Assembly: GCF_026410385.1 (NCBI RefSeq)
Contig: NZ_JAPMLT010000002.1
Span: forward strand, 124,001 to 188,000
DNA from: Tumebacillus lacus
GTDB taxonomy: Bacteria; Bacillota; Bacilli; Tumebacillales; Tumebacillaceae
Length of the DNA: 64,000 nucleotides
Direction: 5' to 3'
Shown: in pieces, positions 1 to 64,000 of the stretch
Numbering within the stretch: the stretch's first letter is position 1
Layout of the letters: each line of letters begins with the position of its first letter
Translations under genes and position numbers: made by a program
The notes under the pieces: generated by a model
Seen by the model: only the letters and a program-made list of their open reading frames with translations
Told to the model about the DNA's origin: nothing
Database searches by the model: none

Positions 1-971
1 ACGACGATTGACGCCAGTGAGAAGCAGATGCCGAGCAGATACATGAAGGACACGGTCTGCACCTGATTCATGCCGCTCTGCATCAGCGTGTGGTGCGTGT
101 GCGATTTGTCGGCGTGGTGGATCGGGCGTTTTTCTTTGATCCGGCGGATGATGACAAACACCGTGTCAAAGATCGGCACCCCAAGTGCAAGCACTGGCAC
201 GATCACGGAGACGAACGTCGCCGATTTGAACGCGCCGTCGACCGCGATGGCCGCCAGCGTGAAGCCGAGGAACGTCGCGCCCGCGTCGCCCATGAAGATG
301 CGCGCCGGGTGGAAGTTGTGCTTGAGAAACGCCAGGCAGACGCCGATCAGCGCCACTGCGTACAGCGCGACCGAGCCGTTGTCGGCCATCAAGGCGATGA
401 ACAGAAGCGTCGTGCCGGAGATCGAGGCGATCCCTGCTGCCAGACCGTCCACCCCGTCGAGGAAGTTGAGCATGTTGGTGATCGCGACCACCCAGAGGAT
501 CGTCACCGCGTAGGAGACCCAGCCGATGCCGTGATCGCTGAAGTTATAATACGGCGCGTCGATCCACGGAATGGTGATCGAGTTGACCCGGACGTCGAAC
601 GCCACCAGCACGACAGCCGCCGCGATGTGGGTGAGCAGTTTCGGCCAGGCCGGGAAGTCTTTGCCCCGCGTCTTGTAGTAGTCGTCGAGGACCCCGATGG
701 CAAAGAGCAAAAAGCCGCCGATCAAGATCCCGTAGAACGTGCCGTCGATTTTTCCAAAGAAGAATTCCATCACAAAGACGGTGATGACAAATGCGAAGTA
801 CAGCGCGACCCCGCCGAGCAGCGGAATCGGTTCCTTGTGCAGTTTGCGCGGATTGGGCAAGTCCACGAATCCGTATTTCATCGCCACTTTCCTCACGTAC
901 GGAACCATAAAGTACACGAGCGCAAATGAGACGATCAACGTCGCCGTCAGCACTGAGATCAGGGATTGCAT
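1..971 (-). CDS. TagO/WecA-type undecaprenyl-phosphate glycosyl-1-phosphate transferase (3' end off window)
   Basis: This is a polytopic membrane protein of the MraY/WecA family. It is read leftward from an ATG at 971 preceded by GGGAGG and runs off the left edge. It carries the family signatures NMLNFLDGVDGLAAG and FMGDAGATFLG, and the cytoplasmic His motif HADKSHTHHTL, which is the WecA/TagO form rather than MraY. The family moves a sugar-phosphate (usually GlcNAc-1-P) onto undecaprenyl phosphate to begin teichoic acid or other wall polymers. About 323 codons are visible, so only the C-terminus is missing. It lies near murA, which fits envelope synthesis. The exact sugar substrate cannot be told from sequence. 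Confidence 0.9.
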   Translation of the reverse strand, partial: MQSLISVLTATLIVSFALVYFMVPYVRKVAMKYGFVDLPNPRKLHKEPIPLLGGVALYFAFVITVFVMEFFFGKIDGTFYGILIGGFLLFAIGVLDDYYKTRGKDFPAWPKLLTHIAAAVVLVAFDVRVNSITIPWIDAPYYNFSDHGIGWVSYAVTILWVVAITNMLNFLDGVDGLAAGIASISGTTLLFIALMADNGSVALYAVALIGVCLAFLKHNFHPARIFMGDAGATFLGFTLAAIAVDGAFKSATFVSVIVPVLALGVPIFDTVFVIIRRIKEKRPIHHADKSHTHHTLMQSGMNQVQTVSFMYLLGICFSLASIV

Positions 972-1197
972 GTTCTGTGTTTCGCCTCCCTCTGCGCCAC
1001 TTTGAGTTACAAGATTTGAGTTACCAGTAGTGTGCGCAAATTCCCTTATAAAAACCGTACCCATTATACCAGAGTCCCGAAGAAAAACAAAAGAGACGAT
1101 TCTTGAAAAAACAGCGACGATTTGTGTTCTATCAACTCTTGGCCCTTCATAGAATCTAGCAATCGAACCAAAAATGACAGTTTAGGAGGAGTTACTC

Positions 1198-1341
1198 ATG
1201 ATCAGCGGTATTCTGTTGTTCCACTTGGTTGCTATTCCATTGGTATTCATGCTCGGCCGGATGTCGAACAAGATCGCGTTTGTTCGCGTAAAAGCGCAAG
1301 ACCGCTCCACGGTGAGCGAGTTCCTGCGCGGCCGCGATTGA
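1198..1341 (+). CDS. Small single-TM protein, 47 aa
   Basis: This short ORF has an AGGAGG ribosome binding site eight bases before its ATG. The product starts with a hydrophobic stretch (residues 4-20, ILLFHLVAIPLVFMLG) followed by a basic, polar tail ending RGRD. That makes it a probable one-pass membrane peptide with a cytoplasmic tail. It stands alone between the divergent transferase gene and a shared terminator. I do not recognise a family. The strong ribosome binding site and clean terminator are the reasons for calling it real. Confidence 0.6.
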   Translation: MISGILLFHLVAIPLVFMLGRMSNKIAFVRVKAQDRSTVSEFLRGRD

Positions 1342-1390
1342 TCGCGAAAAGGAACGCCATTCGGTGGACGGGCTGATTCGTAAACAGGAG

Positions 1391-1424
1391 AAGAGACGCG
1401 GCCTCCGAGGCGACGCGTCTCTTT
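1391..1424. terminator. Bidirectional terminator
   Basis: Inverted repeat AGAGACGCG (1392-1400) / CGCGTCTCT (1414-1422) followed by CTTT. It sits between the 47-aa ORF and the convergent ireB/reoM-type gene. Confidence 0.7.
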
Positions 1425-1446
1425 CCATTGTGCCGGAAGTGCCAGA

Positions 1447-1707
1447 TTACGAGAGGCCTTTCAGCTTGAGATAATCGTTCAAGATCTGTTCGACGGCGGT
1501 CAGGCGGTCGATCTTCGCCATGGTGGCGCGGGCGTTGTGGGCCGAGGTGATGTAGTTGCTCTCCCCGGTCACGATGTAGCCGGCCAGTTGGCGGGACGGA
1601 TCGTAGCCTTGTTCTTTCAATGCCGGGATGACTTTTTCGATGATCTCGAGCAGGAGATCGGATTCTTGGTCAGGACGGAAAATCATGGTCTTGTCGAGGT
1701 TCGACAT
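1447..1707 (-). CDS. reoM: IreB/ReoM-family regulatory phosphoprotein
   Basis: This 86-aa protein matches the IreB (DUF965) pattern: an N-terminal TMxF segment, then GYDPSRQLAGYIVTGESNYI and a NAR motif in a small helical fold. In Enterococcus, IreB is a substrate of the PASTA kinase IreK. In Listeria, its homologue ReoM, phosphorylated on Thr-7, controls ClpCP-dependent breakdown of MurA. Here Thr-7 sits at the same residue number. The usual PRHxDAR stretch reads TSAHNAR, so the copy is divergent. It lies 54 bases downstream of murA on the same strand with its own AAAGGAGG and no terminator between them, so the two are probably co-transcribed. Whether this is the only family member in the genome is unknown. 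Confidence 0.8.
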   Translation of the reverse strand: MSNLDKTMIFRPDQESDLLLEIIEKVIPALKEQGYDPSRQLAGYIVTGESNYITSAHNARATMAKIDRLTAVEQILNDYLKLKGLS

Positions 1708-1761
1708 GTACTATTCCTCCTTTAAGTTCCGGGATCTGTGGCGCGTCTGTTGCTCTGGATG

Positions 1762-3036
1762 TCAAACGGTGATGCGTTCCACCTCGGCGCCGAGGGCGAT
1801 AAACTTATCGACCGGACGCTCGTAGCCGCGGTCGAGGTATTGCAGACCTTCGATGGTCGTCGTGCCCTTGGCTGCGAGACCTGCGAGGATCAACGCGCCG
1901 GATGCGCGCAGGTCGCTGGCGACGACGCGGGCGCCGTGCAGGTTTTCCACACCGCTGACGATCGCGGTGTCGCCGCTGATCTTGATGTCGGCGCCCATGC
2001 GAGTCAGCTCTTGGGTAAAGCCAAAGCGAGCGTCAAAGACGGTCTCTTTGACATAGGAGATGCCGGTCGCCGTCGTCAGCAAGGTGAGCATCGGCGGCTG
2101 CAGGTCGGTGGCAAATCCCGGATACGCAAACGTGATCACGTTCGTCGAACGCAGGTCGCGGTCGCGGGCGTCGACGGTGACGCTGTCGCCGTCCAGCGTG
2201 ATCTCGCAGCCCATGTCGAACAAGAGAGCCGGGAGACCGGCCAGCGTTTGCGGCGGGATGTTGGAGACGGTGACTTTGCCGCGCGTCATCGCGCCGGCGC
2301 ACAGGTAGGTGCCCGACTCGATCCGGTCGGTCATCACCGAGTAGCGGACGCCTTTGAGCTCCGGCGTGCCTTCGATGGTGATGATGTCGGTGCCGACGCC
2401 GCGAATGCGCGCACCCGCTTTGTTCAGGAACATCACGAGGTCGACGATCTCCGGTTCGCGGGAGGCGTTGTAGATGACCGTCGTGCCTTTGGAGAGCGCG
2501 CCGGCCATGATCGCGGCGTTGGTTCCGCCGACGGTCGCGCCAAATCTCGTGCCGAGGTACATTGCAGCGCCTTGCAGACCGCCCGGCGGGACTTCCGCAT
2601 AGACGGAGCCTTCGAGCATTTGGATCTTGGCACCCAGCGCCTGCATCGCTTTGAGATGCTGGTCGACCGGACGGGCGCCGATCACGCAACCGCCCGGCAG
2701 CGGGATCTGCGATTTGCCCGCTTTGGCCAGCAACGGACCGAGGACGGAGAAGGAAGCGCGCATTTTGCGCACGAGATCTTCCGATACCGACCAGTTGGTG
2801 ACGCCGTTGTTGACGATCTTCACGGAGTTGGTATCGATCCATTCGCAGGCGAGGCCTGTTTCATTGAGGATCTGCATCAACGTGTTGACGTCAGAAAGTC
2901 TCGGGACATTATCTAAAATGGTTTCGCCGTCACAGAGCAGGACGGCGCACATGATCGCCAGGACGGAGTTTTTGCTTCCCGACGCTTGAATCTCGCCATT
3001 GAGCGGTTTCCCGCCGATCACACGAAGTAATTCCAT
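1762..3036 (-). CDS. murA: UDP-N-acetylglucosamine 1-carboxyvinyltransferase
   Basis: MurA (424 aa) catalyses the first committed step of peptidoglycan synthesis: transfer of enolpyruvate from PEP to UDP-GlcNAc in the cytoplasm. The catalytic Cys is present at residue 117 in LPGGCVIGARPVD, so this is the Cys-type, fosfomycin-targetable form. The conserved Lys-22 lies in GSKN. I chose the ATG at 3036 because GAGGTG sits just before it; the in-frame ATG at 3051 overlaps that ribosome binding site. The downstream neighbour is an IreB/ReoM-type gene. Firmicutes often have two MurA paralogues (MurAA/MurAB), and I cannot say which this is. Confidence 0.97.
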   Translation of the reverse strand: MELLRVIGGKPLNGEIQASGSKNSVLAIMCAVLLCDGETILDNVPRLSDVNTLMQILNETGLACEWIDTNSVKIVNNGVTNWSVSEDLVRKMRASFSVLGPLLAKAGKSQIPLPGGCVIGARPVDQHLKAMQALGAKIQMLEGSVYAEVPPGGLQGAAMYLGTRFGATVGGTNAAIMAGALSKGTTVIYNASREPEIVDLVMFLNKAGARIRGVGTDIITIEGTPELKGVRYSVMTDRIESGTYLCAGAMTRGKVTVSNIPPQTLAGLPALLFDMGCEITLDGDSVTVDARDRDLRSTNVITFAYPGFATDLQPPMLTLLTTATGISYVKETVFDARFGFTQELTRMGADIKISGDTAIVSGVENLHGARVVASDLRASGALILAGLAAKGTTTIEGLQYLDRGYERPVDKFIALGAEVERITV

Positions 3037-3129
3037 CGTTGCACACCTCATTTAACTTGTACTGGCTCGACAGACACATTTTACCACATCTTACCGTGAG
3101 GATCATCTTAGAGTGTTCGAGGGGTCGGT

Positions 3130-3666
3130 CTATGGAGCGAGGGTCAGGCGGTCAAACATCGCTTTCATCTGTTCGTGGCTGAGTTGGCCGTCGTAACGGT
3201 CGATCACCCGGCCGTCGGGGCCGATGGTCACGGAGACGGGCAGCGACAGAGCCCGGTAGTCGCGCTTGACGGTGCCTTCGACGTCCATCAGGTGCGGGAA
3301 GGTGAGCGCGAGCCTGCCGACCAGCTCTTGCGCCTTCTCCACGGTGTCCTCCGATGTGGCGTTGACGCCGTAGACGACGACCTTGCCTTCATAGTCGCGG
3401 GACATCTGCTGGAGATCGGGCATCTCCTTTTTGCAAGGCGGGCACCACGACGCCCAGAAATTTAAAAAGATACGCTGCCCGCGCAACTCCGACAGCGTCA
3501 CCGTCTGCCCGCTCATCGTCGTCAGGGTAAAATCGGGCGCGATCTTGCCCGGATACCCGCCGACGTTCGGATCGGTCGGGGCTGCCGGGGGCTCCTCGCT
3601 GCCGCAACCGGCGACGACGACAGCCAGTGTGAGGGCGAAAAAGAGCCCGAGCCATTTTCGGATCAT
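3130..3666 (-). CDS. TlpA/ResA-like thiol-disulfide oxidoreductase lipoprotein
   Basis: This 178-aa extracytoplasmic thioredoxin-fold protein has a lipoprotein signal, a hydrophobic stretch ending in VAGC with lipidated Cys-21. The redox motif WCPPC follows in NFWASWCPPCKKEMPD. The family reduces or exchanges disulfides outside the membrane, for example in cytochrome c maturation (ResA) or during sporulation. No cytochrome gene is adjacent, so the target is unknown. The start at 3666 has AGGAGG upstream. Longer in-frame starts to 3759 would bury the signal peptide and were not used. Confidence 0.88.
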   Translation of the reverse strand: MIRKWLGLFFALTLAVVVAGCGSEEPPAAPTDPNVGGYPGKIAPDFTLTTMSGQTVTLSELRGQRIFLNFWASWCPPCKKEMPDLQQMSRDYEGKVVVYGVNATSEDTVEKAQELVGRLALTFPHLMDVEGTVKRDYRALSLPVSVTIGPDGRVIDRYDGQLSHEQMKAMFDRLTLAP

Positions 3667-3756
3667 AACGGGTGTTCCTCCTGCATGTTGTTCTTCGTTC
3701 AGTATAACGAATGCGGACCGCACTTGCACAGAGCGGTTGTCTGACAATCTCGTGAG

Positions 3757-3786
3757 CAAAAAAACAACCGGGACGCACAGTCCCGG
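3757..3786 (-). terminator. Terminator after ligA
   Basis: CCGGGAC (3768-3774) / GTCCCGG (3780-3786) hairpin, with a T-rich run on the minus strand (TTGTTTTTTT), just downstream of ligA. Confidence 0.85.
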
Positions 3787-3792
3787 CCGCGT

Positions 3793-8088
<4,296 letters not shown>

Positions 8089-8174
8089 ATGTACAACACC
8101 TCAAAAGGTCTAAGATCCCAAGATAATACACCCAGTATAGCAAACATCTGTTCTCAAAAGAAACCCAAAACGCA

Positions 8175-8206
8175 GGAAAAACGGACGTGTCTTCCCGCCC
8201 GTTTCC
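8175..8206 (-). terminator. Possible terminator after the HD-domain gene
   Basis: AAACGG/CCGTTT stem with a T-rich end on the minus strand, at the 3' end of the HD-domain gene and upstream of pcrA. The stem is short, so the call is tentative. Confidence 0.45.
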
Positions 8207-9274
8207 TCATTTGCCGCGATCATCGGCGAGGCGCACCCACATCAGATCGCCCGCGTACGCGCCGACTTTGTCATAAAAACTGCGCATTTCCTTCAGATCG
8301 GCCTCGTCCGGCTGACGCGGCAACAGCATGTGAAACTGAATCAGCGTCGCCACCTCCAGCGCAAAGTCGTGGTCGTAGCCGAGCCGCGTCAACACGCGGA
8401 AGGAGAGTTGAGCGCCTAGATTTTCATGTTCGTAAAAATGGCCGACGAGATTGGTGTCCACGCAGTCGCGCGGGATCTGACGTCCCCGCACGATGTAAGA
8501 CTCGCCGGAGTCCCGTCCCTCGCGGATGTCCGCTCCGTTTTCGATGATCACGCGGTCTTTTTTCTTCCAGCCGTCAAAGTCCTGTGTGACCACGCCGGTG
8601 AACTGCTTGATATCGGGGTAGGCTTTGCCGATGTCGTGCAGGAGCATCGTCCAGACCATCTTCAGCGTGCTGCCCGCCATCACGTCGCTCGCTTTCAGGA
8701 TATGCTCGTAGATCGTGAAGCGATGGTGCGGGTTGTGCTGATCGATGGGGATGCACCGATGCAACTCCGGGAGCCACCGTTCAAGACGGCCGTCTTGTTC
8801 CAACTCGCGGATCAACCCCGTCGGGTCTTGGATCAAACGGGCTTCCTCGTCGCGGAAAAAGTCCCGAGCCGCCTCCAAGACCGGTTCGCTCGTGCGCACT
8901 TCGATGCGGTCAAATCCTTCCGCATAGGTCGGGATGCGCAGTTGGCGCTCCCATTTTTTCAAGTCCCGCTGATGATTCGAGCCGCCGAGCAGGGCTTCCA
9001 GCGGCTCGTTCAATAAAATCGCCTCGGTCCGATAGCCGAACCGTTGCGCCATCTCCAGATAAGGTTTGCGCAGCTTGGGCGTGCGCAGGGCGTCGTCGAG
9101 CACGATCCGTTTTCCGGTCGGCAACGCTTTGCCCAGTTGCAACAAAATCGCGTTCGTCGCATCGGCCTCGCCGTCCATGCGGATGACGACGTTGCCCGAC
9201 CCGGCAGCCCGTTCGCGGACGACGGGAGCCTTGTCGATGCCGGGACTTCCGATCACCATGGTGAGTACGGACAT
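8207..9274 (-). CDS. Kinase-like (degenerate P-loop) plus HD-domain phosphohydrolase
   Basis: The 355-aa protein has two parts. Residues 1-130 resemble a polynucleotide-kinase-type P-loop domain, including the lid-like stretch LRIPTYAEGFDRIEV. The Walker A position reads GSPGIDKA instead of GxxGxGK(S/T), keeping Lys-15 but losing the third Gly and the Ser/Thr. Residues 180-350 form an HD domain (HRFTIYEHILKA, LLHDIGKAYP with His-Asp at 213-214, FYEHENLG), like those of CCA-adding enzymes. HD plus polynucleotide kinase fusions are known in RNA repair (HD-Pnk), but with HD first. Here the order is reversed and the kinase half may only bind nucleic acid. The ATG at 9274 has AAGGAGGGAG. Function is inference. 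Confidence 0.75.
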   Translation of the reverse strand: MSVLTMVIGSPGIDKAPVVRERAAGSGNVVIRMDGEADATNAILLQLGKALPTGKRIVLDDALRTPKLRKPYLEMAQRFGYRTEAILLNEPLEALLGGSNHQRDLKKWERQLRIPTYAEGFDRIEVRTSEPVLEAARDFFRDEEARLIQDPTGLIRELEQDGRLERWLPELHRCIPIDQHNPHHRFTIYEHILKASDVMAGSTLKMVWTMLLHDIGKAYPDIKQFTGVVTQDFDGWKKKDRVIIENGADIREGRDSGESYIVRGRQIPRDCVDTNLVGHFYEHENLGAQLSFRVLTRLGYDHDFALEVATLIQFHMLLPRQPDEADLKEMRSFYDKVGAYAGDLMWVRLADDRGK

Positions 9275-9446
9275 GGGACTCTCCCTCCTTCAAGGTTAGA
9301 ATGCGCCATTCGACGCTTCAAAAAACAGCCCGTTTCTCTCAGATAACTTGCCTCTTATGTTATAATAACGAATATTACGTTTCTCTGGGACATAAGTATG
9401 ATCGGACGCTTCCCCCTACATATTACAAATGGGAGTGATGAATCGA

Positions 9447-10484
9447 ATGAACATCGTGATGGCCCTACTCGCACTTGGGTTCCTCATCTTCATTCACGAA
9501 CTCGGACACTACTGGGCTGCACGAGCCACTGGCGTCCGCGTCGAGGAATTTGCTGTCGGCTTTGGTCCTGCGATCTTTAAGCACGAGCAAAACGGGATCA
9601 TCTACCGCCTGAACTGGGTACCGCTCGGCGGGTATGTTCGCATGCTCGGAGAGGACAACCCGGAGGCGGCCGCAGCGCCTGACAACTTTAACAACCGACC
9701 GTTGGCTGCACGCGTTCTCGTCATCGCAGCCGGCGTGATCATGAACATGATCGGCGCGTTCCTGATCCTGACCCTGCTGTTCAACGTCTACGGCACGCCG
9801 GAGCCTCAACTGAACATCGCGAACGTCGTCGCCGGACAACCGGCTGAAAAAGCGGGCCTCCTGCCCGGGGACCGCGTGATGGCGATCAACGACAAGCCGA
9901 TCAACGAAAACTTCAACGTGTTTAACGAAGAGATTCGCGCCCATGAAAATAAACCGGTGGAGATCGAAGTCCTGCGCGATGGCAAGACGGTCGAACTGAC
10001 CGCTGTCCCGCAGAAAAACGCGCAAAACATCGTCGCCATCGGCGTGGAGATCCGTCCGGAGCGCGTCTACATCCGCTCGGGCGACTTTATGGCCAACACC
10101 GAGTACGCATTCCGCCACACCGGCGAGATCACGATGATGACGGTCGACGGATTTAAACAACTGATCACCGGCGCCGTCTCGTTCAATGACCTCGGCGGTC
10201 CGGTCGAGATCATCCGCATCACCGGCCAAGCATCGGAGACCGGGATGCAGCATTTCCTGTATATCGTCGCTCTGCTCTCCGTCAACCTCGCCGTCCTGAA
10301 CATCATGCCGTTCCCGGCACTCGACGGCGGCCGCCTCGTGTTCCTCTTCTTGGAGTGGATTCGCCGCGGCAAACGAGTCAGCGTGGAGCGGGAAGCTTCG
10401 ATCAACTTTATCGGCATCCTGTGCCTGCTCACGCTGATGGTGCTCGTCACGTTCAAAGACGTGTTCAAGATCTTTACCCAGTGA
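9447..10484 (+). CDS. rseP: Site-2 protease, RseP/RasP-type (M50)
   Basis: This intramembrane zinc metalloprotease is 345 aa. The active-site HELGH lies in the first membrane segment (FLIFIHELGHYWAARATG) and the third zinc ligand in the C-terminal NIMPFPALDGGRL. A PDZ domain lies between (IANVVAGQPAEKAGLLPGDRV). The family cuts anti-sigma factors and leftover signal peptides inside the membrane. I start it at the ATG at 9447, nine bases after GGAGTG; the ATG at 9429 would overlap that site. It stands alone here, not in the usual dxr/cdsA/proS cluster, so it could be a second paralogue. A -10-like TATAAT is at 9361-9366. Confidence 0.93.
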   Translation: MNIVMALLALGFLIFIHELGHYWAARATGVRVEEFAVGFGPAIFKHEQNGIIYRLNWVPLGGYVRMLGEDNPEAAAAPDNFNNRPLAARVLVIAAGVIMNMIGAFLILTLLFNVYGTPEPQLNIANVVAGQPAEKAGLLPGDRVMAINDKPINENFNVFNEEIRAHENKPVEIEVLRDGKTVELTAVPQKNAQNIVAIGVEIRPERVYIRSGDFMANTEYAFRHTGEITMMTVDGFKQLITGAVSFNDLGGPVEIIRITGQASETGMQHFLYIVALLSVNLAVLNIMPFPALDGGRLVFLFLEWIRRGKRVSVEREASINFIGILCLLTLMVLVTFKDVFKIFTQ

Positions 10485-10513
10485 GCCTTGCCGAATACAT
10501 CTACAGCCTATCA

Positions 10514-10548
10514 AAAGTCCCTTCCGTTGCGAAGGGACTTTTTGTTTT
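10514..10548 (+). terminator. Terminator after rseP
   Basis: AAAGTCCCTTC (10514-10524) / GAAGGGACTTT (10531-10541) hairpin followed by TTGTTTT. Confidence 0.92.
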
Positions 10549-10562
10549 CTTGAAAATGGCAC

Positions 10563-10591
10563 TTGCAAACTAGCGGGCGGCATGGTATCTT
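10563..10591 (+). promoter_or_regulatory. Sigma-A promoter of the tRNA-Pro pair
   Basis: TTGCAA (10563-10568), 17-base spacer, TATCTT (10586-10591), about 37 bases before the first tRNA. Confidence 0.6.
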
Positions 10592-10628
10592 ATTTCTTGT
10601 CACCGCGACAAACGGTCACAAACAACGT

Positions 10629-10705
10629 CGGAATGTAGCGCAGCTTGGTAGCGCGCACGCTTCGGGAGCGTGAGGTCCAGGGTTCGAATCCCTGCATTCC
10701 GACCA
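10629..10705 (+). tRNA. tRNA-Pro (anticodon CGG), copy 1
   Basis: The 77-base gene folds as a cloverleaf. Acceptor CGGAATG/CATTCCG, D stem GCGC/GCGC, anticodon stem CACGC/GCGTG with loop TTCGGGA (anticodon CGG, reading CCG), and T stem CAGGG/CCCTG with TTCGAAT. The CCA end is encoded. Identical to the second copy. Confidence 0.97.
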
Positions 10706-10728
10706 TTTCCCATCTTTGTTTTCCATAT

Positions 10729-10805
10729 CGGAATGTAGCGCAGCTTGGTAGCGCGCACGCTTCGGGAGCGTGAGGTCCAGGGTTCGAATCCCTGCATTCC
10801 GACCA
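10729..10805 (+). tRNA. tRNA-Pro (anticodon CGG), copy 2
   Basis: Exact 77-base repeat of the preceding tRNA, offset by exactly 100 bases with a 23-base spacer, so both probably derive from one transcript. CCA is encoded. Confidence 0.97.
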
Positions 10806-10820
10806 ACCATATCGATCAGC

Positions 10821-10857
10821 AAAAAACCATCGGTGATGTTCCCGATGGTTTTCTGTT
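10821..10857. terminator. Bidirectional terminator
   Basis: AACCATCGG (10825-10833) / CCGATGGTT (10842-10850), flanked by A-run and T-rich sequence. It ends the tRNA unit and the convergent acetyltransferase gene. Confidence 0.85.
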
Positions 10858-11444
10858 TACATAGATTTTTGTTTTGATTGCGATGTCTTCGCTTCCCATT
10901 CCTCGCGCAAGATCCCCATTTTGATCGCATCGTAGTAGTCGCCGCGCACGATTCGCGCTTTGCGCATCCTTCCTTCTTCGATCATTCCGCATCTCGCTGC
11001 CAGTCTCATCATCCGTTCATTGCCTGACCACGTGGCGATGCCAAGCCGCACGATGTCGTCCATTTCGGCAAACAGATAGTCGATCCACATCTGAAACGCT
11101 TCCGTGCCGTAGCCGCCCGACCAGTTGCGGGAATCATAGAGCACGATGCCGATCTCCAGCCATTTCGTATTTTCGTCCACCCAGTAGCGGGTGACAGTTC
11201 CGCGCAGTTCGCCGTCGATCTCGATCCCGAGGCAGATACGCACCGCGTCGGCCGCCACCGCGTCGAGGTAGTGTTGATGATCCTTGCGAAACACCTCCCG
11301 CGTCCGCTCCGGGATCGGGATGTAGGGTCCGTTCCAGTTGCGATGTTCGCGGTCTTCGGCGAGATAAGTATACTCATAGAGCCTGTCCAGATCCTCGCAC
11401 GTCACATCGCGCAGCACGACCCGTTTTCCTTGCATACGAACCAA
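10857..11444 (-). CDS. GNAT-family N-acetyltransferase (RimJ/RimL-like)
   Basis: This protein of about 195 aa has the RimJ/L-type GNAT layout: MQGKRVVLRDVTCEDLDRLYEY at the start, a central WLEIGIVLYDSRNWSGGYGTEA segment (acetyl-CoA pyrophosphate loop, degenerate) and RMMRLAARCGMIEEGRMRKA near the end. Such enzymes acetylate protein N-termini or small amines. The start is uncertain. AAGGGG lies eight bases before a TTG at 11444, and an in-frame ATG follows at 11435. Substrate unknown. It lies between the tRNA genes and pcrB, transcribed with the latter's strand. Confidence 0.8.
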   Translation of the reverse strand: MVRMQGKRVVLRDVTCEDLDRLYEYTYLAEDREHRNWNGPYIPIPERTREVFRKDHQHYLDAVAADAVRICLGIEIDGELRGTVTRYWVDENTKWLEIGIVLYDSRNWSGGYGTEAFQMWIDYLFAEMDDIVRLGIATWSGNERMMRLAARCGMIEEGRMRKARIVRGDYYDAIKMGILREEWEAKTSQSKQKSM

Positions 11445-11530
11445 AACAAAATCCCCTTCCAAGTCTCCACAAACTGAAAGCTCACAAACTCACACTTAGC
11501 ACTTGCACTTCGCATTCCATGTTGCTCTGC

Positions 11531-12226
11531 TTATTTTACCGCTCGTACGGTTTCTCTCAGCACTTCTCGCCAGTTTTCACTGTACAGGGCGTTGCCGACG
11601 ACGATGGTGTCGGCGTAGCGGCCCATTCTCTCGGCCTTTTCGTAGCTGTCGATCCCGCCCCCGTAGAAGAGGTGCGCCCGCTGGAGCACGCGACTAACCT
11701 CTGCGACCAGCTCCGGGTCGCCGTAGGTGCCGCTGTATTCCAGATAGATCGACGGCATCGAAAACAGTTGCTCGCCGGCCGCCGCGTACGCCCCCGCCTG
11801 CTCGCGGTCAAGGTCGGTGACCGCCTGGGTCAGCCCGGCGACCGCCGCCTGCCCGTTGAGGACGAGGTATCCCTCCGTCAACACGCGCGACCAGTCGACG
11901 AACGGCCGATAGCGTGCCAACGCTTTGGCATGGGCGCCGATCAACCACTCGGTCGTCCCGGCGTTGAGCACGACGGGGACCGCGTAGCCGTCGACTCCGT
12001 CGAGGATCGACTCTGCGTCGGAGATCTCCTGCCACACCGGCAACTCCGGGGCCAATCGGCGCAGTCGTCCGAACAGCCGGTTCACATTTTCATAGGTGAT
12101 CCCCAGCGTGCCGCCGACAAACACCGCATCTGTGCCCGATGCCGCGAGCGAAGAGAGCAGCTCGTCCGATGTGTCGCGGTCCGGATCGAGCTTGACGACG
12201 TGCCGCCAGTCTTTCCATACGGTCAC
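11531..12226 (-). CDS. pcrB: Heptaprenylglyceryl phosphate synthase PcrB
   Basis: PcrB (231 aa, usual length about 228) joins heptaprenyl diphosphate to glycerol-1-phosphate, making an archaeal-type ether lipid precursor in Bacillales. The TIM-barrel marks are visible: WRHVVKLDPD at the start, SGTDAVFVGGTLGI, YLEYSGTYGDPELV and the phosphate-binding LFYGGGIDSYEKA plus ADTIVVGNALY. I start at GTG 12226, eight bases after GGGAGG; an upstream extension to 12373 lacks family similarity. In Bacillus it sits next to pcrA. Here tRNAs, rseP and the HD gene lie between them. Confidence 0.93.
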   Translation of the reverse strand: MTVWKDWRHVVKLDPDRDTSDELLSSLAASGTDAVFVGGTLGITYENVNRLFGRLRRLAPELPVWQEISDAESILDGVDGYAVPVVLNAGTTEWLIGAHAKALARYRPFVDWSRVLTEGYLVLNGQAAVAGLTQAVTDLDREQAGAYAAAGEQLFSMPSIYLEYSGTYGDPELVAEVSRVLQRAHLFYGGGIDSYEKAERMGRYADTIVVGNALYSENWREVLRETVRAVK

Positions 12227-12265
12227 TTGCGATCCCTCCCTGATCCTGTCTTTCCGGGCACACCG

Positions 12266-12302
12266 CAAAAACCCCTGCTGTTTGGCTTCCTGAGCAGGGG
12301 TC
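12266..12302 (-). terminator. Terminator after yerC
   Basis: ACCCCTGCT (12271-12279) / AGCAGGGGT (12293-12301) hairpin, with TTTTG following on the minus strand. It lies between yerC and pcrB. Confidence 0.8.
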
Positions 12303-12315
12303 TGGTGCGACTGGC

Positions 12316-12606
12316 TTATCGATTGAGACGTTCCAGCACCGTCTTGTACCCGTCGGTGCCGTAGTTCAAGCAACGCTTGACACGGGAGATCGTCGCCGTG
12401 CTCGCGCCCGTCTCGGCTTCGATCTGATTATACGTGTGCCCTTTGCGCAGCATCCGCGCCACTTCCAAGCGCTGAGCCAGGGACTGCACTTCATTGACCG
12501 TGCAAAGATCATCAAAAAACTGATACGCTTCTTCCAAGGTGTTCAACTGCAAAACCGCCTCGAAGAGCTGATCAACCGTTCTATCCCGAAGTTTATCGAG
12601 CTGCAT
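12316..12606 (-). CDS. yerC: YerC/TrpR-superfamily DNA-binding protein
   Basis: The 96-aa protein is a YerC/YecD-type member of the TrpR fold: FFDDLCTVNEVQSLAQRLEVARML, then the helix-turn-helix GHTYNQIEAETGASTATISRVKRCL. Family members are small dimeric repressors, and some have been predicted to control histidine biosynthesis genes. The ligand here is unknown. It begins the yerC-pcrB-pcrA-ligA group as in Bacillus, but a terminator separates it from pcrB. Confidence 0.92.
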   Translation of the reverse strand: MQLDKLRDRTVDQLFEAVLQLNTLEEAYQFFDDLCTVNEVQSLAQRLEVARMLRKGHTYNQIEAETGASTATISRVKRCLNYGTDGYKTVLERLNR

Positions 12607-12761
12607 GATATCCCTCCAACGCTTTCACACTTTAACGCTGATCTTTTCGACAGTGCGAATGCGGATTCCTGCCATTCCTTGCTTTCATTATCCCCCATCC
12701 GACCTTATCTCGCAAGCATTTTCAAGAGTTGATGACGTATTTATTGCGTTTAAACCCCTCA

Positions 12762-12800
12762 CATTTCGGTAACGATTGCTAACAAAAACCTACCGAAATG
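12762..12800. promoter_or_regulatory. Perfect inverted repeat before the OLD nuclease gene
   Basis: CATTTCGGTA (12762-12771) and TACCGAAATG (12791-12800) are exact complements 19 bases apart. The right arm ends one base before the ribosome binding site (CGAGG) of the OLD gene. It could be an operator or an mRNA hairpin that hides the ribosome binding site. There is no T-run, so it is not a terminator. Confidence 0.6.
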
Positions 12801-12813
12801 CGAGGTCCTGTTC

Positions 12814-14535
12814 ATGAAGCTCGAAAAGCTGATCGTCCGCCGATTCCGAGGCATCTGTCACCCTGTCACCCTGCGCTTCCACAACAACAACCTGATCTTT
12901 CTGAGCGGCCCGAACAACGCGGGCAAATCGACGCTGATGGAGGCGTACGATTTCTTTGTCACGGCAAAGCGAACCGCCGATCCGGACGATTTTCATAAAG
13001 GCGATGCATCGTCGCCGATTGAGATCGAGGCGTGGTTCCGTGCGGAGAGCGAGCAAGACCGCACCCATCGCGCGTTTCGATCCTGCCTTGACGAAAACGG
13101 ACGCGCACGCATTCGCAAAGTCTGGACCACTCCAGGCAGTGAGGGTGCCAAACAAACCTACCATCCGGCCGAAGAAAAATGGGAGGACGGCGGTGCGGGC
13201 GGCTTTGACACGATCCTGCAAAACGGCTGCCCGACCCCGATCTGGATACGCGGCATGATGACCCCGGAGGAGGCGGTGTCAGGGCTGCAAGCGCTGGTGA
13301 AAGAGACGTTGCTCAAAACGGTTCGCGAGACCGATGCCTACCGACAGGCGAAACGGGCGCTCGAAGCCCTGCAAACGGAAATCTCCACGCTCCCCTACAC
13401 AGCCGATCTCGAAGCCGGACTCAACCAACTCAACGACCGCACCTTCCCCGGCATCCGCTTCCGGCTGGACACCGAGCCGGAGCCGGACTTTGTCAACAAG
13501 CTGATGAAGGACAAGACCCGCGTCAAAGTCTGCCGCAGCGACGACGCCGACCCGGTCGAGCTCGACCTCGACTCCTTCGGACACGGAGTCCGTCGTCAAT
13601 TTGTGCTCAACTCCTGCTACTCCCTTTCCGAACAGATCCTCCTCTCGAAAAAGAAATCGGCGAAAACACCGGACATGTTTGCATTCCCCGCCTCGTGCGA
13701 CGCAGCCGACACGCCGGTACGAAAGACCAAGATCCTGCTCTTCGAAGAACCGGAGCTCTACCTCCACCCGGACGTCGCCCGCTCCATCCGCGACCTGCTC
13801 TACGAACTGGCCGACCACTCGGAGTTTCAAGTGCTCTGCACCACCCACTCACCGCTGATGGTCGACCTGGCCAAAGAACACACCACCCTCGTGCGCGTCG
13901 TGATGAACGAGCGACAGGAGACCACCGTGCATCAGGTCGAGTCCACCCTCTTCGAAGACGACGAACGCGACCGCATGCGGATGCTCAAATCGTTCGATCC
14001 CTATGTCTGCGAGGCATTTTTCACCGACCGCGTCCTGCTCGTCGAAGGCGACACCGAAGCGGTGGTCGTGCGCACGCTGGCACCGATCCTTGGCGAGCGG
14101 GTGCACGTCGTCAACTGCGGCTCAAAAATGAACATCCCGCTGTTTCAAAAAGTGCTCCGTCACTTCGGCATCGGCTACTCCGTCTTTCACGACCTCGACG
14201 ACAAAACCAACAGCAAAGGCCAGCTCAACGCCGCGTGGACGATGAACGATCGCATCTGGCACGAGATCGTCGCCGCCCGTCAGGTCGGAGTTGCCGCGAG
14301 ACGCTACCTCTTTGAACGCAACTTTGAAGAGGCCCATCACTACGAGCACTCCCCCCACGACGGCAAGCCCTACTCCGCCTACAAAATGGCTCGCGCTCTG
14401 CTCGATCACGCAACGGCGGCTCACGCTCCCGTCGTGCAGTTCCTGCGCTCCGTCTGCGGACAGCTCGACCTGCCCGAGACATTCAACCAAGACTACGTGG
14501 AAGATCGCGGGGAGAACACCGGCACCACCGCCTGA
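12814..14535 (+). CDS. OLD-family ATP-dependent nuclease (AAA ATPase + TOPRIM)
   Basis: The 573-aa protein starts with an SMC/RecF-like ATPase (KLIVRRFRGI; Walker A GPNNAGKS, residues 32-39). The other ATPase motifs follow at ILLFEEPELYLHPD (Walker B) and CTTHSPLMVDLA (His switch). A TOPRIM nuclease domain begins at DRVLLVEGDTEAVV with a later HDLDD acidic motif. OLD proteins are metal-dependent nucleases often found in phage defence. No UvrD-like GajB partner is adjacent, so this looks like a stand-alone (class 1) OLD rather than Gabija. It converges on the Shango-type genes, which suggests a defence island. Confidence 0.88.
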   Translation: MKLEKLIVRRFRGICHPVTLRFHNNNLIFLSGPNNAGKSTLMEAYDFFVTAKRTADPDDFHKGDASSPIEIEAWFRAESEQDRTHRAFRSCLDENGRARIRKVWTTPGSEGAKQTYHPAEEKWEDGGAGGFDTILQNGCPTPIWIRGMMTPEEAVSGLQALVKETLLKTVRETDAYRQAKRALEALQTEISTLPYTADLEAGLNQLNDRTFPGIRFRLDTEPEPDFVNKLMKDKTRVKVCRSDDADPVELDLDSFGHGVRRQFVLNSCYSLSEQILLSKKKSAKTPDMFAFPASCDAADTPVRKTKILLFEEPELYLHPDVARSIRDLLYELADHSEFQVLCTTHSPLMVDLAKEHTTLVRVVMNERQETTVHQVESTLFEDDERDRMRMLKSFDPYVCEAFFTDRVLLVEGDTEAVVVRTLAPILGERVHVVNCGSKMNIPLFQKVLRHFGIGYSVFHDLDDKTNSKGQLNAAWTMNDRIWHEIVAARQVGVAARRYLFERNFEEAHHYEHSPHDGKPYSAYKMARALLDHATAAHAPVVQFLRSVCGQLDLPETFNQDYVEDRGENTGTTA

Positions 14536-14554
14536 CCTGTCTCCACCACTCACA

Positions 14555-14588
14555 CAAAAAAACGACGTCCCGAGGGCGTCGTTTTTCC
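14555..14588. terminator. Bidirectional terminator between OLD and sngC
   Basis: AACGACG (14561-14567) / CGTCGTT (14577-14583), with A-run before and T-run after, shared by the two convergent genes. Confidence 0.88.
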
Positions 14589-16765
14589 TACCGTTCCACT
14601 TTCCATTTGCGGCCGCCGATCCACTCGCGCAGCCCTTCCACGTCGCGTTCGATCTCATCCTCGATCATCAGTTGCAGATGGCGGGGCAGATACTGGGCAA
14701 ACTTCGTTGCAGCAGGCTTCTCCGGCTCCATCCCGCGCCCCATCAGCAGGTATTTCTCCTCCTGCCCGCGCGCAAGGATCTCCCCGACGGCCGTCACCGC
14801 TTTTTTGCCGATTCCCTTCTCGATGTCGCCGCCTTCGATCACCACGGCAAACGCCGTCTGCTTGACCGTCAGCCGCAGTTCCTGCTCGCGGAACCACCCG
14901 CGCAGGAGCCTCGCCAACGCGTTCTGCCGACGCGTCCCGGCAAAGTCGAACACCGTCACCGACCGCGACCCTTCCCGGATCACGCGACGCTCCCGCTCCC
15001 AGCCCAGTTCGGCCGCCACCGCACGCGCCGCTTGCAACCGCTCCCACGCACGGGGGCTGAGATAGTCAAGGTCGTCGGTGCCCGTGTAGACCTCGTACAT
15101 CTTGTCTGCGATCTTCGGATGCAGATAGCGCGACCCGGACAGCCAGATCGGCTTTTTCCCTTCAAACGACGGCGTGACGTAGACGATGCCCCGCTGTTCG
15201 TCGAGATCGGTGATCTCCCACATCGCGCCGGCCAGCAGCAGCGACTCGCCCTTCTGTACCAAAGGATTGGCCTCGACGGTGCCGACCAGCCGCAGCCCGT
15301 GCATCACCTTGTACAGCGCAGGCGACTGAAACACCGCATAAAAGTCCCGCGACCGCACCAGTTGCTCACCTTGCACACCGAGGATGCATCGTCCTTCGAC
15401 GACCTCCAGCCAGTCCTCTTCCAGCATGTACGCCAACAACTCGCGCACACGCGACGCAGGCAGTCCGGCAAATACCGGATGGGCCGCGATCTCGGTCAGC
15501 AGGTCCTCCTGATAGAGACCGCTGCGCTCCGTGCACATCCCGAGCACCTGATGAAACAGCAGATCGTACACCTCGCGACGCGGCACAGCCGGTTCGATCC
15601 ATTTGTCAAACAGCAGTTCTGTCACCGCCACCGCCTGCACCAGTTCCTCCGTCTCCGTCGCGTACATCATCAGGTACGAGTCCTGTCCCTCGCGCCGACC
15701 GGACCGCCCGAGCCGCTGTTTGAGCGCCGACACCGAATAGGTCGCATCGACCTGCACCACCAGATCGAGCGTGCCGACATCGATCCCCAGTTCCAGCGTG
15801 TTCGTGCAGACGACAGACAAGGGTGTCTTGGTCGTCTTCATCTCTTCTTCGATCCACTCGCGCTCGCCTTTGTCGATGGAGGAATGGTGCGGAAAATAGC
15901 GCGGCTTATACAGGGGCCCGCCCAGTTCCCGTCCCAGTTCGTTCAAGCGGTGGGTCAGTTCCTCGACCTGCCCCCGCGAATTGCAGAACAGGATCGCCTT
16001 CTGGTCTTTCGTCAGATCATACAGGTCCCGCACCAGCGCGGGAGGCAGTCCGGCTTTTTCCTTCTCAAAAAACTCCGCCTGCAAGAAGATCTGCCGTTTC
16101 ACATCTCCCGGATTGACCACTGCGACCGCCTCCGGGTCCTCCGTGTGCAGGAACGCCTGCCCCTGCGCCGGATCGCCGACGGTGGCCGACAGCCCGATCA
16201 TCACCGGCTCCTGTCGCATATACCGACGCATCCGAGCCAGCAGCGACTGCACCTGCAGCCCGCGATCCCCTTCCAAAAAGGCGTGGAGTTCGTCGATGAT
16301 CACATACTCGACCCGCTCCAGCACCCGTGCCAGATCGTCGATGCGGTTGACGAGCAGCGACTCCAGCGACTCCGGCGTGATCTGCAGGATGCCTTTCGGA
16401 TCTTCCAGCCAGCTCATCTTTTTGCTGCGCGACACATCGCCGTGCCATTTGACCAGCGGAATGTCGAGCGTGTCGGTCAGTCGTTCGACCCGCTCAAACT
16501 GATCGTTGATCAACGCCCGCAGCGGCGACAGATACAGCACCTTCACCCCGTCGAGCCCAAGTCCCGTCTGCCCGCTGCTGTCGAGCGCCGACAACACCGG
16601 CAAAAACGCCGCCTCCGTCTTCCCCGACGCCGTCCCCGCCATCAACAGCGCATGCCGCCCTTCCAAAATCACCGGGATCGCCGCCTCCTGGATCGGCGTC
16701 AATCCCCGCCATTCCATATCCCAGATCTTCTTCTGCACCGTCCGGCTCAGCAGTTGAAACGTCAT
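14588..16765 (-). CDS. sngC: SngC-like DEAD/DEAH-box helicase of a Shango-type defence system
   Basis: This 725-aa SF2 helicase has PIQEAAIPVILEG (Q motif), MAGTASGKTEAAFLP (motif I), LYLSPLRALINDQ (Ia), IIDELHAFLEGDRG (motif II, DELH), GLSATVGDP (motif III) and a helicase C-terminal half with LGRSGRREGQ (motif VI). It resembles Lhr-like BrxHI helicases. The ATG at 16765 overlaps the sngB stop codon (ATGA), showing tight coupling. An open frame extends upstream to 17476, but that part is a shadow of sngB. With its ATPase and TerB-like partners it matches the three-gene Shango anti-phage system. Substrate and mechanism are not evident from sequence. Confidence 0.88.
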   Translation of the reverse strand: MTFQLLSRTVQKKIWDMEWRGLTPIQEAAIPVILEGRHALLMAGTASGKTEAAFLPVLSALDSSGQTGLGLDGVKVLYLSPLRALINDQFERVERLTDTLDIPLVKWHGDVSRSKKMSWLEDPKGILQITPESLESLLVNRIDDLARVLERVEYVIIDELHAFLEGDRGLQVQSLLARMRRYMRQEPVMIGLSATVGDPAQGQAFLHTEDPEAVAVVNPGDVKRQIFLQAEFFEKEKAGLPPALVRDLYDLTKDQKAILFCNSRGQVEELTHRLNELGRELGGPLYKPRYFPHHSSIDKGEREWIEEEMKTTKTPLSVVCTNTLELGIDVGTLDLVVQVDATYSVSALKQRLGRSGRREGQDSYLMMYATETEELVQAVAVTELLFDKWIEPAVPRREVYDLLFHQVLGMCTERSGLYQEDLLTEIAAHPVFAGLPASRVRELLAYMLEEDWLEVVEGRCILGVQGEQLVRSRDFYAVFQSPALYKVMHGLRLVGTVEANPLVQKGESLLLAGAMWEITDLDEQRGIVYVTPSFEGKKPIWLSGSRYLHPKIADKMYEVYTGTDDLDYLSPRAWERLQAARAVAAELGWERERRVIREGSRSVTVFDFAGTRRQNALARLLRGWFREQELRLTVKQTAFAVVIEGGDIEKGIGKKAVTAVGEILARGQEEKYLLMGRGMEPEKPAATKFAQYLPRHLQLMIEDEIERDVEGLREWIGGRKWKVER

Positions 16766-18096
16766 TCCAACACCCGCCCTGTAAATCTTCGCGTCTCCTG
16801 ACTTGCCATCTCGAGGCGTTCTGCAAAGATATTGCCTTTCTCCATCTCCGGGTTTTGGTGCAACAGGTTCAGGATGCCGATAAACTCGCGCACCAGTTCG
16901 CGGGGCGTGATAAACTGCACGCCGCCCGGTCTCGCCAGCGCTTTCTGGACGATCTCCAGAATGTTTTCGTCGCTGACCAGTGCGGTGATGTTTTCCACGC
17001 TGTACAAGGCCGCGTAGATCTCGCGCAGTTTCTGCAACAGCACATACAGCTCTTCTGCCGACAGCGGAGCGAGCTTGATCACCGGCTGTCGCAGGTCGCG
17101 GAACTCCTCGGTCTCGTACTGGTTGGTCTGCAACCGCGACTTCAACGCCTTGTAGGAGAACAGCCCGCGCCGCTCGTCTTCGAGAAAATCGGTCGTGCCC
17201 ATAAACAACAGCATCAGATGCTCGGCCCGGCCTTGCGCGCACTCGTTGTAAAACTCCAGCACGCGCTCGTAGTTTTTGTTGCGCGACTGCGGGTGGTCGA
17301 TCTTGTACAGGTTGATCGCTTCGTCGAACAGTGCGAGCAACCCGTTGTAGCCGACGGAGGTAATAAATTTGGTCATCACCTTCAGATAATCGAACCAGTT
17401 GTCGTCGTTGATGATGTCGCGCACCCCGAGCTCCTGCCGCGCTTCTGTCTTGGTTCGGTACTCGCCGCGCAGCCATTTGACCGCCGCTTCCTGCGTGGTC
17501 TCGTCGCCGCTGAGATAGGCGTTGTAGTACTTGGTCAGCACCGTCGCAAAATCAAATCCGCCCGCGAGCTCCTGCAGCTCGCGCACCACGTTTTGCACCT
17601 CGGCCGTCACCAGGCGCGTAAACCTCATGTCGCTCGCATCCGGGATGCCGTCAAACTCATTCTCCAGCGCGACCTTCTGCTGCACGTCCGACAGCCACCG
17701 CTCGATGATCGAGCGCAGGGCGTTGCCGTTTGGCCTCGATTTGGTGGAGAGGTTTTGCATCAGATTGGCGTAGGTCGCCAGTCCTTTGCCGTCGTGAGCG
17801 TAGAGCCGCCGGTTGGCCGTCAGATCGGTGTAGGCGACCGCAAACTGCTCCTTGTACGCGATATAGCGGGTGAGCGTCGCCATGAAGCTCTTGCCTGTGC
17901 CGTAGTCACCGATCAGAAACTTCATGCAGGACAGGCCGTCGGCCGTATTCTTCAGATCCTCCACCAACTGCCGGATCTCCTTGACCCGGCCGACCACCAC
18001 ATGCTCGATCCCCTCTTGCGGCACCACGCCGCCACCCATCGACTGGATGATCGCGTTTGCCCCTTTGCGCGTCAATTTCTGCATCGCTTGACTCAT
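16762..18096 (-). CDS. sngB: SngB-like P-loop ATPase (BrxC/BrxD, DUF2791 type)
   Basis: The 444-aa protein carries Walker A in FLIGDYGTGKSFMATL near residue 65 and a Walker B-like GLLALFDEAINLYK. This is the pattern of the DUF2791/BrxD ATPases found in type 2 BREX and in Shango. Motifs such as LLLFMGTTDFLED and FITPRELVREFIGILN support the family. It sits between the TerB-like gene and the helicase, overlapping the helicase start by four bases. The start at 18096 follows the preceding stop directly. Probably a motor or loader working with the helicase. The role is inferred. Confidence 0.87.
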   Translation of the reverse strand: MSQAMQKLTRKGANAIIQSMGGGVVPQEGIEHVVVGRVKEIRQLVEDLKNTADGLSCMKFLIGDYGTGKSFMATLTRYIAYKEQFAVAYTDLTANRRLYAHDGKGLATYANLMQNLSTKSRPNGNALRSIIERWLSDVQQKVALENEFDGIPDASDMRFTRLVTAEVQNVVRELQELAGGFDFATVLTKYYNAYLSGDETTQEAAVKWLRGEYRTKTEARQELGVRDIINDDNWFDYLKVMTKFITSVGYNGLLALFDEAINLYKIDHPQSRNKNYERVLEFYNECAQGRAEHLMLLFMGTTDFLEDERRGLFSYKALKSRLQTNQYETEEFRDLRQPVIKLAPLSAEELYVLLQKLREIYAALYSVENITALVSDENILEIVQKALARPGGVQFITPRELVREFIGILNLLHQNPEMEKGNIFAERLEMASQETRRFTGRVLE

Positions 18097-19590
18097 CTAC
18101 GACTCCTCCTTCTGCGCCCACGCTCTCACTTGCGCCGCCGTCTCTTCTTCCAGCCCGATCTCCTCATCTTCGTCGATCAGCACCGGCTCCAAACCTGCAT
18201 CGACCGCCGCTTCATTGATCGCCGCCACCGTCGCGTCCAGAAACATCCGGCGCCCCTTCAGCCACTCCGCCAACGCCCGCCGTCCTGTGTGACCGGACAA
18301 CGCCACATGGCGCAGAAATGCCTGCTCGCCGCTTGGAAGCGCATCAAGAAAATCTTCCACTTCCTCCGCTTCGGAGGAGGCAAACAAACTCTGGATCAAA
18401 TCTTCTTTGTCAGACGGAACAGACGGCGGCGACAGTTCCAACAAACTGTCGGCTGACCCATCCGTCGGCACATGGCCCAGAACTTCCGCAGTCACTTCTC
18501 TCGCCACTCCACGCGGCTTCGGAGACCGCTCTAGATTCCGCACCAGCAGCTCTCCGCCTTCTTCCGCCATCATGTCCACCAGCCAGTCGGTCTCCGCCGT
18601 CAACTCGCGCACGCGGGTGAGATCGACTTCGACCGGCGTCTCCGGCAGGTCCCGGGCCAGCAGCGGCACCGCTGCTTCCTCGCCCGCCTTGGTCTTGCGC
18701 TTTTTCTCGGAGACCTTTTGCGGATACACGCTCTCCCACTCGGCAAAATAAGCCGACACATCGTCCTCGTGTTTGAGCGGCACCTTGCCTTCCGCCCGCC
18801 GCAGCAGATTTTCCGCATGTCGCAGGCAATTTTTCACCCAATGCACAAATCCGCCCGAATAGTCGTAGCGACGAAACCCGTCCAGATAGAGCTTTTCATG
18901 CACCGGCGTGTTCGAAAACAGATAGATCACCGGCTCTTCCGAATACCGCGCATACCGATCCAACGGATGCTCCCCTTCGATCCGCGCAAACGCTCGAAAC
19001 GCGCTGTGCACCATCTCTTCGATCTGCTCGTCGATCTGCGGCAGCCGCTCCCGGTAAAACTGCGACTTTTGCAAGCTCGCCACCTTTTGCAGCAGAGCGA
19101 GCGGGATGTCGCGGTCGCCGTAGCGGTACCAGGACAACTTTTCATAGAGGTCCCCCGCCGTGCCTTTCGTGTACCAATAGATCGCGTTGTCCGGATCGTC
19201 CATCTTCAGATACAGATCGCCAATCCAACGCACCAGCGTCACGTCCAGCTTGGGCTGGATGTTGTGAAACTCGCTGTAAAACTGAATCAGCCGCTCCACC
19301 GCTTCTTCCGGCTTTTGCAGATACTCAAGGCTGAGCAACTCAAAAATGTGAATCATCATATACGACAGGCTCGTCTTCCGCACGTCACCCTGCTCCCACA
19401 GCGTCCGCCAATACAAAAACCAGCGCAACTGACCGCGGCTCAGATGCTCATGCTTCGGCCAAGGGTGGTAAAACTCGACCTCAGGCGCAGGCTGTCCCTG
19501 ACGCCCACGCCAGCGGACCACCGCTTCCCGAAACTGTCTCGCTTTCACATGACCGATGTCCAGAGGCCCTGGCACCTCCCTTCCGTCCAA
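18097..19590 (-). CDS. sngA: SngA-like protein with TerB-type domains
   Basis: This protein (about 497 aa) has a TerB-N-like N-terminal half (HPWPKHEHLSRGQLRWFLYWR, a tetratricopeptide-like helical region). A charged middle follows, then a small acidic C-terminal region (VPSDKEDLIQSLFASSEAEE) of the TerB-C kind. Such proteins are the first subunit of Shango. I start it at TTG 19590, about ten bases after GGAG. GTG codons at 19575 and 19548 are alternatives; the longer reading to 19788 crosses the divergent promoter and is unlikely. It heads the sngABC operon. The family assignment rests on motif and context. Confidence 0.75.
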   Translation of the reverse strand: MDGREVPGPLDIGHVKARQFREAVVRWRGRQGQPAPEVEFYHPWPKHEHLSRGQLRWFLYWRTLWEQGDVRKTSLSYMMIHIFELLSLEYLQKPEEAVERLIQFYSEFHNIQPKLDVTLVRWIGDLYLKMDDPDNAIYWYTKGTAGDLYEKLSWYRYGDRDIPLALLQKVASLQKSQFYRERLPQIDEQIEEMVHSAFRAFARIEGEHPLDRYARYSEEPVIYLFSNTPVHEKLYLDGFRRYDYSGGFVHWVKNCLRHAENLLRRAEGKVPLKHEDDVSAYFAEWESVYPQKVSEKKRKTKAGEEAAVPLLARDLPETPVEVDLTRVRELTAETDWLVDMMAEEGGELLVRNLERSPKPRGVAREVTAEVLGHVPTDGSADSLLELSPPSVPSDKEDLIQSLFASSEAEEVEDFLDALPSGEQAFLRHVALSGHTGRRALAEWLKGRRMFLDATVAAINEAAVDAGLEPVLIDEDEEIGLEEETAAQVRAWAQKEES

Positions 19591-19701
19591 ACGTCCTACT
19601 CTCCATCGTACCGCATTTGTGTGAAAAAATCTTCCTGCTTGACCGCCAATGTTACAATAAAAGAAAGTATGAAAATTCCAAAAGACTATCGGAGGCCTTC
19701 C

Positions 19702-20811
19702 ATGAAAGATCCGCGCTACGCCAAACTGGCACATCAACTGATCAATTTCTCCATCGCGCTTCAGCCGGGAGAAAAGATCCTGATCCACGCCTTTGACGGC
19801 GAGATCGAACTGACTCGCGAACTAATCAAAGCCGCCTATGCTGCCGGCGGCTTCCCTTATTTCAAACAACAAGACCGCAAACTGCTCCGTGAAATGAAAA
19901 TGGGCTGCTCCCCGGAACAGCTGCAGGCGATGGCCGAGATGGACCGCCGTCAAATGAACGAGATGGACGCCTACATCCAACTCCTGCACATCAAAAACAT
20001 CAACGAGTACACTGGCGTCCCGCAGGAAAAAGAGACGATCTGGGCGGAACACTACGGCCGCCACGTCCGTCCTCCGATGAGCATGAAATGGTGCGTCGTC
20101 GGCGTCCCGAACGATTCGATGGCGCAGTCGTCCGGCCGCTCCACCGAAGACTTCGAAGATTTCTACTTCGACATCGTCAACCTCGACTATGCGAAGATGT
20201 CGCAGGCGATGCAGCCGCTCAAAGACCTGATGGAGCGCACCGACAAAGTCCGCATCACAGGCCCTGGCACCGACCTGACCTTCTCCATAAAAGACATCAT
20301 GGTCTTCAAAGCGGACGGCCACTACAACATGCCGGACGGCGAAGTGTTCACCGCCCCGGTCAAAGACTCGATCAACGGCGTGATCCAGTACAACGCCCCC
20401 TCCAACTATCGCGGCGTCACGTTTGACAACGTCCGCTTTGTCTTTGAAAACGGCAAGATCGTCGAAGCGACCGCCAACGACACGGAAAAGCTCAACGAAG
20501 TCCTCGACTCCGACGAAGGCGCACGCTACATCGGCGAGTTTGCCATCGCGTTCAACCCGAGCATCCTCGAACCGATGCTCGACATTCTCTATGATGAAAA
20601 GATCGCCGGCTCCTTCCACCTGACGCCGGGCAACGCCTACGCCGGCATCGCCGACAACGGCAACCGCTCGGTCGTGCACTGGGACCTCGTCTGCATCCAA
20701 CGCCCGGAGTACGGCGGCGGCGAGATCTGGTTTGACGACGTGCTGATCCGCAAAGACGGCCGCTTCGTCCTCCCGGAGCTCGAAGGACTCAACCCGGAAA
20801 ACCTCAAATAA
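19702..20811 (+). CDS. M29-family aminopeptidase (AmpS-like)
   Basis: The 369-aa protein matches the M29 thermophilic aminopeptidases: LINFSIALQPGEKILIHAFD at the N-terminus, IWAEHYGRH in the middle, GPGTDLTFSIKD, and metal-ligand regions DGEVFTAPV and GNRSVVHWDLVCI near the end. These cytosolic metallo-enzymes remove N-terminal residues from peptides. The ATG at 19702 has GGAGG six bases before it; an in-frame ATG at 19669 lacks a site. It is divergent from the Shango-type operon. Confidence 0.92.
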   Translation: MKDPRYAKLAHQLINFSIALQPGEKILIHAFDGEIELTRELIKAAYAAGGFPYFKQQDRKLLREMKMGCSPEQLQAMAEMDRRQMNEMDAYIQLLHIKNINEYTGVPQEKETIWAEHYGRHVRPPMSMKWCVVGVPNDSMAQSSGRSTEDFEDFYFDIVNLDYAKMSQAMQPLKDLMERTDKVRITGPGTDLTFSIKDIMVFKADGHYNMPDGEVFTAPVKDSINGVIQYNAPSNYRGVTFDNVRFVFENGKIVEATANDTEKLNEVLDSDEGARYIGEFAIAFNPSILEPMLDILYDEKIAGSFHLTPGNAYAGIADNGNRSVVHWDLVCIQRPEYGGGEIWFDDVLIRKDGRFVLPELEGLNPENLK

Positions 20812-20829
20812 ACTTCATCGAATACACAG

Positions 20830-20862
20830 AAAAAGGCATCCTTCTCAGGATGCCTCTTTTTG
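20830..20862. terminator. Bidirectional terminator
   Basis: GGCATCC (20835-20841) / GGATGCC (20848-20854), with A-run and T-run flanks, between the M29 peptidase and the convergent secreted protein. Confidence 0.9.
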
Positions 20863-20886
20863 ATCAGGTTCAGAACCAGACCCTGT

Positions 20887-21771
20887 TCAAAACGCAAACG
20901 ACAGCTGCACCGTCTCGCCTGTCGTCACCGTGACCGGGCTGCTTTGCGACGTCACGCCGTCCGCTGCGACGACGTTGACCGAATACGTGCCCGGCTCCAG
21001 ATCGCCGACGCCAAAATGACCTTCCATGTCGGTCTTGACCAGATAATACACGCTGGCATTGGAGACCGACACCGACAGCATCGCCGCCGGAGTGCCGAAC
21101 GAATCGGTGACCGAGCCCGCGACCGCACCAGCGGTCTCGGTGGCCGACTGTGTGAAATGTGCGCGGACCGTCACCGTACCGTCCGCTTTGACGAGCAGAT
21201 TTTGATATTGAACGGACGACTCGGTCATCGGGTCAAGCACATACAGCGCATAGGAACCGGCCGGCAAGCCGCCGATGGCGAACTGGCCGCTCATGTCGGA
21301 CTGCTTCTTCCACACGCGCCCGTTCGAACTCAGTTGCACCGTCGCGCCTTGGATCGGCCAGCCGTCCCAGCCGATCACACCGCCTGTGACCGCTCCATAC
21401 TCCGCAGACGGTCCGTCGCCAAACACAAAGTCTGCCGTCCGCACCTCGTCTGCTGCAAGCGTCACATACTCCGAGATGTGATCAAAATAGAAATCCGGAC
21501 CTGCCAGTACCGAATAGGAGCCCGGCAGGATGTCGGGAATCGTGTACACGCCGTGCTCATCCGTCATGCCGTTCCATTGCGACCATCCATCCGATACGGA
21601 GACGGTCATCATGTGCAGCGGTTGACCGTACTCATCGATCATCGTGCCGGTCAGAGTGGCCGTGCCGGGCGTCGTCGCCTGAGCCGGAGTGAACAAATAC
21701 AGGAATACCAGGGCAAGTGCCAACAAGGCCGTCGCCAAACAGCGGCCGTTTGTAAATAAACGAGATTGCAT
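20887..21771 (-). CDS. Secreted carboxypeptidase-regulatory-like repeat protein
   Basis: The 294-aa protein has a signal peptide (basic start, LATALLALALVFLYLF, cleavage near AQA) and three beta-sandwich repeats. Each repeat contains a G.V.D..G.P or similar turn followed by T...G.F.I..L.PG.Y, for example GVYTIPDILPGSYSV, GQFAIGGLPAGSYAL and GHFGVGDLEPGTYSV. This is the CarboxypepD_reg/SdrD-B-like fold used as spacers or ligand-binding modules outside the cell. There is no LPXTG anchor, so it is probably secreted free. The ATG at 21771 follows GGGAGG. Function unknown. Confidence 0.85.
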   Translation of the reverse strand: MQSRLFTNGRCLATALLALALVFLYLFTPAQATTPGTATLTGTMIDEYGQPLHMMTVSVSDGWSQWNGMTDEHGVYTIPDILPGSYSVLAGPDFYFDHISEYVTLAADEVRTADFVFGDGPSAEYGAVTGGVIGWDGWPIQGATVQLSSNGRVWKKQSDMSGQFAIGGLPAGSYALYVLDPMTESSVQYQNLLVKADGTVTVRAHFTQSATETAGAVAGSVTDSFGTPAAMLSVSVSNASVYYLVKTDMEGHFGVGDLEPGTYSVNVVAADGVTSQSSPVTVTTGETVQLSFAF

Positions 21772-21817
21772 AAGTAAGCCTCCCTTTTGTTATCTGCGAA
21801 TCTATTTCTATGAACTC

Positions 21818-21846
21818 ACTATACATAAGATATAAGCTGTTTACAA
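21818..21846 (-). promoter_or_regulatory. Sigma-A promoter of the secreted repeat protein
   Basis: TTGTAA (21841-21846), 17-base spacer, TATAGT (21818-21823) on the minus strand, about 46 bases before the start codon. Confidence 0.6.
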
Positions 21847-21907
21847 GGTTTTTTGAAGTCAAATTAAAGACGAATATTTTACTTCTGCCCGGACATCCTG
21901 AACCGTG

Positions 21908-21936
21908 TTGCTCTCCCACAGGGGCTGTGATATATT
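21908..21936 (+). promoter_or_regulatory. Sigma-A promoter of helD
   Basis: TTGCTC (21908-21913), 17-base spacer, TATATT (21931-21936), about 50 bases before the TTG start of helD. Confidence 0.55.
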
Positions 21937-21988
21937 GGAACCTCTCGTCGGTTCAGGCGAAAAATTCTCACTACGGAGGTAACTGATC

Positions 21989-24139
21989 TTGGAGCCTGAG
22001 ATTCAAAGTGCCTATCAAGAAGAGTTGCAGCGGCTCGAAGAAACCGCTGCCGAGATTGACCGCCAGATCCAGACCCTGGCCGGGATTCCCCGCTACTACG
22101 GAGATGACCTGACAGAACAAGCGTTGGAAAACGTCCGGGAATCCCGCCGTCGAAGCCTCGCCATCGCGGAGCACGAACCGTATTTTGGCCGACTCGACTT
22201 TCAAGAGCAAGGCCGCGAACACGCGCAGCCGCTCTACATCGGCAAGGTCGGCGTCGAGGACGATGAGACGGGCCGACTGCTCGTCATCGACTGGCGCGCC
22301 CCGGTCGCGTCGCTGTTCTACTCCTTCACCGGCGGCGATGACAGCATCGCCTACGACTCGCCGGACGGGATGATCAAAGGTCTCGTTTATTTGAAGCGAA
22401 ACCTCGTGATCCGCAAGCAGATCCTGCAACGCGTCGTCGACGCCTACGTCAAAGGCGGCGACAACCTCGCCGTCGCCGATGAGTTTCTGCTCTACCGCTT
22501 GGAAGAAAACAAAGACAATCGCCTGCGCGACATCGTCTCGACGATCCAAGAAGAGCAGGACCGCATCATCCGGGCAGCCAAAAACACCGCCCTCGTCATC
22601 CAAGGCGTGGCCGGGAGCGGCAAGACGACCGTCGCGCTGCACCGACTGGCGTTTCTGTTGTATCAATACCGCGAGAACATCCGTGCCGAGCGCATGATCA
22701 TCTTTGCGCCCAACTCGATGTTCCTCGACTATATCTCCGGCGTGCTGCCGGAGCTCGGGGTCGGCGGCATCCAGCAGACCACCTACACCGACTGGGTGCT
22801 CGACGCGCTGGACCGCGAAGTCGAGCTGGCCGACCCGGCGGAGCGACTCGCTCATTGGTTCCAGATCGGCCCGCATCGCCCCGTGGCGGACGACACAGCC
22901 CCCGGCCGCTTCAAAGGCGCGGTCGCGTACAGGACCTACCTCGACCGCTGTCTCGACCGGTGGGAGCAGGACGCCCTGCCCGCCGAAGACTTTGAGCCGT
23001 GGGACGGTGCCCGGCTGCCCGTCGCGACGATCCGCGACTGGTTCCACACCGAGTATCGACACTACCCGCTGATGAAGCGTCGCGAGCGGGTGATCGCCCG
23101 CCTCAAGCGCTGGGTCGAGATGGAGCTCGACAAAGTCTGGGAGCTTCATTTGAAAAAAGAGCACAAAAAAACGGCGGCCTCCCGCCTGCGCGCCTATCAA
23201 AAGGCGTGGCCGGAACTGACCCCGTTCGGATTTTACAAGCTCGTATTTGCCAAGACGAAACGTCCGCACTGGCTGCCGGACGATCTGCTGACCGAGATCC
23301 CAGCGGCGATCGTCGAGGCGTCGAACAAATTATATAAGAAAAAACAGGTCGCCCTCGAAGACCTCGCCCCGCTGATGCACATCCACCAGCGGTTCCAAGG
23401 CATTGACGGCAACGATACGTTTGACCACGTCGTCATCGACGAAGCGCAAGACTTCTCGCCGTTCCAAGTGGCGGTGCTGAACGAGCGCACGCGCGGCGGG
23501 TCGTTCACCATCCTCGGCGACCTGTCGCAAGGCATCCACTCCTATCAAGGTATCCGCGACTGGCAGGAGTTTCTCTCTCTGTTCCTCGGTGAGGAGCGCT
23601 CCGGCTATTTCCGCCTCGACCGCTCGTACCGGTCGACGATGGAGATCATCCACTTCGCAAACGAAGTCATCGCCCGCTCCGGCGACCCGGTCACGCTGGC
23701 CAAACCGGTCTTTCGCTCCGGCGAACCGGTGCGCGTCGAACACGTCGCGCCGGAGCAACGCCTCGACGCGATCCTCCGCACCGTCCGCGAACTGACCGGC
23801 GGCACGGCCGACACCGTCGCCGTAGTCGGCCGCACCGACGACGAGTGCGCGGCGATCCACGCCCACCTCCGCGAGCAGGGGCTCGAAGCCACGCTGATCA
23901 CCTCCAAGCAGACGGCGTACAAAGGCGGCCTGTCCGTCCTCCCCGTCTACCTGACGAAAGGCTTGGAGTTCGACGCCGTACTGATCACCGACGTCGACGC
24001 CGACCACTACGAACGCAACGCGCAGGATGCCAAGCTGCTCTACGTCGGCTGCACCCGCGCTCTGCACCAACTGCACCTCCACTTCAGCGGCGACGTATCA
24101 CCGCTGATCGAGGGCATCGACACAGACGCAAACGTATAA
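21989..24139 (+). CDS. helD: HelD, RNA polymerase-recycling SF1 motor protein
   Basis: HelD (716 aa) removes stalled RNA polymerase from DNA. The N-terminal coiled coil (EELQRLEETAAEIDRQIQTL) reaches into the secondary channel. The family-specific block YIGKVGVEDDETGRLLVIDW and DWRAPVASLFY is present, followed by split UvrD-like domains: Walker A QGVAGSGKTTVALHR, HVVIDEAQDFSPFQ, LGDLSQGIHSYQG and VYLTKGLEFDAVLI. The TTG start at 21989 has CGGAGGT eight bases upstream. No drug-resistance partner is adjacent, so a general transcription role is likely. Confidence 0.94.
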   Translation: MEPEIQSAYQEELQRLEETAAEIDRQIQTLAGIPRYYGDDLTEQALENVRESRRRSLAIAEHEPYFGRLDFQEQGREHAQPLYIGKVGVEDDETGRLLVIDWRAPVASLFYSFTGGDDSIAYDSPDGMIKGLVYLKRNLVIRKQILQRVVDAYVKGGDNLAVADEFLLYRLEENKDNRLRDIVSTIQEEQDRIIRAAKNTALVIQGVAGSGKTTVALHRLAFLLYQYRENIRAERMIIFAPNSMFLDYISGVLPELGVGGIQQTTYTDWVLDALDREVELADPAERLAHWFQIGPHRPVADDTAPGRFKGAVAYRTYLDRCLDRWEQDALPAEDFEPWDGARLPVATIRDWFHTEYRHYPLMKRRERVIARLKRWVEMELDKVWELHLKKEHKKTAASRLRAYQKAWPELTPFGFYKLVFAKTKRPHWLPDDLLTEIPAAIVEASNKLYKKKQVALEDLAPLMHIHQRFQGIDGNDTFDHVVIDEAQDFSPFQVAVLNERTRGGSFTILGDLSQGIHSYQGIRDWQEFLSLFLGEERSGYFRLDRSYRSTMEIIHFANEVIARSGDPVTLAKPVFRSGEPVRVEHVAPEQRLDAILRTVRELTGGTADTVAVVGRTDDECAAIHAHLREQGLEATLITSKQTAYKGGLSVLPVYLTKGLEFDAVLITDVDADHYERNAQDAKLLYVGCTRALHQLHLHFSGDVSPLIEGIDTDANV

Positions 24140-24170
24140 AAAGGAGCCTCCCCGCGAGGCTCCTTTCTTT
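24139..24170 (+). terminator. Terminator after helD
   Basis: GGAGCCTC / GAGGCTCC hairpin followed by TTTCTTT. Confidence 0.9.
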
Positions 24171-24192
24171 AATCTCCTCCATAAATAACGAT

Positions 24193-24221
24193 TTGAAAAA
24201 CATGGAATAAAAGGGTAAACT
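24193..24221 (+). promoter_or_regulatory. Sigma-A promoter of the propeller lipoprotein
   Basis: TTGAAA (24193-24198), 17-base spacer, TAAACT (24216-24221), about 42 bases before the start codon. Confidence 0.6.
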
Positions 24222-24262
24222 TGATCTTGGCAACGATGATTTTTGAAAGGAGATTTTTCCTT

Positions 24263-25252
24263 ATGTATAAACGCACGCTGCTCGCTGTCTCGCTGACGGC
24301 CGCCCTGCTCACCGCAGGATGCTCCTCCGGCGGGAACGAGCCGACTGTGGCCACCGTCAATACTACCAAAGACAAAAAACAGCCAGACCCCAACCAGATC
24401 ATCATCGGACAAGTGACCGGGCTCGGCTACTCGGCAGACGGCACCTCGCTGTATGCGGCGACAGACAACGCGCTGCTCCCTCATAAACGGGAGGGCTGGT
24501 TGGCTCCACTCAACCGCTACGACCTCACCTCGCTGATCACCACCGAAAAGACGATGTACATCTCCGGCCGCGACCCGGAACAGGGCAGCACGCCGCTCGG
24601 ACTGCTCAAAAGCGCCAACTCCGGCAAAAAATTTGAATCGTCCGCGCTCGCGGGCGTTGCCGCTCTGCCGACGACCACCGCCGCCTCGTATCGCAAAGGC
24701 ACGCTGTACACCTACAACAAAGAGGCACAAGGCGATTTCAAAGCCGGTCTCTACATCAGCGACGATCAAGGCGAAACGTGGCGCCCGACCGAGATGATCA
24801 TTCAAAAATCGGACATCCGCGCGCTCGCCGTCCACCCGGATCACGGCAACGTGCTGGCGATCGGCACGAGAGAGGGCATCCTGTTCTCCGAAGACAGCGG
24901 CAACACCGTGCTCGTCGAAAGCCCGTTCTTCAAAAACACCACGGCGATGGCGTTCGACCTGAACAACCCGGACACGCTGTTCGTCGCCACGCAGGATGAA
25001 AAAGGCTCCTACCTGTACGCCTTCCACAACTATCGCAAACTGCGCAGCGCGCCCAAAAGCGGCTTCACCTACTCACCGCGGATCACGCTGCCACAAGGCA
25101 ACCGGATCACCGCCGTCGCCGTCAATCCGAAAGTCGACGAGATGGCCATCGCCACCGAGAGCGGCAACATCTATCAGTTCCCTCGCACCAAACCGTCGAT
25201 GGCCAGCGCCGCACTCACGCAGCAAGGCACCGTGCAGATTTTGAAAAAATAG
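24263..25252 (+). CDS. BNR/Asp-box beta-propeller lipoprotein
   Basis: The 329-aa protein has a lipoprotein signal (LLAVSLTAALLTAGC with Cys-20) and repeated propeller blades. Asp-box-like turns SDDQGETW and SEDSGNTV are visible, as are blade ends such as ALAVHPDHGNVLAIGT and AMAFDLNNPDTLFVAT. Related proteins are annotated as sialidase-like or HCF136-like, but no catalytic residues can be assigned. It is probably an outer-surface scaffold or binding protein. The ATG at 24263 follows GAAAGGAG; the in-frame upstream start at 24221 lies inside the promoter. Confidence 0.85.
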   Translation: MYKRTLLAVSLTAALLTAGCSSGGNEPTVATVNTTKDKKQPDPNQIIIGQVTGLGYSADGTSLYAATDNALLPHKREGWLAPLNRYDLTSLITTEKTMYISGRDPEQGSTPLGLLKSANSGKKFESSALAGVAALPTTTAASYRKGTLYTYNKEAQGDFKAGLYISDDQGETWRPTEMIIQKSDIRALAVHPDHGNVLAIGTREGILFSEDSGNTVLVESPFFKNTTAMAFDLNNPDTLFVATQDEKGSYLYAFHNYRKLRSAPKSGFTYSPRITLPQGNRITAVAVNPKVDEMAIATESGNIYQFPRTKPSMASAALTQQGTVQILKK

Positions 25253-25277
25253 CGCATAGACTGGCTAACGAACGACC

Positions 25278-25312
25278 AAAAGGATGCCCGCCGCATGCAG
25301 GCATCCTTTTTT
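25278..25312. terminator. Bidirectional terminator
   Basis: AAAAGGATGCC / GGCATCCTTTTTT hairpin between two convergent genes. Confidence 0.92.
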
Positions 25313-25334
25313 CAGAAACACAGGAAGACGAGAC

Positions 25335-25673
25335 TTACCGATTGCCCGGACGCTCGTTCGGATCTTTCTGCCCGTCGCCGCCCTCGACCTGCAACTCCAT
25401 CTCGTCCAGTTGCTGTTGCAACGCTTCCAGCACTTTGTCGCCGTTGACTTGATCGGTCTGCGTGACATCGTGCATCGGGTGCATAAACATGCCGGACTGA
25501 GCCTGCAGCGTCTCCATCGCAATCGTGTTGCTCGCGTCCTCGGTGATGTATTGGCGATTGTCGGTGGACGCGTCGCCGGAGAGGTGCTGAACCGGATAGT
25601 TCGGATCATCGGTCAGCCGCAGTTGTTTTTGGTTGGTAAAATCCTTAAAACTCTGCTTTTTGCCTTCTGTCAC
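25335..25673 (-). CDS. Hypothetical hydrophilic protein, 112 aa
   Basis: I do not recognise this family. The product is polar, rich in Gln, Asp and Asn, has no signal peptide or membrane segment, and ends in a short coiled-coil-like stretch (ALQQQLDEMELQVEGG) followed by a Pro/Asn-rich tail. A cluster HPMHDVTQTD may bind metal. The GTG at 25673 lies eight bases after AAAGGGGG; a TTG two codons earlier is the alternative. Coding status is supported by the ribosome binding site, the shared terminator and the lack of a better frame. Confidence 0.6.
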   Translation of the reverse strand: MTEGKKQSFKDFTNQKQLRLTDDPNYPVQHLSGDASTDNRQYITEDASNTIAMETLQAQSGMFMHPMHDVTQTDQVNGDKVLEALQQQLDEMELQVEGGDGQKDPNERPGNR

Positions 25674-25763
25674 ACGCAAAACCCCCTTTGCTCCTGCCTG
25701 ACACTAAGATTCCCCGCCTGAAAACGCTTATGCCTGTTTCGTCAAAAAAGGAGGCTACACTCA

Positions 25764-26972
25764 ATGAACCCGAAATTTTCCTACGGGAAGATCTTCGCGA
25801 TCGGCAGCGGATTTTTTGCGATCTCGGTCGTCTGGATGGTGTACAACACGTTCATGCCGCTGATCCTCAGCGAATTTATCCAGTCCAGTGCCTTGCGCGG
25901 TGCGATCATGGGACTCGACAACCTGCTCGCCGTCTTCCTGATCCCCTTTATCGGCGTCTGGTCGGACCGCACCTCGACCCGCTTCGGCCAACGGCTGCCG
26001 TTCATCGTCGTCGGCATGCCGCTCGCCGCTCTGCTCGTGATGCTGTTGCCTTTGTCAAACGGAGCCTTGTGGACGTTGCTGGCTGTCGACGTGCTGTTCC
26101 TGCTGTCGATGACCGTCTTCCGCGGTCCGGTCATCGCCTTGATGCCCGACCACACCCCGCCGGTCAAACGCTCGTCGGCCAACGGTGTCATCAACCTGAT
26201 GGGCGGCATCGGCGCGCTCGTCGCCCTGTTTGTGCTCGGCAAGCTCTGGGATACGCACCACGCCTACCCGTTCCTCGCAGCGGGCGCGATCATGCTGCTC
26301 GCGTTCGGCTTTCTCTTCTTCGCCGTCGACCGCCGTCCGCCGTATGCAGAGCCGTCGACCGATGACAGCGAATCGCTCGGCTCGTTCCGTCAAAATCTCA
26401 GCCAGTTGTTCAGCACCGAACACCGCCCGCAGCTCTATATTCTGATCGCCATCTTCCTGTATTTCATCGGCTATGCGGGCGTCGAAGCGCAGTTTTCCAC
26501 CTACGCCGTCCACCATCTCGGCGTCACCGGCGGCCAGGCGGCGACCGCGCTCGGCTTCTTCTCGCTCTCGTTCGTGCTGTTCGCGCTTCCGGCCGGCTTT
26601 GTCGGCACGAAGATCGGCAAGGCGAACGCGATGAAAATCGGCCTGATCCTGATGCCGGCTACCTTTGTCCTGATCCCGTTCTTCTCGTCGCTCACGATCA
26701 TCAAAGTCCTGCTCCTGCTCGGCGGCATCGGTTGGGCGCTGATCAACGTCCAAGCCTACCCACTCGTCGCCGACCTCGGCGGCAAACAGCGGATCGGCCT
26801 GTTCACCGGGATGTACTACTTCTTCTCGATGGGCTCCTCCATCGTCGCGCCGTTCCTGCTCGGCCTCGTGATGGACTTCCTCTCGTACCCGGCCCTGTAC
26901 TACGTCGGTTCGGCCTCGGTGCTGCTCGGCCTGTGGTTCCTGCACACCGGCGTCAAAAAGCTCTCTGTCTGA
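25764..26972 (+). CDS. MFS transporter (SLC45-like)
   Basis: The 402-aa protein has about 12 hydrophobic segments and the MFS loop 2-3 motif GVWSDRTSTRFGQRLPFI. This is the form seen in SLC45/sugar-proton symporters. The second half starts with FLYFIGYAGVEAQFSTYAV. AAGGAGG precedes the ATG. The substrate, perhaps a disaccharide, cannot be read from sequence. It stands alone, with its terminator overlapping the 3' end. Confidence 0.88.
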   Translation: MNPKFSYGKIFAIGSGFFAISVVWMVYNTFMPLILSEFIQSSALRGAIMGLDNLLAVFLIPFIGVWSDRTSTRFGQRLPFIVVGMPLAALLVMLLPLSNGALWTLLAVDVLFLLSMTVFRGPVIALMPDHTPPVKRSSANGVINLMGGIGALVALFVLGKLWDTHHAYPFLAAGAIMLLAFGFLFFAVDRRPPYAEPSTDDSESLGSFRQNLSQLFSTEHRPQLYILIAIFLYFIGYAGVEAQFSTYAVHHLGVTGGQAATALGFFSLSFVLFALPAGFVGTKIGKANAMKIGLILMPATFVLIPFFSSLTIIKVLLLLGGIGWALINVQAYPLVADLGGKQRIGLFTGMYYFFSMGSSIVAPFLLGLVMDFLSYPALYYVGSASVLLGLWFLHTGVKKLSV

Positions 26973-26989
26973 TGACAGAGAGCTTTTTT
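26955..26989. terminator. Terminator overlapping the MFS stop codon
   Basis: AAAAAGCTCTCTGTC (26955-26969) / GACAGAGAGCTTTTTT (26974-26989), a 15-bp stem with the stop codon in the loop. It also serves the convergent MOSC gene. Confidence 0.95.
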
Positions 26990-26996
26990 ATCAGTG

Positions 26997-27668
26997 TCAG
27001 GCTTCGTTTGCCTTCTTTTCCAGTTCCGCCAGTTGCTTCTCCAGACCCTCACGCCACGCTTGCGACAGTTCCGGGACTGCGAGAATGCGCTTGATACTCT
27101 CGACGTTGTTTTTCTCGAGGAAGCGCGCATGGTTCGTGAACGCCACCGTCACGCCGAGCGGATGACGCTCCAGCAGCCGCAGTTCCTGACCGGCCTCGAC
27201 ATGACCTTCCTGCAAGACACGGAGATAAAACCCGGTAAATCCGGTTTGCATCACTTGAAGCCCGACTTTGTCGACGCCGTGGGCCATCGCGATTTTAAAG
27301 CAAGGAATCCGCGCTTCCGTGATCTGCACCACCGCTTCGCCGAGCGCAAACGTGTCGCCGATGCACAGATCGTCCTCCAGCATCCCCTGCACCGTCAGAT
27401 TCTCCCCAAACGCGCCGGGGGTCAGCTCTTTGCCAAACACTTTTTCCCAATAGGGGTAGTGTTCGACCGGATAGACGCACACCGCTTTGTCCGGCCCGCC
27501 GTGAAATTCCAGATTGGCTTGCTGATCGCCTGTCAGATTGGTTTTCCCGAGAAACACCGGACCTGCCACCGGCTGTTTGAAAAAGGCGGTCTCCACCGGC
27601 TTGCCTTTATACTCCGCCAGTTTCGGTCTTGCCACTTGTATCGATAGCACACGTGCGGTCGTCATCAT
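26997..27668 (-). CDS. MOSC-domain protein (YiiM-like), copy 1
   Basis: The 223-aa protein has the MOSC fold with EFHGGPDKAVCVYPVEHYPYW, GAFGENLTVQGM and the conserved Cys in ARIPCFKIA, plus the C-terminal three-helix extension of the YiiM type. YiiM-like enzymes reduce N-hydroxylated compounds using molybdenum cofactor; the Cys binds the metal. A paralogue lies 6 kb away, also on the minus strand. Partner reductases are not adjacent. Confidence 0.88.
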   Translation of the reverse strand: MMTTARVLSIQVARPKLAEYKGKPVETAFFKQPVAGPVFLGKTNLTGDQQANLEFHGGPDKAVCVYPVEHYPYWEKVFGKELTPGAFGENLTVQGMLEDDLCIGDTFALGEAVVQITEARIPCFKIAMAHGVDKVGLQVMQTGFTGFYLRVLQEGHVEAGQELRLLERHPLGVTVAFTNHARFLEKNNVESIKRILAVPELSQAWREGLEKQLAELEKKANEA

Positions 27669-27785
27669 CGCTTCCCCATTTCCCCAAGATCTTTTCCTTA
27701 TTTTATCGGGAACTGGCAGGAAAATCCACAGGGCTCCAGAATTATTGTCATATAAAATAATTTATATTCATGGAGTTGCTCATAA

Positions 27786-28349
27786 ATGTTTAACAGAACT
27801 CACTTCCCCGTACACTTCGACCTGCGCCCGGTTACTTTATCGGATGCTGACAGCCACTTTGCCTTGATCGACGGCAGCCGGGACTACCTGCGCCGCTGGT
27901 TGCCGTTTATCGACGACAGCCGCTCGCCGGAAGACTCGCTCGGCTTTCTGCAATACGCCCTGCAAGCGCAGGAGGAAGGGTCTGCGATGTACTTCGCGAT
28001 CCTCTCGGAGGGCGAGTTTGCCGGTGTGATCGGCTACCACCGCATCGACCGTGAAAACAACATCGCCACCGTCGGTTGCTGGCTCGGCCTGCCCTACCAA
28101 GGGCGGGGACTGGCTCACGCGGCGTATGCGGCGGTGATCGAGTACGCGTTTACCGAGTTGGACATGAATCGCGTGCAGATGTTCGTCTCCACCGACAACG
28201 AGCGGAGCAACCGGGCCAAGGAGCGGCTCGGCATGACCCGCGAAGGCCTGATTCGTCAGGCGGAATGGCTGTACGACCGCTACGTCGACCACTGCATCTG
28301 GTCGATCCTGCGCGACGAATGGAACCAGAGAGAGGAGCCTGCCCGATGA
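27786..28349 (+). CDS. GNAT acetyltransferase (RimL/YdaF-like) next to the radical SAM gene
   Basis: The 187-aa protein is a RimJ/L-type GNAT: FDLRPVTLSDADSHFALID at the start, WLGLPYQGRGLAHAAYAAVI as the acetyl-CoA loop (QGRG) and RSNRAKERLGMTREGLIR near the end. Its stop codon overlaps the start of the radical SAM gene (ATGA), so the two are translationally coupled. In RiPP operons such enzymes often acetylate the peptide or confer self-protection. Here that is inference. Confidence 0.85.
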   Translation: MFNRTHFPVHFDLRPVTLSDADSHFALIDGSRDYLRRWLPFIDDSRSPEDSLGFLQYALQAQEEGSAMYFAILSEGEFAGVIGYHRIDRENNIATVGCWLGLPYQGRGLAHAAYAAVIEYAFTELDMNRVQMFVSTDNERSNRAKERLGMTREGLIRQAEWLYDRYVDHCIWSILRDEWNQREEPAR

Positions 28350-29671
28350 CGACGACCGACTACTCCTATTTGCAAAAAGCCACCCCGCGTCAGATCGATC
28401 GGCTCGCCTCGCACCTCCTGCGCCGCTATCGGGAAAAGGAGCAAAAAAGCGGGCTGTCGATCGTCTATGACATCACCTACATCTGCAACCAAGCCTGCCC
28501 CGGCTGCTGCGTCTCCGCCATCGCCTACAAGAAAGGCACGGAGATCGCGCCGGAGTCACACGGCCATGATTTTCAGGGAATTTCAAAAGTTCTGCACAAG
28601 ATCCGCGCCTACCTCGACTCGCGGCCGGACCTGCCGTTCTTTCTGGACTTTGGCGGCGGGGAACTGACCCTGCGCCCGGATTGGAAAGACATCGTGCGCC
28701 TCGCCTCGGAGCTGTTCGGTCGCGAGTCGGTCGGCATGAACACCAACGGCACCCGCGCGTCTGTGGAGGACCTGCTGGAGATCGAGCCGTACATCTCGTA
28801 CATCGGCATCTCCATCGACGGATTGGAGGAGTATCACAACCGTTGGCGGAAAACGGTCGAAGGCGTGAACTCGTACCAAAAGACGATGACCTTGATCTCG
28901 CAGATGATCGAGCACCCGTCCCTGCGCGACAAACTGGACATCACCACCGTCCCGACCAAGGACAACCTCGCCCAGATCCCCGATCTGATGCGGGAGTTGC
29001 ATGCGCTGGGCATCCGGCATTACTCGGTGCACCGGGCGATGCAGGTCGGCCGCTTCTGGGAGCGGGACGAGCTGCTGCCGGGCAAGGAGGACTATTTTGA
29101 CCTGCTCCTGCGCCTGATCGAGACGGGCGAGGAACTGGGCATGAACGTCCACCTGCACCATTCCATCGAGTCGATCTACACCGCGCTGCTGCTCGGTCAC
29201 AACACGTACGCCGGCGACAACATCGGCAATCCGGACCGCAAAGCGTCGCTTGGCATCGACCCGTGGGGCCGCGTGTTCTTCGATCCGTGGTGCACCGTCG
29301 CGCCGTGGGACAAACTGGCGAGTTCCTCGCTGCTCGACGACGGCATGGACTTCGAAGACATCCTGCGCTCGCACGGCGGCGTGCAGGATCTGATCGACTC
29401 CTACTGCCGGATCGAGACCCGCTGCCAAGGCTGCCCGGTCGCCTGCTCCGGCGGCAACCGCATCGCCTCCGCCGCCCAGCACATCCGCTCCACCCGCGGC
29501 CTCAAAGCCAGCGCCGTCACCCGCGACGACCTGCTCGGAGCCCTCGCCGCCGTCGACCCGGCCTGCCCGCTCTACCGCGACGGCGACACCTTCGCCCCGC
29601 CTGACGATGCCGACCTGCTCGACGTGCTCCGCCCCTTCCGCGAAGCAGCCCGGGGTGCGGCTCAGAAATAA
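28346..29671 (+). CDS. Radical SAM/SPASM-type peptide maturase
   Basis: The 441-aa protein has the cluster-binding motif CNQACPGC (residues about 47-54, CxxxCxxC) and SAM-binding FLDFGGGELTL and VGMNTNGTRAS. The C-terminal Cys group CRIETRCQGCPVACSGG resembles a SPASM/twitch domain holding extra iron-sulfur clusters. This architecture is typical of enzymes that crosslink or modify ribosomal peptides. The ATG at 28346 follows AGAGGAG and overlaps the GNAT stop; an open frame reaching back to 28076 is a shadow. The likely substrate is the 27-aa peptide encoded 2.2 kb downstream on the other strand. Not PqqE: the gene context is different. Confidence 0.88.
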   Translation: MTTTDYSYLQKATPRQIDRLASHLLRRYREKEQKSGLSIVYDITYICNQACPGCCVSAIAYKKGTEIAPESHGHDFQGISKVLHKIRAYLDSRPDLPFFLDFGGGELTLRPDWKDIVRLASELFGRESVGMNTNGTRASVEDLLEIEPYISYIGISIDGLEEYHNRWRKTVEGVNSYQKTMTLISQMIEHPSLRDKLDITTVPTKDNLAQIPDLMRELHALGIRHYSVHRAMQVGRFWERDELLPGKEDYFDLLLRLIETGEELGMNVHLHHSIESIYTALLLGHNTYAGDNIGNPDRKASLGIDPWGRVFFDPWCTVAPWDKLASSSLLDDGMDFEDILRSHGGVQDLIDSYCRIETRCQGCPVACSGGNRIASAAQHIRSTRGLKASAVTRDDLLGALAAVDPACPLYRDGDTFAPPDDADLLDVLRPFREAARGAAQK

Positions 29672-29695
29672 GAAAAAGGAGCGATCCTCTACAGC

Positions 29696-30748
29696 ATGAG
29701 CACTCCCAACACCGCCGCGAAAAGCACCTATCGTTTTGGCGCCAGTCCCAACCGTCTTTTACAAATGGACGTACTCTACTTTCTCGTCACATTGCTCTTC
29801 TTCTACGTCCAGCTCCACATGGTCATCCAGTTCGCGTGGCTTGGCCATATCACCCTGCTCGCCCTGTTCCTGAACCTGCTCTGCTTCAAACTCGGGGAAC
29901 TGGCCCACGAGCTGTTCGACGGCGGTCCGGCCCCGCTGTGGATCGTCCTCGCAGCAGGCTCGGCGATCCTCTCCGCGACGATGCCCGACCTCTCCGTCCT
30001 CTACTTCGTCTTCGGCCTCGCCATGATGAAGATCCGCGTCGAGCTGTCCGCCTACTCCGCCCGCAGCGTCAAGCTCAGCTCGCGGGCGCTCGGCTTCATC
30101 CTCGCACCCTTGTTTCATCCGGTCGTCTTCGAGATCTTTGTCGTCGCCACCTTCGCCCTGTGCCTGCTCCACATCAAGCACATCAAAACGAACGAAGCCC
30201 CGCGCCTTCATTGGTTCACCCTGCCGGAGAACAAACGCGTCTACTGGACGATGGGCGTCCACCACGCCCACTATTTCATCTACTGCTACTCGATTCCGAT
30301 CTCCTTCGCCGCCTGGAGCGACCTGCCGATGTGGAGCATGGGCCTCGTCTTCTACGTTGGCTGGGCCGCGTACAACGCCTATGAAAAATGGCTCCGTCCG
30401 AGTTGGCCCGCCTTCATCATCGGCCACTTCATCGGTGCTCTGTCCCTCATCGGCCTGTACTATGCCGAGGCTCTGTCTCCGCTCCTCTTCTGGTGGTTCA
30501 TGACGGGACTTGGCGGCGGCACCGTCTTCATGCTCCATCGCCTCGTGCCGCGTCCGGCAGACGTCGTCGACCGCGAGTTGAGCATCACTGAAGGGTTCGG
30601 CCACGTCTTCGGCGTCGCCGTCTGGGGCCTATTGATCTTCACCGTCTCTCCGGAGAGCCCCTACCTCGCCGGCGCGATCCTCGCCGCCCTCTCGATGTTC
30701 ATCGCCTACAACGCCTCGAAATCAAAAAATGGTCAACCCGCTTCCTAG
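29696..30748 (+). CDS. Polytopic membrane protein of unknown function in the RiPP-like locus
   Basis: The 350-aa protein has about ten hydrophobic segments and several His-rich spots near the membrane (GELAHELFDGG, FHPVVFEIF, CLLHIKHIKTN, MGVHHAHYFIYCYSI). His clusters of this kind occur in membrane diiron or heme enzymes, but I do not recognise the family. It follows the radical SAM gene by 24 bases and is surely in its operon. The ribosome binding site (AAGGAG) is rather far (about 14 bases) from the ATG. It could export the product, bind a cofactor, or modify a lipid or peptide. Confidence 0.8.
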   Translation: MSTPNTAAKSTYRFGASPNRLLQMDVLYFLVTLLFFYVQLHMVIQFAWLGHITLLALFLNLLCFKLGELAHELFDGGPAPLWIVLAAGSAILSATMPDLSVLYFVFGLAMMKIRVELSAYSARSVKLSSRALGFILAPLFHPVVFEIFVVATFALCLLHIKHIKTNEAPRLHWFTLPENKRVYWTMGVHHAHYFIYCYSIPISFAAWSDLPMWSMGLVFYVGWAAYNAYEKWLRPSWPAFIIGHFIGALSLIGLYYAEALSPLLFWWFMTGLGGGTVFMLHRLVPRPADVVDRELSITEGFGHVFGVAVWGLLIFTVSPESPYLAGAILAALSMFIAYNASKSKNGQPAS

Positions 30749-30768
30749 CCGGGTTGACCTTTTCTTTC
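30725..30768. terminator. Bidirectional terminator between the two RiPP-like operons
   Basis: GGTCAACCCG (30731-30740) / CGGGTTGACC (30750-30759), perfect 10-bp stem, A-run before and TTTTCTTTCTT after. The membrane protein stop codon lies in the loop. Confidence 0.93.
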
Positions 30769-31788
30769 TTACAGCGAGAAATAATCCACATACAAACGCG
30801 GAATATACGACGCCGGATCGTTGTAATACGAGATGATATTGTCATGATACAGATCGAACGCATGCTTCAGATCATGCACACAGTTGATCACAAAATGCGC
30901 TTCTTTCGCTTCGATATACTCCACATGCTCCAACGCCCGCTCGATCAGGCTCTGATGCCCGCCTTCGATATCGCCGCGCATATGTTGCAGAATCGGCTCA
31001 ATCGTATCCGGAATGTGGCCAAAGTTGCCCGAGATCTTCTCAAACGACGCCTGCGCCGTCGCGTAGTCCTCCTGACGCGCCTCAAACAGCGACGTGCAAG
31101 CGATATACGCCAGCGAGCTCTGACGCCCGATCTCGCACAGCATCTGGATCAACGCCGTCGTCCCGACCAGCGGGTTGGCCGTCTGTGCCACCTCGCGCGG
31201 GATGCCCACGTTCTCCAGCGTCTGCAAGATCAGATCGGTATGGTTGTACTCATCGAGGAAGTAGTCGGTCAGGATCTTCTCATGATGCTCGTCCCGGCAA
31301 TGAGCCAGCGCATTGGAGATATGACGGGTCGCCGACTTCACATACTGGTAGGTCTCCAGCAGTAGCCCGTGGAACACTTCCTTCGGATACTCGTTGCGCT
31401 CCAGACCCGCGAACAGCTGATGATACCCGATCTGACGGGACCACATCACCGCCGTGTCGTCGATCGCGCGGAGGAAGTCCTCTTTTTTAATCCGGTCGAG
31501 CGGCAGTTCTTCGCGGAACATCCCCATCTCGTCCATCATCGCGACGATGTCGCGCACGCTCTCCTCGTTGACACCGGTGTGTTCGGCGATCTGCGGGATC
31601 GTGTGACGGCCGTCCATGTAGCGTTTCAGCTCCATAAACTTGCGCGGGTCGCCCACATCCTTGCCGATTTCAAAATAGTCTTTGCCAAACACCAGAAAAA
31701 TGCTTTCTTTATCGTTGCGGATCACAAACGTGCAGTGACGCAGACGCGGTTTTCCCAAATAGCCTTTCGCGGTGGACAGTGTGCTCAA
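30769..31788 (-). CDS. PqqD-like recognition domain fused to a heme-oxygenase-fold (PqqC/TenA-like) enzyme
   Basis: The 339-aa protein begins with a winged-helix PqqD-like domain (residues about 15-95: ESIFLVFGKDYFEIG, LKRYMDGRHTIPQIAEHTG). This is the RRE fold that binds RiPP leader peptides. The rest (about 110-335) is an all-helical heme-oxygenase-like domain with possible diiron ligands in LLLETYQYVK, TRHISNAL, DEYNHTDLI and HDLKHAFDLYHD. Such enzymes oxidise peptides or small molecules. The TTG at 31788 lies nine bases after GAGGAGG; the GTG at 31830 is inside a hairpin and was rejected. It follows the 27-aa peptide gene in one transcript. Confidence 0.82.
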   Translation of the reverse strand: MSTLSTAKGYLGKPRLRHCTFVIRNDKESIFLVFGKDYFEIGKDVGDPRKFMELKRYMDGRHTIPQIAEHTGVNEESVRDIVAMMDEMGMFREELPLDRIKKEDFLRAIDDTAVMWSRQIGYHQLFAGLERNEYPKEVFHGLLLETYQYVKSATRHISNALAHCRDEHHEKILTDYFLDEYNHTDLILQTLENVGIPREVAQTANPLVGTTALIQMLCEIGRQSSLAYIACTSLFEARQEDYATAQASFEKISGNFGHIPDTIEPILQHMRGDIEGGHQSLIERALEHVEYIEAKEAHFVINCVHDLKHAFDLYHDNIISYYNDPASYIPRLYVDYFSL

Positions 31789-31822
31789 TGAGTGACTCCT
31801 CCTCGATCTCCTGGTAAATAGA

Positions 31823-31854
31823 TCGATCACCTGACCGGACAGCCAGGTGATCGA
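31823..31854 (-). promoter_or_regulatory. Intercistronic hairpin (attenuator or RNA-processing stem)
   Basis: TCGATCACCTG (31823-31833) and CAGGTGATCGA (31844-31854) form a perfect 11-bp stem with a 10-base loop, between the 27-aa peptide gene and the oxidase gene. No proper U-tract follows, so it probably acts as a partial terminator or stabilises the upstream peptide mRNA. This is common in peptide operons where precursor must exceed enzyme. Confidence 0.75.
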
Positions 31855-31871
31855 GGGCGATCACTTGGCGA

Positions 31872-31955
31872 TTATGCGCAAGCGATCAGAGCTGCGGTGG
31901 AAGAAGACAGAGCGGAAGATTCACCGATCTTCTTGATCGTCACTTTCAGTTGCAT
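31872..31955 (-). CDS. Candidate RiPP precursor peptide, 27 aa
   Basis: The ATG at 31955 has a near-perfect AGGAGGTG seven bases upstream. The peptide splits into a basic, leader-like start (MQLKVTIKKIGE, residues 1-12) and a core rich in small residues (SSALSSSTAALIACA, residues 13-27) with five Ser, one Thr and a penultimate Cys. It has no signal peptide. The gene is first in an operon with a PqqD-domain enzyme and faces a radical SAM operon, which is the expected setting of a ribosomally made, modified peptide. I know of no described class with this core. It is too short for standard gene callers and easy to miss. Confidence 0.8.
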   Translation of the reverse strand: MQLKVTIKKIGESSALSSSTAALIACA

Positions 31956-31996
31956 GCTGTCACACCTCCTTGAACGTTAATAGGTAACTCAAATTA

Positions 31997-32025
31997 ATCT
32001 TACTTTGGAAAAAATTCACTGTCAA
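31997..32025 (-). promoter_or_regulatory. Near-consensus sigma-A promoter of the precursor peptide operon
   Basis: TTGACA (32020-32025), exactly 17 bases, TAAGAT (31997-32002) on the minus strand, about 40 bases before the start codon. One of the strongest promoters in the window. The surrounding 100 bases are notably AT-rich. Confidence 0.88.
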
Positions 32026-32082
32026 TAGATTTGGCTGAATTTTTTCAAAAAAATGTAGCCGTTCATAAAATTGCCTAAATTG

Positions 32083-32123
32083 AAAGAAGCACCCGTTTCT
32101 AAATCGGGTGCTTCTTTCCTTTT
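32083..32123. terminator. Terminator upstream of the precursor promoter
   Basis: GAAGCACCCG (32086-32095) / CGGGTGCTTC (32105-32114). It ends the minus-strand dienelactone hydrolase gene and isolates the peptide promoter. Confidence 0.88.
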
Positions 32124-32135
32124 TATACGTCCTGT

Positions 32136-32942
32136 TTACGCCAACACCTCGCGCATAAACGTCAACGTCTGCACCCACGCATCGCGCGCGGCGTCCACGT
32201 TGTAGAAATTGCGCGTATCGTTGAAGAACCCGTGATGCGCCCCTTCGTACATCAGCGTGGTCAACTGCTTGCCCTCCGCTTCCATCGCTTCCCGGAACTC
32301 CGGGAGCAACGCGTTGATGCCTTTGTCCTCGCTGCCGAACACCCCGAGCACCGGGCAGCCGACCCCTGCGATCAGTTCACGGCGCGGCAGCATGCCATAA
32401 TAGATCACCGCGCCCGAGAGCGCATCCGACCGGCACGCCATCTGCGCCGACAGCGCCCCGCCCATGCAGTATCCGATCGTCGCGATCCGCTGTCCGGCCG
32501 ACACGTCGGCCGTCTGCGCATACGCCAGCGCCGCGTGCAGCTTGTTGATATACAAAGGAGCCCGCTCGGCGATGGCAAAGACAGCGGCAAACGTCTCTTG
32601 CAGTTCCTTCGATTCCTTCGCCAGCAATTGCCCCAGCAGTTCGCGGTCATGCAGGGAAGTCGCCGGGATGCGGTCGAGGAAGCCTTTGATCAGATCGACC
32701 CGCTCCTGTTTGTACACCTCCGGGAGTGCGCCGTTCTCCGCATACAGAACCGGCGCGATCACGTTGTACCCCGCCTGTGCAAACCGGTCGGCCACATCCT
32801 GAATGTGATCATCCACGCCAAAGATCTCCTGAATCACCACCACCGTCGGCAGCGGCGTCTGGGCCGCCTCCTGACGCACCGTGTAGAGATAGACCTCCTG
32901 CTCGCCTTCCGTCACATGCACCCATTCTTTGCGCAACGTCAT
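32136..32942 (-). CDS. Dienelactone hydrolase-family alpha/beta hydrolase
   Basis: The 268-aa protein has the DLH marks: VVVIQEIFGVDDHIQDVADRFA, the Cys nucleophile in IGYCMGGALS, Asp in FGSEDKGI and His in YEGAHHGFFND. These cytosolic enzymes open lactone or ester rings; many bacterial members have unknown substrates. It is upstream of a MOSC gene's strand partner with a 33-base gap, so it may share its transcript. Confidence 0.9.
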   Translation of the reverse strand: MTLRKEWVHVTEGEQEVYLYTVRQEAAQTPLPTVVVIQEIFGVDDHIQDVADRFAQAGYNVIAPVLYAENGALPEVYKQERVDLIKGFLDRIPATSLHDRELLGQLLAKESKELQETFAAVFAIAERAPLYINKLHAALAYAQTADVSAGQRIATIGYCMGGALSAQMACRSDALSGAVIYYGMLPRRELIAGVGCPVLGVFGSEDKGINALLPEFREAMEAEGKQLTTLMYEGAHHGFFNDTRNFYNVDAARDAWVQTLTFMREVLA

Positions 32943-32975
32943 CGGTATGTACCCCTCTCCTCTGTAAAAGTAAAC

Positions 32976-33656
32976 CTACAACTTCCCTTTCTCCGCGTAG
33001 ACCCGGCGCAGTTTATCCCGCCGTTCCTCCGCCAGTACCCGCCACTCGGAAGCCAACGCTTTGGCGGAGAGCACCTCTTCCAACAGTTCCAGATTGGTGT
33101 ACTCGTGATACAACGACCGGTTGATCATCGCCACCGACACGCCTTCTTCCGCCCGCTCCAGCCGTTCAAACCGGCGGTCTTCGCCGATCATCCCTTCTTC
33201 CAGCACGCGCAGATAAAAGCCGGTGTACCCCGTCCGGGCGACCTTCGGCAGCACCGTCGGATCACCGAGCCGCACCTCGACTTTAAAACAAGGCACTCGC
33301 GGCTGACAGACCTGAACCACCGCCTCGCCCAGCCGGTACACGTCGCCGATGCACACCTCATGCTCCAGCATGCCGCGCACCGTCAGATTTTCACCGAAAG
33401 CGGAGATCGGCATCTCCCGGCCGATCTGTTCCGCCCAGTAGGGGTAGTGGTCGTAGGAATAGACCATCACCGCTTTGTTTTCGCCGCCGTGATGGATCAG
33501 GTCCGCCTGACCGTCGCCTTCCAGATTGGTCTTCGCCAGATAGACGGGGCCGTCGACCGGCTGCTTGAAGATCCCGGTCTTGATCCTCATCCCGCGATAT
33601 TCCACCATCTGCGGCCGTCCGACATTCAGCGAAACGACCTCGATTGATTGAGACAT
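32976..33656 (-). CDS. MOSC-domain protein (YiiM-like), copy 2
   Basis: The 226-aa protein is a paralogue of the one at 26997-27668: LIHHGGENKAVMVYSYDHYPYW, GENLTVRGM and the metal-binding Cys in PRVPCFKVEV. Same size and same C-terminal three-helix extension. The start at 33656 follows AAGGAGG. An inverted repeat lies just upstream in the promoter region, suggesting regulation. Probably a molybdenum-dependent reductase of N-hydroxylated substrates. Confidence 0.88.
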   Translation of the reverse strand: MSQSIEVVSLNVGRPQMVEYRGMRIKTGIFKQPVDGPVYLAKTNLEGDGQADLIHHGGENKAVMVYSYDHYPYWAEQIGREMPISAFGENLTVRGMLEHEVCIGDVYRLGEAVVQVCQPRVPCFKVEVRLGDPTVLPKVARTGYTGFYLRVLEEGMIGEDRRFERLERAEEGVSVAMINRSLYHEYTNLELLEEVLSAKALASEWRVLAEERRDKLRRVYAEKGKL

Positions 33657-33668
33657 GATATTCCCTCC

Positions 33669-33699
33669 TTGACATTGATAGATCTATTTATAATGTCAA
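33669..33699. promoter_or_regulatory. Inverted repeat upstream of MOSC copy 2
   Basis: TTGACATT (33669-33676) and AATGTCAA (33692-33699) are exact complements, with an inner TAGATCTA palindrome. It lies immediately before the ribosome binding site of the MOSC gene. Probably an operator for a dimeric repressor not encoded nearby. Confidence 0.5.
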
Positions 33700-33714
33700 T
33701 TCGGGACATGTCCG

Positions 33715-34092
33715 TCAATTCCTTGCCACGTCGATGATTTCCACGCGATTTCCCCACGGATCGGCGAGAAAGAACCGCATCACGCCGGGGATTTCATCGT
33801 TATCCTTGACTTCGATGCCGTGAGCGAGCAATTTCTCACGCAGCGCGGCTGCACCTTGCACCCGAAATGCCGGATGCGCCTTTTTCGCCGGAGCAAACTC
33901 CGCCTCCACGCCGACATGCAGCTGCAGGCCGCCGCCGACTTCAAACCAGCAGCCGCCGCGCACCTTCAGCTTTTCCGGCTTCTCGATCTCCGGCATCCCG
34001 AGCAATTCGCCAAAAAACCGGCGTGCCTCTTCTTCGCATCCTTTCGGAGCGGCGAGTTGGACATGGTCGAGCCCTGCAAATACGAACGACAT
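33715..34092 (-). CDS. VOC-family (glyoxalase-fold) protein
   Basis: The 125-aa protein has a single VOC module: FAGLDHVQLAAPKGCEEEARRFF at the start, LQLHVGVEAEFAPA in the middle and VMRFFLADPWGNRVEIID at the end. The metal ligands fit His-9 or so, His in LQLHVG and Glu in RVEI. Such proteins include glyoxalases and antibiotic-binding proteins; the substrate is unknown. AAAAGGAGGGAT precedes the ATG. Confidence 0.88.
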   Translation of the reverse strand: MSFVFAGLDHVQLAAPKGCEEEARRFFGELLGMPEIEKPEKLKVRGGCWFEVGGGLQLHVGVEAEFAPAKKAHPAFRVQGAAALREKLLAHGIEVKDNDEIPGVMRFFLADPWGNRVEIIDVARN

Positions 34093-34189
34093 ATGCGATC
34101 CCTCCTTTTGTAAACTTCTTCCTGCTATTGATTGTATCCTGCCGAGCGCCCTTTCGGTTATGCAACATCTCTCTGTCGTTATCGAAAAT

Positions 34190-35629
34190 TCAAAGAACCA
34201 CTCGCACCACCGCGCCGCCCTCTGGATGATTGCTCGCGGTCACCTCGCCGCCGTGTTGCTCGGTGAGGCGTTTGGCGATATAGAGCCCGAGACCGGCGTG
34301 GCCTTTGGCTTGCGAGCGGGACGGGTCGCCTTGATAAAATTTATCGAAGACGCGACCCAGATCCCGTTCTGCAAATCCCGCTCCCGTATCGCGCACTGTG
34401 ATCGCCAGCCGCCCTGCTTCCACCTCGGCCCTCATCTCGATCCGTCCACCCTCGGGCGTAAACCGCAGCGCGTTGCCGACGATGTTGTCCAACACCTGCG
34501 CCACTCGCTGCGCATCGAGGCACAGCACATCGTCGACACCCGCCCCCACGGCATACTCAAACGCAAACACTCGGCCTTTCTGCTCCGCCAGCCACGCATA
34601 CCCCTGCGCCTTTTCCTCCAAAAACCCCCTCGTCTCAACCGCTTCCGGCCGCAGCGAAAACTCCGCCCTGTCGATCTCCGACACCGCGTTCATCTCTTCG
34701 ATCAGCCCCACAGCACGCCGCGTGTTGCTCTCAATCGTCCGCAGATACCGCTCCAGCCGCTCCGGTTTGTTCATACCGCCCCCGAGCAGCCCCTCCGCAT
34801 GACCTTGGATGATCGTCAGCGGCGTCCGCAGATCGTGGGCGATCGCCGCGACCATCTCCCGCCGCTCCTGCTCCAGCCGCCACTCGCGCAGCAACGACTC
34901 CTTCAGTTCCGCCCGCATCGCTTCAAACGACCGCGTCAGTTCGCCGATCTCATTTTCCGCCCGATACTCCAGCGAAAAATCGAGGTCCCGCTCCCTGATC
35001 CGCTCCGCCGCCCGCACCAACTCCCGGATCGGCCGATTCAACCGCCTGCCAAACCCGCGCGCAAACCCCAGCGCAAAGATCAGCACATACAAAAACGGCG
35101 ACGCCAACACGATCACCGCCACCATCACACCCCACCAGTTGCGGCGCGGGTCCGCCACCGACACTTCCAAGTCATAGCGCACCGCCACCGCGCCGCGCCA
35201 CTCCCCCTCCGGATCGAGCAGCGGATACACAGTTGTCACCGTCTGCCCCGATACCGACTGCCGATTTAAGAGGCGAGCCAACTCCGCTCCGTTCGCCGCC
35301 AGCTGCCCCTCCAGCGTTCCGTAGCGCACCCGCGCCGACCGGTCCATCACCTGATACCGCATTCCCGGCGACGGCACCTTTTCCTCAAACGCAGCCCGCG
35401 CATCCGCTTCGAGCAACGCCGCACCCTGCTCCTCTACATACTCCGCGAGCGCAGGCATCCTTTTTTCATAAAAATTTGCCGGCCGCACCACCCGATCCCC
35501 GCCATGCGTCCACCACAAATATCCGACGACGTACGTCACCGCCGAACAAAGCACGCTCAGAACGAGGATCAGCAAAAACGTCGCACCCAGTTGATTTTTC
35601 AAACTCCACCGCTCCATCAACCGCCCCAT
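34190..35629 (-). CDS. Sensor histidine kinase of the ABC-linked two-component system
   Basis: The 479-aa membrane kinase has a first TM helix (about 13-37), an extracytoplasmic sensor of about 115 residues, a second TM (VMVAVIVLASPFLYVLIF), HAMP, and the H-box IAHDLRTPLTIIQGHAEG. ATPase boxes follow: DNIVGNALRFTPEGG (N), DTGAGF (G1), FDKFYQGDPSRS (F) and GHAGLGLYIAK (G2). The large outer domain separates it from BceS-type kinases. The ATG at 35629 lies just after the regulator stop. It is the last gene of the ABC-regulator-kinase operon. Confidence 0.93.
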   Translation of the reverse strand: MGRLMERWSLKNQLGATFLLILVLSVLCSAVTYVVGYLWWTHGGDRVVRPANFYEKRMPALAEYVEEQGAALLEADARAAFEEKVPSPGMRYQVMDRSARVRYGTLEGQLAANGAELARLLNRQSVSGQTVTTVYPLLDPEGEWRGAVAVRYDLEVSVADPRRNWWGVMVAVIVLASPFLYVLIFALGFARGFGRRLNRPIRELVRAAERIRERDLDFSLEYRAENEIGELTRSFEAMRAELKESLLREWRLEQERREMVAAIAHDLRTPLTIIQGHAEGLLGGGMNKPERLERYLRTIESNTRRAVGLIEEMNAVSEIDRAEFSLRPEAVETRGFLEEKAQGYAWLAEQKGRVFAFEYAVGAGVDDVLCLDAQRVAQVLDNIVGNALRFTPEGGRIEMRAEVEAGRLAITVRDTGAGFAERDLGRVFDKFYQGDPSRSQAKGHAGLGLYIAKRLTEQHGGEVTASNHPEGGAVVRVVL

Positions 35630-35633
35630 CGTC

Positions 35634-36338
35634 TCACCCCCGCTCCCATCTGTACCCGACACCCCACACCGTCGCCACAAAAGCGGCGGCCGGATCGACC
35701 GCGCCGAGTTTGGCCCGGATCTTTTTCACATGCTCCGTCACTGTGCTCGCATCCCCGACCGCATCCAACCCCCAGACGCGGTCATAGATATCCTCCTTCG
35801 AAAACACCTGCCCTGGATGCAACGCCAACAGCTCGACGATGGCAAACTCCCTCGCCGTCAGCACCACCTCCCGACCCTGCAACCGCACCGCATGACCTTG
35901 CACATCGATCTCCAATCCGCCGTAGCGCAGCACCGTCCGCTCCGCTCCCTGCCCGCGCTTTTCCCGCCGCAGATGGGCTGCGATCCGCGCCTTGAGCTCG
36001 ACCAGCGAAAACGGCTTGCCGATATAGTCATCCCCGCCCAAGGCCAGCCCCTTCACCCGGTCGGTCTCACTCTGGCGCGCGCTCAAAAATAAAATCGGAC
36101 ACGCCACCCGCTCGCGAATCGCCTGGCAGACCTCATACCCGTCCTTCCCCGGCATCATCACATCGAGCACGATCAGATCCGGCTGCCTCTCCGCCATCGC
36201 GACCGCCTGCTCGCCGTCGAACGCCGTCCAGACCTGATACCCTTCGTCCTCCAGCGCATCGGCAATCAAACTCACGATCTCTTCCTCATCATCCGCGATC
36301 AAAATCGTCTCTCGCACCGCACTGTCACCCGCTTTCAC
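35634..36338 (-). CDS. OmpR/PhoB-family response regulator
   Basis: The 234-aa protein has a receiver domain (ILIADDEEEIVSL, phosphorylated Asp in LIVLDVMMPGKDGYE, FLSARQSETDR, GGDDYIGKPFS). Its C-terminal winged helix contains VVLTAREFAIVELLALHPGQ. The best start is GTG 36338, with AAGGTG about ten bases before; a TTG at 36347 is also open. It ends four bases before the kinase start and follows the permease by 14 bases, so it is co-transcribed with the ABC genes and probably controls them. Confidence 0.93.
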   Translation of the reverse strand: MKAGDSAVRETILIADDEEEIVSLIADALEDEGYQVWTAFDGEQAVAMAERQPDLIVLDVMMPGKDGYEVCQAIRERVACPILFLSARQSETDRVKGLALGGDDYIGKPFSLVELKARIAAHLRREKRGQGAERTVLRYGGLEIDVQGHAVRLQGREVVLTAREFAIVELLALHPGQVFSKEDIYDRVWGLDAVGDASTVTEHVKKIRAKLGAVDPAAAFVATVWGVGYRWERG

Positions 36339-36352
36339 TCTTTCCAATCACC

Positions 36353-37120
36353 TTAACACAATTCCCGCTTTTTCCACATCACCCACGATGCCCCAAACGA
36401 CAACACCATCACCGAGCCGAGCGCCATCGCGAACACCCCGGCCCCGTTTCCCGACAGCACCTGAAACACCGCCTCCCCGCCCAGCAGGAAAAAGCGCAGA
36501 TGCTCCGACACATACAGCATCCCGACATAGCTCCCGACCAGTCCGGCATAGGCCAGCACCGTGCTCGGCACGAGCAGGCAGATCAGCGTGCACAGTCCCA
36601 TCGCCGCCACCGCGATCAGATAAAACACCCCGTAGTACGCCAGCACATCGCCAAACGACGCCAACCCTGCCGCACTCGCTGCAGCAGCCCGCTCCGTCAG
36701 TGCCCCGCCATCGCCGAGCCACGTCTGCCCCGCGATCACTCCGACCGCCAACACCACCGCGAGCAACATCGCAACCCACACAGCCAACGCCACCCATTTC
36801 GCGAGCAACAGCGCCCCGCGCCCATGCGGCCGCAGCAAAACCATCCGATACGCCCCCTGCACCCGCTCTCCGGCAAGCGCATCGACAAACAACATCGGTG
36901 CCGCCACCAGCATCAGCACAAACGACGTCTCCTTCAACAAAAACGCGGGGAAATTCCACGCATCGAGCCGCACCTCCGTCCCCGCATTCACAAATCCCAC
37001 CCCAAACCGGCTCAACCACATCGCCGCGAGCACACTCACGGCTGCAAATAAAACGAGCGTCACCACCGTCTTCTTTCTGGCCCACATCCGTTCCCACTCG
37101 CTCACAAACAACTCAAACAT
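36353..37120 (-). CDS. ABC-2 type permease (LanG-like)
   Basis: The 255-aa protein has six hydrophobic segments and the LanE/G-like start MFELFVSEWERMWARKKTV plus LLRPHGRGALLLAKWVALAVW. It overlaps the preceding permease gene by eight bases. A second long frame (36348-37097) on the same strand lacks membrane character and is a shadow. Two such permeases with one ATPase form immunity or multidrug exporters of the LanFEG kind. Confidence 0.88.
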   Translation of the reverse strand: MFELFVSEWERMWARKKTVVTLVLFAAVSVLAAMWLSRFGVGFVNAGTEVRLDAWNFPAFLLKETSFVLMLVAAPMLFVDALAGERVQGAYRMVLLRPHGRGALLLAKWVALAVWVAMLLAVVLAVGVIAGQTWLGDGGALTERAAAASAAGLASFGDVLAYYGVFYLIAVAAMGLCTLICLLVPSTVLAYAGLVGSYVGMLYVSEHLRFFLLGGEAVFQVLSGNGAGVFAMALGSVMVLSFGASWVMWKKRELC

Positions 37121-37919
37121 CCAGACCCCTCCTCTTCACAAACCACAGATAACCCACCGTCAAACACACCGCCACATAACAGACCATCACCCCGAGATTC
37201 CACCTCATCATCGGCCGCCCGTCTGCCAACATCGCCGCAATCCCCTGATGCTGAATGTGCGTTATCGACAGGGATTGCACCTGCGCCCCAAACATCCTCG
37301 CGGCCACCGGCCAGCCAAACGACAGCAGCAACCATCCGATCCCCATCCCGACCGCCGCCGTCGCCGTCTGCGCCATCACAGCCAGCAACAGCATCACGCT
37401 CGCCATCGCGACCACCGTCAGCCCGGCGAGGCCGTAATAAGCCAATCCGTACCGCACTGCCTCGCCCCCTGCAAAAGCCCCTTCCCGATAAAACAACCCC
37501 ACCGTCTCCGTCCGCTCAAACAGCCACCACCCGATCCCCCAGCACTCGAGATAAAAAGCCCCCAAAAACACCCCCACCGCCGCCAACACCACCGTCCACT
37601 TCGCCCAGAACAGCTCCGCAAACGTCACCGCCCGCAGCAGCAAAAACCTCAACTGCCCCGACCTTGCCTCCTCTGTCACAGCCGCAGCGAGCAGAACGAC
37701 GACGAGCAGATTGAACACCGTCATCAGGTGCTCCGCCAACGCCAGCACTGGGAAATTCCACACCGTCGCATACTCCGGCATCCCCGGCGACAAGGCGCCG
37801 TTTTGCTCCAAGCAATACCTTGCAGCCGCATACACCAACACCGGCATCATCAAAAACATCCCCCACGTCCGCTTTCGGCTCCACAATCGCAGCCACTCGC
37901 TCATCCACAGCCCCTTCAT
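37113..37919 (-). CDS. ABC-2 type permease (LanE-like)
   Basis: The 268-aa protein has six hydrophobic segments and starts MKGLWMSEWLRLWSRKRTWG, paralleling the next gene. Also shared are VVVLLAAAVTEEARSGQLRFLLLRAVTF and LFWAKWTVVLAAVGVFLG. Its start overlaps the ATPase stop by four bases (ATGA). The pair presumably forms a heterodimeric channel. Target compound unknown. Confidence 0.88.
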   Translation of the reverse strand: MKGLWMSEWLRLWSRKRTWGMFLMMPVLVYAAARYCLEQNGALSPGMPEYATVWNFPVLALAEHLMTVFNLLVVVLLAAAVTEEARSGQLRFLLLRAVTFAELFWAKWTVVLAAVGVFLGAFYLECWGIGWWLFERTETVGLFYREGAFAGGEAVRYGLAYYGLAGLTVVAMASVMLLLAVMAQTATAAVGMGIGWLLLSFGWPVAARMFGAQVQSLSITHIQHQGIAAMLADGRPMMRWNLGVMVCYVAVCLTVGYLWFVKRRGLDV

Positions 37920-38656
37920 CCGCGCACCAACTCCACAAACGCATCCTCCAGCCGTCCGTCCGCTCCGGCCCGCAAAACCAATTCCCGCGTCTCGCCCTGC
38001 CAGAGCAGTTTGCCCTCGCGGATCACGACCAGCCGCGAGCAGATCTGCTGCAATTCATCAAGCAGATGGCTCGACACAAAAAACGTCAATCCAAACTGAT
38101 CCCGGAGCGACAAAATCAACTCCCGCAACTCCCTCATCCCCAGCGGATCGAGACCGTTGGCCGGCTCATCCAAAATCACCACCTCCGGCCGCCCCAGCAA
38201 CGCCTGCGCGATCCCAAGCCGCTGCTTCATCCCGAGCGAATACGTCCCGACCTTGTCATCTCCGCGTCCCGCGAGCCCGACCAGCGACAGCACGTCCTTC
38301 ACCCGCTCTTCCCTCGCCCGCTTCCCTTTCAACTCCGGGTGCAACCGCGCCAGATTGAGCAGATTCTTCCGCCCCGACAGATACGGGAAAAACACCGGCG
38401 ACTCCACCATCGCCCCGATTTTGCCCAACGCCGTCTTTCGTTCCTTTTGCACGTTCACCCCGGCGATCCGCAGTTCCCCGCTCGTCGGCACGATCAACCC
38501 GGTCAACAGCCGGATCAACGTCGTCTTCCCCGCCCCGTTCGGCCCGAGGAACCCGCAGATCTCCCCTTTTTTCACCGCAAAACTCACATCATCCACCAGC
38601 GTGCGGCCGCGCACCTTCTTGGTCACACCGATCACTTCGAGCACAGATTCTGTCAT
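37916..38656 (-). CDS. ABC transporter ATPase (LanF/bacitracin-type)
   Basis: The 246-aa ATPase has Walker A GPNGAGKTTLIR, a Q-loop region AMVESPVFFPYLSGRKNL, signature YSLGMKQRLGIAQALLG, Walker B VVILDEPANGLDPLG and the switch His in FVSSHLL. The MVESP and GMKQR variants are typical of LanF/BcrA-type drug and lantibiotic exporters. The ATG at 38656 follows AGGGAGGG. It heads a five-gene operon with two permeases, a regulator and a kinase. Confidence 0.93.
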   Translation of the reverse strand: MTESVLEVIGVTKKVRGRTLVDDVSFAVKKGEICGFLGPNGAGKTTLIRLLTGLIVPTSGELRIAGVNVQKERKTALGKIGAMVESPVFFPYLSGRKNLLNLARLHPELKGKRAREERVKDVLSLVGLAGRGDDKVGTYSLGMKQRLGIAQALLGRPEVVILDEPANGLDPLGMRELRELILSLRDQFGLTFFVSSHLLDELQQICSRLVVIREGKLLWQGETRELVLRAGADGRLEDAFVELVRG

Positions 38657-38760
38657 CGTGCATCCCTCCCTTGCCTTCATCCTAAACCGCATTTCTAAAG
38701 ACTTTCTAAAGCGGGCATGTTAACAAGAGACTTTTTTCCACGACAGGGAGGACACAGACG

Positions 38761-39642
38761 ATGACCACCGAGAAAAATCCGGCTCAGCCGCAGAAACAGA
38801 CGCTGCCGCCGCAGACGCAACATCGCCGTCCCGGCATCCAGTCGGAGATGAAGCCGCTTCCGGAGACGATCCATCCGGGCTACCAAGCGGCGGGCAAACT
38901 GACCGACAAAGTCGCGCTGATCACCGGCGGCGACTCCGGCATCGGCCGCGCCGTCGCCGTGCTCTACGCCAAAGAAGGCGCCGACGTCGCCATCGCCTAC
39001 CTGTGCGAAGACGACGATGCCGCCGAAACGCAACGCCTCGTCGAAGCGGAAGGCCGCGACTGCCTGCTTTTGCGCGGGGACATCGGGCAGGAAGCGCATT
39101 GCAAACAGATCATCGACGAGACGTTGCAGACGTTCGGCCGCCTTGACATCCTCGTCAACAACGCCGCCGAACAGCACCCGCAAAAAAGCATCGCCGACAT
39201 CACGTCCGAGCAGTTCGAGCGCACCTTCCGCACCAACATCTTCTCCTTCTTCTACCTGACCCGCGCCGCTCTGCCGCACCTGAAGCCTGGCAGCGCCGTT
39301 ATCAACACCGCGTCGGTCACCGCCTACCACGGGCACAAAGAACTGCTCGACTACTCCTCCACCAAAGGAGCGGTCGTCACCTTCACCCGCTCGCTGGCGT
39401 TGCAACTGGTCGAGCAGGGCATCCGCGTCAACGCCGTCGCCCCCGGTCCGATCTGGACGCCGCTGATCCCGTCGACCTTCACCGCGGAACAGGTCGCCCA
39501 GTTTGGCACCACCACCCCGATGAAACGCGCCGGTCAACCGTCCGAAGTCGCCCCGGCCTACGTCTACCTCGCCGCTGCCGACTCGACGTACATGACCGGC
39601 CAAGTCCTGCACGTCAACGGCGGCGAGATCGTCAACGGGTAA
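38761..39642 (+). CDS. Short-chain dehydrogenase (general-stress SDR type)
   Basis: The 293-aa protein has an N-terminal extension rich in Gln/Pro (residues 1-45), then a classical SDR: ALITGGDSGIGRAVA (NADP-binding), ILVNNAAEQ, the Ser in NTASVTAYHG and the YSSTKGA catalytic pair. This form, with HPGYQAAGKLTDKVALITG, matches the YhdF/YhxC stress oxidoreductases of Bacillus. Substrate unknown. A 37-base exact copy of an internal part occurs at 42670-42706. Confidence 0.92.
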   Translation: MTTEKNPAQPQKQTLPPQTQHRRPGIQSEMKPLPETIHPGYQAAGKLTDKVALITGGDSGIGRAVAVLYAKEGADVAIAYLCEDDDAAETQRLVEAEGRDCLLLRGDIGQEAHCKQIIDETLQTFGRLDILVNNAAEQHPQKSIADITSEQFERTFRTNIFSFFYLTRAALPHLKPGSAVINTASVTAYHGHKELLDYSSTKGAVVTFTRSLALQLVEQGIRVNAVAPGPIWTPLIPSTFTAEQVAQFGTTTPMKRAGQPSEVAPAYVYLAAADSTYMTGQVLHVNGGEIVNG

Positions 39643-39644
39643 CG

Positions 39645-39680
39645 CAAAAAAACCACGGTCATCTGCACCGTGGTTTTTTC
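39645..39680. terminator. Bidirectional terminator
   Basis: AACCACGGT (39651-39659) / ACCGTGGTT (39667-39675) with A-run and T-run flanks, between the SDR and arsC genes. Confidence 0.93.
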
Positions 39681-39697
39681 GTGATGTTTGAAAGAAC

Positions 39698-40114
39698 TTA
39701 CTCGCCCTTCTCTGCAAACTCCTTGATCCGCGACTCGATCTGATCGCGCACGCGTTGGAATACCGCCCATTTCTCCTCTTCGGTGCCGGTCGCCTTCGCC
39801 GGGTCGTCGAAGCCCCAGTGCCAGCGCGTGACGTGCGGCGGCGTGATCGGGCAGTGCTCGTCTGCGTGGCCGCAGAGCGTCACCACGTAGTCGACCGAGT
39901 TCAGCAGGGCCGGGTCGATCACATCGGACGTCTGCCCCGTGATATCGATCCCCTTCTCCGCCATCGCCTTGACCGCGTTCGGATTTAATCCGTGCGCTTC
40001 CAGTCCTGCGCTGTACACCTCATAGTTCTCGCCGAGGATCTCCTTGCCAAACCCTTCCGCGATCTGACTGCGGCACGAGTTGCCGGTGCAGAGAAAATAG
40101 ATTTTTTTCTTCAT
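39698..40114 (-). CDS. arsC: Arsenate reductase, thioredoxin-coupled
   Basis: ArsC (138 aa) reduces arsenate to arsenite through three cysteines. The P-loop CTGNSCRS holds the nucleophilic Cys near residue 10, and the pair in CGHADEHCP (about residues 80 and 87) forms the relay disulfide. This is the low-molecular-weight phosphatase-like, thioredoxin-dependent class. The ATG at 40114 follows GGGAGGG. It lies 62 bases downstream of arsI and presumably shares its promoter. No arsenite pump is in the window. Confidence 0.95.
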
Positions 40115-40176
40115 CGTATACCCTCCCTCTCTTTCTTTTGTAAATTCGCCGCAACCCCATCGAAAACCTTGCTTAC

Positions 40177-40632
40177 TTATTTCAACTCTTCCAACCCGAT
40201 CAGCATCGGCGCTTCCGGCGCACAGCACATCCCCTGCACCGCCGGGTCTTCGGCCGACTCAAACTCCGAGTCCGCCTTCGTGTAAAAAATCTCCCATGCG
40301 TTGCCTTCCGGGTCATGAAACCACACCTTGTCCGACACCGCATAGCAGCACGTCGTCCCCATCTCATCGACAGGCGTCAGTCCGGCCGCTTTCAGCCGCT
40401 CCCGTGCTGCCAGCACCGCCTCCGTGCCGTCCACCTGAATCCCGAAGTGATCCAGCACGCCGCGGCCTTCGCCCTTGGAGCGCGTGACCATCGAAAAATG
40501 CAGCGGCGGTTCGCTCAGCTCAAACTTGGCATAGTTCGCTTTTACTTTCGTCGGTTCCGCTCCGAAAAAGGCTTTGTAAAAGGTCAAATTGCTCTCGAGG
40601 TCTGCTACCTTCACCGAAACGTGCATGCGCAT
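40177..40632 (-). CDS. arsI: ArsI/CadI-family metalloenzyme (C-As lyase type)
   Basis: The 151-aa VOC protein matches Ars[35 protein letters not shown], the vicinal cysteines in [20 protein letters not shown] and WEIFYTK. ArsI cleaves the carbon-arsenic bond of trivalent organoarsenicals; the Cys pair holds the arsenic. The metal ligands fit His-4, His in LDHFG and Glu in WEIFY. The C-terminal tail adds a second Cys pair (GMCCAPEA). CadI, a cadmium-induced relative, is the alternative name. arsC follows it. Confidence 0.9.
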
Positions 40633-40653
40633 GTGTGTGATCGCTCCCTTGTT

Positions 40654-40694
40654 GTTATATATACATATAACGATATTCTTATGTACTCTGTCAA
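40654..40694 (-). promoter_or_regulatory. arsI-arsC promoter with overlapping palindrome
   Basis: TTGACA (40689-40694), 18-base spacer and TTATAT (40665-40670) on the minus strand. The inverted repeat GTTATAT/ATATAAC (40654-40660, 40665-40671) covers the -10 and start region, as expected for an ArsR-type repressor. No arsR gene is nearby. Confidence 0.65.
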
Positions 40695-40699
40695 GTAAA

Positions 40700-40736
40700 C
40701 GAAAAACCTGACTCGCATGATCCTACGAGTCAGGCT
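40700..40736 (-). terminator. Terminator after the CDF gene
   Basis: CCTGACTCG (40707-40715) / CGAGTCAGG (40726-40734), followed on the minus strand by TTTTTC. Confidence 0.88.
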
Positions 40737-40743
40737 TCCCTTC

Positions 40744-41862
40744 CTAAATTTCCGCTATACGAGTGCAGATCCCGCTGTCCGGGTGCATGTCTGCCGCTTC
40801 CACTTGAATCGTGGTGTGCGTCAGGTCGAATTCTTCCCGCAACAGGCGTTCCAGCGTGCACAGGGTCTTGTAGTGGTCGGTGCCTTCTGTCACGGCGACA
40901 TGGCCGCTCATGCAGATAAATCCGGATGAGATCATCCACACGTGGAGATCATGTACGTCCTTGACTCCCGGAACAGAGAGCATTGATCGGCGCAGTCTCG
41001 CCATATCGACGCGGGCGGGGGCGACTTCGAGCAGGACGGTGACCGTCTCTTTGATAAGACGCCAGGAACTGATCAGGACGAGCAGGCCGATGAGGATGGA
41101 GATGATCGGGTCGGCGTAGTACCAGCCGGTGAACATCATGATCACCCCGGCGAGGATCGCACCGACCGAGCCGAGCGCGTCTCCGATGACGTGGAGCAGC
41201 GCGCCGCGCACGTTCAGGTTGTGGTGATGGTCGCCGCCGCGCATGAGGGCCCATGCGGAGAAGAGGTTGGCGGTCAGGCCGATGCCGGCGACGACGAGCA
41301 TCCACCCGGTCTCGACCTCTTGCGGTTGGAGAAAGCGATGCAAAGCTTCCCAGAAGATATACAGCGACACGAGGGTCAGCGTCAGCCCGTTAAGCAGAGC
41401 GGCGAGCACCTCGGCCCGATAATAGCCAAACGTCCGCTGCATCGTCGCGGGCCGCTTCGTCAACCAAAGCGCCACCAAACTCAACGCCAGAGCGGCCACG
41501 TCGCTGAACATATGCGCCGCATCGGACAACAGCGCCAAACTGTTCGTCACAATCCCCCCGACGATCTCCGCCACCATGATCCCGCTCGTCACCACCAGAG
41601 CCACCGTCAGCGACTTCTGACTCCCAGAGCCGTGGTGATGATGGCCGAAGCCGTGATCATATCCGTGATCATATCCGTGATCATATCCGTGATCATATCC
41701 GTGATCGTGTCCGTGATCGTGTCCGTGATCGTGTCCGTGATCGTGTCCGTGATCGTGTCCGTGATCGTGTCCGTGATCGTGTCCGTGATCGTGTCCGTGA
41801 TCGTGTCCGTGATCGTGTCCGTGATCATATTTATCGTTTCGCTCTTTCTCTCGCTCTGTCAC
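40744..41862 (-). CDS. czcD: Cation diffusion facilitator (CzcD-like) with long Asp-His-Gly-His tail
   Basis: The 372-aa metal-proton antiporter has six membrane helices with the zinc site in LLSDAAHMFSDV (TM2, HxxxD) and HVIGDALGS (TM5). A cytosolic ferredoxin-like C-terminal domain contains DVHDLHVWMISSG. The N-terminus is extraordinary: ten DHGH plus four DHGY units, then FGHHHHGSGS, a histidine-rich metal-catching region encoded by a tandem 12-bp repeat. The GTG at 41862 lies eight bases after GGAG. It probably exports zinc, cadmium or cobalt. A palindromic operator overlaps its promoter. Confidence 0.93.
   Translation of the reverse strand: MTEREKERNDKYDHGHDHGHDHGHDHGHDHGHDHGHDHGHDHGHDHGHDHGHDHGYDHGYDHGYDHGYDHGFGHHHHGSGSQKSLTVALVVTSGIMVAEIVGGIVTNSLALLSDAAHMFSDVAALALSLVALWLTKRPATMQRTFGYYRAEVLAALLNGLTLTLVSLYIFWEALHRFLQPQEVETGWMLVVAGIGLTANLFSAWALMRGGDHHHNLNVRGALLHVIGDALGSVGAILAGVIMMFTGWYYADPIISILIGLLVLISSWRLIKETVTVLLEVAPARVDMARLRRSMLSVPGVKDVHDLHVWMISSGFICMSGHVAVTEGTDHYKTLCTLERLLREEFDLTHTTIQVEAADMHPDSGICTRIAEI
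41653..41820. repeat. Tandem 12-bp repeat (14 units) inside the CDF gene
   Basis: Four units of GTGATCATATCC (41653-41700) are followed by ten identical units of GTGATCGTGTCC (41701-41820). A partial unit follows. Unit length is a multiple of three, so gain or loss keeps the frame. Two internally homogeneous blocks indicate recent slippage or unequal exchange. Confidence 0.97.
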
Positions 41863-41881
41863 CCATATCACTCCATGATTG

Positions 41882-41944
41882 AGAATCTAATATATGAACA
41901 CATGCTCATATATTAGATTCTACCCGATCACCCCAAGCTGTCAA
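41882..41944 (-). promoter_or_regulatory. CDF promoter with ArsR/SmtB-like operator
   Basis: TTGACA (41939-41944), 16-base spacer and TAGAAT (41917-41922) on the minus strand. A perfect 16-bp inverted repeat, AGAATCTAATATATGA (41882-41897) / TCATATATTAGATTCT (41906-41921), covers the -10 and start site. Its centre, TATGA-N8-TCATA, resembles the 12-2-12 operators of SmtB/CzrA metal sensors. Confidence 0.8.
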
Positions 41945-41963
41945 TCCTTCCTGTTTTTTCCTC

Positions 41964-42007
41964 CAAATAAAACGACCTTCGCCCGATACCCACTCGAACG
42001 AAGGTCG
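41964..42007 (-). terminator. Terminator after the 165-aa gene
   Basis: CGACCTTCG (41973-41981) / CGAAGGTCG (41999-42007) with TTTTATTT on the minus strand. Confidence 0.8.
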
Positions 42008-42024
42008 ACCATCTTTTGAAACGA

Positions 42025-42522
42025 TTACTCCCCGCGCAGAGCCTGATTGACCGCCTCCGCTTGCTTCTGCTCAGGCAACTCCTGCCGCGGCAACAACTCC
42101 ACCGCCTTGCCCAATCGGTCAGCCACCTCAGCCAGCACCTGCTCATCCTTCGGGTCCTGCGGCTTGTTGTAAATCAAATCACTCAGCACCTTGTTGGTCA
42201 CGCGCTCGGCATCACCCACCAAATTCAGCACGCTCCCATCGTCGATCTTGCGCTCCGACAGCAAGGGGGCCACCGCCTTGAAATTCTCCAAAGCGACCAA
42301 CAGATGACGATCCGCCTCTTTCAGCCGATTCATACGGTCCGCCCCCTCTGCGTGCCTGCCTTCCAACTCCGACAGACCCGCGTCCAAGAAATATACAGCC
42401 GCTTGATACTGTTGACGTTCTTGAGTATTAATATCCGCCTCTTCGCGAATCACCATCGTCAACAGCACGCCCAATCCGATATTCAACAGCACCGACAACC
42501 CCAACGCGATCCGTCCATTCAA
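42025..42522 (-). CDS. Hypothetical membrane-anchored helical protein, 165 aa
   Basis: I do not recognise this family. One N-terminal membrane helix (IALGLSVLLNIGLGVLLTMVI) is followed by a charged, mostly helical domain with heptad-like character (QYQAAVYFLDAGLSELEGRH, DRHLLVALENFKAVAPLL). The TTG at 42522 sits after GGAGGGAGG; longer in-frame starts would precede that site. The layout, one TM and an outer helical domain, is that of a small surface or envelope-associated protein. Confidence 0.7.
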   Translation of the reverse strand: MNGRIALGLSVLLNIGLGVLLTMVIREEADINTQERQQYQAAVYFLDAGLSELEGRHAEGADRMNRLKEADRHLLVALENFKAVAPLLSERKIDDGSVLNLVGDAERVTNKVLSDLIYNKPQDPKDEQVLAEVADRLGKAVELLPRQELPEQKQAEAVNQALRGE

Positions 42523-42662
42523 AATGCCTCCCTCCCTCCTGTTTCCATCTTCTACAGATAAGAGTATCAATACAGCCCCCTCCCTGCAAGAAATGAATCA
42601 CTTAACTTTAAAATACCATTCACCCCTCTATGTTCAAACGAGGTCACCCCCGAAGCGCTCGC

Positions 42663-42735
42663 AGCGCATGGCAAACAGATCATCGACGAGACGTTGCAGA
42701 CGTTCGGACACTTCGACCTCCTCGTCAACGGGTAA
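42663..42735 (+). pseudogene. SDR gene remnant
   Basis: This stretch reads KQIIDETLQTFGHFDLLVNG then stop, matching an internal part of an SDR. Thirty-seven bases (42670-42706) are identical to 39101-39137 of the intact SDR gene, with divergence after that. The end, GTCAACGGGTAA, matches the true 3' end of the intact gene, so the middle has been deleted, probably between two TCGTCAAC repeats. There is no start codon or ribosome binding site. Confidence 0.85.
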
Positions 42736-42750
42736 AAACGTTTCAAAGAC

Positions 42751-42800
42751 GCGAACTGCCACCTGTACTCCACAAGTGGCAGCTCGTATTCTTTATTTAA
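42751..42800 (+). terminator. Terminator-like hairpin after the SDR remnant
   Basis: CTGCCAC (42756-42762) / GTGGCAG (42776-42782) followed by a T-rich stretch. Possibly the old terminator of the decayed gene. Confidence 0.55.
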
Positions 42801-42941
42801 ATAAAAACAGAGAAAAGAAATGACCTTAAGCACCACGGACTTACAGTATAATGACGACAAGGCGTTCACGACCTTAGAATGTGACGAACACGAGACATCA
42901 GGAAGCTCCGTATGCAAGTTGTGTGATAAAGGAGAGCGAAA

Positions 42942-43553
42942 ATGAAAAAACGATACGCATTGCTACTCACCGGTGCCTTGGCATTTGGTGGACTCGGTTT
43001 TTATAACAGTATTGCTCAGGAAGAAACGTACACGAATATCAAAATCGCAACCGCCAGCGCCTCTTATCAAAGGTATCAATCGATCGACGAACTGGAAGAG
43101 GAAGCCGAGCTCGTCGTAATCGGCCGTTATACGGGTGATCGGGAACTGTATTTTCGCGACGCAGATCACGGCGGCCCGGGGATTACCCTTTCCAAATCAA
43201 GCGTTGAGATCGAAAAAGTCCTGAAAGGCGACGTACAAAAGAAAAAAACGATCACTGTATTTGAAGAAGGCTATATCAAGAAAGACTACTATGTGAACAC
43301 CGAAGGTTATACGTGGATGAACGAGAATGGAAAGTACTTATTGTTCCTGATTCCAAATCGGTTCAATGACACATACGTGATTGTCGGCATGCATCAGGGA
43401 AAATATGACCTGAATCTCACCAATAGAGCCGCCCCCCAAGAAGACAGCAAAGAAGCGTTTCTCGATTCGAATGTCGAGTACATGGGGCACGCTCAAGGTC
43501 TCGACGCATTTTATCAACTGAAAGAACAAGCGAAGGCCAAATACAAATTATAA
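42942..43553 (+). CDS. Secreted protein of unknown function, 203 aa
   Basis: The product has an N-terminal signal or anchor (KKRYALLLTGALAFGGLGFY) and a mainly beta domain of about 170 residues (LVVIGRYTGDRELYF, SSVEIEKVLKGDVQKKKTITV, YLLFLIPNRFNDTYVIVG). I do not recognise a family with confidence. AAAGGAG precedes the ATG. The gene is AT-richer and uses AAA/GAA/TAT codons more than its neighbours, which suggests recent transfer. It stands next to the SDR debris. Confidence 0.75.
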   Translation: MKKRYALLLTGALAFGGLGFYNSIAQEETYTNIKIATASASYQRYQSIDELEEEAELVVIGRYTGDRELYFRDADHGGPGITLSKSSVEIEKVLKGDVQKKKTITVFEEGYIKKDYYVNTEGYTWMNENGKYLLFLIPNRFNDTYVIVGMHQGKYDLNLTNRAAPQEDSKEAFLDSNVEYMGHAQGLDAFYQLKEQAKAKYKL

Positions 43554-43626
43554 AACGACATTCTCGAAAGCAGCGCCAGAAGATCAGTGCCTATGACTCG
43601 GCTTTTTTAGGTTTTCTTACAGACCT

Positions 43627-44247
43627 TCATTTTGGGCCTTCCTCTTTCTGCAAGACGATGATTCTGTAACTTCCCTTAAAGAGGGAAGACTCCTCATGCA
43701 CAACTTGAACAGGCAACCCTGCCACGATCTCCTCGAATCGTCGGTTGATGTCAGTTCCGATAAAGGATGTGATCCTGTTCAACAGCCGTCTACCCAGCGA
43801 AGGACTCACAGAATCATGCAAAAATTTATCAAAGACGAGGATACTCCCTCCCTCTTTCACCACTCGAAGCGCTTCTTTCATCGCCTGACTCGGCGTTTCA
43901 ACGACGCTGAGAATCAAGCTTAAGACCACCGTATCAAAATGTTGATCAGGAAACTCCAATTTCTCTGCATTCATCTCCATCAACTGTACCCGAGGACCGT
44001 TTGCTTTCGCAGCCGCCTTCGCCAACATTTCCGGTGATAGGTCAACCCCTGTCACATGAGCGTCCGCAGGCAGCAAAGGCAAGTCCGCTCCCGTACCCAC
44101 CCCCACTAACAAGAGACGTTCGTCAGGCTGTATCTGTAACAGGTTGATCCCTCTTTTTCGTGCAATCAAAAACATGCGATTGCCCATCAACAGATCATAT
44201 AACAGAGAAAGATATTTATATTTCGCGCGATTGGTTCGGTTTTTCAT
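43627..44247 (-). CDS. Class I SAM-dependent methyltransferase
   Basis: The 206-aa protein has the Rossmann methyltransferase motifs: LLLVGVGTGADLPLL (motif I), VTGVDLSPEMLAKA, FDTVVLSLILSVVE (post I) and LRVVKEGGSILVFDKF. Similar enzymes act on phospholipids or quinones (UbiE/PmtA-like), but the substrate is unknown. GAGGGGAGATC precedes the ATG. Like its neighbour it is less GC-rich than the rest of the window. Confidence 0.88.
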   Translation of the reverse strand: MKNRTNRAKYKYLSLLYDLLMGNRMFLIARKRGINLLQIQPDERLLLVGVGTGADLPLLPADAHVTGVDLSPEMLAKAAAKANGPRVQLMEMNAEKLEFPDQHFDTVVLSLILSVVETPSQAMKEALRVVKEGGSILVFDKFLHDSVSPSLGRRLLNRITSFIGTDINRRFEEIVAGLPVQVVHEESSLFKGSYRIIVLQKEEGPK

Positions 44248-44345
44248 CCAGGATCTCCCCTCTTTAGAAAGAAATCTTCCAAGTTCTCACACTCACATGT
44301 ATGTCTGAATCAGAATACCATTTTCAACCAAAGGTGATAACCCCC

Positions 44346-45482
44346 ATGAAAATCCTGATCGCACCCGACTCGTTCAAAGGTTCGCTCTCCGCCCGCGACA
44401 TCAGTGCCGCGGTGCGTCTCGGTGTTCTGCGCGTTGTCCCGGATGCGGAGATCGTCGAGATTCCGCTGGCCGACGGCGGCGAAGGCACGCTCGACAGCCT
44501 GATCCTCGCCACCGGCGGCCGTACCGTCACCCATACCGTGCGCGGCCCGCTCGGCGACCCTGTCTCCGCTTCCTACGGCGTTCTCGGCGGCACCGGCACC
44601 GCCGTCATCGAACTCGCCCAAGCATCCGGGCTCCCGCTCGTCCCGCCTGAACGCCGCGACCCGCGCCTCACCACCACGCACGGCACGGGCGAACTGATCC
44701 GCCACGCTCTCGACGCCGGTCACCGCGACTTCCTCATCGGACTGGGCGGCAGTGCCACCAACGACGGAGGCACCGGCCTGCTGCGCGCCCTTGGCATGCT
44801 CTTCCTCGATGCTGACGGCCGCCCGCTCCCGGACGGAGGCGCAGCACTTCACCGTCTCGCCAGCCTCGACACCACAGGCTTCGACCCCCGCGTCGCCATG
44901 TCCCGTTTCCGCATCGCCAGCGACGTCACCAACCCGCTCCTCGGAGCAAACGGTGCGTCCCACATCTTCGGCCTGCAAAAAGGTGCCACCCTCGCCGTCA
45001 CCGCCGAACTCGATGCCGCCCTCACTCACTACGCCCGTGTCGTCCAACTTCACATCGGCCTCGACATCTCCGCACTTCCAGGCGGCGGTGCGGCAGGCGG
45101 AGTCGGCGCGGCCCTCCTCGCCTTCTTCCCGGCCCGGCTCGAATCGGGCATCGACGTGCTCCTCGACGCCGCGCGCTTCGACCGCGCCCTCCAGGGAGCC
45201 GACCTCGTCCTCACTGGCGAAGGCCGCCTCGACGCCCAGACCCTGATGGGCAAAACCATATCCGGCGTCTGCCGTCGTGCCGCCACCCGGCACGTCCCCG
45301 TCGTCGCCCTCTGCGGCTCCCTCGACCTCACCGCCGCCGACCTCGACGCCCTCGGCCTCCTTGCTGCCTTCCCCCTCGCACCCGGCCCCTGCGACCTCGA
45401 CACCGCCATCCGCCTCACCGCCCCTTGGGCCGCCGACCGCACCGAACAGATCCTGCGCCTCTTTACCGGTATTCCCAAATAA
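44346..45482 (+). CDS. glxK: Glycerate kinase (GarK/GlxK family)
   Basis: The 378-aa protein phosphorylates D-glycerate. It starts MKILIAPDSFKGSLSARD and carries PLADGGEGTLDSL, ETHGTGEL-type THGTGELIRHALD, GLGGSATNDGGTGLL and VLTGEGRLDAQTLMGK, all diagnostic of the glycerate kinase type II family. The ATG at 44346 follows AAAGGTG; an open frame back to 44301 lacks similarity. Stands alone with a strong terminator. Confidence 0.95.
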   Translation: MKILIAPDSFKGSLSARDISAAVRLGVLRVVPDAEIVEIPLADGGEGTLDSLILATGGRTVTHTVRGPLGDPVSASYGVLGGTGTAVIELAQASGLPLVPPERRDPRLTTTHGTGELIRHALDAGHRDFLIGLGGSATNDGGTGLLRALGMLFLDADGRPLPDGGAALHRLASLDTTGFDPRVAMSRFRIASDVTNPLLGANGASHIFGLQKGATLAVTAELDAALTHYARVVQLHIGLDISALPGGGAAGGVGAALLAFFPARLESGIDVLLDAARFDRALQGADLVLTGEGRLDAQTLMGKTISGVCRRAATRHVPVVALCGSLDLTAADLDALGLLAAFPLAPGPCDLDTAIRLTAPWAADRTEQILRLFTGIPK

Positions 45483-45514
45483 AAAAGCCACGACATCGCT
45501 GTCGTGGCTCTTTC
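45481..45514. terminator. Bidirectional terminator
   Basis: AGCCACGAC (45486-45494) / GTCGTGGCT (45501-45509), flanked by A-run and CTTTCT. Confidence 0.9.
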
Positions 45515-45527
45515 TCCTTCACGAAAC

Positions 45528-46166
45528 TTACTTCAGGCTCGCTGCCAGGTCTTTCGCCTGTGCCATCGCCTTTTGCTTGATTGCGTCCGCTTGATCCGGG
45601 AACGCTGCATGACCTTCGATCGCCACCGAGTGGTAGTCGGTGATGCCGACGAACGCGTTTACCGCACGCAGGTAGCGGTCGCCAAACTCAACGTCAGCAG
45701 CCGGGCCTTCCGAGTACACGCCGCCGCGTGCTTGGATGTGAACGGCCGTTTTGCCGGCCAGCAGACCGACCGGGCCTTCCGCGGTGTATTTGAACGTCTT
45801 GCCCGCCACGCAGATCGAGTCGATGTACGCCTTCACCAGCGGCGGGAAGGAGAAGTTCCACATCGGAGTCGCCCAGACAAACAGGTCGTGAGAAACGAAT
45901 TGATCCGCCAGTTCGCCCAGACGCCCGACTTTCGCTTTTTCGCTGTCGCTGAGCGAGGCAAACTCCGCGCCGCCAGCCAGCTTGCCCCAGCCTGCAAACA
46001 CTTCCGCGTCGATGTACGGCAGGTCGATGCTGTACAGGTCGAGCTCGGTGATCTCCGCGTTGGCGTTCTTCGCTTTGTACTCGTTCAGGAACTCGCGTGC
46101 GACCGATTTGCTGAACGATTGGTCTTCCGGCTTCGGATTGGCATGGATGTACAGTACTTTCGTCAT
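45528..46166 (-). CDS. azoR: FMN-dependent NADH-azoreductase
   Basis: The 212-aa flavodoxin-like protein matches Azo[21 protein letters not shown] (FMN phosphate loop), [21 protein letters not shown] and [15 protein letters not shown]. These enzymes reduce quinones and azo compounds and protect against quinone stress. It lies 29 bases downstream of a pirin gene in the same operon. In Bacillus, azoR1 is under the quinone sensor YodB, and the promoter here has YodB-like repeats. Confidence 0.94.
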
Positions 46167-46195
46167 TTCAAATCATCCTCTCAGTTATCGTGTGG

Positions 46196-46900
46196 TCATA
46201 CCAGATCAATCAACATAAATTCCGCTCCCGATTCGAGAGCGCGAACGCTTATCTCTTCCACATCGGTGATCCGGGCCGCATCGCCCGTCTTCATTTGTTG
46301 CTCGCCGTTCAAGGTCAACTCGCCGGCGATCATAAACAGATGCATCTTGCGCCCCGCCGCTTGACGGTGCGTAACACCCTGCCCTGCATCCAGATCGGAG
46401 AAATAGATCGTGACATCCGAGTGAATCGGCAACGCTCCGTCCGCTCCATCGGGCGCCACCACTTTCAGCAGCGCGTTCCTCTGATCTCCTTTGGAAAACT
46501 GCTTTTGCGCATAACCGGGCGTCAACCCTTTCTGATCGGGCAGGAACCACAGCTGAAGCGAATGTACCTCTTCGTCCTGCGAATGATTGTACTCGGAGTG
46601 ATACACCCCGGTGCCCGCCGTCATCGTCTGGATCTCCCCGGCGCGAACCACGCCGACGTTGCCCATGCTGTCTTTGTGCTCGAGAGCCCCTTCGATCACA
46701 TAGGTCACGATCTCCATGTCGCGATGCGGGTGCATCCCAAACCCCGTGCCCGGTGCGATGATGTCGTCGTTGAGCACGCGATGCACGCCAAAGTTCAAGT
46801 TGGACGGATCATAATACTCCGCAAACGAGAACGAAAAGCGAGCGGTCAGCCACTCATGATGGGCCGTATAGCGGTCTTCCGCTTTGATCACTTTGATCAT
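46196..46900 (-). CDS. Pirin-family protein (YhhW-type)
   Basis: The 234-aa bicupin protein has the pirin metal site HPHRDMEIVTYVIEG with HKDSMGN and the Glu/His set in GVYHSEYNHSQDEEVHSLQLW. Related YhhW proteins oxidise quercetin; others are redox sensors. It is the first gene of the operon with azoR, consistent with handling of aromatic or quinone compounds. Confidence 0.93.
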   Translation of the reverse strand: MIKVIKAEDRYTAHHEWLTARFSFSFAEYYDPSNLNFGVHRVLNDDIIAPGTGFGMHPHRDMEIVTYVIEGALEHKDSMGNVGVVRAGEIQTMTAGTGVYHSEYNHSQDEEVHSLQLWFLPDQKGLTPGYAQKQFSKGDQRNALLKVVAPDGADGALPIHSDVTIYFSDLDAGQGVTHRQAAGRKMHLFMIAGELTLNGEQQMKTGDAARITDVEEISVRALESGAEFMLIDLV

Positions 46901-46975
46901 GTCTGTTTCACCTCGACTCCTCTAGTCTGTACGATCGGTGCAACTTTCTTTCTCAATCTCTATAGTAACAAAAAG

Positions 46976-47036
46976 TAAGCGACTTACCTCTTGATTGTAT
47001 AGTACGCAATGTCACTTACTTTTGTCAAGTGACATG
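46976..47036 (-). promoter_or_regulatory. Pirin-azoR promoter with HxlR/YodB-like repeats
   Basis: TTGACA (47023-47028), 18-base spacer and TACTAT (46999-47004) on the minus strand. Two inverted repeats flank it: GTCACTT/AAGTGAC (around the -35) and GTAAG/CTTAC (about 46976). These resemble DUF24/HxlR-type (YodB) operators. The -35 overlaps the 3' end of the upstream GNAT gene. Confidence 0.6.
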
Positions 47037-47906
47037 CGGAAAACATTCCATCAACACCTGCCCGCCGTTCGCCGCAAACCCGGCCCGCTCCAACAGACGA
47101 ATCACACGCGGGTCCTTCGACGTCAGATTGAACGTCCGGCGCAAAAACGCACCGTCGTGCGGCGCATACACCTGCCCGAGCAACGCTTCCAAGATCGCCT
47201 CGCCATCCTCCCGCCCCGGTTCGGCTGCGCATTGAAACAGATGGGTCGCGGTGTGCATGCCCGCCGGGTCAATCGTCCGCCGGTACAGCGCATAGCCGAC
47301 GACCGCCTCGCCGTCATACAAAAACACCGCTTCGCCGCCATATTTGACAGACCCCGCCTCCGTCTGCCAAGAAGACAATACTTCATAAAACGGCACCTGC
47401 ACCGCTTCCTGCGGCAGGCGTCGCTCGGCCCGGTAGCTCCCCGCCGCAAACGGCTCCCCGTCGAACGCTCCCTCGCGTTGCAAAAAATGAAGGTGGTCGG
47501 TCACGCGATACCCGAGCGACTTATACAGCCGGATCGCCGGCACATTGTCGGACAGCGCCTCCAGCGTCGCCACCTGTACGCCTTCCTCACGATACAAGTC
47601 CATCAACGCCAGCATCATCTGCCGCCCGACGCCCCGCTGCCGGTAGTCCGGCGCGACGCCTGTGCCGCCGTTCCACGCCACCTTTTTCCCGCCGATCTCG
47701 CGGATCCCGCTGCAGATGATCCCGACCGGCACCTCGCCGTCGTACGCCAGCACCGACCCGTTCGGCGACATCCCCTCCTGCCCCATCCGCCCCACAAACA
47801 TCTCCATCGTAAACTCCATCTGATGCTTGTAGCCGATAAAACCGTTGTTCCACGCCGTCAACGCATCTGTAAACGAGCACTCCGTCATCTTGCGCACCGT
47901 GATCAT
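47025..47906 (-). CDS. GNAT acetyltransferase with C-terminal extension
   Basis: The 293-aa protein has a GNAT domain in the first half (GVAPDYRQRGVGRQMMLALMD acetyl-CoA loop, LEALSDNVPAIRLYKSLGYRVTDHL). A second GNAT-like half follows, in which the loop is lost (RVIRLLERAGFAANGG). Tandem GNATs of this kind often keep activity in only one half. The ATG at 47906 is nine bases after GAGGAGG. It is divergent from the TetR gene. Confidence 0.87.
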   Translation of the reverse strand: MITVRKMTECSFTDALTAWNNGFIGYKHQMEFTMEMFVGRMGQEGMSPNGSVLAYDGEVPVGIICSGIREIGGKKVAWNGGTGVAPDYRQRGVGRQMMLALMDLYREEGVQVATLEALSDNVPAIRLYKSLGYRVTDHLHFLQREGAFDGEPFAAGSYRAERRLPQEAVQVPFYEVLSSWQTEAGSVKYGGEAVFLYDGEAVVGYALYRRTIDPAGMHTATHLFQCAAEPGREDGEAILEALLGQVYAPHDGAFLRRTFNLTSKDPRVIRLLERAGFAANGGQVLMECFPHVT

Positions 47907-47997
47907 ACCCATACCCCTCCTCGTTCATTTATCGTGCAAAATCCCTCGATATCGGTTACTCTTAAAACGTAAACGAAATGGAGGAACGGACACATCC

Positions 47998-48606
47998 ATG
48001 CCAAAAGTATCTGACGCCTACAAAGAGGAAAAGCGAGCCGCACTGCTCGACGCTGCCCTGTACTGCTTTGCAAACAGAGGGTACGAGGCCACCACCATCG
48101 ACGACATCGTGCGTCACGCCAAAGTCAGCAAAGGCGCGATCTACAACTATTTCAAAAGCAAGGAAGAAATCTTCCTCACCATCTTAGAGAGCCGCAACGA
48201 CAATTTTTTCCTTGATATCCGCGCCCATTTCCACGCCTGCCCCGACGCCACATCCAAACTGCGCCATCTGCTCGGCCGACTGCGCTCTCTGCCGATCGAC
48301 CCGGACCGCCGCCGCTGGGGGCTCGTGCACGTCGAGTTCTGGCTGTACGCATCCCGGCAACCGGAGCTCGAAGCGATGATCGAGCGCCAATACGGCACGT
48401 TCATCGACCTCTACCAAGAGATCCTGCTCGAAGGCAAAGCGAGCGGCGAGTTTCGCCCGGACCTCGACGTCGCGGCCGCCTCTTCCCTGCTCCTCGCCCT
48501 GCGCGACGGGGTCAACCTGCACCTCTACCTGATCTCCAAAAACCACCCGTTCGAGACCGCGATGGCGGAGATGGAAGACATGCTCCTGCGTTATCTGAAA
48601 AACTGA
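47998..48606 (+). CDS. TetR/AcrR-family regulator
   Basis: The 202-aa protein has a TetR helix-turn-helix (ALYCFANRGYEATTIDDIVRHAKVSKGAIYNYFKSKEEIF) and a helical ligand domain. GGAGG lies 13 bases before the ATG, a loose spacing. It is divergent from the tandem GNAT gene with an 85-bp shared region, so it may repress that gene and itself. Confidence 0.92.
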   Translation: MPKVSDAYKEEKRAALLDAALYCFANRGYEATTIDDIVRHAKVSKGAIYNYFKSKEEIFLTILESRNDNFFLDIRAHFHACPDATSKLRHLLGRLRSLPIDPDRRRWGLVHVEFWLYASRQPELEAMIERQYGTFIDLYQEILLEGKASGEFRPDLDVAAASSLLLALRDGVNLHLYLISKNHPFETAMAEMEDMLLRYLKN

Positions 48607-48628
48607 ATCGTCGGACGATTCTCTTTTG

Positions 48629-48667
48629 AAAAAAGGTTGGTGCCGCATGGGTCACCAACCTTTCTTT
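48629..48667. terminator. Bidirectional terminator
   Basis: AAAGGTTGGTG (48632-48642) / CACCAACCTTT (48653-48663), followed by CTTTC. Confidence 0.9.
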
Positions 48668-48675
48668 CGTTTTCG

Positions 48676-49755
48676 TTACGCTTCGAACAGCCCTTCCACC
48701 GTTTTTGCATCCAGTTTTTGAATCACGGCTGCCAGCAACTGCGACGCCAGTTCAAAGTCGCGGCGCGCCATCACCGCCGTATGCGTGTGGATGTAGCGGG
48801 TGGCAAACCCGATCACCATCGACGGACAGCCGATCCCGTTGATGTGGAAGCGGCCCGCATCGGTGCCGCCGCCCGGCAGAGACTCATACTGCACCGGGAT
48901 GCCGAGCTCCTCCGCCGTGTCGAGCACCAGATCGCGCAGGCCGACGTGCGGCACCATCGTCGCGTCAAAGATAAACAAGAGCGGCCCGTCGCCGATATGA
49001 TTCGTCACCCGGTCCGGCTCAAATCCAGGCGTATCCACCGCGAGGCCGACGTCCACCGCAAACGCGATGTCCGGCTGGACAAGGTTGGCGACGGTCGTCG
49101 CACCGCGCAGGCCGATCTCCTCCTGCACCGTTGCGCCCGCGTATACCGTGTTCGGGTGCGCCTGCCCTTGCAGCCGTTTCAGCACGTCGATCGAGAGCGC
49201 GCAGCCTGCGCGGTTGTCGAGCGCCTTGCCCGCCCACAGGTCACCGCCGCGCATCGTCAGAAACTCGGCCACCGGCACGATCGGATCGCCCGGACGCACG
49301 CCCATCTCCTCCGCCTCTTCCTTGCTCGCCGCCCCGATGTCGATAAACATCTCCTGAATCGGCAGCACCTTCTCGCGCTCCGCCGGCGTCAACAGATGCG
49401 GCGGCTTCACTCCTCCGATCAATCCGATATAGTCGCCTTTGCGCGTCTTCACCTTGACACGGTGCGCCTGCATCACCGGCGAGAACCACCCGCCGAGCGT
49501 CTGAAACCGCAGGAAACCGCCTTTCGTGATCGACGTGACCATAAATCCGACCTCGTCCATATGCCCGGCCACCAACACGCGCGGACCGTTCGCATCGCCC
49601 GTCTTCTTCCCGAGAATGCTGCCGAGGCGATCCTTGACGATCTCATCAGACAGCGGCGTCAGATAGCCCGCCATCTTCGCCCTCACTTCCTTCTCAAAAC
49701 CGGGCACACCGTCCGCTTCCGACAGATCGCGCATCAACTTTTCCAACTCAGCCAT
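48676..49755 (-). CDS. M42-family deblocking aminopeptidase
   Basis: The 359-aa dinuclear zinc peptidase has the M42 signature set: VAGHMDEVGFMV, GKALDNRAGCAL, ATVQEEIGLRGA (general base EE), AFAVDVGLAVD, GGGTDAGRFH and RYIHTHTAVM. These form large dodecameric shells that remove N-terminal residues from peptides. GGGGG precedes the ATG at nine bases. Stands alone. Confidence 0.95.
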   Translation of the reverse strand: MAELEKLMRDLSEADGVPGFEKEVRAKMAGYLTPLSDEIVKDRLGSILGKKTGDANGPRVLVAGHMDEVGFMVTSITKGGFLRFQTLGGWFSPVMQAHRVKVKTRKGDYIGLIGGVKPPHLLTPAEREKVLPIQEMFIDIGAASKEEAEEMGVRPGDPIVPVAEFLTMRGGDLWAGKALDNRAGCALSIDVLKRLQGQAHPNTVYAGATVQEEIGLRGATTVANLVQPDIAFAVDVGLAVDTPGFEPDRVTNHIGDGPLLFIFDATMVPHVGLRDLVLDTAEELGIPVQYESLPGGGTDAGRFHINGIGCPSMVIGFATRYIHTHTAVMARRDFELASQLLAAVIQKLDAKTVEGLFEA

Positions 49756-49864
49756 CCCTTACAACCCCCATTCGGATTCAAATCCCGCAGAAAACTGACC
49801 AGTTGGTCTTTTATATTCCGATTATGTCATACAATTCCAATTTCTTCAACACGTAAAATCGCGA

Positions 49865-50722
49865 TCACCGATCCACCTTCGCAAACCCCATCGTCTGCAC
49901 ATACACAAACCCCAGACTTTCATACAACCGCCGGGCCGACTCGTTCACATCGACCACCCCGAGATGCACCGGGGAGATGCCGCGCTCGATCATCCGGTTG
50001 ACCGTGTACTGGACGATCTGCTTGCCGTAGCCGCGCCCCTGCTCGTCCGCGCACACAAACACACTGTTGATCTCAAATTCATTTTCCACCAAAGCTGACC
50101 CGACAAATCGTCCTTCGTCAAAAAACAGATAAATATTTTCCGCATCTTCAAGGCGAGACGCATGCTCCTTGTCGAGCCGCTCCTTTGACGCATCGGCCAA
50201 CCGGTGAGGACGCGCGTCGATCTCCGTCCGAAGCCACGCAAACGCCTCGCTCCAATGCCGCATATACAGGTCTCCGTCCTCCTCTCCGTACTCCCGCACC
50301 GTCAGAGCCGGTTCCGGAAACATCTCGCCGTCATAGCGCATCTTGTACTCGTCAAACCACCGGCCGAGCCCGCGCTTCTCATAAAAATCATTCGCGTATC
50401 GCCCGTCCTGCCTCGCCATCGCAAACACCCGTCCCGGATCGAGCGGCCGATACGCCGCTTGCATCGCCGTCCAAAGTTGACTCCCGATCCCTTGCCTGCG
50501 TGAAGGCTCGTCCACATAGATCCCGATCACGCACAACACGTCGTCCGTCGGCCGTCCGACCTCCAGCGTCGCCACCCCTTTGACCACGCCTTCGTCCTCA
50601 TACACCAACGCTTGTTTGGCTCCTTCCAGCTTCCCCTTGATCTCCTCTTCCGCCATGATCACCCCGCGCCCGATCATCGCCACCAGCGCCGGGATCTCCT
50701 CGTTCCGCAATTCGCGGATCAT
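49865..50722 (-). CDS. Tandem GNAT acetyltransferase
   Basis: The 285-aa protein has two GNAT domains: the first with IGIYVDEPSRRQGIGSQLW, the second with INSVFVCADEQGRGYGKQIVQ and ARRLYESLGFVYVQTM. Both acetyl-CoA loops look intact, unlike the tandem GNAT at 47 kb. The layout resembles mycothiol synthase-like tandem GNATs, but the substrate is unknown. AGGAGG precedes the ATG. Confidence 0.88.
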   Translation of the reverse strand: MIRELRNEEIPALVAMIGRGVIMAEEEIKGKLEGAKQALVYEDEGVVKGVATLEVGRPTDDVLCVIGIYVDEPSRRQGIGSQLWTAMQAAYRPLDPGRVFAMARQDGRYANDFYEKRGLGRWFDEYKMRYDGEMFPEPALTVREYGEEDGDLYMRHWSEAFAWLRTEIDARPHRLADASKERLDKEHASRLEDAENIYLFFDEGRFVGSALVENEFEINSVFVCADEQGRGYGKQIVQYTVNRMIERGISPVHLGVVDVNESARRLYESLGFVYVQTMGFAKVDR

Positions 50723-50801
50723 TTTTTTACCTCCTCTTAAAAAAGAAATTCGACTACAATCTCATTTGATCGTAGTCGAACCTCCCACACGCGTCAACTG
50801 C

Positions 50802-53531
50802 TCAACTCTCCCACTCAAATTCCTCATCTGTCAGCGTCATCAGCTCTTCCCGGCCCACGCTCTCCATCTGCCCGATCTTCGCCGACAGCCGGATCTTGGC
50901 CCGTTCCAGCACCTGCTCCGCCAGCCGTCCGTTGCCAAAGTCCGCGCCTGCGCCCACACTCGCTTGCAAAAACAACCGCCACAGCTTTTCCTCCGCAGCC
51001 GCCGTGATCGTATACCGTTCGGCGGCTGCCTTTCGCTTCACGATCTCCACGAGATCGGTGGCCGAGTAATCCGGGAAATGCAGGTGAAACCGCACCCGGC
51101 TGCGAAGTCCCGGATTGACTTGAAACAGCCCCTCCATCTCCTTCGTGTACCCGGCCAAGATCACCGTGATCAGTCCCTTTTTGTCCTCCATCTCCTTGAT
51201 CAGCGTCGCCAGCGCCTCCGCTCCAAACCCCTCTTGACCGCGACGGGCCAGCGCATACGCCTCATCGACAAACAGCACGCCGCCGAGTGCTTCTTTGATT
51301 TTGTCGGCCGTCCGAAGCGTCGTCTGCCCCACATACCCGGCGATCAGATCCTTGCGGGACGCCTCGACAAACTGCCCCTTCGGCAAATAGTCCAACACCC
51401 GCAACAGCCGCCCGATCAGCCGCGCCACCGTCGTCTTGCCCGTGCCGGGGTTGCCGGTGAACGCCATGTGGAACGTCAGCGGCTGATTTTCCAACCCGTG
51501 CTCAAACCGCAATTTCTCCAAGCGCAACACATCGACCATCTGCCGGACGAGCTGCTTCACATCCCCGAGCCCGACCAGCCCATCCAGTTCGGCCAGCACG
51601 CCTTCCAACGTATCCGCATCTGCGCTGTCCTCCGGTGGAAAGTCATTGGCCGTCAGCCTCGTATACGCTTCCGACTCCCGCTCCTGTGCGGGGAGATCGG
51701 CGAGTCGCACCGCATGGGCGATCTTGGCTTTGTCGAGCAGATTGCGCACCGTCCGCGCATTGCCGAACGTCTCATCGATTTTCGTGCGCAACACCCGCCG
51801 CAGCAGAGCTGCCTTCGCCCCGTCGGTCAGCTCGTAGTGATCTTTGGCCGCCAGATACGACGCGATGGTCGCCAGTTCCCCCTCGTCATAGTCGGGGAAA
51901 TCCAAATGAAACGGAATCCGCTCCCGAAGTCCTGGATTGTATCCGAAAAACTCCTCCATCGGTCGCCGGTATCCGGCGACGATCACGATCAGACGATCCC
52001 GGTGATCTTCCATCGACTTGACCAGCCCGTTGATCGCCGTCAATCCGAAGTCTTTGCCGGAGTCCTTCTTATAGAGCGTGTACGCTTCGTCGATAAACAA
52101 GATCCCGCCGAGTGCCCGCTTCACATATTTGCTCAGATTGGCCTCCGTGTGCCCCATATAGGCACCGACCAGCATCTGCCGGTCGACCTCGACGACATGG
52201 CCTTTCGTGATCAGTCCCATCTCCTTGAAGATCTTCCCGATCATCCGCGCCACCATCGTCTTGCCCGTGCCGGGGTTGCCGAGAAACGCCATGTGCATCG
52301 TCGGCATCGGTTGTTCCACCCCGAGCACCTGCAGCCGTTCCTTTTCAAAGCAGGCGAACTGCGCGATGTCCCGGATCTGCTTTTTCACCTGCGCGAGTCC
52401 CGGCAGTTCCTCCAACCGCTCCAGCGCAGTCGCGTTCGGGGCTTCCTCTGAAGTCTCCTCCGCGATAGACCGACCAAATCCAAGACCGTCCCCCACACCA
52501 TGACGGTGCTCTAGACCTTGACTGCTTCCTCGACCGCTTCCTTGACTGCTTCCCTGACCGTCTCCCTGCCCGTTGCTGTGCTCGTGACCTTTTCCCGTCG
52601 GAACGGTCGCATCCTTTTCCCCGATCCGATACGGCTGTTGCTTCCAGGCCGCCGCATCCTCCCCGCCATGGCGATCCTCTGTGTCACGGGGCGGTCGCCG
52701 CATTCCGTCGAGCCGGACATCCCCTTTCTCGATCCGCCGCTCGCCGTTCGTCCACGCCGAGGGAGCCGGGTCGTGAGCTTTCTCCTTTGGCGCAGGCAAC
52801 GCCTTGCTCAGATACAGCGACGTGGCCGGGAACGGCTTCACAAACGCCTCCCGCACGATTCCGTCACTTGAGGAAGACAACTGCACCCCCGCTTGACCGG
52901 TCACCTCCACGTTGACCCGGCAGCCCGCCGGAAACTGTTGCAACCGGCGGCAAAACGCCTCCCGCGGCCACAGCAACACTCCTGTCCGCCGCGTCGCCGT
53001 CGCAAACTCCGCCGACCCGATCCGCACCAGCCCTTGCCCGACCTCCACCTTCAACGTCCACTCTGCCTCCTGCCGCAACGCCGCCGCCACCCGCACCGGA
53101 TCATGGACAGCAAATCGAACCGCGAGCTCCGGGTCAAACGCCGGACTGCCGCCGAGCGTGTGGACCGCACCGAACGGAGCGGGCTCCTCGACCACGCGAT
53201 TGGGGAGGAGCACCTGCTTTTTCCCATGCTTAAACAGCATCGTCACCCGACTCACCACGAGCAGCAGGTTCCCCTCGGCCTTCGAGAACGCCTTGACCAT
53301 CGGCATCAACTTCTCAGCGGACACCGCACAGCACACCGCAGGCCCTGGCTGGCCGACCGCCTTTCCCGTCAGCGTCACCCGGTACCCGCTCTCCTCCTCC
53401 TCATCCCTGACACTTACCGTCCCGGCTTCCGCATCCACCCGCAACACCAGCGGTCTGCCCGCCGCCTGCGCCACCTCGCGCAGCACCGTCATCCACTGTC
53501 TCGCGTCCAACGCGATCTTCACAGGTTGCAC
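50802..53531 (-). CDS. Tandem CbbX/SpoVK-type AAA ATPase with possible sliding-clamp-like N-terminus
   Basis: The 909-aa protein has three parts. The first 260 residues form a beta-rich domain (LDARQWMTVLREVAQAAGRPLVL, VSAEKLMPMVKAFSKAEGN) reminiscent of a DnaN-type clamp fold. A disordered linker rich in Gly, Gln and Ser follows (GQGSSQGSGRG). Then come two AAA modules: FLGNPGTGKTMVAR with ILFIDEAYTLYKK, and FTGNPGTGKTTVAR with VLFVDEAYALARR. CbbX-type modules remodel or unfold protein complexes (rubisco activase, SpoVK, ESX EccA). The GTG at 53531 follows GGAGGGG. I know of no described protein with this exact order. Function unknown. Confidence 0.82.
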   Translation of the reverse strand: MQPVKIALDARQWMTVLREVAQAAGRPLVLRVDAEAGTVSVRDEEEESGYRVTLTGKAVGQPGPAVCCAVSAEKLMPMVKAFSKAEGNLLLVVSRVTMLFKHGKKQVLLPNRVVEEPAPFGAVHTLGGSPAFDPELAVRFAVHDPVRVAAALRQEAEWTLKVEVGQGLVRIGSAEFATATRRTGVLLWPREAFCRRLQQFPAGCRVNVEVTGQAGVQLSSSSDGIVREAFVKPFPATSLYLSKALPAPKEKAHDPAPSAWTNGERRIEKGDVRLDGMRRPPRDTEDRHGGEDAAAWKQQPYRIGEKDATVPTGKGHEHSNGQGDGQGSSQGSGRGSSQGLEHRHGVGDGLGFGRSIAEETSEEAPNATALERLEELPGLAQVKKQIRDIAQFACFEKERLQVLGVEQPMPTMHMAFLGNPGTGKTMVARMIGKIFKEMGLITKGHVVEVDRQMLVGAYMGHTEANLSKYVKRALGGILFIDEAYTLYKKDSGKDFGLTAINGLVKSMEDHRDRLIVIVAGYRRPMEEFFGYNPGLRERIPFHLDFPDYDEGELATIASYLAAKDHYELTDGAKAALLRRVLRTKIDETFGNARTVRNLLDKAKIAHAVRLADLPAQERESEAYTRLTANDFPPEDSADADTLEGVLAELDGLVGLGDVKQLVRQMVDVLRLEKLRFEHGLENQPLTFHMAFTGNPGTGKTTVARLIGRLLRVLDYLPKGQFVEASRKDLIAGYVGQTTLRTADKIKEALGGVLFVDEAYALARRGQEGFGAEALATLIKEMEDKKGLITVILAGYTKEMEGLFQVNPGLRSRVRFHLHFPDYSATDLVEIVKRKAAAERYTITAAAEEKLWRLFLQASVGAGADFGNGRLAEQVLERAKIRLSAKIGQMESVGREELMTLTDEEFEWES

Positions 53532-53611
53532 CGACTACCCCTCCTTCGCACACAAGATTGAATTGCTATATCGTATGCGCTGGGCTAGAGCCTGTGCGGG
53601 ATTGCAGGCAA

Positions 53612-53646
53612 TGAAAAAAGCCCCCGTCCAAAGGACGAAGGCTTCC
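53612..53646 (-). terminator. Terminator after the TVP38 gene
   Basis: AAGCC/GGCTT and GTCC/GGAC paired arms with an A-run that reads T-rich on the minus strand. Confidence 0.7.
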
Positions 53647-53656
53647 TCTCCACACC

Positions 53657-54283
53657 CTACTGCTGCTTCTTCAACTCCTGCTTTCTCAAAAACACAAACA
53701 CCGCGATAAAGATCGCGACCATATACACACCGAACGTGATCACCGATGTCATCTTGCTCTCGCCAAACTGACTGCCTGCAAAGGTGAACACGAGGATCGA
53801 CGGGATTTTCCCGATCAAGGTAGCGGCGAAGAACGTGAACCACGACACCTTGCTGATCCCGGACAAGATGTTGATCAACGGTGACGGGATCACCGGGACG
53901 ACCCGGAAGAACAAAATGCTCAAAAAGGCGTTCTGCTCAAAATACCCTTCGTATTCTTTCGCCTTCGGGTACTTTTGAATGTACCCTTGGATCCACTCGC
54001 GAAAACCGAACCGCGCCATGCCGAACATGATCAAGGCCCCGACGACCGCGCCGGTCAGCGAGATCAGCGAGCCTTGCCACGTGCCGAACACGCCGCCGAT
54101 GATCCCGGCCACGAGGAAGAACGGCATGATCGGGAAGAACACCAAAATCGCCACAAACAGGATCGAAACGAGCACCGAAACCATCCCGCCCGCTTCGATC
54201 AAGGCGATGAACTGGTCTTTTTGCCAATAACCGAGCGCGATGATCGCGATCATCAACGCTGCCGTCAGAAACTTTTTCATCAT
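53657..54283 (-). CDS. TVP38/TMEM64 (DedA-superfamily) membrane protein
   Basis: The 208-aa protein has about five hydrophobic segments and the family core FFPIMPFFLVAGIIGGVFG, GALIMFGMARFGFREW and FFRVVPVIPSPLINILSG. The family scrambles or moves lipids across the membrane. Two adjacent ATGs follow GGAGCGG. It is convergent with nothing and stands alone between the AAA gene and the molybdoenzyme gene. Confidence 0.9.
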   Translation of the reverse strand: MMKKFLTAALMIAIIALGYWQKDQFIALIEAGGMVSVLVSILFVAILVFFPIMPFFLVAGIIGGVFGTWQGSLISLTGAVVGALIMFGMARFGFREWIQGYIQKYPKAKEYEGYFEQNAFLSILFFRVVPVIPSPLINILSGISKVSWFTFFAATLIGKIPSILVFTFAGSQFGESKMTSVITFGVYMVAIFIAVFVFLRKQELKKQQ

Positions 54284-54370
54284 CCACCGCTCCGTTTCTC
54301 TAGAAAGGACAGACTCTCTTCATCTTAACATACGGACTCCACCCCTGCTTCTCCTTCTCCGCGCCAAATC

Positions 54371-54405
54371 GAAAAAGCCCTCGACACGCCGAAGGCTTCT
54401 TCTCT
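54371..54405 (-). terminator. Terminator after the FdhF-like gene
   Basis: AAGCC/GGCTT stem with one mismatch further in, and T-rich on the minus strand. Confidence 0.6.
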
Positions 54406-54413
54406 GACACACA

Positions 54414-56765
54414 CTACCCGACCTGATCTTCCAGCTCTTCAATGCGCTTTTCCACATACCGCGTGTCTTTCAGCGCATGATACGTCTCCGCCTTTTCCAC
54501 CACGACGGCCGTGTTGTACTCGGGGATGCCCGCATGCTGCTCATACACGCCTTTGGGGATCAACACATTGCCCTCCGGCCAGTACAGGGAGATGTTGCCC
54601 GGCTTGGTATCCGCGCCTTTGGCCCGCCCGTGGAACGTGCCGTAGCGGTTGTACACCACCACCGCGTCGCCGTCCTGCAGCCCGATCCGGCGCATGTCGT
54701 CCGGGTGGATCAACACGTCGTAGCGGTCGGCCGCGTTGAACGGGTCTTTCTGCCCGTAGATCATCGAGTTAAACTGCTTGCCCCGCCGCGTCGTCACATA
54801 GAAATGGCCCTCCGGCTTGCGCAGTTCCGGCAATTCGATCGGCAACAAGTGCCCTTTGCCGTCGGGCGTCGGGAACGCGCCCCCTTCGCACAGCCAAGCC
54901 CCGCCCCACTGGAACAGGTCGCCGCGCTCCGAGAGCTGCTGGATGCCGTCATAGTTCGGCGCCGCCTGCGCGATCTCCGCCCGGATCTGCTCCGCGCTGT
55001 CAAACTGCACGAGGTGCGCCCGTTTCGGATCGACGCGACGCGCCAGATCGACGTAGATCTCCCACTCCGCCCGCGCTTCCTCGATCCGCGGACCCGCGAT
55101 CTCCGGCGAGAAATACACCATCCGCTCCGTACTCGTCGACGTCCCGCCGCCCGGTTGCTCATAGCGCGTCATTGCCGGGAGCACGATCACTTCCTCCTTC
55201 GCGTCGACCAACGTCGACGTGTTGAGCAAGATATCCTGATGCACCCGCAGTTCCACGCTCTCCAGACACGACCGCACAAATTCCGGCTCCGGCATCGTCT
55301 CGATAAAATTGCCGCCGCTCGTATAGAACAGCCGCGTCTTGCGCTCATGCCCGTCCGGCAGCAAGGCGTTTTCCAGCGTCACCCCGACGATATCCCCCTG
55401 CCAGGCCGGGATCTCAATGCCCCAGAGCCGCTCGACCCGCTCCCGGCTCGCCGGCTCGCTGAACTCCCCGCCCGGCAGCGAAAACGGATCGGCTCCCATC
55501 TCGCCCGACCCCTGCACGCCGGAGTGGCCGCGGATCGGCATCACACCGCAGTTCTCGCGCCCGATAAACCCGCGCAACAACGCCAGATTGGCGACCTGTG
55601 AGATGTTGTCGGTGCCAAAGCGGTGCTGCGTCAGCCCCATGCTCCAGACGAACACACCCGTCTTCGATCCGGCGAGCAGTTCGGCGAACTCATAGATCCG
55701 CTCCCGACTCAGCCCGGACGACGCCTCCAGTTGCGCCCACTCGTACCGCTTCACATGATACCGCAGCACTTCCAGCCCCGTTGTATGGGCTCTCACAAAC
55801 GATTGGTCAATCGCCGAACCGGGCTCTTTCTCCTCCATCTCAAACCACGCCTTCATCACGCCGTTCATAAACGCGATGTCGCCGCCGATGTTCACCTGAT
55901 ACACATCATCGACGATCTTCGTGCCAAACAGCGCACTCTCCGGGATCGACGGGATCCAATACTGCTCCATCGACGGCTCCCGATACGGGTTGATGCAGAT
56001 GATCTTCGTACCCGCCTTTTTCGCCGCGTACATATATTTGGTCGACACCGGCTGATTGTTCGCCGCCACCGAGCCCCAGAAGATCAACACATCGGTGCCG
56101 ATCCAGTCTTTGTACGAGCAACTCGACGCGCCGATCCCGAGCGACCGTTTGAGCGCCGTCTTGCTCGGCGAGTGACAGATGCGCGACGCATTGTCCAGAT
56201 TGTTCGTGCCGAGGAAGCGCGCCACCTTGCCCGCCGTGTAGTACACCTCGTTGGTGATGCCTCTGGCCGTCAGATAAAACGCCGTCTGCTTGCCGTCGAT
56301 CGCTTTGATCTTCGCTGCGATCCGATCCAACGCCTCGTCCCACGTCAGCCGGGTAAATCCCTTCTCCCCAGGCTTTCTCGACAGCGGATACGGGATTCGG
56401 CCGAGCTTGCGCAGTTCCGTGCTGTCCATCCTGCGCAGAGTCTCCACATCGTCGAGCCAATGCGGTTTGATCGCCGGCATCGTGTTCAGCCGCAGCACGT
56501 TCAGCCGAGTCGTGCACAGATGCGGCCCGTCGAGCGTCTGATCCCTCAGCCCGGACACCCCGAGCGCGCAACCGTCGCACACGCCCTGCGTGAGGATGCG
56601 AAACGCGTACGGCAGATTGTCCCGGTTGTCGTACACCGCTTTGATCGTGTCGCGGATATGATGCGGCTTGACCTGACCGAGGCCGAGCGGCACCTTGCTG
56701 ACCCAGAGATCGGACCGCCATTTTTTATTCAGTTTCACCGGTCCGGTATGCTTCGTTTTTCCCAA
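54414..56765 (-). CDS. FdhF/YdeP-family molybdopterin oxidoreductase
   Basis: The 783-aa protein is a stand-alone molybdopterin enzyme of the YdeP type. It carries GVCDGCALGVSGLRD near the N-terminus, RICHSPSKTALKRSLG, DVLIFWGSVAANNQP, MPIRGHSGVQGSGEMG and the C-terminal cofactor-binding HPDDMRRIGLQDGDAVVVYN. In E. coli YdeP is linked to acid resistance; the true substrate is unknown. The Cys pattern does not give a full 4Fe-4S set at the N-terminus as in true formate dehydrogenases. The TTG at 56765 lies after GGTGGTGAG. Confidence 0.88.
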   Translation of the reverse strand: MGKTKHTGPVKLNKKWRSDLWVSKVPLGLGQVKPHHIRDTIKAVYDNRDNLPYAFRILTQGVCDGCALGVSGLRDQTLDGPHLCTTRLNVLRLNTMPAIKPHWLDDVETLRRMDSTELRKLGRIPYPLSRKPGEKGFTRLTWDEALDRIAAKIKAIDGKQTAFYLTARGITNEVYYTAGKVARFLGTNNLDNASRICHSPSKTALKRSLGIGASSCSYKDWIGTDVLIFWGSVAANNQPVSTKYMYAAKKAGTKIICINPYREPSMEQYWIPSIPESALFGTKIVDDVYQVNIGGDIAFMNGVMKAWFEMEEKEPGSAIDQSFVRAHTTGLEVLRYHVKRYEWAQLEASSGLSRERIYEFAELLAGSKTGVFVWSMGLTQHRFGTDNISQVANLALLRGFIGRENCGVMPIRGHSGVQGSGEMGADPFSLPGGEFSEPASRERVERLWGIEIPAWQGDIVGVTLENALLPDGHERKTRLFYTSGGNFIETMPEPEFVRSCLESVELRVHQDILLNTSTLVDAKEEVIVLPAMTRYEQPGGGTSTSTERMVYFSPEIAGPRIEEARAEWEIYVDLARRVDPKRAHLVQFDSAEQIRAEIAQAAPNYDGIQQLSERGDLFQWGGAWLCEGGAFPTPDGKGHLLPIELPELRKPEGHFYVTTRRGKQFNSMIYGQKDPFNAADRYDVLIHPDDMRRIGLQDGDAVVVYNRYGTFHGRAKGADTKPGNISLYWPEGNVLIPKGVYEQHAGIPEYNTAVVVEKAETYHALKDTRYVEKRIEELEDQVG

Positions 56766-56844
56766 ACGGACTCACCACCTCAAAAAAGTCTCCGATATCC
56801 TCACTATAACAGAATTTTCAATAAAAATAACCGTTTGCACATCC

Positions 56845-56900
56845 GCGCAAAAAACAGACCCGCATCTCTTTTTGCAAAGAAATCGCGAGCCGGTCTGTTT
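56845..56900 (-). terminator. Terminator after the exported propeptide gene
   Basis: ACAGACC (56854-56860) / GGTCTGT (56892-56898) with TTTTTTG on the minus strand. The loop contains a second small stem. Confidence 0.75.
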
Positions 56901-56920
56901 GTTTTCCGAAATCAGACGTT

Positions 56921-57064
56921 TCAACCGTTCACCGGAGAGTTGCCGATCGGCCAGATGACAGCCGAATCACTTTCTTGCCATCCGGCAGTCCCCAATAAGA
57001 TCGTCACTGCCAAACCGATTGTAAATAAACCTGCACATACGCCCAACCACACATTTTTCTTCAC
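56921..57064 (-). CDS. Exported propeptide, 47 aa (candidate RRNPP signalling peptide)
   Basis: The GTG at 57064 has GGAGGG eight bases upstream. The product starts MKKN, has a hydrophobic export stretch (VWLGVCAGLFTIGLAVTILL) and a short polar C-terminus (WQESDSAVIWPIGNSPVNG). That is the layout of Phr/PapR/NprX-type quorum peptides: exported, cut, then re-imported as a short C-terminal fragment. It is divergent from an HTH-TPR regulator 311 bases away and has its own promoter and terminator. Not in any family I can name; the regulator next door is the main support. Confidence 0.78.
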   Translation of the reverse strand: MKKNVWLGVCAGLFTIGLAVTILLGTAGWQESDSAVIWPIGNSPVNG

Positions 57065-57375
57065 GATGGGATCCCTCCATATTATAAGAACACACTTTCT
57101 ACAATAACAGAGATGTTTGTTTTTGTTAATTCAATACTATCCCTTTATAGTACCTTCGTCAATTTCCAATTTGAACAATATATCCTAAAATATAATATTT
57201 ATTAGTGAAGTTACATTTGTATCATTCGAATTTGCCTAAATTTTTTCTCATAGGGGGTTCTTAACACTAGCGAAATTGTCTACAATAGGAGAGGGTCAAA
57301 GTATGTTATACTGACTGAATAGACCAACACAAGCAATGTAATCTAATCATGGGACTATATAGGAGTGACACAGAA
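57065..57375. other. Divergent control region between propeptide and regulator, 311 bp
   Basis: No gene. AT-rich, in contrast to the flanks. It holds the propeptide promoter (57134-57162), an AATATAATATTT-type AT tract near 57195, and for the regulator a candidate TTCTTA-17-TACAAT around 57258-57286 and a TATACT near 57308. I saw no clear long palindrome for regulator binding. Confidence 0.7.
57134..57162 (-). promoter_or_regulatory. Sigma-A promoter of the propeptide gene
   Basis: TTGACG (57157-57162), 17-base spacer, TAGTAT (57134-57139) on the minus strand, about 70 bases before the start codon. Confidence 0.7.
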
Positions 57376-58668
57376 ATGGGAGGAGTCGGACAACGCATCA
57401 AAGAGTTGCGTAAAGCTTCTCAGATGACGCAGCAAGAACTGGCTGAAGGAGTCGTTACCAGAAGTTACATCAGCCAGATCGAAAAAGGTCTGATCCAGCC
57501 CTCTTACGACACGTTGGACAAACTGTCGAAGAAACTGGATTGCACCGTGGAAGACTTTTTCAAAGAACCGGAAAACACCGCCCTGCGCGTCGCAGAGTGG
57601 AAGAAATACATCCGCTTCGCCGAAGGTCAGGCGGAGTCCGGGCAGTATGACCAATCCCGCCGCACGCTGGACAGCTGCAACCTCGACGCCAAAGGCGAGC
57701 TGGAGCTCAACGATCACGACCTCGGCCTGCTCTACTGGGTACGGGGCAAGCTCGCGGAGGTGCGCTTCCAGCATGACGAGGCGCGCGCCCTGTACGAGAT
57801 CTCCTTGCATCACCTCGCCAGCTACATGTACGTCAAAGAGCGCGTCCGCACGATGGACTCGCTGGCCTATGTGCACCTGCAGGAAAACCGCAACATGGAG
57901 GCGCTCCGGATCCTCAACGACGCCAACGAGATCCTGCTGCAAAACCAGCTCGGCGGCCTGCTGAAGATCTCCGTGCTCGTCAACTCCGGCGTCGCCCACG
58001 GCAAACTGGGCGAGTGCCACTCGGCGATCCGACTGCTCGGCGAGGCGGCGCGGATCAACCAAGACCTCGGTTCCCACTACAAGGCCGGTCACATCGCGTC
58101 GTCGCTCGGGATCTGCCACATGCAGTTGAAGCAGTTCCCCGAAGCCGAGACTCAGTTCCAGCGCGCTCTGCACTTCTACGATCTCGAAGACAACGTCCCC
58201 AACCGGGCGGCCGTCTTGAACAATCTCGGCGAGCTCTACCGCCAGACGGAGCGCTACGACGAGTCGATCAGCGTCCTGTCCGAATCGTTCGACCTGTTCA
58301 TGGATCAAGGGCAGACCCAGCATGCGATCACCGTCCGGCTGGAGCTCGCCAAATCGTTCTACCTCAAACAAGACTCAACCCGCGCCCGCGTGTACTGTGA
58401 ACAAGTCCTGCACGACACGGACCGTCCGCAGCACCAAGGCTCGGCTCACAAGATCATCGGCCTGCTCGACTTCCGTTCCGGCAATTACGTGCAGGCGCTG
58501 AAACATTTCAAACAGGCGCAAGACCTGCTGATGCCTTACGATGTCAAAGAATCGTTTGCGATCCTCTCCTGCATAGCCGAAGCACACCTCGCCCTCGGCG
58601 ACTTCGAGACCGCAGCGAAGAGCTACCAGAAAGTCGCACGCAACGAACGCCCCCTCACCCTCGTCTGA
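57376..58668 (+). CDS. HTH-TPR transcriptional regulator of the RRNPP type
   Basis: The 430-aa protein begins with an XRE helix-turn-helix (QRIKELRKASQMTQQELAEG, SRSYISQIEKG-like VVTRSYISQIEKGLIQPSYD). About eight TPR repeats follow (for example AGHIASSLGICHMQLKQFPE and AAVLNNLGELYRQTERYDES). This is the architecture of PlcR, NprR and AimR-like receptors, in which TPRs bind a re-imported peptide. The ATG at 57376 follows AGGAGTG; the in-frame ATG at 57349 has no site. It is divergent from a 47-aa exported peptide, its likely ligand. Target genes are unknown. Confidence 0.87.
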   Translation: MGGVGQRIKELRKASQMTQQELAEGVVTRSYISQIEKGLIQPSYDTLDKLSKKLDCTVEDFFKEPENTALRVAEWKKYIRFAEGQAESGQYDQSRRTLDSCNLDAKGELELNDHDLGLLYWVRGKLAEVRFQHDEARALYEISLHHLASYMYVKERVRTMDSLAYVHLQENRNMEALRILNDANEILLQNQLGGLLKISVLVNSGVAHGKLGECHSAIRLLGEAARINQDLGSHYKAGHIASSLGICHMQLKQFPEAETQFQRALHFYDLEDNVPNRAAVLNNLGELYRQTERYDESISVLSESFDLFMDQGQTQHAITVRLELAKSFYLKQDSTRARVYCEQVLHDTDRPQHQGSAHKIIGLLDFRSGNYVQALKHFKQAQDLLMPYDVKESFAILSCIAEAHLALGDFETAAKSYQKVARNERPLTLV

Positions 58669-58685
58669 TCTCCGCACACGTCAAA

Positions 58686-58724
58686 GAGACCCCGTCCCTA
58701 CGCGGGACCGGGGTCTTCCCTTTA
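58686..58724. terminator. Bidirectional terminator
   Basis: GACCCCGTCCC / GGGACCGGGGTC hairpin with one bulged base, followed by TTCCCTTT. Confidence 0.85.
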
Positions 58725-59762
58725 TCTCGACGTTCTCACAAAATAGCGCAACAGCCGTCGCACTTCGTCCTCTGTCTTCTGCGTCTCGATGTGCACCTCG
58801 TAAAACGTATCCTCCTGCCGGGTCACATAGACCGCTTTGTACCGCTTCCACAGCAGCCCCGCCTCTTCAAACTCGGACGTCACCGCCGTGCCCGCATCGT
58901 CATACATCGGCCCGTGCATCGACTCCCTGGACGAGCCCGCATACGCTCGCGGGTACTCATACACCGTGATCGTGCCGCTCTCCCCTTTGACACCGTACAT
59001 CATGCGCACCAACTTTTGATCGGGAACATACGCGGCCAGATGCAGGACCAGCGAGTCTTCCACATCCCGAAATTCATAAAAAGAAGGGTTGAGCCGACGG
59101 ATGTTTTCCAGCACATAGCCGACTTCTTCCTGATCATTTTTCGCATGCAGGATCGCACTCGTATCAACGGCGACCACCGCCGCTCGCCGCATCACCGTAT
59201 AGACGCCCGGATCGGCCGAGTTGTTCTTGGCGAGGAGCACGATCTCCTTCTTCGGGTCGGCGCCGTTCCGTACATAGTAGACGTTCATCTGCGGCGGATA
59301 CGCGTTCGAATCCCCTTCCCGCTTCAACGCCCAATCGCCGATCCGCTGCACCCGGCCGAGTTCCGCTCCGACCTGCTCCGGCGGCACGATCTCCTCTGTC
59401 GGGACATAGTACGCCTTGTCGTGGATCACATACGCGCCCAGTTGCGGCTCCGGCACCGCTTGCGGCACGGGAGGCTCTTCTCGGCCTGCGATCTGCCCGA
59501 GGCTCGCGATTCCCGATAAGATCCGCTCCTTCACCCCGGCCACGCCGCCCGCCCGCTCCAACGCCGGGGGCAGCCCCACCGCCAGCACCACCAGCGCGGC
59601 AAACGCGCCGACGATTCCTTTCATCGAGAGGCCCGGCTTTCTTTGCGTCCGCACGCAGGCCATCACGTTTTCCTCCAGCCGGCCAAGGTCTTCGTTTGTG
59701 ATCGCCAAGTCTCGATCCAGTCGCTCTCTCGCCATCTTGAAGTCACGCTCACAGGAGTCCAT
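58722..59762 (-). CDS. Membrane protein partner of an ECF sigma factor (anti-sigma candidate)
   Basis: The 346-aa protein has a cytoplasmic N-terminus of about 46 residues, one membrane helix (IVGAFAALVVLAVGLPPAL), and a large outer domain with no recognised family. It overlaps the sigma factor gene by 14 bases with its own GGAGGAAG site, the usual sigma/anti-sigma coupling. The N-terminus would bind sigma. No zinc-binding HxxxCxxC is present, so it is not a ZAS-type anti-sigma. Confidence 0.8.
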   Translation of the reverse strand: MDSCERDFKMARERLDRDLAITNEDLGRLEENVMACVRTQRKPGLSMKGIVGAFAALVVLAVGLPPALERAGGVAGVKERILSGIASLGQIAGREEPPVPQAVPEPQLGAYVIHDKAYYVPTEEIVPPEQVGAELGRVQRIGDWALKREGDSNAYPPQMNVYYVRNGADPKKEIVLLAKNNSADPGVYTVMRRAAVVAVDTSAILHAKNDQEEVGYVLENIRRLNPSFYEFRDVEDSLVLHLAAYVPDQKLVRMMYGVKGESGTITVYEYPRAYAGSSRESMHGPMYDDAGTAVTSEFEEAGLLWKRYKAVYVTRQEDTFYEVHIETQKTEDEVRRLLRYFVRTSR

Positions 59763-60267
59763 ACGCTTCCTCCTCCTCGACCTTCTGCCTCAACTTCTTC
59801 AAAGCCCGCATCATCCGCACGCGGACGGTCGTCTCTTTATCGGAAAGGATCTCCGCGATCTCCTTCACCTTCAGCTCTTCAAAATAATGCAGCAAGATCA
59901 CTTCGCGATCCTTCACCGGCAGTTTCATCACCATCGCCAGCAATTCCTCGCCTCGATGCTTCTTCACCAGCACGTCCTCGGGCAGATCCCCCTCATCACG
60001 CGCGCGTTCAAAGTGCTGCTGCACGAGCAACTTCCGATACGCCCACGAACGAACGTAGTCTTTGCAATGATTCACCGTGATCCGATACAGCCACGTCTCC
60101 ACCGAAGCAGTCCCGCGAAATTCCTCAATCTTCGCGTACGCCTTGAGAAACACCTCTTGGGCGATATCCTCCGCGATCATCTTGTCTTTCACGTAATAAT
60201 ACGCCGTACGGATCACCATCCGGCCATGCGCCCGAATCCACTCGCGCAGCATCTCGTCCCGCTTCAA
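59749..60267 (-). CDS. ECF-type RNA polymerase sigma factor
   Basis: The 172-aa protein has sigma region 2 (RMVIRTAYYYVKDKMIAEDIAQEVFLKAY, with TASVETWLYRITVNHCKDYVRS) and region 4 (VKDREVILLHYFEELKVKEIAEILSDKETTVRVRMMRALKKL). The TTG at 60267 lies eight bases after GGAGGG. A longer open frame to 60486 has only a basic low-complexity start and was rejected. It is co-transcribed with its membrane partner. Confidence 0.92.
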   Translation of the reverse strand: MKRDEMLREWIRAHGRMVIRTAYYYVKDKMIAEDIAQEVFLKAYAKIEEFRGTASVETWLYRITVNHCKDYVRSWAYRKLLVQQHFERARDEGDLPEDVLVKKHRGEELLAMVMKLPVKDREVILLHYFEELKVKEIAEILSDKETTVRVRMMRALKKLRQKVEEEEAYGLL

Positions 60268-60382
60268 CTCGCGCTCCCTCCTCGCCTTTCGCCGACCATT
60301 AGACGAAGCCCGGCAGGCAAGCGTTACATATTGTTCCTCATTCCGTAGCATACTTCCACCGACAGGAAAAAGGAGGAGTCCC

Positions 60383-60493
60383 GTGAACGTATTGCCACTG
60401 GAAACACTTTCGATCATGAATCTGTTCTTGCAAGGCATTCTGGTCGTCCTCTTTCTCTTTTTACTCGTCTTGTTTCTCGTGCGCAAGGCTTGA
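60383..60493 (+). CDS. Small membrane peptide, 36 aa
   Basis: The GTG at 60383 follows AAAGGAGGAG. The product has one long hydrophobic helix (GILVVLFLFLLVLFLVRKA) after a short polar start. It has no known family. It is divergent from the ECF sigma gene, with a terminator downstream. It may be a target or partner of the sigma system, but nothing shows this. Confidence 0.6.
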   Translation: MNVLPLETLSIMNLFLQGILVVLFLFLLVLFLVRKA

Positions 60494-60535
60494 CAAAAAG
60501 ACGCCTCAGGTCGACGCGAACTGGCAAGTGGTCAT

Positions 60536-60585
60536 AAAAAAAGCCCTGCTTTGGCTTCGCTGCCAAAACAGGGCTTTCTCTTTAC
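60536..60585. terminator. Bidirectional terminator
   Basis: AAAGCCCTG / CAGGGCTTT outer stem and TTTGGC / GCCAAA inner stem, flanked by A-run and CTTT. It separates the 36-aa gene and the CstR-like gene. Confidence 0.9.
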
Positions 60586-60604
60586 GAGACGTGCGCGATC
60601 ATCA

Positions 60605-60874
60605 TCAGCGGCTCTTGACCAGCATTTCCACCGCTTCTTTGATCACTCGGTCCGGCTTGTTGCCTTTTTCCACTTCGTCCCGCACGCACGCTTCGAGATT
60701 CATCGCCACGATATAGCCGAGCGAGCGGTCGACAGCGGAGCGGATCGCCGACAGTTGCGTCACCACATCGCGGCAGTCTTTCTCCTGTTCGATCATGCTG
60801 AGCACCCCGCGGATCTGACCTTCGATCCGGCGCAGACGATTTTTTATCGAGTCATCGTATTCCACCACTGCCAC
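60605..60874 (-). CDS. cstR: CstR-like (CsoR/RcnR-family) persulfide-sensing repressor
   Basis: The 89-aa helical protein is of the CsoR/DUF156 family: RLRRIEGQIRGVLSMIEQEKDCRDVVTQL. The copper ligands of CsoR are Cys, His and Cys. Here Cys-34 and the second Cys (EACVRDE) are kept, but the His position in YIVAMNLEAC is Asn. Loss of that His is typical of the persulfide sensor CstR. It is the last gene of a sulfur-transfer operon that fits this role. Confidence 0.85.
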   Translation of the reverse strand: MAVVEYDDSIKNRLRRIEGQIRGVLSMIEQEKDCRDVVTQLSAIRSAVDRSLGYIVAMNLEACVRDEVEKGNKPDRVIKEAVEMLVKSR

Positions 60875-60900
60875 TTCCTTTCCGGTGACGCCGCCCGATG

Positions 60901-61374
60901 TTAGATGAACAGGTTGACTTGGCTCTCTTCGGCTTCGGCCAGATACGTCGCGACCCCGGCATAGTCGATGCCGTCGATCAGCTCCGCCTCCGTAATCCCG
61001 AGCACATCCATCGACATCGCGCAGGCGATGATCTTGATGTCGAGCTCTTTCGCCAACTCCATCAACTCCGGCAGCGTCGCAATGTTTTTATCACGCATGA
61101 TCTTTTTCATCAGTTTCGAGCCGATCCCGCCCATGTTCATCTTGGAGATGCCGAGTTGACCCGGACCGCGCGGCATCATCTTACCAAACATGTTCTCCAA
61201 AAATGTCTTTTTCACCGGGACATATTGCTCTTTGCGCAAAATGTTCAATCCCCAGAAGGTGAAAAACATTGTGACTTTATTGCCCATCGCTGCCGACCCG
61301 GTGGCAATGATGAACGAGGCGATCGCTTTGTCCAGATCTCCGCTGAACACTACCATCGTCGTGCTCTTCTCCAT
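60901..61374 (-). CDS. DsrE/DsrF-family sulfur carrier, 157 aa
   Basis: The protein matches the DsrE/F/H fold: TMVVFSGDLDKAIASFIIATGSA, VTMFFTFWGLNIL and the Cys in IKIIACAMSMDVLGI. DsrE-type proteins carry persulfide sulfur between enzymes. It lies 26 bases upstream of the repressor and downstream of TusA in the same operon. A hairpin in the leader (61398-61420) may lower its expression. Confidence 0.88.
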   Translation of the reverse strand: MEKSTTMVVFSGDLDKAIASFIIATGSAAMGNKVTMFFTFWGLNILRKEQYVPVKKTFLENMFGKMMPRGPGQLGISKMNMGGIGSKLMKKIMRDKNIATLPELMELAKELDIKIIACAMSMDVLGITEAELIDGIDYAGVATYLAEAEESQVNLFI

Positions 61375-61397
61375 GTTATCCTCTCCCTTTCCGAATG

Positions 61398-61420
61398 AAA
61401 AGGGGCTTTTCAGCCCCTTT
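61398..61420 (-). terminator. Intercistronic hairpin between tusA and dsrE
   Basis: AAAGGGGC / GCCCCTTT perfect 8-bp stem with a weak T-rich tail on the minus strand. A partial terminator or mRNA-stabilising stem. Confidence 0.65.
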
Positions 61421-61422
61421 GA

Positions 61423-61650
61423 TTACGCCTTTTTCACAAAGAAACGATACACGCCGTTGTCTTCTTCCATCTTGAGCATTTCATTGCCCGTTTGTTTGAT
61501 CCAGCCTTGGAAGTCGTTGACCGAGCCTTTGTCGGTCGCTTCCAGTTGCATCACTTGGCCGCTTTGCAGCGAGTCGATGCCTTTCTTGGCCCGGACGATC
61601 GGCATCGGGCAGGACAGCCCTTTTGCGTCTACAATCAAATCTGCGTTCAT
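61423..61650 (-). CDS. tusA: TusA-type sulfur carrier protein
   Basis: The 75-aa protein has the TusA signature KGLSCPMPIVRAKKGI with the persulfide-carrying Cys, and the fold elements VMQLEATDKGSVNDFQGWI. It moves sulfur between rhodanese, DsrE and thiol pools. The ATG at 61650 follows AGGAGG; an upstream in-frame start at 61668 overlaps that site. Confidence 0.93.
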   Translation of the reverse strand: MNADLIVDAKGLSCPMPIVRAKKGIDSLQSGQVMQLEATDKGSVNDFQGWIKQTGNEMLKMEEDNGVYRFFVKKA

Positions 61651-61689
61651 CTTTTGGTTCCTCCTCAAAGTTTTGTTCTGGTTACAAAA

Positions 61690-62823
61690 TTACGAATGGT
61701 GCACGGCGCAGCGGTTCGGGCCGATCTCCAGATCGGTCGCTTGCTCCGCTGTGACTTGGATCTCACCGCGGTTGATCCCGACGATCTCCTCAAAGTTCGG
61801 CGGAGTCGCACCCGACGCGCCCGCCACTTTTTCCGTAAATGCTTCCCGGTCTTCGTTGCGCATCACTTCGTTGCTTGCGCGGATCGCGCCGAGGGTGGCG
61901 CCGACATAGCCGTTTTCGTTGATCTCTTTGATGTCGGCAAAGTGAGTCGGCAGGACCAGCACGTCATCAGACAGAGCAGCCACCGTTTTGAAGACGGTGT
62001 CGTACAGCGACTGTGCCCACTCACGCGCTTTGCCGCCGAGGTCCGGACGTCCGAGACCGCCGACAAAGATCGTATCGCCGGAGAGCAGGAAGCGGTCGTC
62101 GATCAGCACCGACGTGGAGCCCGGCGTGTGACCCGGAGTCGGGACGGCCAGCACTTTCGCGTTGACCGAGCCGATTTTCAGCGTTTCGTGTTGTTCCAGC
62201 GGTTCGTACGGCAACGCCGTGGAGCCTTGCATCTCGCTCGAAGACAGGTAGTACGTTGCGCCCGTCTCTTGCGCCAGAGCCGCGCCGCCGGAGATGTGAT
62301 CGGCGTGCAGATGCGTGTCGATGATGTGCGCGATCTTGACGTTTTCACGCTTCGCCAGCGCCATGTACTCTTCGATGTGGCGGTTCGCGTCGACGACCAA
62401 CGCTTCGCCGCCGGAGATCACCATGTAGGACAGGCACCCTTTTGCCAGACGGTTGAGTTGGATCAGCTTCATGTCCTCGCCGGTCGAGACGGTCACCGGG
62501 TGGTAGAACTGGCTCCAGGAGAGCATGCCGCCTTCCAGAACGCTCGTCGAGTAGCCTTTCTCATCGAGCTGTTCCGCGACCATCTGCGCACTGCCGCCTT
62601 TGGCGCAGACCACGACGATCTCCGTCTCTTTCGGCAGTTGGTTGTAGACCGCCTCGTCTTCTTCGAGGAAATCAAAGTACGGGATGTTCACTTGACGAAG
62701 CGTCTTGCCTTCGATCTTCCAGTCTTCAAAGTCGTTCGGGTTGCGCACGTCGAGGATAAAGACCGAGTCCCCTGCATCGATACGCGCATGCAACTCTTTG
62801 GACGTCATTTCTTTTACAGCCAT
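61690..62823 (-). CDS. Rhodanese plus metallo-beta-lactamase persulfide dioxygenase (CstB-like, reversed order)
   Basis: The 377-aa protein has an N-terminal rhodanese domain (FILDVRNPNDFEDWKIEG, active Cys in VVVCAKGGSAQM). A metallo-beta-lactamase persulfide dioxygenase follows (THLHADHISGGAALA, PGHTPGSTSVLI, SGDTIFVGGLGRPDL). CstB of Staphylococcus uses the same parts in the opposite order. Together they convert persulfides to sulfite and thiosulfate. The ATG at 62823 follows AAAGGGTG; an open frame to 62874 overlaps the next gene. Confidence 0.88.
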   Translation of the reverse strand: MAVKEMTSKELHARIDAGDSVFILDVRNPNDFEDWKIEGKTLRQVNIPYFDFLEEDEAVYNQLPKETEIVVVCAKGGSAQMVAEQLDEKGYSTSVLEGGMLSWSQFYHPVTVSTGEDMKLIQLNRLAKGCLSYMVISGGEALVVDANRHIEEYMALAKRENVKIAHIIDTHLHADHISGGAALAQETGATYYLSSSEMQGSTALPYEPLEQHETLKIGSVNAKVLAVPTPGHTPGSTSVLIDDRFLLSGDTIFVGGLGRPDLGGKAREWAQSLYDTVFKTVAALSDDVLVLPTHFADIKEINENGYVGATLGAIRASNEVMRNEDREAFTEKVAGASGATPPNFEEIVGINRGEIQVTAEQATDLEIGPNRCAVHHS

Positions 62824-62849
62824 GATGAGGTCACCCTTTCGGAGATAAG

Positions 62850-63419
62850 TTATTTCTCGACCGGACCGGTCCATTGCGACATGCCCGGCACGACGTTTTT
62901 CACGTGGGAGAAGCCTTTTTCTGCGAGCAACTGGCAGGCCATGTCGCTGCGGTTTCCCGTGCGGCAGACGATGTGGATCTCTTGATCCTTGAGATCGGCG
63001 AGCTCAGCCAGACGCTCTTCCAGTTGGCCGAATGCGACCAGTTGCGCACCGGGGATATGACCGAAGTGATACTCCATCGGTTCGCGCACATCGAGGATCA
63101 CCGGAGTGGTGCCCAGTTTGGCTTGCAGGTCTTCGTTGCTGATCGTATGCGGATGCTTTTGCTCCGCTTTCACTTCGTTCGCGTCCGCTTTGCGGATATA
63201 GTGCTTGAACGTGCCGCCTTCCTCTTCCGTGCCGACAAACTGGTGACCCGTGCGGTCCGCCCAGCTCTTCATATCGGCCACCGAGCCCGGATCGGTCGCC
63301 AAAACTTCCAAGACTTGACCCGGCTGCATCTCATCGACCGCTTTTTTGGTGCGGACGATCGGCATCGGGCAGGACAGCCCTTTGCAGTCGATCGATTTAT
63401 CTACATGTTGCGTGCTCAT
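62850..63419 (-). CDS. TusA-rhodanese fusion (CstA-like sulfurtransferase)
   Basis: The 189-aa protein joins a TusA domain (KGLSCPMPIVRTKKAV) to a rhodanese domain (VILDVREPMEYHFGHIPGA, active Cys in IVCRTGNRSDMACQLL). Fused sulfur carriers of this kind (CstA) accept sulfur from persulfides. It lies 26 bases upstream of the CstB-like gene in the operon. Confidence 0.9.
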   Translation of the reverse strand: MSTQHVDKSIDCKGLSCPMPIVRTKKAVDEMQPGQVLEVLATDPGSVADMKSWADRTGHQFVGTEEEGGTFKHYIRKADANEVKAEQKHPHTISNEDLQAKLGTTPVILDVREPMEYHFGHIPGAQLVAFGQLEERLAELADLKDQEIHIVCRTGNRSDMACQLLAEKGFSHVKNVVPGMSQWTGPVEK

Positions 63420-63446
63420 ATCCGATTCCTCCTCGTTCAGTTGGGA

Positions 63447-63845
63447 TTAGAAAGTGACGGTGACGTCGGCGTCATACGCGAAGTCGAGGAACGTGACCGC
63501 CCCGCCCACTTCCACACCGTCCACAAACATCTCTTTGGTCATGCCGGTGACGTCCATCGTCATCTGGCAGGCGATCATTTTGACGCCCGTCTCACGAGCC
63601 ACTTCCAGCAACTCCGAGATCGACGGCACGTTGGCGCGCTTGAAGCCTTCGACGTAATGCTCTTTGCCAGGGCCCATCGTCAGCATCGTCGCCGCATCTT
63701 TGTGGATGATCGCCAGCGCTTCGAAGGTAAAGAAGATCGCCACCTCCGCTTCGGTCGCCGCTGCGGCCGTCGCAATGTTCAACACTTTATAAGCAGAATC
63801 CAGACCACCGCCCGAAGCGATGATTGCCACTTTTCTTTTGGACAT
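63447..63845 (-). CDS. DsrE-family sulfur carrier, 132 aa
   Basis: The protein has the DsrE/F fold (KVAIIASGGGLDSAYKVLNIA, EVAIFFTFEALAI and the Cys in VKMIACQMTMDVTG). It lies 27 bases upstream of the TusA-rhodanese gene, after TCTCCT-type ribosome binding site sequence (AGGAGAGATC). It is a paralogue of the DsrE protein at 60901-61374 but shorter. Confidence 0.88.
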   Translation of the reverse strand: MSKRKVAIIASGGGLDSAYKVLNIATAAAATEAEVAIFFTFEALAIIHKDAATMLTMGPGKEHYVEGFKRANVPSISELLEVARETGVKMIACQMTMDVTGMTKEMFVDGVEVGGAVTFLDFAYDADVTVTF

Positions 63846-63909
63846 GAGAGATCTCTCCTTTGATTTGGGTTTGCAGGTACGCTCTTAGCATTCCAAAGAA
63901 ACGACTTTC

Positions 63910-64000
63910 TTACCGAACGACTCGACCTCTCCAGCCGCTCATCCCTGTCTTCAGATGCGCGATGCGGGTGCAGCCGTGTTTGCGCAGGATCTTCGCCGCT
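63910..64000 (-). CDS. Rhodanese-domain protein (5' end off window)
   Basis: Only the last 29 codons are visible: AKILRKHGCTRIAHLKTGM then SGWRGRVVR and stop. This matches the C-terminal end of a rhodanese domain. It is upstream of the DsrE gene on the same strand and is probably part of the same persulfide operon, whose promoter lies beyond the right edge. Confidence 0.75.
   Translation of the reverse strand, partial: AAKILRKHGCTRIAHLKTGMSGWRGRVVR

Follow-up and report, generated by a model that had tools for sequence, protein, structure and literature searches.

A short peptide gene and the gene for an RRE-like heme-oxygenase-fold enzyme in Tumebacillus lacus probably form a minimal RiPP-type unit

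The locus in Tumebacillus lacus

The stretch of DNA analyzed here, referred to as the window, is 64,000 nucleotides of the Tumebacillus lacus genome. The five genes described in an earlier note on this DNA are all present, at the coordinates it gave, and they look like two independent, convergent units (Table 1). Unit 1 encodes a GNAT acetyltransferase, a radical SAM protein and a membrane protein, which is polytopic and rich in His as had been described; unit 2 encodes a short peptide and a heme-oxygenase-like oxidase/oxygenase (HDO). The terminator that the note had assigned to both units folds on each strand, with z-scores of -6.2 and -5.3. This segment is missing from the listing of the pattern scan. 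No protease or exporter tied to the peptide/HDO pair was found in the window.

Table 1. Features of the T. lacus locus (positions within the window)
Feature	Position	Strand	Evidence
GNAT acetyltransferase	27786..28349	+	Pfam Acetyltransf_3 1.9e-25
Radical SAM protein, SPASM-like Cys residues	28346..29671	+	Pfam Radical_SAM 1.1e-11
Polytopic membrane protein, conserved His	29696..30748	+	10 hydropathy peaks, 13 His
Bidirectional terminator common to both convergent units	30725..30768 (about)	.	Folding
HDO enzyme, N-terminal RRE-like domain, proposed maturase	30769..31788	-	Pfam, metal motif, hhalign
14-pair hairpin in peptide/enzyme gap, proposed partial terminator	31823..31854	-	Pattern scan, folding
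27-aa peptide ORF, proposed precursor	31872..31955	-	ORF list, R. etli similarity
Promoter-like TTGACA-17-TAAGAT	31997..32025	-	Consensus match 10/12

The 27-codon ORF, led by the Shine-Dalgarno sequence AAGGAGGTG, encodes MQLKVTIKKIGESSALSSSTAALIACA. The peptide has no Tyr, and its sole Glu (E12) lies outside the C-terminal core. The promoter-like site upstream is weak by itself, since the region has three such sites and shuffled sequence 1.6 +/- 1.2. The gap between peptide and enzyme genes has a folding z-score of -3.4, and none of 200 shuffles was equally stable.

In a test for insertion of the locus, the downstream DLH gene had relatives of 47-48% in three other genomes of the genus. None of the other locus or flank genes tested had a match in the 19-kb stretches of these genomes, and the matches there to the MFS gene on the opposite flank reach only about 25%, so that no empty site is definable.

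The HDO enzyme

The enzyme gene begins with TTG behind GGAGGAG. In Pfam its product matches TENA_THI-4 (8.7e-10, 39.2 bits, cut-off 22) and Haem_oxygenas_2 (6.3e-7, 29.8 bits, cut-off 28.9), and judged from sequence it is an HDO. Alignments show a complete E-H-E-H-D-H metal motif consisting of E180, H183, E236, H269, D273 and H278, with a third-helix spacing of H-x3-D-x4-H. Apart from R. etli, six other aligned relatives were inspected, and in these Asn stands at the fifth ligand position. An assignment of E145 as the first ligand, with two ligands missing, was discarded when wider alignments gave E180 and H183. An AlphaFold model made with no alignment supplied was poor (pLDDT 36.9). The PADLOC defence search gave one match to the enzyme (E 0.0099) and none to that of R. 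etli.

The earlier note called the N-terminal domain a PqqD-like leader-binding domain. A leader-binding-like domain is indeed there, but its resemblance is to ThiF-type domains; no PqqD match appeared in Pfam up to E 10. In hhalign comparisons, which left out the Robbsia, Tistrella and Enterobacter enzymes, it gave 97% against three ThiF-type N-terminal domains, 72% and 5% when a single ThiF sequence replaced the three, and 33% and 0.7% against three PqqD-type sequences. We regard the domain as RRE-like, an assignment made at the level of profiles only.

Recurrence of the pair in other genomes

Eight loci with an RRE-HDO gene were counted in Bacillota, Actinomycetota and alpha-, beta- and gammaproteobacteria: those of the window, R. 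etli, Rhodococcus, Robbsia, Tistrella, Enterobacter and two genomes designated G001 and G115. In seven of this small sample of eight there is a Shine-Dalgarno-led ORF of 15-67 codons, so that an arrangement typical of RiPPs, a small candidate precursor gene next to that of a modifying enzyme, is kept in relatives. In six loci no more than 93 nt separate the ORF from an HDO gene downstream. In Tistrella it is 1.9 kb upstream, with a gene for a TPP enzyme in between, and was found only through a motif-led search after the C-terminal VHL discussed below was already known. No peptide ORF was found when one was looked for at the G115 locus, where an MNIO fragment (PF05114) adjoins the HDO gene; MNIOs are a family of RiPP enzymes.

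Excluded from the eight were weak, partial or RRE-only matches in G005, G006, G036, G053, G105, G182, G201, G208, G266, G283, G293, G301 and G320 and two more in the window's own genome, as well as a 42-residue remnant in Rhizobium sp. T1473. Scans of genome contigs with the enzyme and a two-sequence profile, and one scan of viral contigs, confirmed no relative; the back-translated patterns used were narrow, and these scans therefore say little about rarity. The peptides as sole queries against plasmids gave no new relative, and nothing resembling the Enterobacter HDO gene was seen in E. coli genomes.

Such an ORF preceded 4/4 HDO genes compared with 2/32 other genes (Fisher p 2.5e-4), a control in which the R. 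etli, Rhodococcus and Robbsia cases were known beforehand, Enterobacter alone was new, and R. etli's 67-aa gene, although annotated, was removed from the table of genes to allow its counting as a mini-ORF. For each of six gaps, between 13 and 77 of 2000 dinucleotide shuffles yielded such an ORF.

Peptides resemble one another inside each of two enzyme subgroups, one formed by the window and R. etli and the other by Rhodococcus, Robbsia and Tistrella, whose peptides end in VHL. When the window and R. etli peptides were anchored at the C-terminus, 2 and 1 of 5000 shuffles scored as well. Without anchoring the similarity was weaker (50 and 46 of 10000). Of 508 unrelated ORFs of the R. etli region, at least 6 outscored the pair. 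These two peptides have the penultimate Cys (Cys26 in the window) in common. In the VHL subgroup, where conservation is greatest at the C-terminus, shuffles as good numbered 0 and 0 of 5000 for Robbsia/Tistrella, 17 and 3 for Rhodococcus/Tistrella, and 23 and 33 for Rhodococcus/Robbsia. The G001 and Enterobacter peptides have no significant similarity (586 and 527 of 5000); Enterobacter and Rhodococcus are closer across subgroups (234 and 224 of 5000).

A hairpin lies 3' of the peptide ORF in six loci: the window, G001, Rhodococcus, Robbsia, Enterobacter and Tistrella, the last not above background (z -1.4). None follows the 67-codon ORF of R. etli.

Alternative explanations

Attenuators classically have a short Shine-Dalgarno-led ORF with a hairpin behind it. 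Translation of the peptide, and not the peptide itself, would then control whether transcription continues past the hairpin into the HDO gene. The enzyme would act on a small molecule, as do the best characterized HDOs (PMC13108848). Some of the peptides are also very short (15-17 aa) and rich in Lys and Arg. We nevertheless consider attenuation unlikely: the enzyme carries an RRE-like domain, the peptides are similar in amino acid sequence, the VHL group most strongly so at its C-terminal ends, R. etli has a long ORF and lacks the hairpin, and in Tistrella another gene separates peptide and HDO.

Somewhat less likely again is a single five-gene RiPP pathway, in which the HDO and the radical SAM enzyme modify the peptide, the membrane protein exports it and the GNAT confers immunity. 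The genes are close convergent neighbors, and Rhodococcus and Robbsia also have GNAT genes at their HDO loci, but the window GNAT is unrelated to the GNATs of other HDO loci. Another genome (G210) encodes relatives of the radical SAM protein (67% identity) and of the membrane protein (46%) together with no HDO present, and at E 1e-3 the stretches around the HDO gene in the seven other loci hold no relative of the radical SAM protein, the membrane protein or the GNAT. For these reasons unit 1 is probably a neighboring system separate from the peptide/HDO pair. Only about 40 residues precede the core domain of the radical SAM protein, which therefore has no fused RRE. It had no SPASM match in Pfam, and in a comparison with maturase models the best of the 25 listed out of 53 NCBIfam models scored 58.4 bits, against a cut-off of 425. 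PADLOC gave it weak viperin matches and gave the membrane protein none; the latter had nothing above cut-off in Pfam and a poor AlphaFold model, again with no alignment supplied (pLDDT 45.0). A small peptide recurs beside homologous HDO genes, as the earlier note expected, but the radical SAM and HDO genes, which it expected to stay together, occur apart.

In 59 of 2000 dinucleotide shuffles of the window gap a mini-ORF of this kind arises close to where the enzyme gene starts, so that by itself the 27-codon ORF is modest evidence. The strong part of the evidence is that such an ORF, tested against controls, recurs in seven of the eight loci. This recurrence and the similarity to the R. etli peptide make a functionless chance ORF very improbable.

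A probable minimal RiPP-type unit

The peptide and HDO genes are probably a minimal RiPP-type unit of precursor and maturase, with unit 1 as a probably unrelated neighbor. The earlier proposal of a RiPP locus is supported for this pair but not for the radical SAM protein, the GNAT and the membrane protein. The enzyme probably grips and oxidizes the 27-residue peptide, and the similar pairs in distant bacteria suggest an undescribed family of ribosomally made, modified peptides. A literature search turned up no description of a RiPP class with such a peptide and enzyme.

A single promoter would drive both genes. The hairpin after the peptide gene would end most transcripts, by analogy with microcin C, so that substrate would exceed enzyme. 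The N-terminal strand LKVTIKK of the peptide may bind the RRE-like domain, and the metal site would then oxidize the core at the C-terminus. Cys26-Ala27 or its vicinity is the most likely site, because R. etli has this Cys too and conservation in the VHL subgroup peaks at the C-terminus.

A broader reading, whose chances we put slightly below even, is that these are phylum-crossing minimal RiPPs in which an RRE-fused heme-oxygenase-fold oxygenase rewrites the C-terminus of a peptide of 15-67 residues. In the window and R. etli the penultimate Cys would be the target, and the product might be a metal ligand that contains sulfur, like fluopsin, but is made ribosomally.

HDOs catalyze unusual oxidations, and VarO is the only case with a ribosomal peptide recognized in the literature searched. 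RRE-fused HDOs with their own peptide genes in five bacterial classes offer small substrate/enzyme pairs that lend themselves to direct tests, and a short Shine-Dalgarno-led ORF, a hairpin and an RRE-HDO gene make a simple rule for searching genomes.

Comparison with known systems

As in PQQ biosynthesis (PqqA-E), a heme-oxygenase fold, a leader-binding-like domain and a radical SAM protein occur in one neighborhood. The analogy drawn in the earlier note is weak, however, and a joint PQQ-like pathway is unsupported, the radical SAM protein being absent from the seven other HDO stretches. PqqC is described as using no metal cofactor (PMC11363339), whereas the window HDO has metal ligands; its N-terminal domain is not PqqD by Pfam, and its peptide lacks Tyr and a Glu within the core.

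VarO of the thiovarsolin pathway is a heme-oxygenase-like protein, a suggested dehydrogenase (PMC6511847), that likewise acts in a RiPP pathway. Thiovarsolins depend on a YcaO/TfuA pair and on a repeating precursor, unlike the window locus, where Pfam found neither YcaO nor TfuA among the five products.

The enzyme shares its predicted fold and the E-H-E-H-(D/E)-H motif with FlcD, FlcE, other HDOs and CADD; the nearest solved sequences include CADD/CT610. In fluopsin C biosynthesis FlcE and FlcD act on a substrate derived from cysteine, taking off its carbons 1 and 2 (PMC11363339). These and other HDOs act on small molecules and CADD acts on itself, and the accounts consulted describe no peptide gene for them. 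The third-helix spacing of H-x3-D-x4-H also sets the window enzyme apart.

The closest likeness in layout is to microcin C and other RiPPs of RRE-ThiF enzymes (MccB, PaaA, GrcB), which are described as having a very short peptide gene, a hairpin and an RRE-fused enzyme. In microcin C a terminator hairpin lies between the peptide and enzyme genes (PMC6495379), and the N-terminal RRE of RRE-ThiF enzymes is about 90 residues long (PMC12250964). Unlike in MccB, an HDO catalytic domain takes the place of the ThiF-like adenylyltransferase, and the peptide sequences differ; as in RRE-ThiF RiPPs, exporter and GNAT genes accompany some of the HDO loci.

Layout of the locus

The earlier note had joined five genes in a single RiPP locus, and all five are found where it had placed them (table below). 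The terminator that it assigned to both convergent units, at about 30725-30768, folds with z of -6.2 and -5.3. Two MOSC/YiiM-like genes, 26997-27668 and 32976-33656, both on the minus strand, lie one on each side of the locus.

Features of the two convergent units in the window
Feature	Position	Strand	Remarks
GNAT	27786-28349	+	end overlaps radical SAM start by 4 bases
Radical SAM	starts 28346	+	begins inside GNAT end
Membrane protein	29696-30748	+	3' of radical SAM gene
Promoter-like TTGACA-17-TAAGAT	32025-31997	-	ahead of 27-aa ORF
27-aa peptide ORF	31872-31955	-	strong Shine-Dalgarno (SD)
14-pair hairpin	31854-31823	-	between 27-aa ORF and enzyme gene
Enzyme (RRE-HDO)	30769-31788	-	TTG start codon, GGAGGAG in front

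The enzyme

The enzyme is a heme-oxygenase-like oxidase/oxygenase (HDO), with Pfam matches above cut-off to TENA_THI-4 (8.7e-10) and Haem_oxygenas_2 (6.3e-7); the closest solved sequences are 4-aminobenzoate synthase/CT610 and 3dde. It has the full set of six HDO ligands (E180, H183, E236, H269, D273 and H278), and the positions of E180, H183, E236, H269 and H278 are invariant in a seven-sequence alignment (A5). At the fifth ligand position the window and Rhizobium etli enzymes have Asp, the other six aligned sequences Asn.

The N-terminal domain had been taken for a PqqD-like, leader-binding domain. The PqqD identity did not hold, as the first 95 residues gave no PqqD match in Pfam; the leader-binding (RRE-like) assignment fared better. 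In hhalign a profile of five HDO N-termini aligned at 97%, and the window and R. etli N-termini alone at 91%, with the domains at the N-termini of three ThiF-type proteins, two of which had themselves been retrieved by the HDO profile. Controls gave 0.2-1.5% (two wHTH, single sequences) and 33% or 0.7% (three PqqD-type sequences as a set). The third ThiF sequence, L033, from the window's own genome and retrieved through the PqqD model with a score under cut-off, gave 72% and 5% when used singly, and another PqqD-model match, L034, 6% and 5%. RREs are present in MccB, PaaA and GrcB (PMC12250964, partial text). Elsewhere in the window's genome (G000), ThiF-type proteins whose N-termini carry RRE-like domains, L061 1438-2583 on contig C12 and L033 on C3, possibly mark further RiPP loci.

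Short peptides beside related enzymes

By tblastn, a homologue of the window enzyme (36% over 96% of the query) lies on plasmid p42f of R. etli CFN 42, with an annotated 67-aa ORF ahead of it. Other RRE-HDO genes are found in genomes G001 and G115; plasmids carry such genes in Rhodococcus gordoniae, Robbsia andropogonis, Tistrella mobilis and Enterobacter chuandaensis. Six loci (window, R. etli, G001, Rhodococcus, Robbsia and G115) were searched upstream of the HDO gene for SD-led ORFs, which turned up at all except G115, where a repeat was also negative. The Enterobacter ORF came from the gene control described below. Near the HDO gene of Tistrella the scan yielded nothing but a 10-codon ORF within that gene; when five loci were scanned by motif for ORFs ending [VILA]H[LIV], Tistrella proved to have a 55-aa ORF (SD GGAGGGA, with shorter in-frame starts), after which come a TPP-enzyme gene and a fused double-HDO gene, in that order. 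The check proposed earlier, for short ORFs beside HDO homologues, thus bore out a peptide at seven of the eight loci, G115 being without one; at six it is directly upstream of an HDO gene, 29-92 nt away. Set aside were a 42-codon ORF within the window DLH gene and, in Robbsia, one of 29 codons lying further upstream (six-locus scan), and two short poor-SD ORFs in the G115 stretch were taken for chance (motif-led scan).

Peptides, hairpins and accessory genes of the eight RRE-HDO loci (chance, mini-ORFs per 2000 dinucleotide shuffles; z, fold of the gap after the peptide)
Locus	Peptide ORF	Chance	z	Accessory genes
Window	27 aa	59	-3.4	
R. etli	67 aa	77	no hairpin	peptide-HDO pair only, within run of helicase, Z1, AIPR, PD-(D/E)XK genes
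G001	16 aa, MKVVRSTRVRRVMFIL	13	-2.4	next gene w/o Pfam match, weakly like G115 second gene; M3 peptidase, NTP_transf_5, HprK-related kinase
G115	none			MNIO fragment, TENA-like second gene
Rhodococcus	17 aa, MTITKKKRTIVAVAVHL	37	-5.1	second HDO, MFS, GNAT
Robbsia	27 aa, ending RPVLIPVHL	25	-7.0	second HDO and third HDO-like gene (both under Pfam cut-off), aminotransferase, EamA, GNAT
Tistrella	55 aa, ending KPVLIAVHL		-1.4, not above GC-rich background	
Enterobacter	15 aa, MKVTRRVIPVMNARL	28	-3.4	another HDO, M14 peptidase, MFS, NTP_transf_5

The gene control took in five annotated stretches with 36 gaps of 120 nt or more, each searched for an ORF with SD and ATG that ends no more than 120 nt from the gene. 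Such an ORF precedes 4/4 HDO genes, three of them already seen beforehand and Enterobacter alone new, against 2/32 other genes (Fisher p 2.5e-4). Of the two other positives, one comes from Rhizobium, where the 45-aa ORF stands before a radical SAM/SPASM gene.

The enzyme groups (window/R. etli, 36% identical; Rhodococcus/Robbsia/Tistrella first HDO, 36-43%) are mirrored by the peptide alignments. When C-anchored alignments were compared with 5000 shuffles of either peptide, the real score was reached by 2 and 1 shuffles for window/R. etli, 0 and 0 for Robbsia/Tistrella, 23 and 33 for Rhodococcus/Robbsia, and 17 and 3 for Rhodococcus/Tistrella. G001/Enterobacter was not significant (586 and 527), and the best cross-group pair was Enterobacter/Rhodococcus (234 and 224). 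An unanchored window/R. etli test, run first, showed a less marked similarity (50 and 46 of 10000); of 508 unrelated ORFs from the R. etli region, the six top-scoring ones beat that peptide score.

The radical SAM unit

The earlier note had put the radical SAM, GNAT and membrane proteins in the same pathway as the HDO, a proposal that the relatives speak against. Among 398 class genomes, both the radical SAM and the membrane protein match strongly in the window's genome and in G210, where they occur as a pair (67% and 46%); beyond these are a 29% radical SAM match in G337 and a weak, stop-interrupted membrane protein match in G378. G210 showed no HDO relative, either among the matches of a genome search whose numbering takes it in or on its 14.4-kb contig, and at E 1e-3 none of the seven other HDO stretches (12-40 kb each) holds a relative of the radical SAM, membrane protein or GNAT. 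The core domain of the window radical SAM protein begins at residue 43, leaving no room for a fused RRE, and the protein scores far under the cut-offs of NCBIfam models (25 of 53 listed). For these reasons the unit is treated as separate from the peptide-HDO unit; it probably makes or handles a small molecule, and the convergent arrangement may leave room for a link.

The G210 pair has as neighbours an Asp/Glu racemase, a DUF1611/DgcN-like protein, a second radical SAM, an MFS and a FemAB-like acyltransferase. On contig C33 (L020 794-8254) the radical SAM orthologue is divergent from the set that holds these genes and the membrane protein, possibly an undescribed small-molecule cluster. Up to the ribonucleotide reductase gene, every short SD-led ORF sits within a larger gene. 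Beyond, over 3.6 kb away from that radical SAM orthologue, are three further SD-led ORFs (24, 12 and 28 codons), so a distant peptide there is possible. The 28-codon ORF, L038 2303-2389(+), begins MQL; several kb separate it from the orthologue.

Accessory genes

The accessory sets vary by locus, and no peptidase, transporter or acetyltransferase is common to all; those that occur near HDO genes are consistent with a modified peptide. The G115 MNIO fragment (L037 9668-9991(-)) is a 107-aa C-terminal piece (PF05114, 6.5e-24) directly upstream of the RRE-HDO and TENA-like genes. On p42f (L024 14040-30546) the pair lies between the helicase gene and the AIPR, PD-(D/E)XK and Z1 genes, also near cytosine methyltransferase and Vsr genes, in surroundings that resemble a defence island. 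On a plasmid of Rhizobium sp. T1473 (L023, about 11600-14307), a 45-codon SD-led ORF ending STFHH precedes two radical SAM/SPASM genes, possibly a RiPP locus; a few kb from there is an HDO remnant of 42 residues.

Proposed function and comparison with known systems

The best reading is that the peptide would be produced in surplus and bound by the RRE-like domain, and that the HDO would oxidise its C-terminal end. The main rival reading takes the short ORF for a cis-acting leader peptide. Precedents for candidate HDO reactions are VarO, for which dehydrogenation was suggested (PMC6511847, partial text), and FlcE/FlcD, with decarboxylation or carbon excision (PMC11363339, partial text). In the open PubMed Central literature on HDO or heme-oxygenase-like enzymes with RiPPs or natural products, which included few subscription papers, no RiPP case other than VarO was recognised; a 2026 HDO review, in the part available, cites the VarO paper for ribosomal peptide modification (PMC13108848). 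The closest known layout to the peptide-hairpin-RRE-HDO arrangement is that of microcin C, in which mccA and mccB are separated by a terminator and termination is induced by ribosome binding to mccA (PMC6495379, partial text).
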